NCBI RefSeq assembly: GCF_031432975.1
Contig: NZ_CP133838.1
Span: 4,154,001 to 4,218,000, forward strand
Origin: Buttiauxella selenatireducens
GTDB lineage: Bacteria > Pseudomonadota > Gammaproteobacteria > Enterobacterales > Enterobacteriaceae
Length of the DNA stretch: 64,000 nt
Direction of reading: 5' to 3'
A model generated the notes under the pieces. The model was given only the letters and a program-made list of their open reading frames with translations. It ran no database searches and had not been told where the DNA came from. Positions 1-64,000 of the stretch are shown piece after piece; the stretch's first letter is position 1; each line of letters begins with the position of its first letter. Position numbers and translations under genes: made by a program.

Positions 1-569
1 GTATAACCGGAAACTACAACATGCTTACCGTTTAAATCTTCAGCCTTGAGATCTGCCGCCAGGTAATTCACCTGAGAAACACCTGAAGCGCTGATAACAG
101 AACTGTTAAACGCAAACAGACCTTCTGCATTCAATTCCTTATGCATTGATTTTGCTTTAGCCGGAGCCTTTAATTTGGATAAGCAATCATCCGGTGCAAA
201 GAAGAAGCTCTGCGCTTTCATATCTGAATCAAAGAGTACTTTATACTGGCATGTCAGCACGGAATTATCAGGCTGTGTGAAGTGGAAGATATAATCCCAC
301 TCTTTTACACGGAATACACCTTCATCAAAATGTGGTGTGCCAATTAATTCATACACTTCAGCTTTAGTCATGCCTGGACGCATTTGTTTTAAGTTGTCCA
401 GATTAACGAAACTGCCTTCATCGCGTACTGCGTGAGACGCTTCTGGGAATACTGGGCTGTCCGTTTTACCCTGTGAATCAACATTACTGACTGAACGAGT
501 ACAAGCTGATAGTAATAACAGGCCGCCTACAACCATAACAAGGCGAGCAGGTTTTAATTTAATAATCAT
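1..569 (-). CDS. TpgA-like outer membrane lipoprotein (BamE-like + OmpA-like), partial
   Basis: I translated this from the ATG at 569; the frame stays open to the window edge, so the C-terminus is missing. A basic start and hydrophobic stretch lead to a lipobox ending in Cys23 (LLLLSAC). Residues about 60-110 contain a RPGMTKAEVYELIGTPH motif typical of SmpA/OmlA (BamE-like) domains. From about residue 143 the sequence (LFAFNSSVIS...) looks like the start of an OmpA-like peptidoglycan-binding domain. This two-domain plan matches TpgA, the partner of the Acinetobacter trimeric autotransporter Ata, which helps hold the adhesin at the outer membrane. The gene follows the trimeric autotransporter by 91 bp on the same strand, which supports that role. 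Function is inferred from architecture and context. Confidence 0.8.
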   Translation of the reverse strand, partial: MIIKLKPARLVMVVGGLLLLSACTRSVSNVDSQGKTDSPVFPEASHAVRDEGSFVNLDNLKQMRPGMTKAEVYELIGTPHFDEGVFRVKEWDYIFHFTQPDNSVLTCQYKVLFDSDMKAQSFFFAPDDCLSKLKAPAKAKSMHKELNAEGLFAFNSSVISASGVSQVNYLAADLKAEDLNGKHVVVSGY

Positions 570-600
570 TGTATTTATCTCTTAAAAATTGGGTTAACAG

Positions 601-621
601 GCCTCCGGAATCCCCGGAGGC
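601..621. terminator. Hairpin between adhesin and lipoprotein genes
   Basis: GCCTCCGG (601-608) pairs with CCGGAGGC (614-621) across a 5-base loop. There is no T run immediately after it on the minus strand, so it looks more like an attenuator or an mRNA-stabilising hairpin between adhesin and lipoprotein genes than a full terminator. Confidence 0.5.
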
Positions 622-660
622 ATATTTAATATTTAAACTAAATCAGGTTTAACTAAGCGG

Positions 661-3600
661 TTACCACTGGTAGCCAACACCGACTGCTCCACCCAGGTCA
701 CCCTGTGTGTTCGTGGAGCCAGAAAGTTTCGTTACCCATTTCCCGTTATCGGAAATGACAGATACGCCCAATGCGACGGCAGACTGATCCTGGTAGGTGG
801 AACCCGCCATTGCGACCATGCTTGCACCTGGCTGGTAAGCCTGCGGCAGACCGGCCATCGCCATCGCCCCTGCAATACCCGCGCTCAGTTTGTCATCCTG
901 ATCGTCAACCATATTTTTCAGAGAGTTAAACTTGTTGTCGGTGTACTGGTTCGCGCTGCTGATACCACTCTTCAGCTGATTCACGTTCACAGCATCAGTA
1001 CCTTGAGTACCGGCCGCGACGTTAGTCACCTGACGTTCCCCACCGGCATAACCCATAGAGACGCTGTTATCGCGGTCGGTTACAGAGTTATTACCCAGTG
1101 CAACAGAATTATTATGTTTTGCACGAGAGTTAGCCCCGATAGCGGTGCTGTTATCACCACTAGCAACGGCGCCCGCACCACCCGCAGTTGAATCCTTACC
1201 GGTTGGTTTTGGTTTCGGATTATTGCTGGTGTTGTTCACCTGGAACATACCGTCCGTACCGTTGGCAATATTGGTTACATTGTTTTCAACGTTTTTCAGC
1301 TGCGAGTAGTTAACCGCATCAGAATCTTCAACCCCATCAGCCAGATTGGAAATGGTGGTTGGGCCTCCAGCCAGCGTAATGTGATTATGATTAACCGTAC
1401 CATCCGAATTGCGGTCATATTTCACCGCCCCTTCATCAATGGTTTCGATTGTAGTATTGATATTTTCAATAGCCGTATTAGTTGCATACAGTTGGGAACC
1501 GTTGACTGCATCGGTGCTGCTTGCCGTCACTCTGCCTGCAGCCACATTAGTGATGGTGCGCTCCTGACCGACATCACCCACACTCACGGTACCTACAGGT
1601 GCTTTACCCGCTACAGCATAAGTTTTGCCATCGATCGTCATACTGGTGGTTGCCACAGTAGCGGATGTTTTAGATCCATTACCCAAAGCAACGCTGTTAG
1701 CGTCAGATGCAACGGCATCTTTACCAATCGCGATTGCATTTGTTGCGCTTGCCAGAGAATTCTGACCTACCGCAATACTGCCTGCACCTGTAGAAGTTGC
1801 CTTATAACCCACGGCCGTACTTCCCTGACCCTGAGCATAAGCATCAGCCTCACCAAGCACACCTTCGTTGGTACGAACATAACGAATACCTGCACCATTA
1901 ATGGTGGTGTAATTGTTAGTCGTATCACCCGCAATTTTAAACAACTGGCTTCCGTTGATAGCATCCGTACTGCTCGCATTCACCGCTCCCTGAGCCAGGT
2001 TGGTGATTTTCGTTCCGCCGGTTATACCGCCATCGCTGGAAACAGCACCTGACAGAGTGGCTTTGCTGTAATCCACTTCACCCGGGTCAAGCTGACCGTT
2101 ACCGTTGATGTCGTTCCAGTCATACTTCAGAGCACGTTCGCTGACGTCAACTGCAGTAGTGGATACCTTCTTCAACTGGGCTACTGTCACAGCATCGTCA
2201 TCCATAGCACCATCAGATACACCGGTAATACGACGGCCACCGACGTTCACTTCCCCTGTTGCTGTCGTGCCTGTCAGGTAGGCAGCATTCGCCAGTGTAG
2301 AACCGTTAGCTTGAGAACCTGCACCCAGCGCCACGCTGTTATTCGCTGTTGCTACGGCATTGTTACCCAAAGCCAGGCTGTTTACGCCTTTAGACTGAGC
2401 GTTGTAACCCACCGCGGTGCTGCCCTTGCCAGTTGCAAAAGCATCTAATTCATCAAGGCCCGCTTCGTTGGTACGAACATAACGAATACCTGCACCATTA
2501 ATGGTGGTGTAATTGTTAGTCGTATCACCCGCAATTTTAAACAACTGGCTGCCGTTGATGGCATCAGTACTGGTATTAGAAACTTCACCCTGAGCCAGAT
2601 TGGTGATTTTCGTCCCGCCGGTTATACCGCCATCGTTGGAAACAGTGCCTGACAGAGTTGCTTTACTGTAATTGACTTCACCCAGGTCAATCTGGCCGTC
2701 ACCATTGAGGTCGTTCCAGTCATATTTTACTGTACGTTCATTCAGTATATCCCCTTGGTCCTCAATCCCTTTTGTGATGGCATATAGTTGGGAACCGTTG
2801 ACAGCATCAGTACTGGTGAAACTCAGGCTACCTGCAGCCACATTAGTAATAAGGCGCTCATTACCTTTGCTGCCCACGCTGACCTGGCTGGTCGGATTGG
2901 CACCTGCAAATGGAATAAACACATCATCAATTGCGTAGCCACCACCGGAACCTGTAGTGGGACCAGTTACAGAACCTGCACCCAGCGCAATATCACCAGA
3001 GTAGTTAGCGATAGCACCATTACCCATAGCAACAGAGTTGTCTGCACGAGCAATCGCCTGAGGCCCAACGGCAATGCTGTCTACGCCAATGGCCTGAGCA
3101 TCCGCCTCCTCTGACCTGGCTTTGAAGTACTTAGTGCTACTTTTCAGTTGCGAAACGTTCACCGCATCGCTGTCGTCTTCACCAGCTAACACATTGGTGA
3201 TTTTTTTGCTGCCGGCATCAATGCCGGACACCAGAACTTTCGGGCCACCGGTGAGGGTCAGACCGCTATTGTTCAGCAGGCTGTTACCAATCGTCACGCT
3301 ACCTGCGTTAGTCAGGTCCAGGTTTTTGTTGAGTGCCACATTCAGCGTGCCCGCATCATCTGCACCACCGGCGGCAACGGTCACATTACTGTCGCCCGTA
3401 AAGGTCACTTTGCCGTTTGGACCGATGTTGGCTTTGGTACCAGAACTGTCAGCCACGTTCCAGCCAGCATCGGCCAGTTCTGCCACACCTTTCAGTTGTG
3501 CAACGTTCACTGCATCGCTATCCACTGTGCCTGCAGCCACGCCATTGATTTGGCGGAATTTACCGCTAGCGGCATCACCGACGCTTACTGCACCCAGCGT

Positions 3601-5775
3601 ACTGGTGGTTGCCGAAATAGCAGCCAGTTGCGCAGCACTGGTGCCAACAGGCATATAGCCCGCGATACCCTCTGCTGTGTTGGCCACGGAATAGCTACCA
3701 AGCGCGACGGAATCCGCACCTGTTGCAGAAGCACTAATACCTGCAGCCAGTGCCTTACTTCCCGTAGCGCCATCATTAAGGTAGTTAGCCCCACTTACGC
3801 CACCGTCATTCACGCTGTAGTAATGAGAGGCAGAGACCCCTCTAAGCTGGGAAACGTTCACCGCATCTGTGTCAGCAACACCCGCTGCCACATTGGTGAT
3901 TTGTTTAGTGCCAGCATCGATACCGGATACCAGAACTTTCGGGCCATTGGCGAGGGTCAGACCGTTATCGTTCAGCAGGCTGTTACCAATCGTCAGGCTA
4001 CCTGCGCTAGTCAGGTCCAGATTTTTGTTGAGTGCCACATTCAGCGTACCCGCATCATCTGCACCACCGGCAGCAACGGTCACATTGCTGTCACCCGTAA
4101 AGGTCACTTTGCCGTTCGGGCCAATGTTGGCTTTGGTACCAGAACTGTCAGCCACGTTCCAGCCAGCATCGGCCAGTTCTGCCACACCTTTCAGTTGTGC
4201 AACGTTCACTGCATCGCTATCCACTGTGCCTGCAGCCACGCCATTGATTTGGCGGAATTTACCGCTAGCGGCATCGCCGACGCTTACTGCACCCAGCGTA
4301 CTGGTGGTTGCCGAAATAGCAGCCAGTTGCGCAGCACTGGTGCCAACAGGCATATAGCCCGCGATACCCTCTGCTGTGTTGGCCACGGAATAGCTACCAA
4401 GCGCGACGGAATCCGCACCTGTTGCAGAAGCACTAATACCTGCAGCCAGTGCCTTACTTCCCGTAGCGCCATCATTAAGGTAGTTAGCCCCACTTACGCC
4501 ACCGTCATTCACGCTGTAGTAATGAGAGGCAGAGACCCCTCTAAGCTGGGAAACGTTCACCGCATCTGTGTCAGCAACACCCGCTGCCACATTGGTGATT
4601 TGTTTAGTGCCAGCATCGATACCGGATACCAGAACTTTCGGGCCACCGGTGAGGGTCAGACCGCTATTGTTCAGCAGGCTGTTACCAATCGTCACGCTAC
4701 CTGCGTTAGTCAGGTCCAGGTTTTTGTTGAGTGCCACATTCAGCGTACCCGCATCATCTGCACCACCCGCGGCAACGGTCACATTGCTGTCGCCGGTGAA
4801 GGTCACTTTGCCGTTTGGACCGATGTTGGCTTTGGTACCAGAACTGTCAGCCACGTTCCAGCCAGCATCAGCCAATTCTGCAACGCCTTTCAGTTGTGCA
4901 ACGTTGACCCCATCACTGTCTGCTGTACCTGCAGCTACGCTGGTGATCTGGCGGCTGCCAATATCGACAGCTGCACGAGAAGCTGTCGTAGCATTAATAG
5001 CCGCCAAAGATGCAGCAGAGATGCCAGCGGGCAGGTAGCCAGCAGAACCCGCCGCACGCGTGGCATTTGACTGATAACCAAGTGCAACACCACCGGCAAC
5101 ATTTGCTTGTGCAGAGTCACCGAGGGCAAGGGACGCGGTGCCATTAGCTATTGCTGCAGAACCAAGTGCGGTGCTTCCTACTCCTGTTGCGGATGAGCCG
5201 GGACCCACTGCAACAGCAGCTCGAGAATAAGCACCTGAAACGGTACCGAGAGCGATTGCATCTTGTCCAGTAGACAAAGATGCTAGTCCAATGGCTGTGG
5301 AAGCAGTACCAGTGGACTTGGCATAGTTACCGATAGCCATCGCACTACTTGAAATACCACCACCAGTCGAAGCAATAGCGTAATTACCTAGTGCGATACC
5401 TGCCGTATCACTCGAAGCATTTTCACCAAGAGCAATGTTAGACACATTATCAGTTCCTGTTGTAGTAACTGCTGCACTATTCCCACGCGGCGGTGTACCC
5501 CAGGTGTTAGTAATTTTCCCTACATTACCCGTGGTCGCTCCCATACCAATTGCCACAGATTCAGTATCAGATGTGTTAATTCCACCACCCGCCACATAAG
5601 CCCGGGCATCTTCCATAGACACCATAGACAATGCCACTGCACCAACCATACCTGCTGCCGTTGATGCAAGACGACGCGGACTGGTTTTACCTTTCCCTTT
5701 TGCCGCAGCAAATTCACCTGCAACAACCCAGGCGCGTTGCGCCGAATTCCATACCAGACGATAAATCTTGTTCAT
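661..5775 (-). CDS. Trimeric autotransporter adhesin (YadA-like)
   Basis: This 1704-aa type Vc secreted adhesin would be displayed as a trimer on the outer membrane. The N-terminus (MNKIYRLVWNSAQRAWVVAGE) is a classic extended signal peptide region, with cleavage likely after the ARA near residue 59. The body holds many YadA head motifs (SVALG, AIGxxA types), neck motifs (DAVNVSQL, STDAVNGSQLY) and stalk segments. The last 90 or so residues form the YadA anchor, from the coiled coil (KFNSLKNMVDDQDDKLSAGI) to the barrel end (GAVGVGYQW). An AAGGAAT ribosome site precedes the ATG. It lies 36 bp after an exported helical-repeat protein and 91 bp before a TpgA-like lipoprotein, so the three probably form one operon. 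Ligand unknown. Residues about 295-820 carry long near-identical internal repeats. Confidence 0.95.
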   Translation of the reverse strand: MNKIYRLVWNSAQRAWVVAGEFAAAKGKGKTSPRRLASTAAGMVGAVALSMVSMEDARAYVAGGGINTSDTESVAIGMGATTGNVGKITNTWGTPPRGNSAAVTTTGTDNVSNIALGENASSDTAGIALGNYAIASTGGGISSSAMAIGNYAKSTGTASTAIGLASLSTGQDAIALGTVSGAYSRAAVAVGPGSSATGVGSTALGSAAIANGTASLALGDSAQANVAGGVALGYQSNATRAAGSAGYLPAGISAASLAAINATTASRAAVDIGSRQITSVAAGTADSDGVNVAQLKGVAELADAGWNVADSSGTKANIGPNGKVTFTGDSNVTVAAGGADDAGTLNVALNKNLDLTNAGSVTIGNSLLNNSGLTLTGGPKVLVSGIDAGTKQITNVAAGVADTDAVNVSQLRGVSASHYYSVNDGGVSGANYLNDGATGSKALAAGISASATGADSVALGSYSVANTAEGIAGYMPVGTSAAQLAAISATTSTLGAVSVGDAASGKFRQINGVAAGTVDSDAVNVAQLKGVAELADAGWNVADSSGTKANIGPNGKVTFTGDSNVTVAAGGADDAGTLNVALNKNLDLTSAGSLTIGNSLLNDNGLTLANGPKVLVSGIDAGTKQITNVAAGVADTDAVNVSQLRGVSASHYYSVNDGGVSGANYLNDGATGSKALAAGISASATGADSVALGSYSVANTAEGIAGYMPVGTSAAQLAAISATTSTLGAVSVGDAASGKFRQINGVAAGTVDSDAVNVAQLKGVAELADAGWNVADSSGTKANIGPNGKVTFTGDSNVTVAAGGADDAGTLNVALNKNLDLTNAGSVTIGNSLLNNSGLTLTGGPKVLVSGIDAGSKKITNVLAGEDDSDAVNVSQLKSSTKYFKARSEEADAQAIGVDSIAVGPQAIARADNSVAMGNGAIANYSGDIALGAGSVTGPTTGSGGGYAIDDVFIPFAGANPTSQVSVGSKGNERLITNVAAGSLSFTSTDAVNGSQLYAITKGIEDQGDILNERTVKYDWNDLNGDGQIDLGEVNYSKATLSGTVSNDGGITGGTKITNLAQGEVSNTSTDAINGSQLFKIAGDTTNNYTTINGAGIRYVRTNEAGLDELDAFATGKGSTAVGYNAQSKGVNSLALGNNAVATANNSVALGAGSQANGSTLANAAYLTGTTATGEVNVGGRRITGVSDGAMDDDAVTVAQLKKVSTTAVDVSERALKYDWNDINGNGQLDPGEVDYSKATLSGAVSSDGGITGGTKITNLAQGAVNASSTDAINGSQLFKIAGDTTNNYTTINGAGIRYVRTNEGVLGEADAYAQGQGSTAVGYKATSTGAGSIAVGQNSLASATNAIAIGKDAVASDANSVALGNGSKTSATVATTSMTIDGKTYAVAGKAPVGTVSVGDVGQERTITNVAAGRVTASSTDAVNGSQLYATNTAIENINTTIETIDEGAVKYDRNSDGTVNHNHITLAGGPTTISNLADGVEDSDAVNYSQLKNVENNVTNIANGTDGMFQVNNTSNNPKPKPTGKDSTAGGAGAVASGDNSTAIGANSRAKHNNSVALGNNSVTDRDNSVSMGYAGGERQVTNVAAGTQGTDAVNVNQLKSGISSANQYTDNKFNSLKNMVDDQDDKLSAGIAGAMAMAGLPQAYQPGASMVAMAGSTYQDQSAVALGVSVISDNGKWVTKLSGSTNTQGDLGGAVGVGYQW
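3200..4890 (-). repeat. 699-bp in-frame tandem repeats within the adhesin gene
   Basis: Two consecutive copies of a 699-bp (233-codon) unit lie at about 3200-3898 and 3899-4597, followed by a partial third copy to about 4890. Much of copies 1 and 2 is almost base-for-base identical, for example around 3541-3860 versus 4240-4559. Near 3236-3300, copies 1 and 3 share variants that copy 2 lacks, a mosaic typical of recombination between repeats. Boundaries are approximate. Confidence 0.85.
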
Positions 5776-5811
5776 TACATATTCCTTCCCGGCTCCATGC
5801 CGGAATAAAAG

Positions 5812-6609
5812 TTAGTGTTTAGCGGCCTGCAGGGTTGCTGCGGCTTTGTTAATCAAAGGTGTTTCCAGAGAGGTACTGTTCAAGTGGTTCTGCTCGCGCT
5901 CATAAAGTTGCAGCGCGGCTTTGTTATCGTGTGTAACGAACTGCAGATAACCGCCGGTAAAGAAAGTGGCCTCAGTAAGTGCATCACGACGTTGTAATTC
6001 GTCCGTACCGGGCATGGCGGCAATCGCGGCGAATACCGCATCGGTGCTGCCTTTACCTGCATACAGGCGGATAAGCGCCTGCTGGCCCGGAGAACTGACG
6101 TTCATACCGGAGGCCAGAATGGCGAGTTCTTTTTTAAGGGCGGCAGATTTACCGACATGAGTACGAGCGGTAAGCCACAGTTGCCACAAACGGGCATAAT
6201 CACTTTCGCGGGTGTTACTGCTTGCAGTCAGTGCGTCAAAGGCAGTGCTAGCAGCATCAAACTTACCCAATGCAGCCAGGTTAATTGCGGACGGCACGGC
6301 AGATTGCGCAGCCATGTCTGTGTTCTTCAGGACATCCCAGGCTTTACGGGCCGCGCTGTTGCGACCAGCCAGGTCATCAGCGACGGCTTGCTGGAACAAG
6401 GCCACACGCGCTTCCTTGGTTTGTGGAACGCTCAGTGACTCTGAAACCTTTGAATTAGTGGTATCAGTGCTGGCCATTACCGGCTGTAAAACTGTATTTG
6501 TAGCCAGAATAAAAACGGAACCAAAAATAACTGAACGAGCGATCGCAGAAATCGACGTAATTAGCTCTGTTTGTTTTCCAAAATCAGATAACCAAAATGA
6601 ATTTTTCAT
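5812..6609 (-). CDS. Exported helical-repeat (TPR-like) protein upstream of the adhesin
   Basis: This 265-aa protein has an unusually long N-terminal export region: about 25 residues before a hydrophobic core (VIFGSVFILATNTVL), with a likely cleavage after PVMA near residue 46. The mature part is rich in Ala, Leu and helix-forming stretches with spacing like TPR/SEL repeats (NLAALGKFDAASTAFDALTA, for instance), so a periplasmic scaffold is plausible. I do not recognise a named family. It ends 36 bp before the trimeric adhesin on the same strand and is probably the first gene of that operon. A role in secretion, folding or control of the adhesin is inference from position only. The ribosome site is weak. 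Confidence 0.75.
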   Translation of the reverse strand: MKNSFWLSDFGKQTELITSISAIARSVIFGSVFILATNTVLQPVMASTDTTNSKVSESLSVPQTKEARVALFQQAVADDLAGRNSAARKAWDVLKNTDMAAQSAVPSAINLAALGKFDAASTAFDALTASSNTRESDYARLWQLWLTARTHVGKSAALKKELAILASGMNVSSPGQQALIRLYAGKGSTDAVFAAIAAMPGTDELQRRDALTEATFFTGGYLQFVTHDNKAALQLYEREQNHLNSTSLETPLINKAAATLQAAKH

Positions 6610-6866
6610 ATAGCGCTTGCTCTATTTAAATATAATGACGGTAAAGTCGTTGTCTTTGGGCAATAGCTCACCCGTGAAAATTTAATTCCTTGCCATATAA
6701 ATCAATTAATCATCTGTAATTCGGCTGACTACAAAACGAAAATATCACTGACATGTAACAATTTATAATGTTATATAATAAAAACTCAAAATAACTAACG
6801 CATTAAAACAGTTACAGAATGACTATGGCCTCGCCCACGTATTAATAAACTCACCCCCATTAATTT

Positions 6867-7295
6867 CTATTTAAACTCCCTGGTGTGGAGCCCGAAACTG
6901 TAATGATACTCACTGGCTTTGTAGTAAAGAGGCATGACTTCGTCATAAGTTATTATGTAGCCCTGGCCTTTTGTGTTTTTTATAAAATCAGCAGGCAACC
7001 CCAGTAAATTAAGTTTTGCACTCAGGCCATTTAACACTTGCCATAAACGTTGGGTGGAAGACGTTAGATTGTTATCCTCCCATATTTTTTTTAGCAATTC
7101 GTCTTTAGTCACCATCTTTGTTCGTGCGTTAATCAGAAGATAAAGAAAAAGATGCATCATTGTGTCATTAATGTTGGTGGCACAAAAAGCGACGTTCTTT
7201 TCATTACCTGTTAAAGAAACTCGGTAAAGTCTCTTGTTTTCGATATCGAAATGAATATCTTTACCAATAAGGTAGCCGTATAGCTTAAGTCCCAT
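6867..7295 (-). CDS. Winged-helix regulator (OmpR/ToxR-type DNA-binding domain, no membrane segment)
   Basis: This 142-aa protein carries one winged-helix domain of the OmpR/CadC type: a strand-rich start, then NARTKMVTKDELLKKIWEDN and a recognition-helix region (STQRLWQVLNGLSAKL), ending with the wing GQGYIITYDE. No transmembrane or receiver domain is visible, unlike full CadC or OmpR proteins. GAGGAG just before the ATG supports the start. It lies upstream of the adhesin operon on the same strand with a 257-bp gap, and divergent from the membrane regulator at 8072. Control of the adhesin is likely but inferred. Composition is AT-rich, unlike the core genes. Confidence 0.75.
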   Translation of the reverse strand: MGLKLYGYLIGKDIHFDIENKRLYRVSLTGNEKNVAFCATNINDTMMHLFLYLLINARTKMVTKDELLKKIWEDNNLTSSTQRLWQVLNGLSAKLNLLGLPADFIKNTKGQGYIITYDEVMPLYYKASEYHYSFGLHTREFK

Positions 7296-8071
7296 ATCTC
7301 CTCTTTCTGTACTATATAGAAGTCATTTTCTGGTTTAATTTATTCCTGTTAATAATTAACCACACTTTTAATGTGTAGTGATTATAAAATGGCCTTGATT
7401 AGTTTCAATACAGCGCAAGGCATATCAATTATGAAGGCAACACCTCATCAACTTATTGCTTATGCTGCAAACCAATGCAAAAAACAGATGAATTCACTAT
7501 TAATATCAACTTAATCAATCTTTATCACCCATTTAGACTTAAAATTCAATTTAGTAGTTTTAAATTTCATATTTACATACAGTCATGACTTTATGTTCTG
7601 ATCGGATTTGGATCTCCATGTTTTCATTAGCATTAAAACGAGGTTTCAGGTGAAAGTCTTAATATAGTCACGCAATCGTTTCCGATACACCTATAAATGA
7701 TGAGAGTTTAATTATGTGCTGCTCATCATATTTTTATCTCCTTAACCTCTACTTACCATGCCTTGCTGGTCAGATGTGATATCCATCTCGCTACTCTTCG
7801 TTGGCTCAAATACTATTCCCGATTTGAAAAAAATGGATCTTTAGTAAACTTTATTAATCTTTTTTTTGCATGTGAATTCTTTATATTCAATGGGTTACAA
7901 ATAGATCGTTTGCCAAATATCTGAAATCAAGAAACTTTTGGCAACTTTATGATAAATATAATAAAAGAGGCACAATTAAGATTTTTACCCGACTTTTGGC
8001 TGGAGGGGAGATGAAGAGATGGTAGCGATAAGCAATAATTCGGATAGCCGCAACAAAAAACAGGCAAGAAC
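7296..8071. promoter_or_regulatory. 776-bp AT-rich divergent regulatory region
   Basis: No convincing gene is visible. The stretch separates two divergent regulator genes and must hold both promoters. It is clearly AT-rich, which suggests silencing by H-NS-like proteins (inference). An inverted repeat, TTGCCAAA (7910-7917) and TTTGGCAA (7937-7944), lies about 130 bp before the gene at 8072 and could be a binding site. Confidence 0.5.
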
Positions 8072-8899
8072 ATGATGAAAGCTTTTATTATCAATCACAG
8101 TGTCCGCTTTGATCCCCGCTCCCGGACGCTGGCTCCCCTTGAAAAACCGGAAAATAAGGTTCAACTGCATACCCCTGTGAGCGAATGTCTACTGTTATTA
8201 CTGACTCATAATGGTGAAACGCTGAGCCACAGTTATCTTTCTGAAGAGGTGTGGGTTAAAAAAGGGAGTTATGTCACGCCGAATTCGCTGTATCAGAATA
8301 TCGCGGCTATCCGTCGGGGACTGAAAGCTGTGGGCTTGAGTGAGGAGATGCTAAAAACCGTCCCGAAGATGGGATTTCAGATTTATGCTTCACTACAAGA
8401 GGAAGAGCTGCTTCCTGCTGAATCAGAGGGGAGGACAAATGATGTGTTAAAAGGAGAGAATGGAACCGAAGAAAATCATGAACCAGAACCGCACGATGAA
8501 ATTATCTCTGAGCCGACGATAGAAAAATCAAACACCGGTTTTTTCGGCGCTCAGGTTAATGCCTTTTATTTGGCATTGGCAATCCTCTTCACTTTTGGTT
8601 GCGTACATTTTTATATTCAACTAGGGTCTATCAATGACCCATATTCATCCTATAGCCACATAGGCATGATAAATAATTGTGATGTTTATTCCTCTTATGT
8701 GGGAAAGGAAGAAAGCTCTCGAGTCTTTAATTCGTTCTTGATACGTAGTGCGTTGAGTTGCCAACTGGGTAGCAAAGCGTATCTGACATTTAATCTTAAT
8801 CACCGGCTATCATCCCTGGTACTATGTGACCAGTCTATAAATAATAAGAACTCTTACTGCCGCTCATTCATTTATGTGGATAATAAAAATGATGACTAG
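8072..8899 (+). CDS. CadC/MarT-like membrane-bound transcription regulator
   Basis: This 275-aa ToxR-family regulator binds DNA from the inner membrane. Residues 1-108 form a winged-helix domain (PVSECLLLLLTHNGETLSH, then TPNSLYQNIAAIRRGLK and the wing KMGFQIYAS). A charged acidic linker follows (about 109-158), then one transmembrane helix at about 163-185 and a short periplasmic tail with several Cys. This is the plan of Salmonella MarT, which activates the autotransporter gene misL. The next gene overlaps it by about 10 bp and looks like FidL, MarT's usual partner. ATG codons at 8072 and 8075 are both possible. Likely target: the neighbouring adhesin or another surface gene (inference). 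Confidence 0.8.
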   Translation: MMKAFIINHSVRFDPRSRTLAPLEKPENKVQLHTPVSECLLLLLTHNGETLSHSYLSEEVWVKKGSYVTPNSLYQNIAAIRRGLKAVGLSEEMLKTVPKMGFQIYASLQEEELLPAESEGRTNDVLKGENGTEENHEPEPHDEIISEPTIEKSNTGFFGAQVNAFYLALAILFTFGCVHFYIQLGSINDPYSSYSHIGMINNCDVYSSYVGKEESSRVFNSFLIRSALSCQLGSKAYLTFNLNHRLSSLVLCDQSINNKNSYCRSFIYVDNKNDD

Positions 8900-9359
8900 A
8901 GAAAAAAAATATAAATTAATACTTATTACTATTATCTCTTTGCTTCCATTGCTGTTCGGGGAGTATATCAGATATCAACGCTCACATGTATCATGTGACA
9001 GTGAATTGATTCTTAACAGCGCTAAAGGTGAGGTTGTTCGAGTAATAATGACATATCGGTTCGGGAGCAGTGAAGGTAGCTATAACGCAACCGGAACTTA
9101 TTTTCACGAAGGAAAAACTATCGAGATAAATGATGATTTTTTATTTAACTATTATTTGAAATCAGACCATTTAATATTGATATCCCGTGAGGATAAAAGT
9201 AAACCAAGTGAACTGGAGGAAGCCAACTCAATTTCCCCAGATTTTTTTAACTACAGTGGCCGAGGAATAATTATGCGATTGAGCAAAGAGAATAGTGCCG
9301 GCTATTTATTTAGTATAGATAATACACCCATATTTTATTGTAAACGCAACAAAGCATAA
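8889..9359 (+). CDS. FidL-like inner membrane protein
   Basis: About 156 aa, with a basic start and a single N-terminal transmembrane helix (KLILITIISLLPLLFGEYI); the remainder would be periplasmic. The start overlaps the end of the MarT-like regulator gene (stop at 8897-8899); ATG codons at 8889 and 8892 are both possible, and translational coupling is likely. Gene order and size fit FidL-like proteins that accompany ToxR-family regulators such as Salmonella MarT. Two Cys flank the periplasmic part (near VSCDSEL and at the end, IFYCKRN). The biochemical role of FidL proteins is not established; modulation of the regulator is inference. Confidence 0.65.
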   Translation: MMTREKKYKLILITIISLLPLLFGEYIRYQRSHVSCDSELILNSAKGEVVRVIMTYRFGSSEGSYNATGTYFHEGKTIEINDDFLFNYYLKSDHLILISREDKSKPSELEEANSISPDFFNYSGRGIIMRLSKENSAGYLFSIDNTPIFYCKRNKA

Positions 9360-9373
9360 ACAGATTTACCATT

Positions 9374-9421
9374 AAAACCGATAACCAGCACTACGATGAG
9401 TGATCAGTTATTATCGGTTTT
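9374..9421 (+). terminator. Terminator-like hairpin after the MarT/FidL-like pair
   Basis: AAAACCGATAA (9374-9384) pairs with TTATCGGTTTT (9411-9421), 15 bases after the FidL-like stop codon. The 26-base loop contains a smaller CACT/AGTG hairpin. The T-rich end of the second arm fits termination. Confidence 0.6.
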
Positions 9422-9485
9422 CCGTTTTCCTTGCCATCATCAATATACTCCGCCGAACCATCATCTGAGATGTAGAGCAATAACT

Positions 9486-9728
9486 TTAGACCGTCATCAC
9501 AGTCATAAAGCAATTGGGAAATCTCACCATAATTAACCCACCTCCAACATCGTGAATATATCCTTTGCGACGGTATCGTTCAGTAAAAGTCACAACATGT
9601 TCAATCAACTGCGCTGCGTCAAAAAAATAAGTTTCCGTCTGCATAACTTTGACAGGCTCACTGAGGTTCACCGCATAGCGTTGCCCTTCAGGATAGCGCA
9701 GCGTGAAAGCGATAAGCTCCTTATACAA
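9486..9728 (-). CDS. Small protein of unknown function, TTG start
   Basis: An 80-aa open frame begins at TTG (9728) with a perfect AGGAGG ribosome site seven bases upstream (9736-9741), which is the main reason to accept it. The product is soluble-looking with no signal peptide or membrane helix; visible features are ALIEHVVTFTERYRRKG-like helical text and a Gly-rich turn (HDVGGGLIMVRF). I do not recognise a family. It sits alone between the MarT/FidL-like pair (opposite strand) and malZ (same strand, 262 bp further on). Confidence 0.5.
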   Translation of the reverse strand: MYKELIAFTLRYPEGQRYAVNLSEPVKVMQTETYFFDAAQLIEHVVTFTERYRRKGYIHDVGGGLIMVRFPNCFMTVMTV

Positions 9729-9990
9729 TTAACTTCCTCCTGAAGATAATGTCTGAACATTCCGACCAAAGTAAGTGTTCCGGATGCTACCAATACCAAC
9801 ATGACTTCAAAAAAATTTCTTAGATATCATAGCGGAAAGCATAGAATTGAAGTTCGGGTGTAATTCTTATTTATGGCTATTACTCAATTAAAATAGCGGG
9901 TAATAATTTTCAATTCTGTTGTATTCACGAGGCAAGATCACAGCACCAGTTTCCCCCCTCGCCTGGCGAAAAGGGAAACCGGTTACAGAG

Positions 9991-11808
9991 TCAGAGGTTA
10001 TGCCAGAGGGAAACCGAAACACCGGGTAGTGACAACTGGTGATTATCCAGGTGGGCTTCACCTTCGAGTCGTGTCCAGCTTCTGCCGCTTAACAACGGAT
10101 TCCACGGCAGTGTCACATCGCATTGCTCAGCACGGTTAATCGCCACCAGCACTCGTTCATTTTGATAAACGCGAGCAAAAACCACCACATCTCCATTGGC
10201 GTAAATCACCTGACAACCACCGTGGCGCAAGGCTCGGCTTTTGTGGCGTAACTTGCCAAGGCGTTGATACAGCGCCAACAATTGTAGATCTTGTTGATCC
10301 GGGTCCCATGGGAAAGGTTTGCGGCAGAAGGGATCGTTATTGCCATCCAGTCCCACTTCATCACCATAGTAAACGCACGGCACACCAGGCCAGCAATAGA
10401 GCCACACGACAGCCAAAGGTAAGCGGTCCACATCTTTACCAAGGATTGACTTGAACCGCGCGGTGTCATGGCTGTCGAGCTGGTTAAACATGCGCAGTTG
10501 TTGCTGATGAGAAAGCCCCGCACGATATTCATCCATCCACGCCATACAGGTTTGTGCATCTATATGCTGTGGATCGTAGGAAATATCCGTGTTGGCAAGG
10601 AATCCCCACAGCGGGAAGGTGAACCCCCGATAGTTCATCGCCGCATCTTCTGCATCTGTCTGCAGCCATTGCCGGGCATCGCCAAAATGTTCCCCCAATA
10701 TATACGCATCAGGCTTGGTTTCTTTCGCCGCCCTGGTGATACCGGAGACATGCCGTAGATTGTTTTTTGCCCCGCCAGCTTCACCCAGCATATGCACGAC
10801 ATCCAGCCGCCAGCCGTCAATTCCCCAGGGTTCACGTAACCAGTAGCGCACCACACTTTCTTCGCCCTGGTAAATCTCGTCAACCAACGCGGAAGAGTGG
10901 TAATCCAGTTTCGGTAGGCTTGAATAACCCAGCCAGTCGAGGGCTTGCCCGTCCTGGTTATAGCTGTAAAAATCGCGCCACGGGGATTGCGGATTGTGGC
11001 TTGCACCGCTGCCGTGAGTTTGTTGACGGTCAAACCATTGGTGAGTATCACCGCTGTGGTTAAACACGCCATCGAGCATCAGGCGCATGCCCAGCCGCTG
11101 GGTATTTTTGCGCAAACGCAAAAAGGCATGATCGCCACCAAACTGCACGTCTACGCGGCGATAATCCTGGGTATCGTATTTATGAACACTCGGAGCGGTA
11201 AAAATAGGATTGAGGTACAGCGCGGTCACGCCCAACATCTTCAGATACGGGAGATTTTCGCTAATACCGTCAAGATCACCGCCATAGAAGGTTGATCCCC
11301 CTGCATCTGCGATGAGAGGCTCATTCCAGTCACGCAGTATGATGTCGCGTTTTGCGGCGTGGTGATAATAGATCTGATCCTGTTCTGGTGTGCGTTGTTC
11401 GCTGCGCGCAAAACGATCGGGGAATATCTGATAGAAGATCTGATCCTGCACCCATTGCGGGCCGTCATCAGGCAGGTCGACCGCAAACTGCTCAAGACGT
11501 GCAGGAGGGATCGAGCTCAATCCTTGCGGCGTTAACCAGCGCTGTTTATCCAGCCATAGCAATTTAAAACTATAGCGGCGACGCGGCTGCCCTTCAGATA
11601 AATCAATTACCCCGCGCCATGCGACGATGCCATCACCCAGTGCTGCCTTCTGCCGAGTCATCTGCACCGAGGTTTCCTCGTTATCTTTTTCGTAACGTAG
11701 TACCACACGATGCGGTAAATCATCGCCAGAAACCCATAAAGTGATGTAAAGCTTGTCTTTACGTGTCTGAATAAAAGGGGGCACCGGAAGGTGCCAGGCA
11801 TTCAACAT
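9991..11808 (-). CDS. malZ: Maltodextrin glucosidase
   Basis: Cytoplasmic glycoside hydrolase family 13 enzyme that removes glucose from the reducing end of maltodextrins. Its 605 aa match the E. coli MalZ length (604-605). An N-terminal immunoglobulin-like domain precedes the barrel; the conserved sites are the nucleophile region GWRLDVVH (about residue 337), the acid/base Glu in ILGEHF (about 371) and DSHDTARF (about 449). GGGGA precedes the ATG. In E. coli malZ follows proY directly; here an 8-kb autotransporter gene and a small yicS-like gene lie between them. On the other side acpH/queA are replaced by the adhesin island. Regulation by MalT is known in E. coli, but I could not find a clear site here. 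Confidence 0.95.
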
Positions 11809-11992
11809 AATCGCATCCCCAGATAATAAATTGACGCCACCTTGCCACAGCGCGAGCGTGTATCACTCATCATTACTATTTTAATTGGGGGAGGAAAGCG
11901 GGGGTGGAGAAACAGCGCCAGTTGCTTAATAAGTTAGCGAAACCTATAGTGAAAACACTCCCGCCGATGCGCCCTGATAAAAGGAGATCGTC

Positions 11993-12286
11993 ATGACTCT
12001 CGTCCGACCCCTTTCCCTGCTTTTACTCGTACTGTGCTCCACTAACGCTTTGGCCAGTTCAGCTTATGAAGCTCTACAATTTGGAAAGTATAAACAACAG
12101 ATTACCGCAGACTTAAAAAAGACCTGCCATCCGCAAAAGAAAATGAATGAAGATGATTGGGCAAATAAAATACTCTCCAATGAGGAGAACAAACGTTACA
12201 TCCGCGACGCGAGGATTGCGCTTGAACGCAACAATGAGAAAAACTATTGGGATGCAATTAGTAAAGTAGAGTGCCCGGAGATGTAG
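11993..12286 (+). CDS. YicS-like small exported protein
   Basis: 97 aa with a clear signal peptide (LSLLLLVLCSTNALAS, cleavage near residue 22). The mature part resembles E. coli YicS, which is also 97 aa: both have a Cys in a KTCHP/KICTP-type position, an IRDARIALERNN/IREAIVAMERNN helix and the ending KVECPEM/KVECPDM. The two Cys may form a disulfide in the periplasm. YicS has no known function. AAGGAG before the ATG supports the start. E. coli yicS lies elsewhere on the chromosome, so this may be a paralogue or a relocated gene. Confidence 0.75.
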   Translation: MTLVRPLSLLLLVLCSTNALASSAYEALQFGKYKQQITADLKKTCHPQKKMNEDDWANKILSNEENKRYIRDARIALERNNEKNYWDAISKVECPEM

Positions 12287-12302
12287 GGTAAAGTGAATGC
12301 AA

Positions 12303-12330
12303 AAGAGCCACCGTGTTCACGGTGGCTCTT
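12303..12330. terminator. Bidirectional terminator hairpin
   Basis: AAGAGCCACCGT (12303-12314) pairs perfectly with ACGGTGGCTCTT (12319-12330) across a 4-base loop. It lies between the convergent yicS-like gene and the S6 autotransporter gene. On the minus strand the stem is followed by TTTT, favouring termination of the autotransporter transcript. Confidence 0.75.
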
Positions 12331-12359
12331 AAAGAAAAAATAAACTATCCCCTAAATAA

Positions 12360-12392
12360 TTCAAGTTGCAGCCAACGCACCTGCAACTTGAA
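12360..12392. repeat. Short intergenic palindromic repeat
   Basis: TTCAAGTTGCA (12360-12370) and TGCAACTTGAA (12382-12392) form an 11-bp inverted repeat, followed by GATGACGGGTATA. From memory, this type of sequence (CCCGTCAT...TTCAAGTTGCAG) recurs in intergenic regions of many Enterobacterales; I could not check this. It lies just after the S6 autotransporter stop codon. Confidence 0.55.
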
Positions 12393-12406
12393 AGATGACG
12401 GGTATA

Positions 12407-15400
12407 TCAGAAGTTGTATTTCACGCGGATCATCCCTTCCTGTGACTGATAGCCCTGCTGGTTACTGCCCGTGTAGCTAAAGGAAGTACTGAGATGTGGC
12501 GTGAATTTAACCTCCACACCCGCTTCATACTCAATGATGTCACGCCCTAAAGTATCACTCTGAACGGCAAACAACGTGCCGTCGTTACTGGCGACGATAC
12601 TGTCGTTGTTGTTCATCAACTCACGGCGATAGGTCACTTTCAGCGCTGGCGTCACTTGCGTGTTACCGAATGTCAGGTCATGGGAAATCTTCACTCCAAC
12701 ATTCGGCTGTACGCTGTCGTAGCGGTCTGAGTCGCCATGTACTTTCATTTTGTTGATGAATGTTCCAAACAACTCACCCTCCGACGACATATGTTCGTCG
12801 TAGCCAGAATAAAACACATTCAGACTATCAATCCCGACCTGCGGCACGATAGTGGTATTGCCCATCTGTATCGCCCAGTTGGCACTTAACCCCGCGGAAA
12901 GCGCGTTGCCAGTGATATCGCTTTCCCCTTCGCCCAGTTTCAGGCCATTGCTGGTGACGTCGCGCTTCACCTCGTTGGCTGAGTGGATGTAACCCAGCGC
13001 GCCGGTCAACACCATGCTGTCCAGTTTTTGTGAGGCAAAAAGATTTACCGCGTAACGATCGGCGCTTGCAGAAGAGCCCTGTGCCGAAAGGTCGAAATCG
13101 GAGTAATCAACCGACACACCAAAGCGCGTATTCCCCTGCTCCGTGTATCCACCAATAGAAATACCATCCACTTTGGCACTGCCATTGTCCGCCGTGTTGC
13201 CGTTACTCATGTGCGGCATAATCCACATCGCATCATCGTGGTAACAGGAGCCGGATAGATCGCAGATAGATTTCCCACCAGAAGACTTAGACCAGTCAAC
13301 CTGATCCATACTCCATTGCGTTGGTTTTTGCATGCCAAGAGACAAAAGCTGTAAATCGTAGGCACGCAAGTTGCTCGGCGTAACCACGAACGTTGGCTGC
13401 GGTGTCGGCGTTACCGGGTCTGTTGGGTCCACGATTGGGTCAACCACCGGATCTGTCGGGTCCACAATTGGGTCAATCACTGGGTCTGTCGGGTCCACAA
13501 TCGGGTCAACCACCGGATCTGTTGGGTCCACAATCGGGTCAATTACCGGGTCTGTCGGGTCTACAATGGGGTCAATTACCGGGTCTGTCGGGTCCACAAT
13601 TGGGTCAATTACCGGATCTGTTGGGTCTACAATCGGGTCAATGACCGGATCTGTTGGGTCTACAATCGGGTCAATGACCGGGTCTGTTGGGTCTACAATC
13701 GGGTCAATGACCGGGTCTGTCGGGTCCACAATCGGGTCAATTACCGGGTCTGTCGGGTCTACAATCGGGTCAATTACCGGATCGGTTGGGTCCACAATTG
13801 GGTCAACCGGATCAACACTTACCACTGATGTGGTTAACGATACGTCATTCGCCCTGTAACTAAGTTGCTGATCAAACCCTTCAGGAACTCCGTTTAATGA
13901 TGCGAATTCACCTTCGATCCCCCCCTGCGCCGTCAGGAAAACATACGACTGTGGAGTATAGGTCCCCGGCGCATAAATTGTCTGCAATCCGCCCGCAAGC
14001 GTTGCATGCCCCGTAATACCCAGTACCGAGGCGCCTTCAAGCGGGTCAATATCAATGAGCAGCCAGGCATCTGCGGTCTGGGCATAGTTACCGGATACAC
14101 GTAGGCTTTTCCCTGCCCCTGCCGGGCGAACGTGCCCGCTGTTAAGCAGATCGCCGCCAATCGAGCCATATCCCTGAAGCGTACCACCGGAACTCACCAG
14201 CACATCACTGGCAAGGGAAGCCCAGTCATGCTGCTCGTCGCCAATTTCAAGGATCCCCTCTTCGACCCGTGTTTCCTGATCGAACGTGTTTTCCTGATTG
14301 AGCGTCAGCCTGCCGTTGCCGCGTTTCACCATCTGGCCCGCACTTCCGCTTATCAGTGTATCCGGCGTCATATCATCATCGGCGGCAAAAATAAGCCGAC
14401 CCCCGTTGATGGCGATTTCTCCGGCAGGGGTGGATTGTGCCTGGCTGATGATCAGATCGCCCTGTGTCAGATCCAACAAGCTATCCCAGAGGCTGTTATC
14501 GCCGCTCAGGGTCAGCGCATGATTACCCTCTTTAATGATTTTGCTGTCGTTCTCGCTCCTCAGATTTGCGGCAAGTGTGGTGTCCTGTGTTGAAGCCAGC
14601 ACCAGTTGGCTGCTGTTTTTTACCCATAAATTGCCGGTAAAGGCTGAGGTATCACCAAAGAAGGATGCGCCCTGGCTGCCGGTAATGTTCAACGTGCCAC
14701 TACCCGAAATAGCGCCATACACATTCATTCCGGATTGTTCACCCAGCAACGTCCCCAGGGATGCGACGTCCAGCGTGCCGTTAATCTTCTGATCTAACGC
14801 TGCGCTGCCCGAAGTCAGAGTGCCACCATCAAGGATCACGCCATTGAGCAGATCGTAACCGTTCTGATCAAGCGTCGCCGTGCTCGCCACCGTCACCTTG
14901 TTTTCGCTATCGCCCAGCGCCTGGCTGTTGCCGAGAATGGTTTTCCCGCCGGACAACAGCGCATCACCGGTAAAGGTGTTGCTGCCCGCCAGCGTCAGGC
15001 TGCCGGTTCCCTGCTTATTGAGGTGGATTTTCTGGCCGGTGATAGTACTGTTCAGTGCTGTGTTCGTGGCGATCAGCAAATTCAGCGCCGACCAGTTATT
15101 GAGATCGGACGAAGTGATCGTTGAACCTGCCGCATTCGCTTTGATATTCAGCGTACCGCTGTGACCATGCAGATCGACGGTGGTGTCTTTTGCCAGATTG
15201 CTGAGACTGACGTTGCTGTCGCTGTCAAGCTTCAGCGTCCCGGTAGTCATGCGGATATCGCCGCCGGTTGCCGCTGCGGTGCTGCCCAGCGTCAGTGTCC
15301 CGCCCTGCATATCCAGTTCGTTGGTATAGAGATGGTTGTCGCCTGTCAGCGTCAGGTTTTTATCCCCGGTTTTGTATGCCTTTCCAGTTCCTTCCTGCGC

Positions 15401-18400
15401 CAGATTTGCCGCAAGCGTGGTGTCTTCAAGCGAAGAGAGATAAAGCTGACTGCCAGTTTTCAGCAACAGCTTGCCGGTAAAGGCAGAGATATCGCCAAAG
15501 AAATTCGCGCCCAGGGGTCCTGAGATATTCAGCGTGCCGCTGCCGGACAGTCCGCCATAAATATTCATGCCAGAAAATAACCCCAGCAGCGTTCCCGACG
15601 TTGCCACGTTCAACGTGCCGTTAACCTTCTGGTTCAGCGCAGTGCTGCTCGAGGTCAGGATGCCACCATCAAAGATCACACCATTAAGCAGATCGTAGCC
15701 GTTCTGATCGAGTATCGCCGAACTCGCCACCGTCACCTTATTCGCACTATCACCCAGCGCCTGGCTGTTGCCGAGAATCGTTTTCCCGCCAGACAACAGC
15801 GCATCACCGGTAAAGGTGTTGCTGCCCGCCAGCGTCAGGCTGCCGGTTCCCTGCTTGTTGAGGTGGATTTTCTGGCCAGTGATGGTGCTGTTCAGTGCCG
15901 TGTTCGTGGCAATCAGCAAATTAAGCGATGACCATTTATCGGTGTCAGACGAAGTGATCGTTGAACCGACCACGTTCGCTTTGATATTCAGCGTGCCACT
16001 GTGGCCATGCAGATCGACGGTACTACCCGCAGCCAGATTGCTGAAACTGACGTTGCTGTCGCTATCGAGTTTCAGCGTACCGGCGGTCATGCGGATATCG
16101 CCGCCGGTTGCCGCAGCGGTTCTGCCCAGTGTCAGCGTGCCAGCCTGCACATCCAGTTCGTTGGTGTAGAGATGGTTGTCGCCGGTCAGCGTCAGGTTTT
16201 TATCCCCGGTTTTGTAAGCCTTTCCAGTTCCTTCCTGCGCCAGATTTGCGGCAAGCGCGGTGTCTTCAACGGGCGTGAGATAAAGCCTGCTGCCATTTTT
16301 CAGTAACAAATTGCCGGTAAATGCAGAGGTATCGCCATAGAAGGATACCCCCTGGCCACCGGTAATATTCAGCGCACCGCTGCCGGATATCGCGCCGTAA
16401 AGCCCGAGGTTAATGCCAAAACCCCAGTTATTACCATTTAATGTTCCGCTGGTATCAACCAACAACGCGCTGCGTAACGTGGCACCCGCTCCGCCACCAT
16501 TACCATTCGTCCCGGAAGCAATGGTGCCCCCATCAAGCACCAGGGTTTTGGCCTGGCCTGTGGTCTGGATGACATCACGCAATTCAAGAACGGTATTTTG
16601 CCCAACGGTCAGCGAACCCTCGCCACTGAATAGGCTATGATTGCTCCCGCCCCAGCTAATTTTGCTGTTCTTAAAGACGATGTCGCCATCAGTCAGCGAA
16701 TCTTTCGCAAACTCGGTATTAATATTGTTCACGGTCAGGCGCTTGCCGTTGAGCTGGTATTTGCCAATCGTCGTCACATCTGTGGTGCCGCTGAACGTTG
16801 CCGTACTGTCATCATTTAGGTTAATTCCACCTAATGTTATTGCGCCTGAGCCACTGTTCATCAGAGAAGCTGAAGAAAGACTAACCATATTCGATACGCT
16901 GTGACCGTTCAGGTCGAGCATCGCGCCTCTTGCTACCGTCACGATATTTTCAGCCGCACCGAAAGCCTGATTGCTCCCCGCGAGGGTTTTGCCCTCGGAG
17001 AGCAGGACATCCCCGGTAAAGGTACTCATCCCGCCCAAGGCCAGAGTACCAGCACCTGTTTTTATCAGATGCATGTCTGCGCCTGAAATCAGGCTGTTAA
17101 GCACCGAACTCTCATCTATTTGTAGTTTTAGCGTTGAAGCATGGGTTTTATCAGAAGAGATAATTTTTGAATTGTGCGAGTTGGATTCTACATTCAGCGT
17201 CACACTGTGGCCGTTCAGGTCGATAACCCCACCGTCTTCCAAAACCACGTGCGAGTCTTTATCAATGGCGTTATCCACCCCCATTTTCAGGGTCATATCG
17301 CTTTTGCTGGAAACCGGGCTGCCACTGTTGTAGCCCCGAACCGTTACTTCACTATTTAAATCGTTGACCGTGTTTAGCGTGATAACACCACCGGCGTTAT
17401 CCTGGGCATCGACGGAAAGGTTATAACCACTAAGCAAAGCACTGTTGATGAACACATCGCCGCCGCCGGAGAAGTAATAACCTGTCTGTGTCGGTTTTAG
17501 CGTGTTAATCAGCGTCAGCGTTTCACCCGCCAGCGCCCCAATAGCCAGTTGCTGGAAGGCACTCATGTCATAGCCAAAACTGTCTGTCACTTTGAGATCT
17601 ATCATTCCCGAAGACTGCTCTGTGACGTTTTTAAAAACGTTAAAGCCAGCCACAGAACCATAATTCACATTCAGACGGCCATTACCCAGCGAGTTTTCGT
17701 AATCGGTGATCAAATTAATCCCACGTCGGAGCTCGATATCTCCGACCCAGTTTTCATTCATACTCGCGATATGTACTGTACCCGCACTCTGCCCATTCCC
17801 CAGGAACAGTGAAGAACCGCTCGACGGGAGGTAGCCGTTAATTTTGACCTCGCCGTCACCGCCGCCCAGATAAAGATCCTTTGCTCCGTAGGTTAAATTC
17901 TGACCGGAAATCCCCAACTCAAGCAGGCTACTACTCCCCAGATATAGATCTTTGGTCAGCAGGGCCATCATATCTGCCGAGGTGATGGCCCCGGTCAGCG
18001 CCAATACGCCACGAGAATCGTCAGAGATTTTCTCCAGAATAGAAGCAAAACTGTTCGCGTTGTTCCCTACATCTAGTACGCCAGCCTCAGCAATATTCCA
18101 GCCGTTAGATTGCATACCAAGGCTTGCCAGTGTTTCCGTGATTACCCGGCCAGATGAGATGAAATTGGTGCCAGTCAGAGTATTGATGCCGGTCAAATAA
18201 AGCGTTCCCAGCCCCTCTTTAATGATATGGCCCGCCCCGCTTAGCGTTGCGTCAATTTGAATGCGGAATGCCTCTTCCGGTGTCACCTTCAGAACAGAAT
18301 GAATCCCTGAAAGATTGACGCTACCATCAAGATACGCCCCTTCATTGATACCTTGCTGGCTGCTGCTGACCTCACCGCCGGAAGTCATCACCAAAGACGA

Positions 18401-20275
18401 AGCATCGTCCAGCTCGAAGCGCCCACGCGCCATCGCATTGCGACCCACGGTAAACTGGCTGCCGGTTAAATTCACCAGACTGTCGCCGAGATTAAAAGAG
18501 GCGGTATCGTACTGCGTGGGGTCGATATAGCCCCCGGCATGTAGCGTATACGCACCCTGTATAGCCAGATTACCGTTGAGAATGTCCATTCCAGCGCGGG
18601 TATTCACATTGCCTTTTAGCGTCCATGACGAACCTGCCGTGCCCGGCGCATACACCAGATGCAGCAAGCCTTTATCTGCCGAACCGCCGTCAAAGAAGTT
18701 ACCAAGATAGGTTTTCGGGCCGCTGCCGGTGAAGGTAAATGTGGATAATGCGTTGGCTTTAGAGGTGCCAATCGTTGCGCCATTATCCATATGGATAATA
18801 TCGTTCCAGCTTAGAGACTGGCCGTAAAGATCGAGCACACCCCCGTTCACACCAAACCCGACCTGAGTCCCATCAAGCTGGCCCGCCGCACCCAGACGAA
18901 CAATCGCTCTGCCACTGGTAATATGTATTGCATCAGCCGCATGACCGCCAATCCGTTGCAGAATAGTCAGGCCATCGCCGACATACAGACTGGAATGATT
19001 GACATTATTACCCGAAATAACCAGTGTCCCGAGGCCGATTTTGCGCCAGATATCACCCGCGCTGCCGGTCAGGTTGCTGATAACCGTCGCACCCAGATTA
19101 ATAATGTAGCCCGCCGTGTTCATACGCCGGGTACTATCGCCACCATCCGAGAGAATATAATTAGAATTAAAGGTAAGTGAACCCGCACCCATGTCGAGAT
19201 TTTGAGCCGTGAGTTCAAGTGTCCCACCGGCCCCACCCAGAATCAGGTTTTTATTGCTCATAAAATCTGTACTGGCTCGCGCGGAGGCGGCAATATCAGT
19301 ACGAATACCGTGATAGCGGATAGAATTACCGTTGAGATTGAAATCCCCCTCTCCGGTATAAATATCCTGAGCGCCGACATAAATAATATCGGAAGATTTT
19401 GATGTCGCTATAAGCGAATCATTGAAATCATTGATTTTTACCTGTGTCCAATCTGGGGCTGTTCTTAGAAAAGTCCATTTATTATACCCCGCACCGGAAC
19501 CCGCTGAGTTAACACCTAAAAACTTCCAACTTTGAGATTTTACATCCCATCCCCACATACCACTTCCGCTATCACCACTTAACGTACCAACATCAAGCGC
19601 CGTTATTTGGTTGACAGGGAGGAGGAAAGACAAATTATAAACCCCATCATAATAACTTTGCCCATTGATGATATTAAATCCACCGGCCAATGGGCCATAG
19701 CCAATGTAAGTTGCCTCTCCAACATCTGTTGCTATAGCAAGATACCCCCCTCCGGTACGAGCAATAAGAAGCCCTGCTTTAAATTGGCTGGTATCAGTAA
19801 AGAGCTCTGCGGGAGCCGCATCGGTCACAATGGTACGCTCGCGGGTAATTTTGTAGTCACTCCCGGCGTCCAATTCATAAGCGCTTTTTGTCACTTCATT
19901 CATCAGGGCATAGCTGCTCTCATTTTCCGCACCGCTAAATAAAGTGCCGTCTAATTGCTGGTAACGCTTTCCAAATGAAATATTGTCGTTGTATGGAACA
20001 TGCGTTGCTGTCGCAGTGACCTGAGAGTTAATTAACGTTGAAAAACCACCATCAACGCTGGCACTAAAATCAGGCATCACATTAATGATTCCACTCAAAG
20101 AACCATCAGTATGATAAACAGGTATATTCGTCGCGCCCGCAGAAAAAGCACCCCGGTTTTCACCAAAATCACGATACACCTGAACGTCGATATCATCACG
20201 CATTAACGCAGCGGCGGCTGGATCTATTTGCCCAGCAAATATTAGTGAAGCGAGTAGTTTCTTTTTAAATTTCAT
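12407..20275 (-). CDS. Giant S6-family serine protease autotransporter
   Basis: A type Va autotransporter of about 2622 aa, roughly twice the size of typical SPATEs. I chose the ATG at 20275 because it begins a standard signal peptide (MKFKKKLLASLIFAG..., cleavage after AAA near residue 23); the frame extends upstream without coding signs. The S6 protease domain follows, with the likely triad His92 (TATHVPYNDNISFG), Asp140 (GSDYKITRERT) and Ser236 (GDSGSGMW). A very long beta-helix passenger, rich in GSGTLNI and TLxLxGxN repeats, includes 280-aa duplications. Next comes a 12-copy DP-rich repeat hinge, and a C-terminal 12-strand barrel ends in MIRVKYNF. It sits between proY and malZ, genes adjacent in E. 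coli, so it was inserted there or lost from relatives. Protease substrate unknown. Confidence 0.93.
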   Translation of the reverse strand: MKFKKKLLASLIFAGQIDPAAAALMRDDIDVQVYRDFGENRGAFSAGATNIPVYHTDGSLSGIINVMPDFSASVDGGFSTLINSQVTATATHVPYNDNISFGKRYQQLDGTLFSGAENESSYALMNEVTKSAYELDAGSDYKITRERTIVTDAAPAELFTDTSQFKAGLLIARTGGGYLAIATDVGEATYIGYGPLAGGFNIINGQSYYDGVYNLSFLLPVNQITALDVGTLSGDSGSGMWGWDVKSQSWKFLGVNSAGSGAGYNKWTFLRTAPDWTQVKINDFNDSLIATSKSSDIIYVGAQDIYTGEGDFNLNGNSIRYHGIRTDIAASARASTDFMSNKNLILGGAGGTLELTAQNLDMGAGSLTFNSNYILSDGGDSTRRMNTAGYIINLGATVISNLTGSAGDIWRKIGLGTLVISGNNVNHSSLYVGDGLTILQRIGGHAADAIHITSGRAIVRLGAAGQLDGTQVGFGVNGGVLDLYGQSLSWNDIIHMDNGATIGTSKANALSTFTFTGSGPKTYLGNFFDGGSADKGLLHLVYAPGTAGSSWTLKGNVNTRAGMDILNGNLAIQGAYTLHAGGYIDPTQYDTASFNLGDSLVNLTGSQFTVGRNAMARGRFELDDASSLVMTSGGEVSSSQQGINEGAYLDGSVNLSGIHSVLKVTPEEAFRIQIDATLSGAGHIIKEGLGTLYLTGINTLTGTNFISSGRVITETLASLGMQSNGWNIAEAGVLDVGNNANSFASILEKISDDSRGVLALTGAITSADMMALLTKDLYLGSSSLLELGISGQNLTYGAKDLYLGGGDGEVKINGYLPSSGSSLFLGNGQSAGTVHIASMNENWVGDIELRRGINLITDYENSLGNGRLNVNYGSVAGFNVFKNVTEQSSGMIDLKVTDSFGYDMSAFQQLAIGALAGETLTLINTLKPTQTGYYFSGGGDVFINSALLSGYNLSVDAQDNAGGVITLNTVNDLNSEVTVRGYNSGSPVSSKSDMTLKMGVDNAIDKDSHVVLEDGGVIDLNGHSVTLNVESNSHNSKIISSDKTHASTLKLQIDESSVLNSLISGADMHLIKTGAGTLALGGMSTFTGDVLLSEGKTLAGSNQAFGAAENIVTVARGAMLDLNGHSVSNMVSLSSASLMNSGSGAITLGGINLNDDSTATFSGTTDVTTIGKYQLNGKRLTVNNINTEFAKDSLTDGDIVFKNSKISWGGSNHSLFSGEGSLTVGQNTVLELRDVIQTTGQAKTLVLDGGTIASGTNGNGGGAGATLRSALLVDTSGTLNGNNWGFGINLGLYGAISGSGALNITGGQGVSFYGDTSAFTGNLLLKNGSRLYLTPVEDTALAANLAQEGTGKAYKTGDKNLTLTGDNHLYTNELDVQAGTLTLGRTAAATGGDIRMTAGTLKLDSDSNVSFSNLAAGSTVDLHGHSGTLNIKANVVGSTITSSDTDKWSSLNLLIATNTALNSTITGQKIHLNKQGTGSLTLAGSNTFTGDALLSGGKTILGNSQALGDSANKVTVASSAILDQNGYDLLNGVIFDGGILTSSSTALNQKVNGTLNVATSGTLLGLFSGMNIYGGLSGSGTLNISGPLGANFFGDISAFTGKLLLKTGSQLYLSSLEDTTLAANLAQEGTGKAYKTGDKNLTLTGDNHLYTNELDMQGGTLTLGSTAAATGGDIRMTTGTLKLDSDSNVSLSNLAKDTTVDLHGHSGTLNIKANAAGSTITSSDLNNWSALNLLIATNTALNSTITGQKIHLNKQGTGSLTLAGSNTFTGDALLSGGKTILGNSQALGDSENKVTVASTATLDQNGYDLLNGVILDGGTLTSGSAALDQKINGTLDVASLGTLLGEQSGMNVYGAISGSGTLNITGSQGASFFGDTSAFTGNLWVKNSSQLVLASTQDTTLAANLRSENDSKIIKEGNHALTLSGDNSLWDSLLDLTQGDLIISQAQSTPAGEIAINGGRLIFAADDDMTPDTLISGSAGQMVKRGNGRLTLNQENTFDQETRVEEGILEIGDEQHDWASLASDVLVSSGGTLQGYGSIGGDLLNSGHVRPAGAGKSLRVSGNYAQTADAWLLIDIDPLEGASVLGITGHATLAGGLQTIYAPGTYTPQSYVFLTAQGGIEGEFASLNGVPEGFDQQLSYRANDVSLTTSVVSVDPVDPIVDPTDPVIDPIVDPTDPVIDPIVDPTDPVIDPIVDPTDPVIDPIVDPTDPVIDPIVDPTDPVIDPIVDPTDPVIDPIVDPTDPVIDPIVDPTDPVVDPIVDPTDPVIDPIVDPTDPVVDPIVDPTDPVTPTPQPTFVVTPSNLRAYDLQLLSLGMQKPTQWSMDQVDWSKSSGGKSICDLSGSCYHDDAMWIMPHMSNGNTADNGSAKVDGISIGGYTEQGNTRFGVSVDYSDFDLSAQGSSASADRYAVNLFASQKLDSMVLTGALGYIHSANEVKRDVTSNGLKLGEGESDITGNALSAGLSANWAIQMGNTTIVPQVGIDSLNVFYSGYDEHMSSEGELFGTFINKMKVHGDSDRYDSVQPNVGVKISHDLTFGNTQVTPALKVTYRRELMNNNDSIVASNDGTLFAVQSDTLGRDIIEYEAGVEVKFTPHLSTSFSYTGSNQQGYQSQEGMIRVKYNF
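13412..13810 (-). repeat. 33-bp tandem repeats coding an Asp-Pro-rich hinge
   Basis: About 12 copies of a 33-bp unit encode DPIVDPTDPVI, with only Ile/Val variation at the last position. Third-position variants (GGATCT/GGGTCT, TCCACAAT/TCTACAAT) differ between copies. The array joins the passenger to the beta barrel of the S6 autotransporter. Since 33 is a multiple of three, copy-number change would keep the frame. Confidence 0.93.
14640..16320 (-). repeat. 840-bp duplicated blocks in the autotransporter passenger
   Basis: Two consecutive blocks with an 840-bp (280-codon) offset are strongly similar at DNA level. Examples are 14931 onward versus 15771 onward, and 15361 onward versus 16201 onward. 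They encode the repeated AYKTGDKNLTLTGDNHLYTN and QKIHLNKQGTGSLTLAGSNT segments. Ends are approximate, and weaker copies may extend on both sides. Confidence 0.8.
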
Positions 20276-20597
20276 TCGTTTTATCCTTAAACGAAGACAA
20301 TATCCGACCAATAATACTAAGGGGAACAGAGTATGAGGGGGTGGGTGTCTTAATAAATCAATAAAAAATAATACTACAAAGCAGCATTGATGCATTGCTA
20401 TAAATTTCAAAAAACCAATTCATATACATATATTGCATTTAAAAACATATTAATTATTGATAACAATGAAAATTAGCAAATCGAATTAATTAAGTTAGTA
20501 ACTTTAATTAATAACACATATAAAAAAGGCCCAAACAAATAGAAATCTGTTCAGGCCCTAATGATTGCCATAAATAAATGGCATACAACTTTTATAA
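20276..20597 (-). promoter_or_regulatory. Intergenic region: proY terminator and autotransporter promoter
   Basis: No gene is visible in these 322 bp. The end near proY holds a terminator at 20522-20558. The rest, up to the autotransporter start at 20275, is AT-rich and should contain its promoter; I could not single out a box with confidence. Confidence 0.5.
20522..20558 (-). terminator. proY terminator
   Basis: On the minus strand, GGCCTGAACA pairs with TGTTTGGGCC (two G-T wobbles), followed directly by TTTTTT. It lies about 40 bp after the proY stop codon. Confidence 0.8.
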
Positions 20598-21980
20598 TTA
20601 TCGGTTTTCAGCAGCAGCCAGAAGGCTACGACGCTTAAACATCCAGCCTACCAACAGCAATACTATCCACACACAGCCAACGTAAAGCGAGATGCGGGTG
20701 TCCGGATGCCAGCCGATTAACCCAATGATAAATACCAGGAATACCAAGCCCACAATCGTGGTTGCCACGCCGCCCGGCACCGGGAATTTCAGCGCCTTCG
20801 TTTCATCAGGAGAAAGCTTACGGCGGAAGGCAATCTGCGACAGCAGGATCATTATCCAGACCCACACCGTGGCAAATGTTGCCAGCGAAGCAATCACCAG
20901 GAAAACGTTTTCTGGAATCAGGTAGTTGAGTACTACCGCCAGTAACAGAGCGCAACACATGACCAACACGGTGACCCAGGGAATGCCATTGCGTGAAGTT
21001 TTGGCGAACACTTTCGGGGCGCTGCCCTGCTCTGCCATGCCGTGCAACATTCGGCCCACACCGAATACGTCACTGTTAATTGCTGAAAGCGATGCGGTGA
21101 TCACCACAAAGTTAAGAATACCTGCCGCAGCCGTAATCCCCATATGCTGGAAAGTCAGCACGAACGGGCTACCTTCCGTCCCCACCTGGTTCCACGGGTA
21201 AATAGACATGATGACAAACAGCGTACCGACATAGAACACCAGGATACGCAGCGGAACAGAGTTGATTGCACGTGGGATCGACTTCTGTGGGTCTTTCGCT
21301 TCACCCGCAGTAATACCAATGATTTCAATGCCGCCGTAGGCAAACATGACCATCTGCAACGACATAATCATGCCTATCCAGCCATTGCTGAAGAAGCCGC
21401 CATTGCTCCACAAGTTATGGATGCCCGTAGGCTGACCACCGTTTCCAATGCCCCAAACGATGATGCCGATACCGGCTGCAATCATGATAATGATGGTAGC
21501 GACTTTGAAGAAGGAGAACCAAAACTCCAGCTCACCAAACACTTTTACGCTCATCAGGTTAATGGCGCAGATAATCAGCACCACGCTCAATACCCAAACC
21601 CAATGCGGTACGGCCGGGAACCACAGCCCCATATAGATGCCAAACGCGGTGACATCGGCAATCGCGACAATCAGGATTTCAAAACAGTAGGTCCAACCTG
21701 TGATGTATCCTGCCAGCGGGCCAAGGTTATCTTGCGCATAGCGTGAGAATGAACTGGCGGAAGGGTTATGAACCGACATCTCCCCCAGCGCACGCATAAT
21801 GATGTAAGCAGCAACCCCACCGATGATGTAAGCCAGTAAAACACTTGGCCCCGCCATTTTGATTGCGTCTGCCGAGCCATAAAACAACCCGGTGCCAATT
21901 GCCGAACCCAACGCCATAAAGCGTATGTGCCGGGTACTCAAGCCGCGCTTGAGCTTATTAGCGTTTTCCATTGATTCCAT
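20598..21980 (-). CDS. proY: APC-family amino acid permease ProY
   Basis: 460-aa inner membrane transporter of the amino acid-polyamine-organocation superfamily with about 12 helices, close to E. coli ProY (457 aa) along its length. Recognisable segments include the start ([20 protein letters not shown]), GTGLFYGSA and the conserved GEAKDP region after helix 6. In E. coli it is a largely cryptic proline transporter. Two in-frame Met codons near the start (residues 1 and 4) leave the exact start open. It follows brnQ on the same strand after 62 bp, but a strong terminator lies between, so co-transcription is partial at most. In place of malZ, the next gene is the giant autotransporter. Confidence 0.95.
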
Positions 21981-22000
21981 ACCTGCTTAACAATAAAAAA

Positions 22001-22025
22001 AACCACGGAGCAGAGCCCCGTGGTT
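22001..22025 (-). terminator. brnQ terminator
   Basis: AACCACGG (22001-22008) pairs with CCGTGGTT (22018-22025). On the minus strand the stem is followed by a run of eight T residues, a strong rho-independent terminator between brnQ and proY. Confidence 0.85.
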
Positions 22026-22042
22026 GTACAAAATTATAATTT

Positions 22043-23365
22043 TTAGTGGGCTGTTTGAGCCACTTGTCGCCCTGCAGCGCGGTCCCATATGATGGCAATC
22101 ACTACCATGATGATGGTTGGGAGCAACCATGCCAGGCCCTGGTCAGACAACGGCAAGCGTGAAGTCCACGCGGGCAAAATGTCACTGATTGCGGAGGCTT
22201 TAATCCCATCAATGATGCCAAACAATGTACTAATGATCATTGCCGGCGCAATTACGCGAGTCGAGTTATGCCACCACGGACGGGTGAAACTCAGCACCAC
22301 CAGCGCAATACACGGTGGGTAAATCGCCGTCAGCACCGGAATCGAAACCTGAATCAGATGACTCAACCCGAGGTTAGAAACCACCATCGAGAACAAGCCG
22401 AGGATAAACACCAGCGAACGGTAAGACAGCGGCAAATACTGGCTGAAGAACTCAGCACACGCACAAGTCAGGCCAATAGCCGTTACCATGCAGGCGAGGA
22501 AAATCAACGCGGCCAGGAAGAAGCTACCTGCACCACCGAAGGTGTGTGCCACATATGCATGAAGAATGGCTGCACCGTTGGCATTTTGGTCAGCCACCAG
22601 CGTGGCACTGTCTGAACCCAGGCGGAACAGCGCAAGGTAGATCAGCGTTAAGCCAATACCTGCAATCAGACCAGCCCAAATGGTATAACGCGTCAGCAGA
22701 CGGGATTCAGTCACACCACGCGAGCGCGCAGCGTTAACAATAACAATGCCGAAGACCAACGACGCCAGGGTATCCATGGTCAGATAGCCATTCACAAAAC
22801 CGTTAGAAAACGCGGCATTCTGATACGCCTCAGTCGCAGTACTGATCCCCCCCGCAGGCCACAACATTGCACCCGCAGCCAGCGCCAACAGCGCGACAAT
22901 TTTCACCGGCGCCAGCACATGCCCTACGGTATCCAGCAGTTTGCCCGGATAAAGTGAAATGGCGATAACAATAGCGAAGTACACCACGCTGTAGATAAAC
23001 AGTGGCAGTTCGCCCGTGCCGACCAGTGGCGCAATCCCCACTTCGAAGGAAACGGTAGCCGTACGCGGTGTCGCAAACAGCGGGCCAACAGCCAGGTAGC
23101 AAATCGTGGCCAACAGCACACCGGCACGACGGCCAATCGGTGAGCTGAGGCTATCAATGCCACCGCCAACACGAGCAATGGCGACGATAGTCAGAACCGG
23201 CAGGCCCACAGCCGTGACCAGGAAACCGAGTGACGCAATCCAAACGTGTTCACCCGCCTGTAACCCCACCATCGGTGGGAAAATGATATTGCCTGCTCCG
23301 ACAAACAGCGCAAAGGTCATAAACCCTAATGCGAGGATGTCTCGAGATTTTAAATGATGGGTCAT
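22043..23365 (-). CDS. brnQ: Branched-chain amino acid transporter BrnQ (LIVCS family)
   Basis: 440-aa, about 12-helix inner membrane carrier for leucine, isoleucine and valine, driven by a cation gradient; E. coli BrnQ is 439 aa. The start ([20 protein letters not shown]) and the following [11 protein letters not shown] are typical of the family. In E. coli, brnQ lies between phoR and proY, exactly as here. A separate terminator after phoR and another after brnQ suggest it is transcribed mostly alone, from a promoter in the upstream gap. Confidence 0.96.
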
Positions 23366-23712
23366 AAAATTTTTGCAGCCTGTGGGTGTGTGGTGTTGAA
23401 AGTATTTAAATTTTTATACCTGGTCACTCGGTATAAAAGCGGTGATTGATAGCGACGACAGCGAAAAATCCTTTCCGGGATCGGTGGCGAAGAATAGTTG
23501 TTTGAATTACCACTCAAATCCAGTCGGTCTACTAATCACAGGGGCGCAATTAAAACGCTTATAGCGTATGAAGGCAAGAAGGGATCCTAAAACCAGATTG
23601 ATCTCCTTAAATTAGACTTAAAGTCAGTATATTTGTTTATCCGTTAGAAAGTAGTATGGTTTATTGTGTGGTTAAATTATAACCGATTAAGCGTTTTTGA
23701 TTTACAAGTGAA
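23366..23712 (-). promoter_or_regulatory. brnQ upstream region
   Basis: No gene is seen in this stretch between brnQ and the phoR terminator. It should hold the brnQ promoter. It is moderately AT-rich, with no binding site I can name. Confidence 0.4.
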
Positions 23713-23746
23713 CAAAAAAAACACAGACCAGCATGCTGGCCTGTGG
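23713..23746 (-). terminator. phoR terminator
   Basis: On the minus strand, CACAGGCCAGC and GCTGGTCTGTG form a nearly perfect stem (one G-T pair), followed by TTTTTTTT. It lies about 30 bp after the phoR stop codon. Confidence 0.85.
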
Positions 23747-23774
23747 AAAGTTTTTTTGACACAGAAGCATTCAG

Positions 23775-25082
23775 CTACTCTGTCTGCCCTTCTTTTTCGC
23801 TAACGATTAACCGCTCAGGCAGCACAAAGGAAAATGTCGAACCTTTGCCAGGCTGGCTTTCGATATTCAGACGCGCATCGTGATGGCTTAAAGCATGTTT
23901 CACTATTGCCAGTCCCAATCCACTGCCGCCGGTTTGCCGCGAACGCGCCTTATCCACGCGATAGAAACGCTCGGTCAGGCGTGGAATATGTTCCGCTGAA
24001 ATACCCGGCCCGCTATCCGTCACGCTAAAGCACGCGCCGCCTGCCACCCGCTTCCAGCCTACTGTAATGTGCGTCCCTTCCGGCGTATGGTTAACCGCGT
24101 TATACACCAGGTTTGAAATCGCGCTACGCAACTGTTCATCGTTACCGAACACTTTTAGCGAGGGATCAATATCGAATTGCAGCGTCTGCCTTTGCTGGCT
24201 GAGAGTTTGCGCTTCTCTCTCCACCACCCGCAACATCAGTGGCACATCAATCTTTTCATTGAGTACCATGGCCGGAGCCGCTTCAATTTTTGACAGCGTC
24301 AAAAGTTGTTTCACTAACCCTTCCATGCGCGAAGTTTGCTCGCGCATGGTGCCAAGAGCTTTCTCACGCAGCGGCCCTTCAAGCGTCTGATCCTGCATCA
24401 TCTCCAGATAACCTTGCAGCACCGTTAACGGCGTACGAAGTTCATGGCTTACGTTGGCAAAGAAGTTACGTCGCGCCCCTTCCAGTTGGTGCATCTGAGT
24501 GACATCGCGCGCGACCAGCAGCCACTGTTCGTCGCTGTAAGGCATAACACGAAATTCAAGATGACGACCGTTGTTGAGCACCAGCGTCAATGGACGGGAG
24601 AAATCTTTTTGCGTCAAATAGCGGGTAAATTCCGGGTAACGCAGCAGGTTTAAAATGTTCTGCCCATTATCATCCGGCCAGCGTAACCCCAGCAGTTGTT
24701 GAGCCAGTCCGTTACACCAAAAAATTGTCCCTTCTTCCGTCGTCAACACAACGGCATCAGGCAATGATTCCGCACCGCTACGAAAGCGTTTAATCAAATT
24801 ACCTAACTCTTTGCGGCGCTTTTTATTGCGTAACTGCATTTGGTGAAGGCCGTATAACAACGGGTCCCAACTTCCGCGACCGGGAGGAGGCGTCATGCTG
24901 CGATCCACCCACAGCCACCACGACAAACGCAGCAAATTCCAGAAATGCCAAACCAGCAGTCCAGTGACTGCCAGTAATAAAAACCAGGGTAAATGGCCAA
25001 AAATCAGGCCCAAAATGATGGCGGGTATGCAACAGAGCACCAGCTCCATCACCAGCCTTTTCCATGACAACCGTTCCAGCAC
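23775..25082 (-). CDS. phoR: Phosphate regulon sensor histidine kinase PhoR
   Basis: 435-aa inner membrane kinase that phosphorylates PhoB when phosphate is scarce and dephosphorylates it when phosphate is plentiful, responding through the Pst transporter and PhoU. Two membrane helices lie at about 12-50, with no large periplasmic domain. A PAS domain follows (about 96-195), then the phospho-acceptor His213 in SHELRTPLT. The ATP-binding domain has an N box ([17 protein letters not shown]), DSGPGIS and [10 protein letters not shown]. Length matches E. coli PhoR (431 aa). It follows phoB by 22 bp in one operon and ends at a strong terminator. Confidence 0.97.
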
Positions 25083-25104
25083 GCGTCACTCTCCTGCTAA
25101 GGGG

Positions 25105-25794
25105 TTAAAAGCGGGTTGAGAACCGATAACCCGTACCGCGTACTGTTTGTACCATTCTGTCATGTCCACTGTGTTCGAGCGCTTTGCGTAACCGCCGGAT
25201 ATGAACGTCCACTGTTCGGTCTTCGACATAAACATTGGTGCCCCATACATGATTAAGCAATTGTTCACGGCTATAGACCCGTTCCGGGTGCGTCATAAAG
25301 AAGTGTAACAACTTAAATTCCGTCGGGCCCATATCCAAAGGATTTTCACCGGTCATCACGCGATGTGATGAAGGGTCAAGGCTTAGCCCGTGCATTTCAA
25401 TCACCTCTTCCACCGCCATTGGGGAGATTCGGCGCATGACAGCTTTAATACGAGCCACCAGCTCCTTGGGTGAAAACGGTTTGGTAATGTAGTCATCGGC
25501 CCCGACTTCAAGGCCTCGCACGCGATCTTCTTCTTCACCACGCGCCGTCAGCATCATCACGGGTATTTCACGCGTCAATACCTCACGTTTCAAATGCTTG
25601 ATAAACTGAATACCTGAGCCGCCTGGTAACATCCAGTCCAGTAAAATCAGATCCGGGAAAGGTTCAATAAGCAGATTTACTGCACTGTCATAATCTTCCG
25701 CTTCTACAGGCTGAAAACCGTTTTGCTCGAGCACAAAACTCACCATCTCACGGATTGGAGCTTCATCTTCTACGACTAAAATACGCTTCGCCAT
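25105..25794 (-). CDS. phoB: Phosphate regulon response regulator PhoB
   Basis: 229 aa, the same length as E. coli PhoB. The receiver domain (1-120) has the acidic pair near residues 9-11, phospho-acceptor Asp53 (LLDWMLP) and Lys105 in TKPFSP. The C-terminal OmpR-type winged helix (about 130-229) has the recognition region [12 protein letters not shown] and ends with [10 protein letters not shown]. It activates genes with Pho boxes under phosphate limitation. A Pho box in its own promoter (25858-25885) indicates autoregulation, and another lies upstream of phoE in this window. It is divergent from sbcD, as in E. coli. Confidence 0.98.
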
Positions 25795-25851
25795 GATTCG
25801 CCCTGCTTAAGGAAGATACCCAAAGGTGTAATTGTTGTTTCAATGCGGCGC

Positions 25852-25885
25852 CATTATGCGTCAGATTTATTACAGATTTATGAAA
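25852..25885 (-). promoter_or_regulatory. phoB promoter with Pho box
   Basis: Read on the minus strand, TTTCATAAATCTGTAATAAA then TCTGACGC gives the CTGTNATAAAT-type direct repeats of a Pho box. ATAATG (25852-25857) then serves as the -10 box, about 58 bp before the phoB start. Layout and sequence closely match the E. coli phoB promoter. Confidence 0.85.
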
Positions 25886-25996
25886 TACATGACTGTTTGA
25901 TGACTCATCATTTTGATTTATGACACAGACAGATATGACGTTTTTCGCCTCACCCCTTTATAATCGAGACTTCGCTTTTAAGCCACTGGACAGGTT

Positions 25997-27214
25997 ATGC
26001 GCATTATTCACACATCAGACTGGCATCTTGGTCAAAATTTTTATACCAAAAGCCGTGGCCCAGAGCACCAGGCTTTTCTTGAGTGGTTGCTCAATGCCGC
26101 AGTCGTTCATGATGTGGATGCAATAGTTGTCGCAGGGGATATTTTTGATACCGGCTCACCGCCGAGCTATGCCCGTGAACTGTATAACCGATTTGTGGTG
26201 CAGCTTCAGGCGACCGGATGTTCCCTGGTGGTTCTCGCGGGAAACCATGATTCGGTTGCAACACTTAACGAATCGCGAGAATTAATGGCGTGCCTTAACA
26301 CTTATGTCATCGCCAGCGCCCGTCACGATGCCAGCCAACAGGCGATGGTACTCAATAAGAAAGATGGCGAGCCGGGGGCTATTCTCTGTCCCATTCCATT
26401 TCTGCGTCCCCGCGATATCCAAAACAGCCAGGCAGGTTTATCCGGCCACGAAAAGCAGCGTTCATTAATGGAGTCCATTAGCGAACATTATCAGCAGTGT
26501 TTCCGCGCGGCTTGTGATTTACGTGCGGATGCGAAGCTGCCGATTATCGCCACCGGACATTTAACCACGGTGGGTGTGACGAAAACGGATGCGGTGCGCG
26601 ACATTTATATTGGCACGCTAGACGCCTTCCCGGCGCAGCATTTCCCGCAAGCGGATTACATCGCCCTGGGCCATATTCATCGCGCACAATTAATTGGTGG
26701 CACCGAACATATCCGCTACAGCGGCTCGCCAATACCGTTGAGTTTTGACGAAACCGGCAAGGTCAAAAGCGTTTATCTGGTTGAGTTTGCAGAAGGTAAA
26801 TTGAGTGAGGTTACCCCACTTCCAGTCCCTGTTAGCCAGCCTTTGGCGGTGATCAAAGGTTCACTGAGCGAAATTGAACAGCAGCTTGCTCAATGGCGCG
26901 ATGCCCCCGCAGACCCCAAAGTCTGGTTGGATATCGAAATCGCCACGGACGAATATCTACATGATATGCAGCGCCATATTCAGCAGTTGACTGACACACT
27001 GCCGGTCGAGGTCGTTTTGCTGCGCCGTAGCCGTGAGCAGCGCGAGCGTGTCATTGCTCAACAACACAAAGAAACACTGAGCGAACTGACGGTTGAAGAC
27101 GTTTTTGAGCGCCGTCTGGTTCAGGAAGAGACTACCGAGGAGCGCGCGCACCGTTTGCGCACCCTGTTTGCCCAAACAGTGGCAAGTCTGCATGACGCGG
27201 AGGAACAGGCATGA
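25997..27214 (+). CDS. sbcD: Nuclease subunit SbcD of the SbcCD complex
   Basis: 405-aa Mre11-family phosphoesterase that, with SbcC, cuts DNA hairpins and processes ends at stalled or palindromic sites. Metal-binding motifs are intact: Asp8 and His10 (SDWHLG), Asp48 (GDIFD), GNHD at 82-85 and the later GHIH. E. coli SbcD is 400 aa. It starts 202 bp from the divergent phoB and ends overlapping sbcC by four bases (ATGA), so the two are translationally coupled. Confidence 0.97.
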
Positions 27215-30200
27215 AAATCCTCAGCCTACGGTTAAAAAATCTAAACTCCCTGAAAGGGGAATGGAAAATTGATTTCACTCGCGAACCTTTCGCCAGCAAT
27301 GGTTTGTTTGCAATAACCGGGCCGACAGGTGCCGGGAAAACGACACTGCTGGATGCTATCTGCCTCGCGCTTTATCACAAAACTCCGCGCCTCAATACGG
27401 TCTCACAATCGCAAAATGATCTCATGACTCGCGACACAGCCGAATGTCTGGCGGAAGTGGAGTTTGAAGTCAAAGGCACCGCCTACCGTGCATTCTGGAG
27501 CCAAAACCGGGCACGCAACGCAGCAAACGGTAACCTTCAAGCTCCACGCGTTGAGCTTGCGGAAGTGGCAAGCGGCAAAATCATCGCCGATAAAGTAAAA
27601 GACAAGCTCGATGTTACCGCCAAATTAACCGGCCTCGATTACGACCGCTTTACCCGCTCCATGATGCTCTCGCAGGGCCAGTTTGCGGCGTTTTTAAATG
27701 CCGATGCCAATGACCGCGCGTCCTTGCTTGAAGAGCTTACCGGAACTGAGATTTACGGCGCTGTTTCTGCGGCGGTATTTGAAAATCATAAAAATGTACG
27801 CAGCCAACTTGAGAACTTACAAGCGCAGGCGGCAGGTGTTGCGCTGTTAAGCGATGAGCAGCACCAGCAGCTTTCTGCTAGTTTGCAAATACTGACTCTT
27901 GAAGAAAAAAATCGTCTTACGGAGCAGCAAACGCTTCAGCTCCATCAGAAGTGGCTGAGTCAACTCAACCCGTTGACTCAACACCACGCGCATTCAGAAG
28001 CGGCGTTGAATGCGGCCGCCCGTGCCATTGAGGAAGCGGCACCGCAACTCGAAAAGCTGATGCGAGCTCAACCCGCAGAAAAACTGCGCCCTGACTGGCA
28101 GCGCCTGCAAGAACTGAAAACTTCGCTGAAAAATACCCGCATTCAGACGGAAGAAGTGAATACTCGCTTACGTCAGGCGACAGTGCGCCGCCAGCAGACG
28201 CGACTTGCTGCCGCAAGCCAGGCGGCAAAATTGACGCATGAAAGTACCGAACTGCAACAATGGCTGAAAACACACGACAGTTATCGCCTGTGGGGTACTG
28301 AACTCACAGGCTGGCGTATGGCCTTCAGCCAACAGCAAAATGAGGCAAAAAAGCTTCAAGACTTTCAGCGTGATATAGAAACCCTTCAGAAAAAGCTCGA
28401 ATTACTGCCAGCAGTTGAGCTTGCACTCAGTGCAGATGAAGTGAGCACGCACTTACAAGAAACGATTTCAGCACGCCCTTTGCGCCAGCAGCTTGCGACC
28501 ATACAACCGCAACTTTCCTCACTGCTAAAACGCAAAACACAGCAGCAACAGGATATTGCCGCGCTTGAAAAGCAGATAACCCAGCGCGATGCGGAGCTGG
28601 CGCTTAAACGCCAGCAATACAAAGAACGACGCCAGCACGAAAGTGACCTGGAAAAAGTGTGCGAGCTGGAAAGCCGTATTGTCAGCCTCGAAGCGGAACG
28701 CGCCCGTCTGCAACCTGAGCAACCTTGCCCGTTGTGCGGTTCGACGCAACATCCGGCGGTAGCTGACTACCAGGCCATTCAACCTGGGGAAAATCAGCAG
28801 CGACTAGCGGTACTTAAACGCGAAGTGGCAAGCCTTGCGGAAGCCGGTTTTGCAATGAAAGGCCAACTCGATACGCTGCGTTCACAGCGTGAAAGCATGT
28901 TGGCCGCCATTAATACCCTCACTGAAGAAGAGGCCGCTCTGCGTTTGCGCTGGCAGCAATTGTGCTCCCGCCTTCAACTGGCACTGACGCCAGAAGATGA
29001 CCTCCAGCGGTGGCTGGAAAGCGAAGAACAGCGTGAACAACAACTGCATCAACTTAGCCAACGGATCTTACTGGAAGAACAGCTCACTCAATTGCGGCTT
29101 CAGCACCAAAAACTTGCCGCGGAGATAGCGTCCCTGCGCGAAACACTGAACGCTGCGCTGGAAAGTGTAGGCCTTCAATATCCGGCCAATGGTGAAGAAA
29201 GCAGTTGGCTGGCGGAACGCCAAGAGGAATCACAGCGTTGGCAGCAGCACCATGAGCAACTCCCACGCTTGCAACAGCAACTCGACGCACTGGAAAGCCT
29301 GCTTAATGCTATGGTTGATGATGGCACTACGCCCGCTCCGCTATCCGAAAGCGAACACATTTCAGCACTGCAAAACTGGCATAACCTACACAACGACTGC
29401 ATTGCTCTGGAGAGCCAGTGGAAGACACTGCAACAGCAGCTGCAACAGGAAGAAAGCCGCGTAGAGCAGGCAAGCGCGCAGTTCCTGACAGCACTGGCCA
29501 CCAGCCCGTTCGCGGATACGGAGTCATTCCAGGCCGCACTACTGGAAGAAACAGAACGCCAGCAGCTTGAGTTGAAAAAACAACAGCTTGAGCAACAGCA
29601 TCAGCAGCAAACCACACTGTATCAGCAGGCTGTAAAGGCGCTGACCGAGCATAAAGCCGCTCGCCCTGCAACGCTTGCTGAAGATGTAGAACTGAGTTCG
29701 CTGGAAGAACAACTGAGGGTATGCCATCAGAAACTGCGCGAGAACACCACACAGCAGGGGCAAATTCAGCAACAGCTTCGCCATGACGCGGAAAATCGCC
29801 AGCGCCAGCAAGGGCTGATGCAGTCCATCGTGGAGTGCCAACAGCAAGTGGAAGACTGGGGCTATCTGAATGCATTAATTGGCTCGAAGGAAGGGGATAA
29901 ATTCCGTAAGTTTGCGCAAGGGCTGACGCTCGACAATCTGGTGTGGCTGGCGAACAACCAACTCAACCGTTTGCACGGGCGCTATTTGCTGCAACGCAAA
30001 GATAGCGAAGCGCTGGAGCTGCAAGTGGTGGATACATGGCAGGCGGACGCGGTACGCGATACACGCACGCTTTCAGGTGGTGAGAGTTTCCTGGTGAGCC
30101 TCGCGCTGGCACTTGCGCTATCCGACCTGGTGAGCCATAAAACGCGCATCGATTCGCTGTTTCTTGATGAAGGTTTTGGCACGCTGGATGCGGAGACACT

Positions 30201-30366
30201 GGATACCGCGCTGGATGCACTGGACACCCTCAATGCCAGCGGCAAAACCATCGGCGTGATAAGCCATGTCGAAGCGATGAAAGAGCGGATTCCGGTACAA
30301 ATTAAAGTGAAGAAGATTAACGGGTTGGGCGTGAGTCGGTTGGCGAAGGAGTTTGCTGTCGAGTAA
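27211..30366 (+). CDS. sbcC: ATPase subunit SbcC of the SbcCD nuclease
   Basis: 1051-aa SMC/Rad50-type ATPase; E. coli SbcC has 1048. Walker A is [10 protein letters not shown] near residues 38-47. Long Gln/Glu-rich coiled coils flank the zinc hook CPLCG near residue 506, and the ABC signature LSGGESF lies near 954, followed by Walker B ([12 protein letters not shown], about 985). It opens and tethers DNA ends for SbcD cutting. The start overlaps the sbcD stop (ATGA). In E. coli the next gene is araJ; here araJ is absent and a repeat cluster separates sbcC from mak. Confidence 0.97.
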
Positions 30367-30371
30367 TGCGG

Positions 30372-30525
30372 CCCTCACCCCAGCCCTCTCCCACAGGAGA
30401 GGGAGAAAACCGAACATCACCTGGCCACAGGATAGGGGGAAAACCAAACATCACCTGGCCACAGGAGAAGGGAAAATCAAACTCGGGTAATTCCCTCTCC
30501 CTCAGGGAGAGGGTCAGGGTGAGGG
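30372..30525. repeat. Composite intergenic repeat cluster (box C-like)
   Basis: The stretch begins with CCCTCACCCCAGCCCTCTCCC-type sequence (30372-30392) and ends with its near inverted complement, GGGAGAGGGTCAGGGTGAGGG (about 30505-30525). Between them, AACATCACCTGGCCACAG occurs twice, 33 bp apart (30413 and 30446). Such CCCTCACCC/GGGAGAGGG palindromes recur between genes in enterobacteria and resemble box C elements (from memory). It fills the convergent gap between sbcC and mak and may serve as a terminator. Confidence 0.7.
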
Positions 30526-30529
30526 AAAA

Positions 30530-31441
30530 TTACTTCTCAAGCGGCCACAACCACGCCGCACCACGCACGCCACTGGAATCGCCGTGCACTGCTTTGCGAA
30601 TTGGGGTTTCAAACTCGCCGCCGAACACCCACGGTTTCACCAACTGCGGCACCGTTTTATAAAGACGTTCGTTGTTGCTCATCCCACCACCCAACACGAT
30701 GACATCCGGGTCCAGAATATTGACGATATGGGCCAGCGATTTAGCAAGACGCATTTCATAGCGCGCGATCGCCAGTTCGGCTACCGGATCTTGTTGATCG
30801 ACAAGATGCATAATCTCATTACCCTTCAACGACTTTCCGCTCAAGCGATGGTAGTCAGTGCCAAAGCCAGTACCGGAAATAAACGTTTCGATACAACCTT
30901 GTTTGCCGCAGTAGCAAGGCACTTCCTCACGAAAACGGAGTTCATCTTCGTCCATCCACGGCAATGGGTTATGCCCCCACTCGCCCGCCGTCCCGTTGCC
31001 GCCAATCAGACTGCGACCATTGATGGCCACACCCGCGCCACACCCAGTGCCAATAATGACTGCGAAGACCATTGCCGCCCCGGCAGCCGCACCGTCGATG
31101 GCTTCTGAAACAGCCAGGCAGTTCGCATCGTTGGCTAAACGCACTTCACGCTGTAGCGCATCACACAGGTCCTTATCGAAAGGCTGACCGTTGAGCCAGG
31201 TGGAGTTGGCATTTTTCACCACTCGGGTATACGGCGAAATCGAACCAGGAATACCAATCCCAACGGTTCCCTTCTCACCCGTTGCCTCTTCAGCCAGGCG
31301 CACCAACTCAACGATGGTACCGATTGTTTGCTGATAATCATTTTTGGGCGTCGGCAGGCGATGGCGAAAAAGTTGTTTACCATCGTTCGCCAGAGCGATC
31401 ACTTCTGTTTTTGTCCCACCTAAGTCGATACCAATGCGCAC
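30530..31441 (-). CDS. mak: Fructokinase (ROK family)
   Basis: 303-aa cytoplasmic sugar kinase of the ROK family; E. coli Mak (302 aa) phosphorylates fructose, and mannose weakly. The phosphate-binding start [11 protein letters not shown] is intact, as are [13 protein letters not shown] and the zinc-binding ROK signature with Cys and His residues (GHNPLPW..., [15 protein letters not shown]). It is divergent from rdgC (125-bp gap), as in E. coli. The end facing sbcC lies against a repeat cluster where araJ would be in E. coli. Confidence 0.95.
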
Positions 31442-31566
31442 AGCGATACCCTCATTTAATTAGTGTTATCAATAGAATAGAAGTGTGTAGCCGTAAAGGC
31501 AATGAAACAGAGCGCCTGATTCGCTATCATGCGCGCTGCGTTTAACTGACAGTCCGGGAAATAATC

Positions 31567-32478
31567 ATGCTGTGGTTCAAAAATTTAATGGTTTACCGTT
31601 TAAGCCGTGACATCACGCTTTCAGCGGATGAGATGGAAAAACAGTTGGCCGCGTTTACTTTCACCCCTTGTGGCAGCCAGGATATGGCCAAGACAGGCTG
31701 GGTGTCGCCAATGGGCTCACACACCGATGCATTGACCCATGTCGCCAACGGGCAAATTCTGATTTGTGCCCGTAAAGAAGAAAAAATGATCCCAGCTCCT
31801 GTGATTAAACAAGAACTGGAAGCGAAGATCAGCAGGCTAGAGGCCGAACAGGCTCGTAAGCTGAAAAAGACCGAAAAAGATTCTCTGAAAGATGAAGTGC
31901 TGCACTCTTTGCTGCCACGCGCTTTCAGTCGTTTCAGTCAGACTATGATGTGGATCGATACGGTAAACGGTTTGATTATGGTGGATTGCGCCAGCGCCAA
32001 AAAAGCCGAAGACACCCTGGCATTGCTGCGCAAAAGTCTCGGTTCGCTGCCTGTTGTGCCGTTAGCTATGGAAAATCCTATTGAGCTGACGCTGACTGAA
32101 TGGGTACGTTCAGGCGACGTTCCTCCAGGTTTTGCGCTGATGGATGAAGCTGAGTTGAAGGCCATTCTCGAAGGTGGCGGTGTGATTCGTTGTAAGCAGC
32201 AGGATCTGGTGTGCGACGAAATTGCCGCCCATATCGAAGCCGATAAAGTCGTGACGAAACTGGCTCTCGACTGGCAAGAACGTATTCAGTTCCTGGTCGC
32301 CGATGATGGCTCGATTAAACGTCTGAAGTTTGCTGATACGCTGCGCGACCAAAACGAAGATATTGACCGTGAAGATTTCGGTGGGCGTTTTGATGCCGAT
32401 TTTATTCTGATGACGGGTGAATTGGCGGCGTTGATTAAGAATCTGGTTGAAGCGTTAGGTGGCGAAGCTCAGCGCTAA
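31567..32478 (+). CDS. rdgC: Recombination-associated protein RdgC
   Basis: 303 aa, identical in length to E. coli RdgC, a ring-shaped dimer that binds DNA without sequence preference and restrains RecA filament formation. The start [16 protein letters not shown] and the segment GWVSPMG are family hallmarks. It is transcribed divergently from mak and ends 41 bp before the convergent ppnP stop, with a hairpin between them. Confidence 0.96.
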
Positions 32479-32483
32479 GCCTT

Positions 32484-32510
32484 TTCCCTCTTCCGGCGAG
32501 GAAGAGGGAA
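32484..32510. terminator. Hairpin between convergent rdgC and ppnP
   Basis: TTCCCTCTTCC (32484-32494) pairs with GGAAGAGGGAA (32500-32510) around a 5-base loop. It has no T run on either side, so termination would be imperfect; placement between two convergent stop codons supports the role. Confidence 0.55.
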
Positions 32511-32519
32511 ATAAACTAT

Positions 32520-32813
32520 TTATTTGTCCGCAAGATAACGGCAAAGATAGGAAGTCGGTTCGGCAACTTGTAAATGGAATTCGCTGTGTCCTGGAACATG
32601 GAACACGGTGCCCGCAGCATAGGTTTTCCACTCGGTTTCACCCGGCAGCAAAACGTGTAATGCCCCACTAACCACTGTCATTTCTTCTGGTTGGGCAGTA
32701 CTGAAAGCATATTCACCTTCAACCATTACCCCAACACTCGCGCGGCCAGTGCTGCTGCTGGTAAACCCAATAGATTTCACTTTACCGGAAAAGTACTCAT
32801 TACTTTGAAGCAT
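32520..32813 (-). CDS. ppnP: Pyrimidine/purine nucleoside phosphorylase PpnP
   Basis: 97-aa single-domain cupin (DUF1255; formerly YaiE, 94 aa in E. coli). It splits several nucleosides with phosphate to give the free base and ribose 1-phosphate. Cupin features are visible: [15 protein letters not shown], then [17 protein letters not shown] and the [11 protein letters not shown] strand. I chose the ATG at 32813 ([17 protein letters not shown]) because it matches the family start; the frame upstream is not conserved. It follows aroM on the same strand after an 80-bp gap, as in E. coli. Confidence 0.93.
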
Positions 32814-32893
32814 GACCTGGCCCTTTTTAAAATAGTTGAAAAAACAATATAGAGGGGAACGGAAGAACCTGTCACGCAAATTATTGCCTGCCG

Positions 32894-33571
32894 TTACGCG
32901 AGTAATTCTGACGCTAAACGAGCAATCAGCACGTTCGATAACAATACCGGGACATCTAACGATTTTTGCAACAAATCGCGGTGTGTTTGGTGAAAGCCAA
33001 GACAGTCGAGAAGCAATACACCTGCGCCGTCCTTAACCAGTTTTTCCCCAGCCTCGATTAAATCTTGCTCGGTTCCGTGAATCGGATTCGCCAGCTCGTA
33101 CAAGGGTTCGCTTTGCAATAGCTGCCATTTCTTATGCTGAAATTTCAACATTTCCGGGACGGGGATAATGATACCCACCTGATGCCCATCAACAATTGAA
33201 GCTACCAACGGCGGGATAATACGCTCCGGCTCCAGCAAAATACCTTTACGAACGGTAAGGTTAGAAAAACGGTGCGAACACATCAGCAAAATGACATCGA
33301 AACCCTGGTTATCCAGCACTTCAATCACATCCTGCAAGGCGCGTTCCACCTTTTGTTTGCCTAAATCAACTAAAACGTTCCCCGACAGAAGCGTCATGAG
33401 AGGTTCTTCGCCAGGGGAAAGGGCATATTCCGTCATCACTTCTTCATGTGAGAGATTACCCAACAGACTGAATAGTTTGATTTTTTCTTCAGGAATATGG
33501 TCTGTGAGTAGCGGCAGCATTTCACTGACCGGGACAACACCGATGGTAATAATTGCCAATGTTTGTTTCAT
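32894..33571 (-). CDS. aroM: AroM family protein
   Basis: 225 aa, the same length as E. coli AroM. The family has an aspartate/glutamate racemase-like fold; its activity is not known, and the name comes from co-transcription with the shikimate kinase gene aroL. Visible features are the start [17 protein letters not shown], the Cys in ILLMCSHRF near the middle and a second Cys in LLLDCLGFH, positions that would be the paired Cys of a racemase-like site. It lies downstream of aroL and yaiA, so TyrR/TrpR control through aroL is likely. Confidence 0.93.
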
Positions 33572-33851
33572 GCTTCGTTCCGCCCTTGTCCCATATCAGC
33601 CCCTCACTGCTGCGCTGGTACCTTTCCTGTGAATGATACTCTGCTGAAGGTCGATTAATAATTAACCACAAAGCGTAGCAGCATAATTGCAGAGTACCTG
33701 TCGCAATGTTCAACGAAACGTCAATGACATTAATACAACTTCACGATAATGAATTATTAACAAATGAGTTGAGTGAAAGATGTGATTAATCACCAGATCA
33801 ATGAATTAACTTTAAAGATGAGGGGGCGATTATGGCATCCATGCCGGGATC

Positions 33852-34043
33852 TTACGTTTTTTGCGGATCTTCGTAGCGCAGTTTTGCATCCAGCGCTTCT
33901 TGTTCGGTCTCGTGTTCACTGATCAGCGTATCAGGATGGGGATGGTCAGCACGAAGTTGATACCAGGTCACAGTTTGGTCCGTGGCCCCTTTTTCAACAG
34001 CAACAATACGCGCTTCCCGAGGATATGGAGGATTGCTCGCCAT
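33852..34043 (-). CDS. yaiA: YaiA family small protein
   Basis: 63 aa with the family's PPYPREA start and [12 protein letters not shown] core followed by DTLISEH, matching E. coli YaiA (63 aa) throughout. The ATG at 34043 is preferred over a GTG one codon earlier because AAGGAAG is then better spaced. The function is unknown; in E. coli the gene is the middle one of aroL-yaiA-aroM and shares that order here. A 280-bp gap separates it from aroM, longer than expected for a tight operon. Confidence 0.92.
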
Positions 34044-34087
34044 CACACTTCCTTTGGAGATGAATGAGCATTAAGTATAGACAACAA

Positions 34088-34612
34088 TCAGCAGGCCCGA
34101 GCCGTATTCAGTACCGCCAGAACCGCTTCTACGATTTCTGCCGGAGGACGAGTGGCATCGACAACATGGTGTGCAGCCTGGTTATAAAGCGCTTCACGTG
34201 CGGCGAGGACCTCGACGATTTCGTCCGTAATAGGTCTGCCCGTAAGCGTAGGGCGCTGGCCTTCTTCAGGGAAAGCTTCTAAACGGGATGCCAGGATTTG
34301 CGCCGGTGCTCGCAAATAGATAACCACTCCGTTCTCACGCATAAACTGACGATTACTGTCAGCCAGAACCATGCCACCACCCGTGGCAATAACCGTTCCT
34401 GGTGCCGTAACGCTTTGCAGCGCCATGGATTCACGACGGCGAAAACCTTCCCAGCCCTCTTGTGCCACGATATCAGCGACGCTCATTTTAGTGCTGGTTA
34501 AAAGGTAGTGGTCGGTATCAACAAAGTTACAGCCCAATGCCTGCGCTAGTGCAACACCCACGGTTGTTTTGCCACAACCTCGTGCGCCGACTAAATAAAT
34601 AGGTTGAGTCAT
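34088..34612 (-). CDS. aroL: Shikimate kinase II
   Basis: 174 aa, as in E. coli AroL. It phosphorylates shikimate with ATP, the fifth step of chorismate synthesis. The P-loop is [11 protein letters not shown] (residues 9-19); the shikimate-binding Asp is in FVDTDHYL and GGG follows in [11 protein letters not shown]; the lid-region Arg lies in RPTLTGRPI. It heads the aroL-yaiA-aroM group. The 110-bp upstream gap contains TyrR- and TrpR-like sites, consistent with repression by aromatic amino acids as in E. coli. Confidence 0.96.
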
Positions 34613-34654
34613 CAGTGGCTAATCCTCAGCAGTCCGCCAGAGTGGGTAAAAATC

Positions 34655-34716
34655 TGTAACGATTTTCGTTACGCGAAACATAATATCAGCAAGCTAGTAC
34701 GCGGAATAGATTTACA
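34655..34716 (-). promoter_or_regulatory. aroL operator region (TyrR/TrpR-like sites)
   Basis: TGTAACGATTTTCGTTAC (34655-34672) resembles the TyrR box TGTAAA-N6-TTTACA. A second half box, TGTAAA on the minus strand (34711-34716), lies further upstream. Between them GTACTAGC on the minus strand (34693-34700) looks like half a TrpR operator. Their arrangement upstream of aroL fits the known E. coli control, but the matches are imperfect. Confidence 0.5.
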
Positions 34717-34722
34717 TTATTT

Positions 34723-35184
34723 TTAGGCGCTTTTTGAACGACCAGCGACGAGCAACCATTTTTCCAGTTCATTGGCAAACAGCTGACGGTCGCGCTGGCT
34801 AAGGCTATCTGGCCCGCCAGTTTGTACACCACTGGCTCTTAATGTGTCCATAAAATCGCGCATGGTCAGGCGTTCCCGGATGGTGGCAGGCGTGTACAAC
34901 TCTCCCCGGGGATTTAAGGCAATCGCGCCCTTTTCCAGCACATCGGCGGCCAGAGGAATATCTGCGGTCACCACTAAATCCCCCTTTTCACAACGGCGCA
35001 CAATTTCGTTGTCGGCAACATCAAAACCCGTTGCCACCTGCAAGGTACGAATAAAGCGCGATGGCGGGACTTTCAGCCCCTGGTTAGCAACCAGTGTCAC
35101 CATAATTTGAGCGCGCTCCGCTGCGCGAAACAACACTTCTTTAATCACTTTTGGACACGCATCCGCATCCACCCAGATTTGCAT
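34723..35184 (-). CDS. yaiI: UPF0178 (DUF188) family protein YaiI
   Basis: 153-aa cytoplasmic protein (E. coli YaiI 152 aa) with a PIN-like/NYN-type fold suggested for the family. Acidic residues that could bind metal are visible in [10 protein letters not shown] at the start, and in [15 protein letters not shown] and LNPRGELYT. Its activity is not established. It sits upstream of aroL on the same strand and divergent from proC, the same layout as E. coli. Confidence 0.93.
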
Positions 35185-35356
35185 GACAACTCCTGATTGT
35201 CGGGGCTAATGGGGGCGATCTTGCCGTGCTTTTCCAGAATCGCAAACTTTATCTTTCACGGCTACGAAGGAAGGCTGTTTTGCTTTAGCGTAGCGCGAGT
35301 ATCAGAATGCACGTTAAGCTATGCTCATCACACAACTCAAAAGATGGAGTGAGACT

Positions 35357-36166
35357 ATGGATAAGAAGATTGGTTTTATTGGTTGCGGCAACATGGGAAC
35401 AGCCATCCTTGGTGGTCTGATAGCCAGTGGACAGGTACTTCCAGGTAATATCTGGGTCTACACCCCTTCACCCGATAAAGTTCAAGCCTTGCACGAGCAA
35501 TACGGTGTTAACGCAGCAGAAAGTGCGCAGGACGTGGCACAAATTGCGGATATCGTGTTCGGCGCTGTGAAACCGAATGTCATGTTAAAAGTGCTCAGTG
35601 AAGTCAGTTCCAGCTTGAATAAAGACTCGGTGGTGATTTCCATTGCTGCGGGTATTACGCTGGATTCTCTGGCTAAAGCGCTCGGCCACGATCGCAAAAT
35701 CATTCGCGCAATGCCAAATACCCCAGCGTTAGTCAATGCTGGCATGACGTCCATCACGCCAAATGCGCTGGCCACTCCCGAAGACATTGCAGATGCGGTT
35801 AACATTTTCCGCAGCTTTGGGCTTGCCGAAGTAGTCTCTGAATCCATGATTCATCCCGTTGTGGGCGTTAGCGGTTCAGCGCCTGCTTATGTGTTTATGT
35901 TTATCGAAGCCATGGCTGATGCTGCTGTTCTGGGCGGAATGCCGCGCAAACAGGCATATCAATTTGCGGCACAAGCCGTCATGGGCTCAGCCAAAATGGT
36001 ACTGGAAACCGGCAAACATCCAGGTGAGCTGAAAGATATGGTGTGTTCGCCAGGCGGTACGACTATTGAAGCGGTGAAAGTTCTGGAAGAAAAAGGATTC
36101 AGAGCCGCAGTGATGGAAGCCATGGTGAAATGTATGGCGAAGTCCGAGCACTTAGGTAAATCATAA
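35357..36166 (+). CDS. proC: Pyrroline-5-carboxylate reductase
   Basis: 269 aa, identical in length to E. coli ProC; last step of proline synthesis, reducing pyrroline-5-carboxylate with NAD(P)H. The Rossmann motif GFIGCGNMGTAILGG is at the N-terminus; AAGITL, MPNTPA and the C-terminal signature region PGGTTIEAVKVLE are intact. The ATG at 35357 follows GATGGAGTGAGACT, a plausible ribosome site, and fits the family start better than an upstream in-frame codon. With proA and proB also in this window, all proline synthesis genes are present. Confidence 0.97.
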   Translation: MDKKIGFIGCGNMGTAILGGLIASGQVLPGNIWVYTPSPDKVQALHEQYGVNAAESAQDVAQIADIVFGAVKPNVMLKVLSEVSSSLNKDSVVISIAAGITLDSLAKALGHDRKIIRAMPNTPALVNAGMTSITPNALATPEDIADAVNIFRSFGLAEVVSESMIHPVVGVSGSAPAYVFMFIEAMADAAVLGGMPRKQAYQFAAQAVMGSAKMVLETGKHPGELKDMVCSPGGTTIEAVKVLEEKGFRAAVMEAMVKCMAKSEHLGKS

Positions 36167-36174
36167 TTTTGTGC

Positions 36175-36202
36175 CCCTCTCCTGTTTGCTGGAGAGGGTT
36201 TT
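36175..36202 (+). terminator. proC terminator
   Basis: CCCTCTCC (36175-36182) pairs with GGAGAGGG (36191-36198), followed by TTTT. It lies just after the proC stop and overlaps the end of the convergent diguanylate cyclase gene. Confidence 0.85.
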
Positions 36203-37313
36203 AAGCGGCGATATCAGCCACTTCTGTACGGCTGCGCCCAAGTTTTTTAGCTTTATACAACGCCACATCAGCCGCTTTTAGCCATTCGCGATAGCTCACC
36301 ATATTGTGATCAAACTCCGCCACACCAACACTGATACGCAATGAGAAATGCGGTGCATGAGGTAAACGGAATTCATCAAGATAGTCTCGTACACGAGCCA
36401 TTGCCTGTATCGCACTCTCTTGCGACGTGCCGGACATGATCACACCAAATTCGTCACCACCGAAGCGCCCCACCACATCCGTAATGCGCAATGTGAGCTG
36501 CAAATGTTCGGTAATGGCCAGAATAGCTTCGTCTCCAACATCATGGCCAAATGAATCATTAATCGACTTAAAGTGGTCGATATCAATCAAAAGCAAGGTT
36601 GCATTTCGCTGGTAGCGTTGGCAGTTATCATATTCCCCGTGCAGCAGATGTTCCCAGTGACGGCGGTTATATACCCCCGTCATGCCATCGCGCGTGCTCA
36701 AGTGCATAAAGCGCCGTTTATGCTCGGACAGTTTTAGTGCAGTACGGTAACTGACCAGTCCAAAGTAAGTGGGATAAATCAATAAAAACGGTAAGCAAAT
36801 CCATACCTGAGAAGGCATGGTCTGTAGATTCAGCGGGATAAGAAACAGGCCAAGCGTCAACAGACAGCTCAGCACAATAAAACCTAAACCGTTAAAGAAC
36901 AATTTCAGCCCGCCACAACCAACATTGTTCATGCATATCATTGCAAGTATTAATGCTGAGGGAAGCGCATTCAAACCCATTACCCCAATCCAAACGCCGC
37001 CCATCAAAGAATCAATCATTAAATTACGGATTTCTGCCTGAGCAGGGTCTGGCGCATGATCGGCTGTTTGCCATGCTAAATGCGGCCAGATAAAAGCGTT
37101 GGCAACCAGGAGTAACCACCACCACCCTGATATAGGCTGCATAACCAGCACCGAAGCGACACAGAAAAAGCCCGTGCCTAATCCAATAGTTCTCGGTATA
37201 TAAATGCGACGGGCAAATCGCCGTCCTGAGCGATGGCGGTCTTCATCGAGGTAAGTCGAGCTATCCATAAATCCCCCAGGAAGCCATTTACCAGAGTTAT
37301 GATCATCATTCAT
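36201..37313 (-). CDS. dgcC: Diguanylate cyclase DgcC (AdrA/YaiC)
   Basis: About 370 aa, close to E. coli DgcC (371 aa). Several membrane helices at the N-terminus (MASE2-type region, about 40-190) precede a GGDEF domain with the intact motif GRFGGDEFGV. An RxxD-type inhibitory site upstream of it is not obvious. It makes cyclic di-GMP from two GTP, which in E. coli and Salmonella switches on cellulose synthesis under CsgD control. I chose the ATG at 37313 (MNDDHN) by analogy to E. coli; an internal ATG at 37268 has a better ribosome site (GGGGGA) and would give 355 aa. The frame extends upstream, but over a hairpin that follows psiF. Confidence 0.92.
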   Translation of the reverse strand: MNDDHNSGKWLPGGFMDSSTYLDEDRHRSGRRFARRIYIPRTIGLGTGFFCVASVLVMQPISGWWWLLLVANAFIWPHLAWQTADHAPDPAQAEIRNLMIDSLMGGVWIGVMGLNALPSALILAMICMNNVGCGGLKLFFNGLGFIVLSCLLTLGLFLIPLNLQTMPSQVWICLPFLLIYPTYFGLVSYRTALKLSEHKRRFMHLSTRDGMTGVYNRRHWEHLLHGEYDNCQRYQRNATLLLIDIDHFKSINDSFGHDVGDEAILAITEHLQLTLRITDVVGRFGGDEFGVIMSGTSQESAIQAMARVRDYLDEFRLPHAPHFSLRISVGVAEFDHNMVSYREWLKAADVALYKAKKLGRSRTEVADIAA

Positions 37314-37385
37314 GATATTTAGGAATATTCTGAAACATTTGCCGTAATTATAGAAAGCGTACTTTGGGGGAAAGTATGATTTTTC

Positions 37386-37411
37386 GGGTGAGTCAGCGAA
37401 GCGACTCACCC
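37386..37411. terminator. Hairpin after psiF
   Basis: GGGTGAGTC (37386-37394) pairs with GACTCACCC (37403-37411), with further pairing in the loop. It lies 8 bases past the psiF stop but has no T run on the minus strand, so read-through into dgcC is possible. Confidence 0.6.
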
Positions 37412-37418
37412 ATTTAGC

Positions 37419-37736
37419 TTACTGAGGCTGTTTTTTCAGGCAATTACTCATGAAGGTTTTACGCGCATCACCGGATAATGTTTGTTTCCCGGCTTCAGCA
37501 TTACACTCTTTCATTTTCTGCTGTTGCGGAGTCAGGCTTTTATCTGCGGGGGCTGACTCGCTATTTTTCAAGCAGTTACTCATATAGGTTTTACGTTCAT
37601 CCCCTTTAAGGGTTTTCGCGGTAGCTTGTTGATTACACGTCGTCATACGCTGTTGCTGCGGCGTCTGCACTTTGTCTGCTGCCACCGCAGACCCCATAAC
37701 ACTGACCAATAAAGCCATCATTAATACTGTTTTCAT
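37419..37736 (-). CDS. psiF: Phosphate starvation-inducible protein PsiF
   Basis: 105 aa (E. coli 106) with a signal peptide (MKTVLMMALLVSVMGSAVA). The mature protein has two PsiF repeats, each with QQQxMxxCN and GDxRKTxMSNCLK. The conserved Cys pairs suggest disulfides in the periplasm. Its function is unknown. In E. coli it is the second gene of the phoA-psiF operon; here phoA is missing and I see no clear Pho box upstream, so phosphate control is uncertain. Confidence 0.93.
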   Translation of the reverse strand: MKTVLMMALLVSVMGSAVAADKVQTPQQQRMTTCNQQATAKTLKGDERKTYMSNCLKNSESAPADKSLTPQQQKMKECNAEAGKQTLSGDARKTFMSNCLKKQPQ

Positions 37737-37971
37737 AGCACTATCCCTTTTAATGGAGTGCTTTAATTTTGGTATGTTTATGGCGAAAAGGCGAACTGTC
37801 AGTTGGAGATATCCTACCGCCTCGCTATTTATTGGAACCTTTTCAGAGGAGTAATGAGAATAAATAGATTATAGCTGAGATAAAAAATGTATATGGCAGA
37901 ACATTAATTACCCTTACTAACTATTAAGAAGGGTAATAATAAAATGGAGTCCAAAATAGTAATACACAAAT

Positions 37972-38232
37972 TTAAACGCAAGGGCGGTTCAGGATCCTCG
38001 TTAAGTTTTTCTTCAACAGGTGAGCGTCATGAGATGTAATCGTATCACTGGGTCTGACATTGGATAAAGCGTCTTCAATGCTGGTCGTTATTGCCTGTAA
38101 TTGGCTGCACTCCATTTTGTGGAGAATTGCGGTAACGACTATTTCAAGGGCTTCTATCTGTGCAACAAACTCTTTTGACTCTTCTTCTTTTTCGGCGAGT
38201 CTGGTCAGTAACTCAGAAATGAGATTTCTCAT
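37972..38232 (-). CDS. iraP: Anti-adaptor IraP
   Basis: 86 aa from the ATG at 38232, the same length as E. coli IraP, with matching text: MRNLISELLTRLAEKEEESK, then EALEIVVTAIL and the C-terminal LLKKNLTRIL. The frame continues 37 codons upstream but that part is not like the family. IraP binds RssB and stops delivery of sigma-S to ClpXP, notably during phosphate or magnesium starvation. The N-terminal half is a predicted coiled coil. In E. coli phoA follows downstream; here psiF comes next. Confidence 0.92.
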   Translation of the reverse strand: MRNLISELLTRLAEKEEESKEFVAQIEALEIVVTAILHKMECSQLQAITTSIEDALSNVRPSDTITSHDAHLLKKNLTRILNRPCV

Positions 38233-38485
38233 CTTAATTGCCCCAAAGGATTTGAAGCATGAAGTTATCATCCTGGTTTCATGTTGCCTAGAGGGGATCA
38301 CGACTATTTTTATATGTCTTAGCGAATTTGTGTCAGAGTGCAAAATATCTTAAGCCTGCTAACTTAAAAATAGCATCGCGAAGTTATTTCAGATCTAAAA
38401 TTAACAGCATACTTTATAGCTGATGTAATTTTGGTTAGTTTTTGCCCCTATTAAAAGGAGTAATATGCAGCACAAACATTAAAGA

Positions 38486-39706
38486 TTACGGCAGCCTCTG
38501 ATCTCGCATAGCATCTTGCTGCTTTTTACGCCGTAACATAATGGCCAACTGCCACACGTTGAGTAGGACGACCAACGCCGTAGCAATGAACACCCAGCGA
38601 TAACCCGCCACGGCTGACACGCCTGCACCGATTAAGGGGCCAACCACATTCCCCAGATACATAAACGATTGGTTATATCCAAAAATTCGCCCAGTCACCT
38701 GATCACTGGAATACTTCACGAGCATCGTTTGAACCGCGGGTAGCATTGCACCATCGGCAAAACCCAATAAAAAACGTAATACGGCCAACTGCCCCGGGGA
38801 GGTCACCCATGACATAGCAAAAAATAATATTACTGAAAAAATCAGCGTCGCCATTAATACTCGGGCGGTGCCTATTCTGTCACCCAACTTACCTAATCGT
38901 GGCGCTGAAATAAGAGCTGAGATCCCCGGAACCGCCGCTATAAAGCCACTGATAAACGCAATATTGTTACTTTCTGGGGAAAGGTGTTTTATAAACAGAG
39001 CAAGTATTGGCCCCACCGAACCATTACAGAGCTGAATGACCATAGTGGTGACAAATAAACTGATCATCAATTTAGGATAAGGAAGAGAAGCAAACACCGC
39101 TTTGCCTGATAAACGATCGGCTTTACTTATTTTAGGCCGCGCACCTTCTTTTATCAGGAAGAGTGTCACTAAAAAACTGACCATCAATAATGCGGCTGTG
39201 ACGTAAAAAACCACCCGCAATCCGAGGGTATCTGCCATATATCCGCCCAGAAGTGGGCCGACAATAACCCCACTGATTTGTGCGGTTGAAAGTGTACTTA
39301 AAGCCCAGCCGCTGCGTTCCCGAGGGACTTGAGAGGCCACTAACGCCATCGCATTGGGAATATAGCCAGAGGTGAGCCCCATAACAGCGCGTAGAATAAA
39401 GAGCTGCCAAACGTTAGTGGCAAACGCCTGTAATAAAATGGCGACCGCCATCCCGAGCGATGCCCGCAACAGCATCAATTTCCGGCCTTTCCTGTCGGCC
39501 AGGCTACCCCACATTGGCGAGACAATAGCAGAAACCAGAAACGTCACACTGAAGGTCAGCCCAGACCACATTGACAATGCCTGATGAGAAGTCACGCCGA
39601 GCTGTTCAACATAAAGCGGCAAAAACGGCAGAATTTGACTGATGGCTAATCCGGTAAAAAAGCACCCGAACCATACCGAGATTAAATTGACCTTCCAGGA
39701 TTCCAT
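38486..39706 (-). CDS. MdtG-like drug efflux transporter (MFS, DHA1)
   Basis: About 406 aa with 12 membrane helices. Its closest remembered match is E. coli MdtG (408 aa): shared segments include PFLPLYVEQLGVT, the motif A GSLADRKGRKLML, SGWALSTLST and APRLGKLGDRIG. MdtG raises resistance to fosfomycin and deoxycholate when overexpressed. In E. coli mdtG lies near 24 min, not here, so this is either a second copy or a relocated gene; it occupies the gap between iraP and ddlA, and is divergent from ddlA. Starts at 39706 and 39715 are both possible. Confidence 0.85.
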   Translation of the reverse strand: MESWKVNLISVWFGCFFTGLAISQILPFLPLYVEQLGVTSHQALSMWSGLTFSVTFLVSAIVSPMWGSLADRKGRKLMLLRASLGMAVAILLQAFATNVWQLFILRAVMGLTSGYIPNAMALVASQVPRERSGWALSTLSTAQISGVIVGPLLGGYMADTLGLRVVFYVTAALLMVSFLVTLFLIKEGARPKISKADRLSGKAVFASLPYPKLMISLFVTTMVIQLCNGSVGPILALFIKHLSPESNNIAFISGFIAAVPGISALISAPRLGKLGDRIGTARVLMATLIFSVILFFAMSWVTSPGQLAVLRFLLGFADGAMLPAVQTMLVKYSSDQVTGRIFGYNQSFMYLGNVVGPLIGAGVSAVAGYRWVFIATALVVLLNVWQLAIMLRRKKQQDAMRDQRLP

Positions 39707-39966
39707 ACCGAGCACGCTTTATAAGTGAAATAAATAAGCGGAATACTTTGAACCATATCATAAAATTTTAATTTAACGATATATGTCGTAGCCGCGCATC
39801 CCGAGACAAAATTGGCCAAACTAAAACCGCTGATATCTGGTACATCATTGATTACGGAATAATCATTATAGAAGTTGCGCGATTTTAAGCTGCAGGAAGC
39901 ACATGAATACTCGCAATGAGCGTGGTATGTTGTCCGCCTTTGTACAGTTTAAGGATGGGTTTAGGC

Positions 39967-41067
39967 ATGGCAAAACTGCGGGTGGGTATCGTGTTTGGTG
40001 GCAAGTCAGCAGAACACGAAGTGTCGCTGCAGTCGGCGAAAAATATTGTCGACGCCATAGATAAATCAAAGTTTGAAGTGGTGTTACTCGGGATTGATAA
40101 ACAAGGCCAGTGGCACGTCAATGATGCATCCAACTATCTGTTAAACGCAGAAAACCCGGCATTGATCGCCTTGAATCGCTCAGGGACAAATGTCGCCGTG
40201 GTGCCAGGCCAAACAGAAAATCAGCTGATTGAATCCTCCTCCGCACAGTTTTTAGCGCCAGTAGATGTTATTTTCCCAATTGTTCACGGCACGTTAGGCG
40301 AAGATGGCTCCCTGCAAGGGATGCTACGCATGGCTAACTTACCGTTTGTCGGTTCCGGCGTGTTGGGTTCTGCCGTGAGTATGGATAAAGACGTGACAAA
40401 ACGCCTGCTGCGCGATGCCGGGCTGAATATCGCACCGTTTATTACCCTTACCCGTGCAAACCGTCACAACATCAACTTTGCTGAAGTCGAAGCAAAACTG
40501 GGCGTACCCTTGTTTATTAAGCCTGCCAACCAGGGCTCATCTGTTGGTGTTAGCAAAGTCAGCACCGCTGAGCAGTATGAAACGGCTGTGGCATTAGCCT
40601 TCGAGTTTGATCATAAAGTTGTGGTGGAAACTGGCATCAAAGGCCGTGAGATTGAATGTGCGGTTTTGGGTAATGATGCACCACAAGCGAGCACCTGCGG
40701 TGAAGTGGTCGTAAACAGTGATTTCTACTCTTACGACACCAAATATATCGATGATAAAGGTGCGCAAGTTGTGGTGCCTGCTGCGATTACCGCTGATATC
40801 AACGATAAAATCCGTGAAATTGCAGTACGTGCGTATCAGACGCTGGAATGCAGCGGAATGGCGCGGGTGGATGTGTTCCTGACCGCTGATAATGAGGTTA
40901 TTATCAATGAGATCAATACGCTGCCAGGCTTCACCAATATCAGCATGTATCCAAAACTCTGGCAGGCAAGCGGCTTAGATTATCAAACACTGATTACCCG
41001 TTTGATTGAGCTGGCTCTTGAGCGCCACCAGCAAGATAGCGCTCTGAAAAGTTCGATTACGGCTTAA
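39967..41067 (+). CDS. ddlA: D-alanine--D-alanine ligase A
   Basis: 366 aa (E. coli DdlA 364). An ATP-grasp enzyme that joins two D-alanines for peptidoglycan precursors. Start [32 protein letters not shown]; the ATP-binding region [16 protein letters not shown]; and the active-site [17 protein letters not shown] are intact. The ATG at 39967 matches the family start and follows AAGGATGGGT. It is divergent from the MdtG-like gene and convergent with yaiZ. Confidence 0.97.
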
Positions 41068-41070
41068 GCC

Positions 41071-41301
41071 CTACTCTTTCGCCGCCGCCGGTTCTTCAGG
41101 TTCCGGACGGCGGCGAATGATAAATCCCGCTACCCAGAAACAAATAATCCAGGTCACCAACCCAACAGCATAGTTTTGCCAGCCTTCGGTTTTAAATCCC
41201 AGCAAGCCAATTACACCATTCAAAATAAAGATCAGGCCAATCGCTACGGCGTAATAGTGCCAGTCACGGCGCATTTTCAAAGACAATGTTTTCGCAGACA
41301 T
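41071..41301 (-). CDS. yaiZ: DUF2754 family inner membrane protein YaiZ
   Basis: 76 aa with two membrane helices (about 17-32 and 43-62), a basic N-terminus and a charged tail (RRRPEPEEPAAAKE). It occupies the position of E. coli yaiZ (70 aa) between ddlA and yaiY. Function unknown. It ends three bases after the convergent ddlA stop. Confidence 0.85.
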   Translation of the reverse strand: MSAKTLSLKMRRDWHYYAVAIGLIFILNGVIGLLGFKTEGWQNYAVGLVTWIICFWVAGFIIRRRPEPEEPAAAKE

Positions 41302-41573
41302 GGTGCAATCCGTCAGGGCTAAAAAGAGGACTCATTGTGGCATAGCGCGCGACGTTAAACCGCACGTTAATGCGAGACAAACAGGATAATGTTACGGAAA
41401 TTTCACCTAAGTTACGAATATGTGATCTCAGACATATATTCACAAACCAGGACTTTTCTGCCCCAATAATTACCAACAATCTGATATTGACAAACAGTAT
41501 GACCTGCCAAACTCAACGCAATTGAAGTATCAGGCAGATGCCTGGATCGTTTTACTGTTTCATGGGGGGCGTG

Positions 41574-41900
41574 ATGACTGATATGAGTTTGTCGAAACAG
41601 GTTGTTCCGGTCATAACCACGGTTTCAACAATGAAAGCAGAGAAATCTACCCGGAGTAATCTGGCATACGCCGCGTTCATTTTGTTCTGCTTTTGGGTTG
41701 GTACCCAGATCTTAAGTTTGATGGTTCACGCCCCAGGCGTACTTGAACATCTCGCCCAAGGTAACGATGCCACACGCCCGCGCATTGAAATGGGATTTGC
41801 AATTAGCACTGTTTTTGGTCTGGTGCCGTTTCTTGCTGGATGCGTGCTACTCGGCGTGGTTTGCCTGGTGATGAGAATCCACCACCGCCATCATTTTTAA
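41574..41900 (+). CDS. yaiY: DUF2755 family inner membrane protein YaiY
   Basis: 108 aa, two membrane helices, with the family core AYAAFILFCFWVGTQ, LMVHAPGVLEHL and FGLVPFLAGC, and a His/Arg-rich end (RIHHRHHF). The ATG at 41574 follows GGGGGC and aligns with the E. coli start (102 aa). Function unknown; position between yaiZ and yaiW is as in E. coli, although an AT-rich islet with two regulators now separates it from yaiW. Confidence 0.87.
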   Translation: MTDMSLSKQVVPVITTVSTMKAEKSTRSNLAYAAFILFCFWVGTQILSLMVHAPGVLEHLAQGNDATRPRIEMGFAISTVFGLVPFLAGCVLLGVVCLVMRIHHRHHF

Positions 41901-43080
41901 CCGTGGCTCATTAAAAATGATCTTTGCCGGTGGTCGCAAATATTAGCGAATTCGCACCATACGGTAATAGCCCCAGTACCACCGGATTTTTACCCGATGC
42001 TAATAAGTATCGGGTAAACTTTACTGCTGTCCTGACTATCCAGAGCACCGTTACTTCCTCCCCCAACCGCAGCCGTTTCGCAACCTGACGTAACATTAGC
42101 AACGGGAATACTATCTCACTATCGTTCGAAAACGTCCCTGCATCACCTATATAATGATTTCTGTGCGCGCTGATGTACGCAGCGATGCTAATATTATGAG
42201 CCCCATAATTTCAAAAATAACTTTTTAATTTAAACATTGCCAAAGCGATGTCTAAATTAATTGAAGTACAAACACATAATAAAATCTTCAATAAAGGAAA
42301 ATCGACTAATTCCAATTAGCTATTGCTAAAATAGCATTTTTACAAAGATCTAACTATTATTTAGATGTACCAAAGTATCATTCAACCAAAATGAAATAAA
42401 GCCTGTTTTCATGCAATTAAGTAGCCATAAATAGACAAAAAATTAGCCAAAAATAAATAATACCATGTACATTATTGCGTTATAAAAACACAAAATCATG
42501 ATTTTATTAAAAAAATCACACGCCAACTCTGGATCATTGGTAGCTTACTTATCGATAATCGGCCCAAGAATTGACTCAGCTTTTTGAAATTAAAGATCAA
42601 AAGTGCAGACACTATAAAGCTCTCGTATCGGTAATATGTGTGATTGTCCTGGAAAACATGCAAGGTATAACACAAAACTCGCTTATTTCAGCAGAACTGT
42701 TATATTCAAAATCCTGACGCACTCATTCTCTAATCATAAATCGAATAAAATCTCATTATCCAATAAGGTGTTTGAAACCTCATTCTGATTACACCTCATC
42801 ATGAAAATTTATCATGTATATATATACATATAGCAAAGTTCTTTTTTACACATAAAATTTCTTTTTAATAATTTCATCTTCTGCCATAATAATATTTTGT
42901 TTTATAAAATATTATTATATTTATGCACTATTAGTTTTTTAACTTACAAAACCATTTTGACATTGTTCTTTTTAGCCTTATCACATACAGTGATTGATCG
43001 CTAACAATGAATTGGACAGGCAAAGACTACTGTATGGATCATACTTACATTGAGTAAGTTATCTCGAAGGACTTTTGATT
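41901..43080. other. Long AT-rich intergenic stretch
   Basis: No convincing gene is visible in about 1.18 kb. From about 42.2 kb the sequence becomes very AT-rich, unlike yaiY before it. It contains an AT-only perfect inverted repeat at 42886-42918 and must hold the promoter of the IprA-like gene. The composition suggests horizontal origin and silencing by H-NS-like proteins (inference). Confidence 0.6.
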
Positions 43081-43722
43081 ATGTTTACCAATATGTTAGT
43101 TGTTAGCGAACTCGTACAGGAAGCCCATGAAAAAATAGGTTTACAAATTGACAGCAGCCCTCATAAACTGAGAATCATCTCATCAAAAAAGCAAGAGATT
43201 TCTTTTTACAACAATAAAGAAAAATCAGTCTTCCATTTAATTTCTGGCGAAATCGAACTACGAAGCACGAATAGTAATTTAATTGTTCTCAATGTCTACG
43301 CCCCAGCGATTATTGGGCTTTCGAGCATATTCACGTCAAATGACTTATTTTATATAAATACGGTTACAGACGTAGAACTTGTCTCAATACCGATGTCAGA
43401 ATTAGTAAAAACCGCCAATGAAAAAAATCTTTGGATGTATATTTCAACTATAATGTCACACTATTTAGATGTTTGTTATTTACGAGATTCTATTTTATAT
43501 CAAGATAGTGTTTACAATGTTATAAAAAATCATCTTGAAATTCTCTGGAGATTTAAAAGAGATAAGCTTGATGAAATATCAGTATTTGATTTCATCCTGA
43601 ACAGAACACCTGTCTCTCGAAGTTCTCTTAATAAAGTACTTAAAGACCTCGTGTCTGGCGGCTATATTAAAATGAACAGAGGGAAATTAGTTGAAATGAA
43701 CAAATTACCATCAGGATACTAA
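43081..43722 (+). CDS. IprA/YaiV-family transcription regulator
   Basis: 213 aa in the IprA family of Crp-like regulators. The N-terminal half resembles a cyclic-nucleotide-binding fold (FHLISGEIELRSTNSNLIVLN, then the helix LFYINTVTDVELVSIPMSEL). The C-terminal winged helix has NRTPVSRSSLNKVLKDLVSG and the ending GGYIKMNRGKLVEMNKLPSGY, very like the end of YaiV. The ATG at 43081 has AAGGA nine bases upstream. It is AT-rich and sits in the islet between yaiY and yaiW. A second family member, probably the true iprA, lies at 54186. Targets unknown. Confidence 0.8.
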   Translation: MFTNMLVVSELVQEAHEKIGLQIDSSPHKLRIISSKKQEISFYNNKEKSVFHLISGEIELRSTNSNLIVLNVYAPAIIGLSSIFTSNDLFYINTVTDVELVSIPMSELVKTANEKNLWMYISTIMSHYLDVCYLRDSILYQDSVYNVIKNHLEILWRFKRDKLDEISVFDFILNRTPVSRSSLNKVLKDLVSGGYIKMNRGKLVEMNKLPSGY

Positions 43723-44013
43723 TCACTGATGCAATTAATAACAAATACAGTCACTTAAAGTTAAAATCTTTATGTTGCTTTTGTTTGATTAAAATCCACC
43801 ATTTTTAATATTATCTATAGTCATTGCGAAACGCTTCATTAAGAACAGCGTGGCCAGTGCTTAAACCACTGCTTCGACTCTATAAATACCGCCTTCTCTG
43901 CCTTACCCCCAAAAATAGACACAGGAAAGTGTTTTATTATACTTTTATGAAATTCAAAACAGGGACAAACTGGAGTTGCAATAATTAGCATTGACAGGAA
44001 GAGAGTGATAGTC

Positions 44014-44646
44014 ATGAAAATAATAATAAACGATTCAAACTTATATCTTAACGAAGGAATAAAAAATCTATTAAGTCAGTGCTATAATAATGACATAGAC
44101 TTCATACTGAATGAGTCGGAAGAAAATTTAAAAAAAGCTGACGTTATCTTCTTTCGATTTAATCCCGGTGACGAAAATATTTGCCACGCTCGTTACTTAA
44201 AGAGAAATAACAGTGTTTTAATCGGTATAGCAGACAAAGCACCTTCCACTTCAGAATTGCCGAAGTGTATAAAAAGTACTGTTTTCCTGACAAAAAATGA
44301 TACAACAGTTACCCTACAAAAAAGACTGTCTCTTGCGGTTAAGAACAAAGAAAAAAATTGTAATGCAAACAAAATCAATGAAAATCCATGCGAAGGTTGC
44401 TCAATAAAGAAAATCACAACTACAGAGTTTATGATATTGAATCTTCTATATGATATGTCAATCAGGCAGATAGCTGTAGAGTTGGGTATACCGTATAAAA
44501 CAGCTTTTTCTCGCAAGTACAATATGATGTTGAAGTTTAATTTAAAAAATAAAATTGACTTACTCATGTTTATACAAAAATTTTCACGAAAGGATAATTT
44601 CCTTTTATCACCAAATGACAATTTATATTATTTAATCAAGAAATGA
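44014..44646 (+). CDS. LuxR-type regulator with degenerate receiver-like domain
   Basis: 210 aa. The N-terminal half (KIIINDSNLYLNEGIKNLLS) has the rhythm of a receiver domain, but I see no aspartate at the usual phosphorylation site (DVIFFRF in its place), so phosphorylation is unlikely. The C-terminal LuxR-type helix-turn-helix reads TTTEFMILNLLYDMSIRQIA then PYKTAFSRKYNMMLKF. This resembles enterobacterial accessory regulators such as BglJ or the fimbrial regulators. I chose the ATG at 44014. It lies 291 bp after the IprA-like gene in the same orientation; the AT-rich composition suggests transfer. Targets unknown. Confidence 0.75.
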   Translation: MKIIINDSNLYLNEGIKNLLSQCYNNDIDFILNESEENLKKADVIFFRFNPGDENICHARYLKRNNSVLIGIADKAPSTSELPKCIKSTVFLTKNDTTVTLQKRLSLAVKNKEKNCNANKINENPCEGCSIKKITTTEFMILNLLYDMSIRQIAVELGIPYKTAFSRKYNMMLKFNLKNKIDLLMFIQKFSRKDNFLLSPNDNLYYLIKK

Positions 44647-44650
44647 TTAT

Positions 44651-44688
44651 ATCCGTAGTGAGATGATGTAGACCATCTCACTACGGAT
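44651..44688. terminator. Perfect 15-bp hairpin
   Basis: ATCCGTAGTGAGATG (44651-44665) pairs perfectly with CATCTCACTACGGAT (44674-44688) around an 8-base loop. It lies just after the LuxR-type stop and before the convergent yaiW stop. No T run follows on either strand, so the terminator role is uncertain. Confidence 0.55.
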
Positions 44689-44745
44689 TGTCGGTTGCTT
44701 GCAGGTTGTGATCGCTTAGCAGACGATAATTACGGAGGGAATTGA

Positions 44746-45855
44746 CTACAGTTTCATACACGCAGCTCGTCGCTCATCTACCCGTTTTGCAAACCACGCA
44801 GTCGTTAGGTTTCGTGTGATTTTCGGGCTTTCCAGTGTGATGCCCGGCAGCATTTCTCGCGGTAACTTCTTACCGGTTTTCTTCTCTGCTAGCGTATAAA
44901 CCTGCTGATATAAATCGGTTTTCTCAAAGTCGATACTGTCACCTTTTTGCAACGCGCGATGAATCTGGCTTTCACTCATCCCAAGTTGGTTTGCCAACTT
45001 CCTGACCGCCAGTTCAGTGCTGCCCGCTTTATCGGTGTTATACAAAATTAAGTCGCCATCCAGCGCCAGTTTTACGCCGGTTGCCTTGCTGACTGCACTC
45101 TGAAATGCAGCATTACGACTGGCGTACCATCCGGCGTTGAAATCTGCAAAACGGTAGAGTGGTTGGGTGTAATTCGCCGGATAGTTCAGTAAATGGTAGG
45201 TGCCGAACCACAAGCCCCCTCGCCGAGTGAACACTTCCTGCCGCACGGTTCCCTCCATTTTCCATGGATAACCCGCAGTGTGCTGTTCAGCAAAAGCGAT
45301 ACTCACTTGCATCGGGCCGCCAGTATGAACCGGGTTCAGATTGCCAAACAACTTTTGCCCCATTGGCACCATATCGATGAAATCATCAAAAATCGCGCTC
45401 AACTGCCCTTCCGTTTTCACGTTATCCAGACGTTCGCTGTAACTCTTACCGTTCGGCGATTTGATTAACAACGCGGTATGAACCAAAAAAACCGGAATAT
45501 GCATTTTTTCAGCGCGACGGTCGATCTCCTTCCAGGCAATTTTACTCAGGTTTGGCACTGCCGGATCAGCAACCAGATTGGATTCTTGCTGCGCGACAGC
45601 CAGGACAGAGCAGATATTTTCTTCGCTTGGTGCAATCTTCTGGCTCTTAAAGGTAGTCGCTAACTCTTTCGCCAGATTGTTGCGGTCTTTTACGTTGGCA
45701 GGGATTTTCTGCTTTACCACTGTTTCGACGTCTACCGGTTTTGATGTTTCTGATACTGAAGGTGCAGTTTTAGTGGTACACCCCGCCAAAACGAAAAGTG
45801 CGCCCAGGCTAAGTGCGAAAAATCCATGCTGTCTGTTTAAAGTGGCTGTGGTCAT
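44746..45855 (-). CDS. yaiW: Outer membrane lipoprotein YaiW (DUF1615)
   Basis: 369 aa (E. coli 364). The ATG at 45855 begins a lipoprotein signal with the lipobox LFVLAGC, Cys near residue 25; the frame upstream is not conserved. The DUF1615 body is intact, for example VLAVAQQESNLVADP and YPWKMEGTVRQEVFTRRGGL. E. coli YaiW is a surface-exposed lipoprotein that, with SbmA, affects entry of proline-rich antimicrobial peptides. In E. coli it follows sbmA in one operon; here an efflux cassette on the other strand separates the two genes by about 3.4 kb, so yaiW needs its own promoter. Confidence 0.93.
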   Translation of the reverse strand: MTTATLNRQHGFFALSLGALFVLAGCTTKTAPSVSETSKPVDVETVVKQKIPANVKDRNNLAKELATTFKSQKIAPSEENICSVLAVAQQESNLVADPAVPNLSKIAWKEIDRRAEKMHIPVFLVHTALLIKSPNGKSYSERLDNVKTEGQLSAIFDDFIDMVPMGQKLFGNLNPVHTGGPMQVSIAFAEQHTAGYPWKMEGTVRQEVFTRRGGLWFGTYHLLNYPANYTQPLYRFADFNAGWYASRNAAFQSAVSKATGVKLALDGDLILYNTDKAGSTELAVRKLANQLGMSESQIHRALQKGDSIDFEKTDLYQQVYTLAEKKTGKKLPREMLPGITLESPKITRNLTTAWFAKRVDERRAACMKL

Positions 45856-45989
45856 AACGTTCCGTTGTGATTGTTTTTGTAAGACTTGCAAACAATAACA
45901 GTTCTGAGCCCGGGCGTTTATCGGAGATTGGCTTAGAGTTAAGTACAAACTTGCGCACTGACATAAAGTGCGGTCTTCTTGACGCAAAC

Positions 45990-46043
45990 TTGACAGTTGC
46001 TTGCCTGGTCAGTAATTTCATATGTAATTATTGACCAGGCAAG
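45990..46043 (+). promoter_or_regulatory. MarR-family promoter and 44-bp palindromic operator
   Basis: TTGACA (45990-45995) is a consensus -35 box; TAATTT lies 17 bases on. Overlapping this and the leader is a long palindrome: CTTGCCTGGTCA (46000-46011) and TGACCAGGCAAG (46032-46043), with TAATT symmetry continuing towards the centre. It ends four bases before the marR-type ATG. It is well placed for the MarR-family protein to repress its own operon, the usual mode of the family. Confidence 0.75.
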
Positions 46044-46047
46044 TATC

Positions 46048-46503
46048 ATGAAAAACAATCCGGGTATTATCGATAACAAATTCCATCTCGGTTTGCTCAT
46101 TCACCTCGCAAACCAGTTTAAAGATCAGCTTATCAGCCAATACTTCTCTGGCATGGATATCACTGCGCCACAATTTAAAGTGCTGATTAATATTTATAAA
46201 GGTGTGACTAGCCCAGCAGAAATAAGCAAAGCCCTGGTCATGGACGCAGGTGCAATGAGCCGTATGGTTGACCGCATGGTCAAGCGCGAGCTCATCGTTC
46301 GTCACCCAAATCCGCAAGATAAACGCCAGGTGATTCTGGCTCTGACTGACAAAGGTCTGTTGATTTGTGACCGCTTTCAGAATGAAGCGCTCGCCTCAAT
46401 TATCGGCTCTCTCACCGCACGCCTGACGCAAGATGAATCTCAACAACTGGTCGCATTAATTACCAAAATGCTACCGGACGACATCACTGCGCCACATCGT
46501 TAA
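46048..46503 (+). CDS. MarR-family transcription regulator of an efflux operon
   Basis: 151 aa with the family's winged helix: TAPQFKVLINIYKGVTSPAEISKAL, then the recognition helix DAGAMSRMVDRMVKRELIVR and the wing with PQDKRQVILALTDKG. The ATG at 46048 directly follows a 44-bp palindrome, its likely operator. The next two genes encode HlyD- and EmrB-type efflux proteins in the same orientation (20-bp gap), so the group resembles emrRAB of E. coli. It probably represses the operon until a ligand such as a phenolic or drug binds (inference). Confidence 0.85.
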   Translation: MKNNPGIIDNKFHLGLLIHLANQFKDQLISQYFSGMDITAPQFKVLINIYKGVTSPAEISKALVMDAGAMSRMVDRMVKRELIVRHPNPQDKRQVILALTDKGLLICDRFQNEALASIIGSLTARLTQDESQQLVALITKMLPDDITAPHR

Positions 46504-46523
46504 CACCGTATAAAGGCCAAAAG

Positions 46524-47702
46524 ATGGAAACGACTCCAGAAGAACACGTTCAGCGCTCCAGTAAGCGCAAACGTAATTTTATTATTTTTATCCTGATTCT
46601 TGTGTTGGCGGCCGCAGGCTGTCTCGCATGGTATTTTTTGTACGCTCGCTTTTATGAGTCCACAGATGATGCCTATGTGAACGGCAACCAGGTCGCGCTA
46701 ACGCCGCAAATCAGCGGAACAGTCACTCAGGTCACCGCTGATGAAGGGGATTTTGTCGAAAAAGGTCAGCCGCTGGTGTTACTTGACCCCAGCGATACCA
46801 GGATTGCGCTTCAACAAGCAGAAGCCAGCCTTGCAAATACTGTGCGGCAAGTTCGCGGGTTATACAGCACAGCGGATAATTACCGTGCACAGGTCGCCAC
46901 CAAACAGGTCGCCCTGCAAACTGCTCAAAATGACTATGCCCGCCGCCAGAAAATATTCTCGACGGGTGCAATTGCGGCTGAAGATCTTTCACATTACCGC
47001 GATGCAGTAACCAGCGCACAAAGTGACTTGGCCGCCGCGCAACAGGCATTGCATACCAACCTGGCGATGGTGGATGACACCGTGATTGATAGCCATCCGG
47101 AAATCAAAACCGCCGTAGCAACGCTTCGACAGCGTTATCTGGATAACTCGCGGACGACCATTGTTGCGCCGGTGAGTGGCTTCGTCGCTAAACGTGCCGT
47201 GCAGCTAGGGATGCGTGTGGACCCTGGCGCAACATTGCTGGCGATTGTGCCGCTCAACGAAGTTTGGGTTGATGCCAACTTCAAAGAAAGCCAGATGAAC
47301 ACCATGCGTTTGGGGCAGAAAGTGACGCTCAACGCAGACCTCTACGGCGACGATGTTGAATACCATGGAACCATTGAAAGTCTGGGTATCGGTACCGGCA
47401 GCGCGTTTTCTTTGCTCCCTGCGCAGAATGCCAGTGGTAACTGGATAAAGATCGTTCAACGCTTGCCCGTGCGTATCACGCTCGATCCACACGATATGCA
47501 GAAGCATCCGCTGCGTATTGGTTTGTCGATGAATGCACGAGTGGATATTCGCAACGAGGATGGTCACCTGCTGCCACAGAAAACGGTTAGTTCGCCTCGC
47601 TTCACCACCGATGTCTATCAAGATTCTCTGGAAGAGGCTGACAAACTGGTGGCGAAAATCCTTCATGACAACAGCAATGCGGTAGCTTTACGCACCCATT
47701 AA
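46524..47702 (+). CDS. EmrA-like membrane fusion protein (HlyD family)
   Basis: 392 aa (E. coli EmrA 390). A short cytoplasmic start, one membrane helix at about 19-40, then the EmrA hallmark ESTDDAYVNGNQVALTPQISG opening the lipoyl domain; the central coiled-coil hairpin (about 95-195) and the second lipoyl half (TTIVAPVSGFVAKRAVQLG) follow. It would link the inner membrane pump to a TolC-type outer membrane channel. It is the second gene of the MarR-HlyD-MFS operon, 10 bp before the pump gene. It is EmrA-like, but I cannot tell whether it is an orthologue or an additional copy. Confidence 0.88.
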   Translation: METTPEEHVQRSSKRKRNFIIFILILVLAAAGCLAWYFLYARFYESTDDAYVNGNQVALTPQISGTVTQVTADEGDFVEKGQPLVLLDPSDTRIALQQAEASLANTVRQVRGLYSTADNYRAQVATKQVALQTAQNDYARRQKIFSTGAIAAEDLSHYRDAVTSAQSDLAAAQQALHTNLAMVDDTVIDSHPEIKTAVATLRQRYLDNSRTTIVAPVSGFVAKRAVQLGMRVDPGATLLAIVPLNEVWVDANFKESQMNTMRLGQKVTLNADLYGDDVEYHGTIESLGIGTGSAFSLLPAQNASGNWIKIVQRLPVRITLDPHDMQKHPLRIGLSMNARVDIRNEDGHLLPQKTVSSPRFTTDVYQDSLEEADKLVAKILHDNSNAVALRTH

Positions 47703-47712
47703 GAGAGACGTT

Positions 47713-49248
47713 ATGCAAGATAAGGCGGCGTATACGCCACCCAGTCTGCTGCTTGCGACGCTCGCGCTGTCGTTAGCAACTTTCATGCAGGTGCTGGATT
47801 CAACTATCGCAAACGTCGCATTGCCGACGATTGCCGGCAACCTTGGAGTCAGCGCAGATCAAGGCACATGGGTTATCACTTCGTTTGCGGTGTGTAACGC
47901 TATTGCATTACCGCTCACCGGTTGGTTTACCCGGCGCTTTGGGCAGTTAAAATTGTTTATCGGCTCGGTGGTGATGTTCACCCTCACCTCTTTCCTGTGC
48001 GGTTTCGCCCACAGCATGACGGAGTTGATTATCTTCCGCGCTATGCAGGGCTTTTTCGCCGGGCCTATGTTCCCGATGTGCCAGACACTGCTGCTGGTCA
48101 TTTTCCCGCCCATGAAACGCGGTATGGCGTTGGCGCTGCTTTCGATGGTGACAGTGGTTGCTCCGATAGTTGGGCCAATTACCGGCGGCTGGATCACCGA
48201 TAACTACTCCTGGCCGTGGATTTTTTATATCAACGTGCCAATCGGCATTTTCGCCTCGATTGCAGTTTGGACACAAATGCGTGGGCGCGAAGAAACGACC
48301 ACCACAGCACCCATCGACTACATCGGCATCGGTTTGCTGGTGATCGGCGTTGGGCTGCTGCAAGTGGTGCTGGATAAAGGCAACGATCTTGATTGGTTTG
48401 CCTCGCCAGAAATTATCATCATGTCTGTGATTTCTGCGATTGGCCTGATAGCGTTTGTTATTTGGGAATTGGGCGAGCGACATCCGATTGTGAATTTGCG
48501 TCTGTTTAAAGAACGCAACTTTGCGATTGGTACCACAGCATTGATGCTGGGGTATGCAGCCTTCTTCGCCATCAACATTATCCTGCCGCAATGGCTGCAA
48601 ACGCAGATGGGCTACACGGCAATCTGGGCCGGACTTGCTGCTGCACCGATGGGCTTCCTGCCACTGTTACTTACGCCGATTGTTGGTCGTTATGCCAGCA
48701 AAGTGGATTTACGAATCCTGGCGTCGATGTCGTTCCTGATTATGGGCGCATCCTGCTTGTTCCGTGCGCAGTTCAATACCAATGTTGATTTCCGCACCAT
48801 CGCGGAAGTACAGATGTTTATGGGCATTGGCGTGGCATTCTTCTTTATGCCTTTAACGACGATTGTGTTGTCGAATCTTCAGGGTGCCGAAGTGGCGGAA
48901 GGTTCAGGCTTAGCCACATTCTTCCGCGTATTGGGGGGCTCATTTGCCTCGTCACTGACCACCTGGATTTGGTCACGTCGGGAAGTTTTCCACCATGCTA
49001 ATTTGACCGAGAGCGTATCGATTTATAATCCGTCAGCAGTTGATTACCTGGATAAGATGGGTGGCGCGACGCAGCAGCATCTGGCGTTTGTCGATAAAAC
49101 CATAGAGCAGCAGGCCTACATGATGTCGACCATTGACTACTTCTGGATTTTGGGATGGGGGTTTATGGGGCTGATTGTGATTATCTGGTTCGCTCGTCCA
49201 CCGTTTATTCGCTCGGGTGCGCCTGGTGCTCCAGCGGCGGGACACTAA
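47713..49248 (+). CDS. EmrB-like drug efflux transporter (MFS, DHA2)
   Basis: 511 aa with about 14 membrane helices, the DHA2 plan; E. coli EmrB has 512. Typical segments are QVLDSTIANVALPTIAGNLG in helix 1, WFTRRFGQLKLF (motif A), and VVAPIVGPITGGWI (motif C) in helix 5. With the HlyD-type protein upstream it would export hydrophobic drugs across both membranes through an outer channel. The operon lies between sbmA and yaiW on the opposite strand and ends in a GC-rich hairpin. Confidence 0.9.
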   Translation: MQDKAAYTPPSLLLATLALSLATFMQVLDSTIANVALPTIAGNLGVSADQGTWVITSFAVCNAIALPLTGWFTRRFGQLKLFIGSVVMFTLTSFLCGFAHSMTELIIFRAMQGFFAGPMFPMCQTLLLVIFPPMKRGMALALLSMVTVVAPIVGPITGGWITDNYSWPWIFYINVPIGIFASIAVWTQMRGREETTTTAPIDYIGIGLLVIGVGLLQVVLDKGNDLDWFASPEIIIMSVISAIGLIAFVIWELGERHPIVNLRLFKERNFAIGTTALMLGYAAFFAINIILPQWLQTQMGYTAIWAGLAAAPMGFLPLLLTPIVGRYASKVDLRILASMSFLIMGASCLFRAQFNTNVDFRTIAEVQMFMGIGVAFFFMPLTTIVLSNLQGAEVAEGSGLATFFRVLGGSFASSLTTWIWSRREVFHHANLTESVSIYNPSAVDYLDKMGGATQQHLAFVDKTIEQQAYMMSTIDYFWILGWGFMGLIVIIWFARPPFIRSGAPGAPAAGH

Positions 49249-49253
49249 ATCAA

Positions 49254-49275
49254 TCTGGCGGGGAGCCCCGCCAGA
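49254..49275. terminator. Bidirectional hairpin between efflux operon and sbmA
   Basis: TCTGGCGGGG (49254-49263) pairs with CCCCGCCAGA (49266-49275), five bases after the emrB-type stop and just before the convergent sbmA stop. The following CTTTACTGTTT is T-rich on the plus strand. Confidence 0.75.
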
Positions 49276-49284
49276 CTTTACTGT

Positions 49285-50502
49285 TTAGGCTGATTCCCTT
49301 GCCGCTTCGACAGGGATATCCTGCAACGTACGCTCAAAGCTGCGAAGACGTTTGTAGATAGACATCAGCTCAACCAGCGTTGTCCATGAGCTAATCAAAT
49401 ACTGGAACGAACCGCGTACCTGGCCAAATACGTTGGTGATTTGCGTCATCAGACCTAAGGTAATGGTCCCCGCAACAATTGACGGGAAGAGCAGGAACAA
49501 ACCAAATACGTTATCCACTTGCAGGTAGAGAATACGTGCAATATTGAAATACATGTAATGGAAGTACAGGCGGAAATAGTTTCTGCGCACGCCGTCAAAC
49601 AGCTCTTTAACCGTTGGTGGGGAAGCTCGAGACGGGTCATCTTCACCATAAACCAGCTCTTTACGATAAGCCGCTTCTACACGCTGATTTTTAAATTCGA
49701 GCCCAGGCAGTTTAATCCCAACAACCGCCAGTAAGCCGGTCCCCAGTAATGACCAAATAATCGCGGCGATCACCAGTCCATAAGGAATGTGCCCGACAAT
49801 AGGCAAATCGGGAACATGTGCGGATAGAGTCACCAACACGGGTAGGAAGGCGATTAACGTCATAATGGCATTAATAAAACTGACGCCCATATCTTCAAGC
49901 GTTGAGGCAAAACGCATGGTGTCTTCTTGCACACGCTGCGCAGCACCTTCGATGTTGCGCAGCATTTGCCAGTTGTCCATATAGTATTCGTTCATTGCGG
50001 TGCGCCACCGGAATACATAATGGCTGACAAAGAAATTGTTCATCACGCCAACAATCACTGCAATCAGTGCAATGCCCAGGAATATTCCAACCTCATGATA
50101 GAACTGCTCAATGGTTACTTTATGAGGGGAGCTAAGCGCCGTCTGAATTAAATCGTAGAACGGGGCATACCACGCATTCACCGCGACCCCGACTTCCACC
50201 AGGAACCAGGTCACGAAGATGATGAGTGAAGAGCCCAGAATGGACCAGTATTGCCAACGGTGCGGGCTGTAGATAAACCAGAAAAGCGCAAACGCACCGA
50301 CGCATAAGGCATAGTAGGCATAAAACACCAGGTAGCCCAAAGACCAGAATCGGGCGGCACTGATTGGTACTTCGCCCTTCACCCCAACAAGATGTTCAAG
50401 CCAATTACCACCGCCAGCCTGCCAGAAAACAACGGCGATCATTGCCCAAAGAAAAGCCGACAGGAAAAACGCTGTCGGGCGTGGGAAAAACGATTTAAAC
50501 AT
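49285..50502 (-). CDS. sbmA: Peptide antibiotic transporter SbmA
   Basis: 405 aa (E. coli 406). An inner membrane SLiPT-type transporter that takes up microcin B17, bleomycin and proline-rich peptides using the proton gradient. The start [19 protein letters not shown] and internal segments such as [13 protein letters not shown] and [15 protein letters not shown] are characteristic. AGGAGT precedes the ATG. In E. coli it is divergent from ampH and followed by yaiW; here a hydrolase and an acyltransferase gene lie on the ampH side, and an efflux cassette on the yaiW side. Confidence 0.96.
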
Positions 50503-50597
50503 TACAACACTCCTGAAAACACACTTTTATTGTTATAACCATCCCGACTAAATAAGGCTCACTCAATGTTGTATCAAGAGATGTAAGGTTTACTGCT

Positions 50598-51119
50598 TTA
50601 CCACTGCTCCAGGATCTCCGCGGTGGGCTTAACCAACAGAGTATTTCCCGGGATCGTAAAGTTACGCCAGACATCGTTGTAATGCTCGATCAACACTTCA
50701 GCAAGCGCCGCCGGGCGATTTGCTGTTGTATGCGCGTCTGCTGCGACAGTCATGGCATAACCGCGGCTGGTTCCATTTTTAATAGTAGCGTCCACGCAGT
50801 AATCCGTTGCACAACCGCAAACCACAAATTCGTTTATCTGGTGATGATTGAGGACTTCAGCAAGTTCAGTACGGTAAAACGCATCGCACGCTGTTTTCGT
50901 CACGTAAAGCGCGTCAACGGGTTGTATTAACTCAGGTAAAAGCTCAAACGCCGCAGTTCCCTGCTCCAACCCCTGTTCCGTATGTTGGATGAAAATGACT
51001 TTATCGGCGGCGTTGATCAACTGGTTAATGCGTGTCGTGCAGATGTCCCGGTTAATACGTGGGGCTTCAAATACCCCATTTTGCATATCAATAACCATCA
51101 GTACGCGTTGGGCAGGCAT
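50598..51119 (-). CDS. Isochorismatase-family cysteine hydrolase
   Basis: 173-aa cytoplasmic hydrolase of the isochorismatase superfamily. The catalytic triad is visible: Asp11 (VIDMQNG), Lys75 (VTKTACDAF) and Cys108 in CGCATDYCVD; the cis-peptide region before the Cys is normal. Substrates in this superfamily vary (nicotinamide, ureidoacrylate, isochorismate and others) and nothing here decides between them. It sits between sbmA and the LpxP-like gene, all on the minus strand with gaps of 95 and 56 bp. It is not in this place in E. coli. Confidence 0.82.
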   Translation of the reverse strand: MPAQRVLMVIDMQNGVFEAPRINRDICTTRINQLINAADKVIFIQHTEQGLEQGTAAFELLPELIQPVDALYVTKTACDAFYRTELAEVLNHHQINEFVVCGCATDYCVDATIKNGTSRGYAMTVAADAHTTANRPAALAEVLIEHYNDVWRNFTIPGNTLLVKPTAEILEQW

Positions 51120-51175
51120 GATTAAGCTCTCACTAAACGAGGAATGCAGGAGCGTAACACATACCTGTTTTGGCT

Positions 51176-52102
51176 TTAAACCGTATAAAGTTTAGGCTCA
51201 CCCGGCGGACGGGTTTTGAATCGACGATGCAGCCATAGGTATTGCTCTGGCGCACGCATGATTTCGCGTTCGATCTTACGATTCACGTACTCAGCGGCGG
51301 CCTGTTCGTCATCCAGTGGATAATCAGTAAACTCGGGTTCAATAACGAGTTGATAACCCGAACCATCTTTCTTACGGATGAGCACAATCGTCAGAATCGC
51401 TGGTTTTGCCAGACGAGCAATCGTGTAAGTTCCGTTGGTTGTCGCAGCCTTCTGCACGGCAAAGAACGGAGCGAAAGAACTGCCTTTAGGACCATAATCC
51501 TGGTCGGGTGCGAACCAGACGGCTTCGCCTGCTTTAAGAGCCTTCACCATACCTTTCAAATTACGACGATCCAGCATGGCTTTATTGGAGCGAGAACGCC
51601 CCCGCGTTTGAACAAACTCCATCGCTTTGTTGTTGTGCGGGCGGTACATTGCCATCATCGGACGGCAAAGCCCCATCACGCGGCCACCCAATTCCAGCGA
51701 CATAAAATGAACGCCGATAGCCATCACGCCCTGACCTTTTTCACAAGCCGCAGTGATATGTTCAAGCCCACTGACTTCGAACCACTTACGTACTCGTGCA
51801 TCCGGCCAGAACCAGGCCATTCCGGTTTCAATTAAGCCCATACCGAGCGACGAAAAATTTTGTACCACGATGGCATCAACCTGCGCATCGGTATAGTGCG
51901 GGAAACACAGTTTAAGGTTCTGGCGAGCAATGGATACCCGGCGTTTGAGAAAACGCATGGATGCACGACCAATGAAGTCGCCCATTTTCAGTAGTACGGG
52001 GTAAGGCAATTGCACCCAGAGCCACAAAATACCCAGACCAAACCAAGTTAGCCAATAACGGGGGTGGAGAAGTTCAGTTTGAAAGCGCGGTTTACTAGAC
52101 AT
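51176..52102 (-). CDS. LpxP-like lipid A palmitoleoyl/lauroyl acyltransferase
   Basis: 308 aa (E. coli LpxP 306). The start LLHPRYWLTWFGLGILWLWV is nearly that of LpxP. The acyltransferase motif is His132 and Glu137 in VGVHFMSLELGG; APDQDYGPKGSSFAPFF and APEQYLWLHRRFKTRPPGE are conserved. The family adds a secondary acyl chain to Kdo2-lipid IVA at the inner membrane; LpxP in E. coli acts in the cold. The ATG at 52102 fits the family length. In E. coli lpxP lies at a different locus, so this is a relocated or extra copy. Substrate chain is inferred from similarity to LpxP rather than LpxL. Confidence 0.85.
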   Translation of the reverse strand: MSSKPRFQTELLHPRYWLTWFGLGILWLWVQLPYPVLLKMGDFIGRASMRFLKRRVSIARQNLKLCFPHYTDAQVDAIVVQNFSSLGMGLIETGMAWFWPDARVRKWFEVSGLEHITAACEKGQGVMAIGVHFMSLELGGRVMGLCRPMMAMYRPHNNKAMEFVQTRGRSRSNKAMLDRRNLKGMVKALKAGEAVWFAPDQDYGPKGSSFAPFFAVQKAATTNGTYTIARLAKPAILTIVLIRKKDGSGYQLVIEPEFTDYPLDDEQAAAEYVNRKIEREIMRAPEQYLWLHRRFKTRPPGEPKLYTV

Positions 52103-52534
52103 TATCAGCTTCTGTATGCGTAATTGGTGTGTATCGCATAAAGAAGTCACTCATTAGCGGTACAGCGTAAGCTCGAACTATGGCGCCACACGGCGGTAAT
52201 AGTTGCGGCAGGGAGATCAAAGTGACTCTGATAATACGCATTTTCTGATCAAGCCATGTATAGATGTTGTCAGTTTTTTTACGTATTTCGCTTCATTGCG
52301 TATAGATTATGAGTTACACACACATTGTCGTTTAAAAAACAAACGTTTTAAATCAAATTTCGACGATTAAGCAGTAGAGAATGTTTCATTTGCCTGCACC
52401 TGAAGAGCCTGAGAGAACACGAAGTTAAAAGTGTGATTTCTAACGGATAAATTTTAGTCGTTTCAGCTATCGAAAATCAATTTCTGGACTAATACTTATT
52501 GGGATTTCCCTACACTCTTCAGGAACCAGGCACA
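52103..52534. promoter_or_regulatory. Divergent promoter region, lpxP-like and small exported gene
   Basis: No gene is visible in these 432 bp. The region should hold the promoters of both flanking genes. A small hairpin-like sequence, CGTTTAAAAAACAAACG, occurs near 52329. I could not identify a binding site with confidence. Confidence 0.4.
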
Positions 52535-52822
52535 ATGAAAAAACTAGCATTAGCCTTACTGTCCAGCACTCTTCTATTCGCAAGCGCCGGCGCCTTTGCC
52601 GAGAATCCAGCGACCAGCACATCGGGTTTGCAAGCAGAAAAGGAGCAGCTCAATAATCCCGGTCATATTATTGATGACTGCCGTGCAGCTGGAAACGAAA
52701 ACAAAAAAGGCTGCGAATCAGGACACGAGATGCGCTCTGAGCATAAAAGTGATGATAAAATGCTCAAGCAAGGCGGCACAACTGACGACGTAACGCAAAA
52801 AGACGTACAGAAAACAAATTAA
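52535..52822 (+). CDS. Small exported hydrophilic protein
   Basis: 95 aa from the ATG at 52535: a clean signal peptide (MKKLALALLSSTLLFASAGAF, cleavage after AFA) followed by a short, highly polar, Lys/Asp/Glu-rich mature part with two Cys (DDCRAAGNENKKGCESG). The composition is like YbgS and similar small stress-related periplasmic proteins, but I cannot assign a family. AGGAA lies about 12 bases before the start. It precedes ampH on the same strand with a 171-bp gap. Likely disordered apart from a possible disulfide. Confidence 0.7.
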   Translation: MKKLALALLSSTLLFASAGAFAENPATSTSGLQAEKEQLNNPGHIIDDCRAAGNENKKGCESGHEMRSEHKSDDKMLKQGGTTDDVTQKDVQKTN

Positions 52823-52993
52823 TGCAGATTGCACCGCAGCCGTAAACTGTGGTGCATTACTAAGCGAAAATACTCTTGAAATGCCACGTTACGCTTTTTC
52901 TCATCACAATCCTCATATTCCCGTTTGCGTAGCGCCTTAGAGTAGTATAAATACGATCAATATCGCTTCACTTCGTTTAATGGGTTACCCGCG

Positions 52994-54151
52994 TTGAAAA
53001 TTCGTCTCCCGCGTCTCGCGGCGCTTGTCATTGCTGCGCTGCCAATTTTAAGTTTTGCACAAACATCTCCCGATCCTGTTTTTGCTTCGGAAATAGCAGA
53101 TCGTTATGCCAATCATATTTATTACGGCAGCGGTGCTACGGGCATGGCAATGGTGGTGATAGATGGTAACCAACGCGTGTTCCGAAGTTTTGGTGAGACT
53201 CGACCTGGCAACAACGTTCGCCCGCAACTTGATTCGGTTATCCGCATTGCATCACTGACCAAGCTCATGACCAGTGAAATGCTGGTGAAAATGTTGGATC
53301 AGGGAAAGGTTCAGCTCCATGATCCATTAAGCAAATATGCCCCTGCCGGAGCCAGAGTCCCTACTTTCAATGGCAAACCTATTACTCTGGTGAATCTGGC
53401 AACGCACACCAGTTCATTACCTCGTGAACAACCTGGCGGTGCCGCACATCGAACCGTGTTTACCTGGCCGACGCGTGACCAACGCTGGAATTGGCTCGCC
53501 AATGCGAGTTTAAAAAGCGCACCGGGTACAATTGCCTCTTATTCAAATCTCGCCTTTGATCTTCTCGCCGACGCGCTGGGGCGTGCCGCAGGCAAACCTT
53601 ATCCTCAGTTGTTCGAAGAACAAATCACCCGTCCATTGGGTATGAAGGACACGACATTTACGCCTTCACCTGACCAATGCAAGCGCCTGATGGTGGCAGA
53701 AAAAGGTGCCAGCCCTTGCGATAATACTCTTGCAGCAATTGGCAGTGGTGGCGTTTATTCGACACCTGATGACATGATGCGCTGGATGCAGCAATTCCTG
53801 AGTTCTGATTTCCATCGTCGTAACACCCAAGCCGACAGAATGCAGACGCTTATCTATCAACGTGCGCAACTCACCAAAGTTATTGGTATGGATGTACCAG
53901 GAAAAGCTGATGCCTTAGGGCTGGGTTGGGTATATATGGCACCGAAGAATGGTCGACCGGGCATCGTGCAAAAAACCGGAGGAGGTGGTGGATTCATAAC
54001 GTATATGGCGATGGTTCCGCAAAGTAATGTCGGGGTTTTTGTTGTTGTAACTCGCTCACCATTAACTCGTTTCGTGAATATGAGTGATGGGGTCAATGAT
54101 TTAGTTTCGGAATTAAGTGGGTTTACCTCTCAAGCCAGCCCTTCATCTTGA
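52994..54151 (+). CDS. ampH: DD-carboxypeptidase/DD-endopeptidase AmpH
   Basis: 385 aa, the same length as E. coli AmpH, a class C-type penicillin-binding protein that trims and recycles peptidoglycan in the periplasm. Signal peptide about 1-22; active-site SLTK with Ser87 and Lys90; YSN in ASYSNLAFDLL; KTG box in QKTGGGGGF. The start codon is TTG (52994). Orientation relative to iprA (convergent) and sbmA (divergent) follows E. coli, but three extra genes lie between ampH and sbmA. Confidence 0.95.
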   Translation: MKIRLPRLAALVIAALPILSFAQTSPDPVFASEIADRYANHIYYGSGATGMAMVVIDGNQRVFRSFGETRPGNNVRPQLDSVIRIASLTKLMTSEMLVKMLDQGKVQLHDPLSKYAPAGARVPTFNGKPITLVNLATHTSSLPREQPGGAAHRTVFTWPTRDQRWNWLANASLKSAPGTIASYSNLAFDLLADALGRAAGKPYPQLFEEQITRPLGMKDTTFTPSPDQCKRLMVAEKGASPCDNTLAAIGSGGVYSTPDDMMRWMQQFLSSDFHRRNTQADRMQTLIYQRAQLTKVIGMDVPGKADALGLGWVYMAPKNGRPGIVQKTGGGGGFITYMAMVPQSNVGVFVVVTRSPLTRFVNMSDGVNDLVSELSGFTSQASPSS

Positions 54152-54157
54152 TAATTG

Positions 54158-54184
54158 AGCAGGTCGATTTGTCGACCTGCTTTT
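54158..54184. terminator. Bidirectional terminator between ampH and iprA
   Basis: AGCAGGTCGA (54158-54167) pairs with TCGACCTGCT (54172-54181), followed by TTT on the plus strand. It lies between the two convergent stop codons. Confidence 0.8.
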
Positions 54185-54185
54185 C

Positions 54186-54806
54186 TCAATAACTGACGGG
54201 TAGACGACTTATCGAAACCAGCTTACCTTTATCCATCTCGATATAATTACCTTTACGTAGAGCAGACAATACTTCAGCAACTACTGAGCGGGATATTTTA
54301 GTTCTTTTTTGCACGAAATTAATAACCCCTGTACGCGCACGTAAATCAGAACTCCATGAATCCATGGTGAGCAAAGTGGCCCTAATCTGAGAATAAGTTG
54401 TCGTGCCAATGAAACGAGAATCACGATGCTCAAGATTACGCAGTAGGTAAGTTGCCCAGTGAAAAGCGGGTTGCCAAAGCTTGTATTTTTCAATAATTTC
54501 AAAAGCAAGATTTGCAGGAAGAGTAAAACCCTGACATTCAGTTTGAGTCGTTATTCGATATTTAATCTGAGTGGTATGAAACATATTGGCCAGGCCAATC
54601 AATGTTGGGGCTGAAACCAGTTCCATCAAAAGGTTATCCATTTCTCGATGCAGTATGATACTGCCTTCACTAAAAAACCAAACTAATGGTTGGGTATCCT
54701 CTTTAAACATGCTCAATTCATTGTCTGCTGGCAATCTAAACTCTTTACCAACGTCCACCAACCTACTACGAATAGCCTCTAGCTGGGTTAATGGTTTTAC
54801 ATACAT
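54186..54806 (-). CDS. iprA: Regulator IprA (YaiV)
   Basis: 206 aa. The second half (QIRATLLTMDSWSSDLRART, then KISRSVVAEVLSALRKGNYI and KGKLVSISRLP) closely follows E. coli YaiV/IprA. The N-terminal half has a Crp-like sensory fold without an evident nucleotide site. IprA affects hydrogen peroxide resistance in Salmonella and E. coli. AAGGAAT precedes the ATG. Convergence with ampH and nearness to the EhaC-type autotransporter match the E. coli order (yaiT-yaiV-ampH). A paralogue lies at 43081. Confidence 0.9.
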   Translation of the reverse strand: MYVKPLTQLEAIRSRLVDVGKEFRLPADNELSMFKEDTQPLVWFFSEGSIILHREMDNLLMELVSAPTLIGLANMFHTTQIKYRITTQTECQGFTLPANLAFEIIEKYKLWQPAFHWATYLLRNLEHRDSRFIGTTTYSQIRATLLTMDSWSSDLRARTGVINFVQKRTKISRSVVAEVLSALRKGNYIEMDKGKLVSISRLPVSY

Positions 54807-54954
54807 AAAAGATATTCCTTTACCCTAATGGCCCAGTAACATGCCTATCCGTGTCACGGATAGGCATCTATTATAACAATTTGATTCAAACTAGAAATAA
54901 TATTAATAGGGCATCAGCTCTCATATCCAAAGAGCCTCATTATTATATATATTA

Positions 54955-57849
54955 TTACCAGGTATATTTCACACCCAAGTTAGCTGACCAATCCTGATCG
55001 ACATCACCACCACCGAGGTAGTTAGTGTCAACATAGGCACCGAAGTTTTTGGTAAAGCTAACCTGAGTACCCAGACCCACACGAACAGCAGAACCTTCTA
55101 CACCATTGTCAATGCTATCACCGTTAACATCAGCACTGTTGCCATTGGAATCGTCGTAGACGTAAGCCAGTTTGAAGTAAGGAGTCACAGCCTGGTCACC
55201 ATAGTTGAAGGTATAACCAGTATCCATACCTAATTCATAACGCATGCTGTCGTAAGACTGGCTACCCACTTTCATATCGTTACTCAGTTGGTAATTATCA
55301 CCGTCCTGGAACAAGCCTGAAATAGAAGCATATGGAGTCACATAGCCTTGTTGGCTGAGTTGAATGTCATAACCCAACTTCATACCAAAGCCCCAAGCAT
55401 CGGAAGAAACATCACCATCAACCGCATCACCGTTACTCATGGTTGCAGTCAAATCATTACTATAGTGGCTATAGCTCAGATTTGAATCCAGGAAGATATT
55501 ATTCTGGAAGCGGGCAGACGAATAAATACGAGCTGACTGGCTGTCCTGATCTACGTTACCACTGTTGTCACTGATGCTACCTTTTGCAAAGCCAGCTGCT
55601 GCACCAACAGTCCACTTAGCGTTATTACCGTCGATCTGTTTATCCAGACCAACCATAATACCGTTAACGTCCTGATCGTAATTCAGCACACCGTTATCGC
55701 CAGAGAAGCCACCGCCGGTATAAGTTACCCACGCACCGCCCATATCACCTGAAGTATGGCGACCGTTTGCCAGGCGAGTTGCCAGAGCATCTTGTTCCAG
55801 ATTCCAGATATTGGTGTTTGCAGAAGGGATGCTCAACGCCATATTAGCGTAATCAGTCAGACGATCTTGTTTCAGAACAACTGAATTACCTTCCTGCTCA
55901 GCATGATAGGTGTAGGCACCCAGGTCAGCTTTGTTAGCAGCAGAGAAAGTGGCAGTGCTGTTTTGGTCGTTAACATAGATAATTTCTTTATCTTTGTAGC
56001 TATCAACAGAACCTTTACCTGTGGAGTTATTGATACGAACTTTGTAGTTACCGGCAGCAGCAACTACGTTGTCAGTCACATCATCAACACCGTACTCAAG
56101 ATCGCCGCTGTTGATACTCCCATTGCCATTAACTGTCAGATGACCGTCAGAGTTCATGGCGATGACACCATAACCGTAGGTTGGATCATTTGAGTTACTG
56201 GTATTGGTATGGCCGTTAACTAAATCAGCATCCAGTACATAGTCGCTACTATTGATGTTGAACACACCACCGTTGGTCAACTCCATAGTATTGGTGCTGA
56301 ACAATCCCGCATCCATATCACCTGCATGAATGCTGAACTCACCACCGTTAGAAACGGTAATGGTATTCGCATAAATGGAGTTGGCATAACCTGGGATAGA
56401 ATAATCAGCGTACCCGGAAGATACTTCATCGTTAAGATCAACCTTACTGTAACTATCCACAGTCAGATGATCGGTAGCAACGCCGCCGCCAGTACTCACG
56501 TTCATGGTTGAAGCATTTGTCAGAGTGACTGAATCTGCAAGAAGAGTCGATCCGTTTGCTACGTTAACCTGAGAACCATTGTTCACGGTTAGAGAATCAA
56601 TGTTGGAATCGTTGACCGTATCCCATTCAGAGCCATTGTTCAGCGCGACGTTGAATACACCGCTCTGGAAAGTCTGGTCATCTACAACGTTACCCCAATG
56701 ATCGTAAGTCGAGTTTGGCTCCAGGCTATTGACTGCAACATCATACATGGTTTTAGGATCAATATAATCATGGGTAAATTCTGCCGCACCAACCCACTTG
56801 CTGCCGTTATCCAGCGTAATGTTCAATTCGTCAACATTTAAGCTATCGTCAGCCCAACCACCGTTGGTATCAATAACACCATTGTCAATAGAACTATGGC
56901 CAAGTGGATCGAAGTTTGCGTTCCAGTTACTTGCAAATTTAACATCGCCCATAAGAGTCGAATGGTCAAAGTTAACATTGTTTTTCATTGCATAATCAGA
57001 TGCTGAGCTATCAGCAAAAGACAGCGCAACGTCATTTTGCGAACCATCACCATTATAGTCACTAGGTTCTTGTGAATGACCGTAGAAACCGTCACCTTCC
57101 AGCGGCTCATAAGAACCAGAAGTTACTGTAGAATTAACAACAGAGATGTTGTTATCCCAGGTGTGAGATTCCGTGGTGTAGCCAGTATTGGCCGTGTTCC
57201 CTTGGGATAGAGAAATACCCGCGACATGTGAGTTACCACTGATATTAATATTACTTTCAACATCCAGCGTTACGGCAGTACCTAAACTGGCAAACTCAAC
57301 TTCATGATCTGCTGTTGCAGCTTTACTATCAGCATTCAGATAGCTATCAGTAAAGTAGAAATATTCGTAATCGTCATCAATGGTTGAATTAGCAATGTTA
57401 AGAGTGAATACATCACCATCATACCAATTGTTATCAACGACAGTGCCGTTCAGCCAAGGTGTAGTAGTATTGACGTGATCTAAGATGCCACTAACCGGAT
57501 TGGACGTAATCATACCGTGAATAGATGAATTAGAAATATTCAGGGTATTATCAACACCATCGTTGACGCCATCATTATTCAGATAGTAAGTGGAGATAAC
57601 ACCATTTACGACATCGTTATTGAAATTTTGATCATTAACACCATTAGCTGCATTGTTATATATATAACCACTATACGTAGTGTAGTTAAGGCTATCGGCA
57701 TTTCCCCAGTCATTCCAACTGAAAGCTGTGGTCGCGTCATCATGATAAGCGAAGGTGTTATAGGCGGCAGCATTTGCCTGACCGGCAATTGCCATAGTAC
57801 AAGCCAATGCTAGTTGAGATACAACGAGTTTCTTTTTCCAAGAATGCAT
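54955..57849 (-). CDS. EhaC-like (YaiT) autotransporter
   Basis: 964-aa type Va autotransporter, intact. A signal peptide (MHSWKKKLVVSQLALACTMA, cleavage after ANA near residue 27) leads to an Asn/Asp-rich beta-helix passenger with repeated short motifs (NNGSEWDTV, LNNGSKWVG, VNNGSQVNV). The barrel starts near residue 690 (NLEQDALATRLANG) and ends with NLGVKYTW. GGGAGGG seven bases before the ATG is a strong ribosome site. Next to iprA and ampH, it holds the place of E. coli yaiT/ehaC, which is split by an insertion sequence in K-12. Members of the group promote biofilm formation; the ligand here is unknown. Confidence 0.88.
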   Translation of the reverse strand: MHSWKKKLVVSQLALACTMAIAGQANAAAYNTFAYHDDATTAFSWNDWGNADSLNYTTYSGYIYNNAANGVNDQNFNNDVVNGVISTYYLNNDGVNDGVDNTLNISNSSIHGMITSNPVSGILDHVNTTTPWLNGTVVDNNWYDGDVFTLNIANSTIDDDYEYFYFTDSYLNADSKAATADHEVEFASLGTAVTLDVESNINISGNSHVAGISLSQGNTANTGYTTESHTWDNNISVVNSTVTSGSYEPLEGDGFYGHSQEPSDYNGDGSQNDVALSFADSSASDYAMKNNVNFDHSTLMGDVKFASNWNANFDPLGHSSIDNGVIDTNGGWADDSLNVDELNITLDNGSKWVGAAEFTHDYIDPKTMYDVAVNSLEPNSTYDHWGNVVDDQTFQSGVFNVALNNGSEWDTVNDSNIDSLTVNNGSQVNVANGSTLLADSVTLTNASTMNVSTGGGVATDHLTVDSYSKVDLNDEVSSGYADYSIPGYANSIYANTITVSNGGEFSIHAGDMDAGLFSTNTMELTNGGVFNINSSDYVLDADLVNGHTNTSNSNDPTYGYGVIAMNSDGHLTVNGNGSINSGDLEYGVDDVTDNVVAAAGNYKVRINNSTGKGSVDSYKDKEIIYVNDQNSTATFSAANKADLGAYTYHAEQEGNSVVLKQDRLTDYANMALSIPSANTNIWNLEQDALATRLANGRHTSGDMGGAWVTYTGGGFSGDNGVLNYDQDVNGIMVGLDKQIDGNNAKWTVGAAAGFAKGSISDNSGNVDQDSQSARIYSSARFQNNIFLDSNLSYSHYSNDLTATMSNGDAVDGDVSSDAWGFGMKLGYDIQLSQQGYVTPYASISGLFQDGDNYQLSNDMKVGSQSYDSMRYELGMDTGYTFNYGDQAVTPYFKLAYVYDDSNGNSADVNGDSIDNGVEGSAVRVGLGTQVSFTKNFGAYVDTNYLGGGDVDQDWSANLGVKYTW

Positions 57850-58296
57850 TTTTCATCCCTCCCAAGGGATTTAATCTTATGTTGGTCCATCAATAATCAA
57901 TGCAGTAAGCGGCGATCACTAATTACATAACCGTATTAGTGGAAGGATTATTATGTACCCAAAGCAAATCGTTCAATTAATTTCTTGGGTAAGTATGGAA
58001 ACAGACAAATAATCAAAAAGAGTTGGCGCACGCATAAAAATGAAATTTACTGCATATCAATATGCATTCAATACAAATAAAGCGACACATATAAATAATG
58101 AATTATTTCACGCAACCTATTCGCCAGCTAAAATAACAGTAATTAAATGAACAATCCTTGGCTAAATGAAAACTTATCAGAGTAGCGATTTATGCCTGAA
58201 GGAAGTATTTTATTTGGAAAAAATGGAGTGATTATTGAAATTCTGAATTTAATAAAACACGCTTAGAGAAGGATGGGAATATAAATAGTTATAAAT
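57850..58296 (-). promoter_or_regulatory. Upstream region of the EhaC-like gene
   Basis: No gene and no tRNA is visible between the autotransporter and the proA terminator. The stretch is AT-rich and should hold the autotransporter promoter. In E. coli the threonine tRNA gene thrW follows proA; I looked for its sequence here and did not find it. Confidence 0.5.
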
Positions 58297-58347
58297 AAAA
58301 AGGTAATACATAAAATCGCTTAACAGCCCGACTTGTATGTATTACCT
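58293..58347 (-). terminator. proA terminator
   Basis: AGGTAATACAT (58301-58311) and ATGTATTACCT (58337-58347) form an 11-bp inverted repeat. On the minus strand it begins 11 bases after the proA stop and is followed by TTTTATTTAT. The loop is long (25 bases). Confidence 0.6.
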
Positions 58348-58358
58348 CAGAAATTACC

Positions 58359-59612
58359 TTACGATCGGACAGTATCGTCGCCGAATCCAATCCATTTGTA
58401 AGTTGTTAATGCTTCCAGCCCCATTGGGCCACGAGCATGAAGCTTTTGCGTACTTACCGCCACTTCCGCACCCAGCCCAAACTGCCCACCATCGGTGAAA
58501 CGCGTTGAAGCATTCACATAGACGGCAGAAGAATCGACTTCATTCACAAAACGGTTCGCATTACGTAAGGTACGAGTCAATATCGCATCAGAATGTTGCG
58601 TTCCATGTTCACGAATATGATCAATGGCGTCATCAATATCATCGACAACTTTCACATTCAGATGAAGTGACAACCACTCATCGTCGTAGTCTTCTGCTTT
58701 TACTGGTAATACTTCCGCAGGGCCGTTTTGCAATAGAGCCATGGACTTTTCATCAGCATGCAATATCACGCCAGATTCTGCCATTTGTTGACTTAGCGAA
58801 GGCAAGAAACTCGCAGCAATTCCTTGATGGACCAGCAAAGTTTCTACGGTATTACAGGTGCTAGGGCGCTGAGTTTTGGCGTTAACAATGATTTTCAGTG
58901 CAGGCTCAAATTCAGCGCTTTCATCTACAAAAATATGACACACACCAATACCACCGGTAATGACCGGGATGGTTGATTGTTCACGGCAAAGTTTATGCAG
59001 ACCTGCACCACCACGCGGAATTAGCATGTCTACGTATTTGTCCATGCGTAGCAGTTCATTCACCAGCGCACGGTCGGGGCTTTCAATCGCCTGAACCGCT
59101 GCGGCAGGCAAGCCACATTCCGTCAGCGCTTGTTGAATGACCTTCACTGTTGCAGCATTGGTGCGCCAGGTTTCTTTCCCGCCACGCAGAATCGCTGCAT
59201 TGCCTGTTTTCAGGCACAGTGAGGCAACATCAACAGTAACATTAGGTCGAGCTTCATAAATTACACCAACCACACCTAACGGAACACGACGACGCTCGAT
59301 ACGCAACCCGCTGTCCAGTATCCCGCCATCAATGATTTGACCAACAGGATCGGCCAAATTACAAACCTGTCGAACATCACTTGCAATACTACTCAGGCGT
59401 GAGGGGGTCAGCTGTAAACGGTCTAACATCGCTTCGCTTAGACCGTTGGCCTTTGCTTCAGCCAGGTCTTTTTCGTTAGCTTCTAAAATTGCTGCAGCCT
59501 GAGCTTCCAGATTATCTGCGATACATTCCAGCGCACGGTTTTTTTCGCGGCTGGAAAGCAGTGCCATCTGATAAGAGGCGACTTTAGCTGCTTTGCCCAT
59601 TTGTTCCAGCAT
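58359..59612 (-). CDS. proA: Gamma-glutamyl phosphate reductase
   Basis: 417 aa, the same length as E. coli ProA. It reduces gamma-glutamyl phosphate to glutamate semialdehyde with NADPH, the second step of proline synthesis. The catalytic Cys is in [17 protein letters not shown]; the NADP-binding region has [12 protein letters not shown]; the C-terminal region [16 protein letters not shown] is conserved. I chose the ATG at 59612 ([10 protein letters not shown]) for family length. It starts 10 bp after the proB stop, one operon. Confidence 0.97.
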
Positions 59613-59622
59613 TGCCAGCTCC

Positions 59623-60726
59623 TTAGTTAACAATCATATCGTCACGATGAACGGCTACCGGACCATATTCGTAGCCAAGAATTTCACCGATCTGTTGAGA
59701 GTGATGACCAGCAATACGACGCAAAGCGTCGCTATTGTATCGACATACACCATGGGCAATATCGCGCCCTTCGAGGCTGCGAATGCGGATAACCTCGCCA
59801 CGAGAAAAGTTTCCAGTGACGTTTTTGATGCCCTTTGGCAACAGGGAGCTTCCGCGTTCGAGGATAGCTGCAAGCGCGCCATCATCAACCGTAATTTCAC
59901 CCGCAGGAGGTGCACCAAATATCCAACGCTTGCGGTTTTCTAATGGCGACTGTTGAGCATGGAAACGGGTCCCTACTGGCGTCCCCGCCATAACATCACC
60001 AATCACCCCAGGTTTGCTACCGGCCGCAATCACAACATCGATACCCGCGCGACAGGCAACATCAGCAGCCTGCAACTTCGTGCCCATACCGCCCGTTCCA
60101 AGCCCTGAAACGCTATCACCGGCTATCGCTCGAAGCGCATCATCAATGCCGTGAACTTCTTTAATGAGTTCAGCTTCTGGGTTATTACGTGGGTCCGCAG
60201 TAAACAGCCCTTGTTGGTCGGTCAGCAGTAATAGTTTATCGGCACCAGCCAAAATAGCTGCCAGCGCAGAAAGATTGTCATTATCACCAACTTTGATTTC
60301 TGCGGTCGCAACAGCATCGTTTTCGTTGATTATCGGTACGATGTTGTTATCAAGCAATGCACGCAAAGTGTCTCGCGCATTCAAGAAACGCTCGCGATCT
60401 TCCATATCGGCACGGGTCAGTAGCATCTGTCCAACATGAATGCCGTAAATAGAAAATAGCTGTTCCCAAAGTTGGATCAATCGACTTTGACCAACCGCCG
60501 CCAGTAATTGCTTGGATGCAATCGTTGCGGGAAGCTCGGGGTAACCTAAATGCTCGCGCCCCGCAGCAATCGCCCCGGAGGTCACAATAACAATGCGATG
60601 CCCGCAGGCATGAAGTTGTGCGCACTGGCGCACCAGCTCAACAATATGAGCTCTATTCAGGCGGCGCGAGCCACCGGTTAATACGCTAGTGCCTAGTTTT
60701 ACCACCAGCGTCTGGCTGTCACTCAT
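59623..60726 (-). CDS. proB: Glutamate 5-kinase
   Basis: 367 aa, identical in length to E. coli ProB. It phosphorylates glutamate with ATP and is the feedback-inhibited first step of proline synthesis. The amino acid kinase domain starts with [14 protein letters not shown] and includes NENDAVAT and [15 protein letters not shown]; a PUA domain forms the last 95 or so residues. The ATG at 60726 matches the family start. It is divergent from phoE and upstream of proA. Confidence 0.97.
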
Positions 60727-60920
60727 GATTCTCTGCCGTTTCAACGAAATTGGAAAAATTAAAATGCCAGATGACGTTGTAACAGGAGTGACGCAGCTTG
60801 CCAACAGGCTCGGAAGGAAAATAGAGATCCAGAGGAAAAATGATCGGAAAACGTAGCGGTAAATTTTTACAGTTTTATGACAAATATAAATAATTACGTT
60901 TATTTAAACTTTCTCTTACT

Positions 60921-60938
60921 TTGTCATAAATGTTTCAT
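60921..60938 (+). promoter_or_regulatory. Pho box of phoE
   Basis: TTGTCATAAATGTTTCAT closely matches the Pho box consensus CTGTCATAWAWCTGTCAY (two direct 7-bp units 11 bp apart). It lies about 85 bp before the phoE ATG; GATAAA at 60947-60952 could be the -10 box. It predicts activation by PhoB, encoded in this window. Confidence 0.85.
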
Positions 60939-61022
60939 CTCCAGACGATAAAACTCTCTGCGTTTTTTAACGGGATCTCTCCTGATTAAATTTTTAGCGC
61001 GTAGACACTAATGGGATGAAAA

Positions 61023-62123
61023 ATGAATAAAAGCATGTTGGCAGTAATGGTATTGGGTTTTCTGGCGTCATCAACTTCTTCGCAGGCAGCGGAAATTTAT
61101 AATAAAGATGGCAATAAACTCGACCTTTACGGAAAAGTAAAAGCTGAACACTATCTGAGTGATAATAATTCTGTAGATGGCGATCAGTCTTATGTTCGTC
61201 TGGGCTTTAAAGGCCAGACACAAATTAACGATCAGTTAACGGGTTTTGGTCAGTGGGAATATCAAGTTGCTGCTAACAAAGTTGAAGGTGATGTTAATAC
61301 CACCAAAACTCGTCTGGCATTTGCTGGGTTAAAAGCGGGTGATATCGGTTCTTTCGATTATGGACGTAACTATGGTGTGCTCTATAACATCGCATCTTAC
61401 ACAGATATGATGCCTGAGTTTGGTGACGACTCTTACACTAAAACCGATAACTTCATGACTGGCCGTGCTAACGGTGTGGCAACCTATCGTAATAACACTT
61501 TCTTTGGTCTGGTTGATGGCCTGAAACTCGCCTTGCAATATCAGGGTAAAAACGAGAACGATGGACGTGCAACTAGCAAGCAAAATGGTGACGGATTAGG
61601 TACTTCACTGTCATATGACATTGCGGATACGGGTCTGACTATCGGTGCTGGTTATGCTAATTCCAATCGTACTTTAGCGCAAAAAAACCTGGCGGTGGGT
61701 AAGGGTGATAATGCCGAAGCCTGGACAACGGGCTTGAAATACGATGATCACAATGTTTATCTGGCAGCAATGTATGCTGAAACGCGTAATATGACGCCAA
61801 TTTCCGGTACTGCATCTATTAATGGTGTTAACAGGAACATCAGCGGTTTTGCAAATAAAAACCAGGCCTTCGAAGTTATTGCACAATATCAGTTTGACTT
61901 TGGTCTGCGTCCATCTCTGGGCTATGTCCAGTCAAAAGGTAAGGATATTGAAGGTGTGGGCGATGCGGATCTGGTGAAATATATTGATGTGGCTGCCACT
62001 TATTATTTCAATAAAAACATGTCAGCTTTTGTTGATTACAAAATTAACCAGTTGAGCGATGACAATGCTCTTAATCTGAACAACGATGATGTTGTCGCAT
62101 TAGGCTTGGTTTATCAGTTCTAA
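61023..62123 (+). CDS. phoE: Phosphate-starvation porin PhoE
   Basis: 366 aa, a trimeric 16-strand general porin. Signal peptide 1-22 (cleavage [20 protein letters not shown]); the PEFG motif of loop 3; C-terminal ALGLVYQF ending in Phe. It is about 15 aa longer than E. coli PhoE (351), from extra loop residues, partly near [16 protein letters not shown]. The divergent proB, convergent crl and upstream Pho box support phoE rather than another porin. The mature position 125, Lys in E. coli PhoE and linked to anion preference, appears to be Gly here (FMTGRANG), as in OmpC/OmpF-type porins. Confidence 0.93.
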
Positions 62124-62132
62124 GAGTCTGAC

Positions 62133-62165
62133 AAAAAAGCCCCACTATTAAGTGGGGCTTTTTTT
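62133..62165. terminator. Bidirectional terminator between phoE and crl
   Basis: AAAAAAGCCCCACT and AGTGGGGCTTTTTT form a strong stem with T runs on both strands. It overlaps the crl stop codon and serves both convergent genes. Confidence 0.92.
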
Positions 62166-62565
62166 ATGCTGATAATTTTACCGGTTTTTCCGCAAAATCT
62201 TGTGCTGGTACCAGTTCAAGACCCAGTGTGCTTAATAACTCACGCAAACGCTCGTGGAAACCACGCAGTGTTTGCTCAAGTCTTTCATCCACTTCTTTGT
62301 CTTTTGTTGCCGTCGCAGTCCATTTACCGTCTTTGTCGAACAAACCAAACTGGTAGGTGTAGGTAAATTGTTTTTCCTGAGCTTCCAACTCCATCCACCA
62401 GCCCCAGAATTCACGCTTCTCAGGTGCAGGCTTTACGTTGACGCACACAGCCAGGCAATCGAAGAAGAAACGGTTATCTTCACATTGCTCTTCCCGGATA
62501 TATGGGCCAAGCGAGGCAAATTTTTTAATCAATCTACTTTTCGGGTGTCCACTTGGTAACGTCAT
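62164..62565 (-). CDS. crl: Sigma factor-binding protein Crl
   Basis: 133 aa, as in E. coli. Crl binds sigma-S and helps it form holoenzyme with core RNA polymerase, raising curli and other sigma-S-dependent expression. Conserved text includes the start [41 protein letters not shown], and [13 protein letters not shown]. It is convergent with phoE and follows frsA by 57 bp, as in E. coli. With iraP and dgcC, this is the third sigma-S/biofilm-related gene in the window. Confidence 0.97.
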
Positions 62566-62622
62566 TCCGATCTCCTGTTGTGAAGCATCTGTTTTACCAA
62601 ACCAACAAAATTTAGCAAATCA

Positions 62623-63870
62623 TTAACGTAATCTCTGCTTGATCCATCCAGTAATTTCTTTCAGCGCTTTGTCAAAGTTGCGATACACCGGGTTAAATGG
62701 GATCGCTAACAACTTACCATCCGCAGATGACGAGGTGATTAAACGAGAATCCTCTTCCGGGCTGAACGGATCGTTCGCCCAGTAACCCGATAACATAGGT
62801 GTTGGACAATGACGCCCTAATAGCCCCTGAGTTTTTAGCGAGTAGCGGTTCAACTCTACGCGTAACGCATTGTCAGATGCGTCATGCATTCCCAGACGAC
62901 TCGCCAACACGTCAATATACATCTCCGGCACCTGAGCCTGGCGTGATGCATCACTCAATAAACTATGAACAACCGGGCCAAGGCATGCAACGGCCTTCAA
63001 ACGAGGCGCCTCGATATACCCCAAACGCACCGCGACATTTGCCCCAAAACGGAAACCAAACGCCGCCACACGGGTGTGGTCTATCCAGGGAATATTGGGC
63101 AGAGCTTTCAAAACATGCTGGTGTAACAGACTCGAATCCTGAGTCAGTTTCCATTTTGAAGAAAATCCGACGGATGGCATATCGATGGTTAACATCGCGA
63201 TACCTTCGGGCGCAAAATACTTCTCGAATAAAGTGTAATAATCGCTTTGCAACGCATCCAGACCGCCGCAAATCAGTACCGTTGGGAATGGACCTTCCCC
63301 TCCTTTTGGCACATGAAGGAACCCCGTTATCGCGCCGCCACCAGGAATAGTAAATTCCAGTTCACGCAAGCCGCCGGAAAGACGTGGGGCTGCTTCTTCG
63401 TAGGCTCGATTTGCCAAAACTTGCGCCTGTTCCGCAAGTTGGTCACCTTTCAGGTGGGGATAGGCAGCAATACTGTAAAGATTGGCAGCCTGTAACCAAT
63501 ATTTGCCGCTAAGAACTTTATCGGCTTCCTGGTTGGCTCGCTGCTGCCAAAGCATTGCCTGCTTCGACCATTCAAAAATCCAGTTTCCACTGCGGTAACC
63601 GACAACCGTATCAAACAGATCGGCATTAGTGCGCTCAGCTGGATTAACCGCAATGCGAGCCTGCACTTCAAGAATTTCACGTGGATCGACACCCCGCCAA
63701 ACCCACAACAGGCGGTTAATCATGCGATACCAGTGAGGAACAGATTTACCGTCCAGAGCAGACTGGATAACGGGGGCAGTTTGGTGTTGAGCGCGACGAA
63801 CTAAAGTCGATGTCTCGGGATGCTTAAATCGGGGTTTAAATAGCGTTTCGCTAAGGTTGGCCTGTACCAT
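62623..63870 (-). CDS. frsA: FrsA family alpha/beta hydrolase
   Basis: 415 aa (E. coli 414). The ATG at 63870 gives the typical start [20 protein letters not shown]. The C-terminal two thirds form an alpha/beta-hydrolase fold ([14 protein letters not shown]; the nucleophile-elbow region [16 protein letters not shown], where Phe-Arg replaces the usual Ser). FrsA was described as a fermentation-respiration switch protein binding enzyme IIA-glucose; esterase activity is debated. It precedes crl on the same strand. Confidence 0.95.
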
Positions 63871-63939
63871 CGCCTTCTGCCTCCATATAAACGTCAGGAA
63901 TGCAGCTATTGTACTCTGTCGGCAACCAAATAACACAAA

Positions 63940-63958
63940 CGCCCGGCATTGCCGGGCG
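63940..63958 (-). terminator. Terminator upstream of frsA
   Basis: CGCCCGGC and GCCGGGCG form an 8-bp stem with a 3-base loop, followed on the minus strand by TTTGTGTTATTT. It would end the gene beyond the window edge, which in E. coli is gpt; that gene is not visible here. Confidence 0.75.
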
Positions 63959-64000
63959 TAAATCAGTGCAAATTCTGAAATGTATAACCTAAATCATTTG

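Follow-up and report, generated by a model that had tools for sequence, protein, structure and literature searches.

HP and G4, two uncatalogued protein families encoded with a trimeric autotransporter adhesin and its TpgA-like lipoprotein in Buttiauxella selenatireducens

Two helpers specific to trimeric autotransporter adhesins (TAAs) are named in the literature, SadB (excerpts of PMC3953254) and TpgA (excerpts of PMC8151025). TpgA of Acinetobacter interacts with the TAA and with peptidoglycan, and display of the adhesin is lower without TpgA, according to the excerpted text of PMC8151025; excerpts of PMC13082670 give PDB entry 9VNJ as the AtaA-TpgA structure. SadB is described in the excerpts of PMC3953254 as an inner-membrane lipoprotein that is encoded just upstream of SadA and raises SadA display. 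The locus analyzed here resembles both systems and differs from both. As with Ata/AtaA and TpgA, the TAA gene is followed by a gene for a lipoprotein (LIP) with BamE-like and OmpA-like parts, but the locus also encodes two further exported proteins, which we call HP and G4, and dedicated regulators, none of which is mentioned in the excerpts of PMC8151025 and PMC13082670. As in the SadB-SadA arrangement of Salmonella and E. coli, an exported candidate helper is encoded directly upstream of the TAA, at 36 nt compared with the 44 bp given in the excerpts of PMC3953254, although HP differs from SadB in being helical and lacking cysteine.

The window, the whole stretch of 64,000 nucleotides that was analyzed, covers positions 4154001-4218000 of a single-contig 5.2-Mb genome. 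The operon crosses the edge of the window into a neighbouring 19 kb (L006), and its features are the following, with positions in the window unless L006 is named.

Positions 6867 to 7295, minus strand: small winged-helix (wHTH) regulator of 142 aa, the first gene before HP (Trans_reg_C, 4.8e-07).
Positions 5812 to 6609, minus strand: HP, an exported TPR-like helical protein of 265 aa with no cysteine (ORF, AlphaFold2 helices, weak TPR and NlpI matches).
Positions 661 to 5775, minus strand: TAA, a YadA-type trimeric autotransporter adhesin of 1704 aa (Pfam domains).
Positions 3 to 569, minus strand: LIP, a TpgA-like lipoprotein, the first 189 of its 264 aa (BamE and OmpA domains, TpgA model, 9VNJ).
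L006 8775-9569, past the window edge: the complete LIP gene, read from the neighbouring 19 kb.
L006 7878-8765, outside the window: G4, an exported protein of 295 aa, the next gene after LIP.
L006 7211-7780, outside the window: LuxR-type gene that follows G4.
Positions 8072 to 8899, plus strand: ToxR-like membrane regulator of 275 aa, divergent from the operon (Trans_reg_C, 2.4e-10; hydrophobic segment from residue 164).
Positions 8874 to 9359, plus strand: small, partner-like membrane protein of 161 aa, overlapping the ToxR-like gene (hydrophobic segment from residue 14).

A sequence-only reading of the window had proposed an adhesin operon of three same-strand genes with short gaps. The three ORFs are indeed present, all on the minus strand, with 36 nt between HP and TAA and 91 nt between TAA and LIP, but they are part of a larger operon with the order wHTH regulator-HP-TAA-LIP-G4, and the fourth exported gene and the regulators on both sides had escaped that reading. 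G4 starts 9 nt past the LIP stop codon. In 10 intact loci, with start codons chosen by hand, the gaps range from 35 to 61 nt (HP-TAA), 20 to 91 nt (TAA-LIP), and -4 to 27 nt (LIP-G4). The TAA-LIP gap of the window operon also holds a G+C-rich hairpin of 8 pairs (L006 9601-9621), which might set the ratio of adhesin to lipoprotein. A promoter scan gave sites at chance level (20 found versus 21.4 in shuffles), and terminator-like sites numbered 19 versus 9.5 in shuffles.

The adhesin itself was correctly recognized from the sequence. All four Pfam models of a YadA-type trimeric autotransporter match the 1704-aa protein over their cut-offs: ESPR (3.4e-14), YadA_head (1.5e-49), YadA_stalk (4.3e-124), and YadA_anchor (4.9e-17). 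The full-length LIP has a BamE domain (1.4e-17) and, in the C-terminal end that lies beyond the window, an OmpA domain (5.6e-18), so that the two parts expected of the lipoprotein are both there, and a BamE-like N-domain with an OmpA-like C-domain beside a TAA is the TpgA-type plan. LIP aligns over its full length with the TpgA model NF047726 (5.9e-39, 133.9 bits), and the part from residue 35 to residue 131 is homologous to TpgA, chain B in 9VNJ (6.8e-12). Because 133.9 bits is far below the curated NCBI cut-off of 350, LIP is a relative of TpgA and not TpgA itself; the proposed TpgA-like plan holds in this narrower sense. By homology to TpgA, LIP is the presumptive anchor of the TAA and is predicted to bind both the barrel and peptidoglycan. 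Its BamE-like domain would clamp the finished barrel from the periplasmic side, and its OmpA-like domain would tie the barrel to peptidoglycan, as TpgA does for AtaA. LIP matches occur at 1e-20 in 40 of 392 genomes of the GTDB family. Twenty of them reach E<=1e-39, and all 20 adjoin a TAA anchor ORF; the remaining 20 comprise G074, with an N-terminal partial match beside a TAA, and matches of about 1e-21 to the OmpA-like half only. Two further loci, L115 (G327) and L124 (G045), carry a different TAA, a TpgA-like lipoprotein that is 33-35% identical to LIP, and a further small gene that looks like a lipoprotein gene, and neither G4 nor HP was found at these two loci.

HP is found next to adhesins. 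A protein search of the 392 family genomes returned 14 HP matches at 1e-3, and a 14-row HP profile applied to 43 selected genomes retained 13 of these, lost G022, and brought no new one. In all 13 genomes, the next gene after HP is a TAA gene. With Buttiauxella sp. B2 (L003) and an E. coli plasmid added, all 15 distinct loci have HP immediately upstream of a TAA; this count includes G003, in which HP and TAA are both broken, and four loci whose contig ends inside the TAA, which was recognized by match in G002, G060, and G133 and by eye from an ESPR-like start alone in G195 (L032). The tie between HP and the adhesin that the earlier reading assumed is thus borne out. LIP (E<=1e-39) and an operon-type G4 accompany HP in 12 of the 13 genomes, and both are missing in G133. 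Six genomes (G306, G177, G201, whose contig begins inside the TAA, G152, G084, and G337) carry TAA-LIP-G4 without HP, which makes HP an optional but faithful companion of the TAA. In those operons we found no convincing remnant of HP; a 1.65e-04 match in L110 falls within another gene. HP presence mapped on the LIP tree takes 5 changes, at least 2 of them forced by well-supported branches, and 57 of 500 shuffles were as clustered. The median TAA length is about 2005 aa with HP (10 complete) versus 1265 aa without HP (5 complete LIP-G4 operons), with overlapping ranges. Within the genus of the window, 4 of 6 sampled genomes have no match to HP or G4 at 1e-3 and none to LIP at 1e-20. The order sample held HP in 5 of 295 genomes, three from the same family and two weak (G591 and G625), and the class sample in 2 of 83, our own genome and one weak match (G696). 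We left the weak matches in G022, G591, G625, G696, and L005 uncounted; the one in G591 is a protein of 652 aa, and none of the ORFs in the 16-kb stretch that holds it is labelled as a TAA. A search with the HP DNA found the operon in 1 of 5,426 genomes; in E. coli, the wHTH-HP-TAA-LIP-G4 order recurs on the river-water plasmid NZ_CP147089.1 (L020). On this plasmid G4 is followed by a further gene, of 237 aa, without an assigned family.

The start codon of HP, an ATG at 6609, is the sole in-frame ATG, GTG, or TTG ahead of the hydrophobic core, and the unusually long signal region that had been pointed out is therefore real in this species. Its length is not conserved, however, since the signals of HP in L026, L027, and L032 are about 28-29 aa by eye. 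Because of this variation among relatives, we dropped the idea that the long signal is an ESPR-like feature. The predicted helical-repeat character of HP was upheld by an AlphaFold2 model built from 4 sequences, an alpha-helical array with 11 helices within residues 65-264 (mean pLDDT 70.7) that is well predicted from about residue 111 and poorly before about residue 110. Neither Pfam nor NCBIfam has a family over cut-off for HP. Weak Pfam TPR matches recur in the HP family (TPR_6 in 6 of 14 members and TPR_2 in 5 of 14, with every score shown below cut-off), and one relative weakly matches the model of BamD, which is also an exported TPR protein (0.0029, 17.1 bits against a model cut-off of 81.4); HP differs from BamD in not being a lipoprotein. 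In NCBIfam, the model that the HP family matches best is that of NlpI, PRK11189, with hits in 4 of 14 members (best 3.7e-05). When profiles were compared, HP and NlpI aligned over 155 columns (probability 76, 2.3e-05), with an NlpI profile of seven near-identical sequences that were identified by a PDB match at 2.5e-145; the same NlpI profile against YajI or G4 profiles gave probabilities of at most 25 over short stretches. HP thus looks like a distant TPR protein, closest among catalogued families to NlpI, a TPR lipoprotein of the envelope, although the likeness is weak and could be a general TPR likeness. HP also differs from NlpI in that it lacks a lipid cysteine and was met in TAA operons only.

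G4 is a more general companion of TAAs than HP. Its relatives occur in 35 of the 392 family genomes at 42 distinct loci, all of which were examined: 31 are next to a TAA, 10 are away from any TAA, and 1 is at a contig end (G290). Eighteen of the TAA-linked loci are operons with LIP, in which most G4 are plain exported proteins; in the window genome, G4 carries an LTSC that resembles a lipobox, a feature that most G4 in LIP operons lack. At the other 13, which have no LIP within the stretch covered, G4 is always lipoprotein-like by motif or by eye and lies downstream of the TAA, except in three genomes where it is upstream (G228, G356, and G328). The residue after the presumed lipid cysteine of these 13 proteins, assigned by eye in several, is Asp in 11 and Lys in two; two of the 11 come from one genus and are alike over the stretch compared. 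A lipoprotein with Asp in this position is retained in the inner membrane, the location of SadB, and the lipoprotein-type G4 are likewise predicted inner-membrane lipoproteins. The 10 paralogues not linked to a TAA have no signal peptide by eye, and 7 of them lie in the order nlpI, a gene that we take to be deaD-like, G4 paralogue. The existence of these TAA-free paralogues without signal peptides indicates that the basic activity of G4 is not specific to adhesins. At 250-264 aa, these paralogues (L135-L141, L118, L143, and L145) constitute an uncatalogued family without a visible signal peptide. The three G4 sets are homologous (hhalign, 1e-36 to 1e-60). G4 occurs in 5 of 295 genomes of the order sample, one of which is from another family (G416) and TAA-linked, and in 1 of 83 of the class sample, our own genome; three further plasmid records hold distant relatives with 20-21% identity.

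Searches with 22 G4 relatives gave no credible Pfam or NCBIfam match, only scattered hits with at most two members per family, and G4 profiles against PDB sequences returned nothing or two matches at chance level (0.55 and 1). The structure model of G4 is poor (mean pLDDT 40). We also considered HP and G4 as relatives of SadB. Against 10 sequences of the SadB paralogue YajI (DUF3251), HP and the three G4 groups aligned over 16-24 columns with a probability of at most 8.7, in G4 mostly at the signal, and we rejected the relationship as far as this YajI profile goes. The PDB search says little about SadB, since its YajI control found YajI (2jwy) but not the PDB entry of SadB.

NlpI is an adaptor for endopeptidases and for the Prc protease. 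With NlpI as its nearest entry, HP would seem to have a wall-related role, which counts against reading it as a chaperone; to our knowledge, NlpI is not known as a TAA chaperone. The main rival to the chaperone or scaffold module that we propose below makes HP an adaptor of the NlpI type. By recruiting peptidoglycan hydrolases or a periplasmic protease, and with G4 as its partner, HP would open the wall or control adhesin quality at the site of fibre assembly and anchoring. The NlpI match and profile alignment speak for such an adaptor, as does the position of 7 of the 10 TAA-free G4 paralogues one gene away from nlpI. HP and G4 distances are, moreover, the best-correlated pair in 10 loci (r 0.88, 0 of 5000 permutations as high, compared with 0.60 for HP-LIP, 0.51 for HP-anchor, and 0.55 for LIP-G4). 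This correlation could mean that HP and G4 act jointly, but it is confounded by shared locus history and is best read as a hint. Given how weak the likeness is, that it may reflect TPR proteins in general, that the NlpI profile is so narrow, and that HP has no counterpart to the lipid cysteine of NlpI, we judge an NlpI-type adaptor to be unlikely.

The distribution of the genes bears on two further explanations. LIP alone may serve the adhesin by anchoring it, as TpgA does, while HP and G4 would be envelope genes that travel with the operon; the dispensability of HP across related operons and the ten G4 relatives that are not linked to a TAA would fit this. Hitch-hiking would hardly keep 15 of 15 HP loci and 31 of 42 G4 loci next to a TAA in many genera, however, and we regard this explanation as distinctly unlikely. 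HP or G4 might instead be exported with the fibre and act outside the cell as a cap or co-adhesin, given that the start of HP is signal-like and that the protein lacks a second membrane anchor. We saw no feature for export across the outer membrane, the helical core of HP is conserved among its relatives, and its TpgA-like and lipoprotein neighbours favour the periplasm, all of which makes an outside role highly improbable.

A homologue of the wHTH gene lies upstream of HP in 10 of the 15 distinct HP loci. The gene at 8072 to 8899, which we take to be ToxR-like, and its small membrane partner occur together at 7 of the 15. ToxR/ToxS and PsaE/PsaF are regulator pairs of this type, and the pair in the window resembles them in combining a winged-HTH protein that has a membrane segment with a small membrane partner beside an adhesin operon; it differs in matching no curated family over cut-off apart from Trans_reg_C, and the 161-aa partner has no Pfam match. 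HP could also serve in the periplasm as a sensor or adaptor, signalling adhesin traffic to the ToxR-like regulator and thereby tuning expression. The pair beside 7 of the 15 HP loci would suit such a sensor, but it is not in the covered stretch of the other 8, including the E. coli plasmid and L002, and L107 has the pair without HP; we therefore consider a sensor very unlikely. The genomic site of the operon varies, and in E. coli it is carried on a plasmid. In the window it is near a presumably malZ-like gene and a peroxiredoxin gene, neither of which is present in the stretch from G165 (L021), of the same genus, where an integrase-like ORF was seen by eye. Beside the LuxR-type gene of the operon lies a crotonase-family gene related to RpfF (L006 6183-7103), which scores 178.6 bits against the model of this diffusible signal factor synthase (cut-off 550). 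It has a homologue in G264 (L025 14865-15734), and a link to cell-cell signalling is possible. The window also encodes a second giant surface protein near the operon, at 12407-20410 on the minus strand, a 2667-aa classical autotransporter with an S6 (IgA1-protease-like) peptidase domain and an autotransporter beta-domain.

On balance, we lean toward a model in which the locus is a dedicated module for TAA biogenesis and anchoring, with LIP as the anchor and with HP and G4 keeping the chains competent for export and delivering them to BAM. Their position, their export signal, and their linkage to the adhesin make HP and G4 the best candidates for a periplasmic chaperone or scaffold, and HP may be the helper of secretion or anchoring that the sequence-only reading suspected. 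The gene content, the domain homologies, the exclusive linkage of HP to TAAs, and the frequent linkage of G4 to TAAs are observed; we infer the periplasmic location, how the proteins divide the work, and whether HP or G4 touches the TAA. In this module, the wHTH protein, the divergent ToxR-like pair, and the LuxR-type regulator would control the HP-TAA-LIP-G4 operon, and the three TAA chains would cross the inner membrane by means of their extended signal peptide. HP would then act on the adhesin in the periplasm as a TPR-like scaffold, together with G4, a putative periplasmic protein that is a predicted inner-membrane lipoprotein in many relatives. The two would most likely keep the TAA chains export-competent and in register and pass them to BAM, and they may act either on the adhesin or on the wall around it.

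A TAA with dedicated helpers is a known kind of system; what is new is the presence of the HP and G4 families in the operon. Both families are absent from the catalogues searched, Pfam and NCBIfam. We found no publication describing HP or G4 in a literature search that stopped short of the 2026 preprint on trimeric autotransporters by Dorison et al. (doi 10.64898/2026.01.22.700529), which excerpts of PMC13082670 cite for auxiliary proteins. We tentatively suggest, at somewhat less than even confidence, that HP and G4 are two unrelated families of dedicated TAA factors. G4 would be the one widespread in enterobacteria, soluble where a TpgA-like anchor is present and an inner-membrane lipoprotein where it acts alone, with a signal-less paralogue beside nlpI, and HP would be an optional NlpI-like TPR subunit; the two may form a paired envelope unit that was recruited from the surroundings of nlpI and threads, checks, or seats the giant fibre on its way through the wall. 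A standing problem is how three long TAA chains are kept unfolded and in register and get through the wall to BAM; HP and G4, being genetically tied to the TAA, offer direct gene targets for it. If the paired HP-G4 unit is real, type Vc secretion here would be the work of a multi-protein system and not autotransport.
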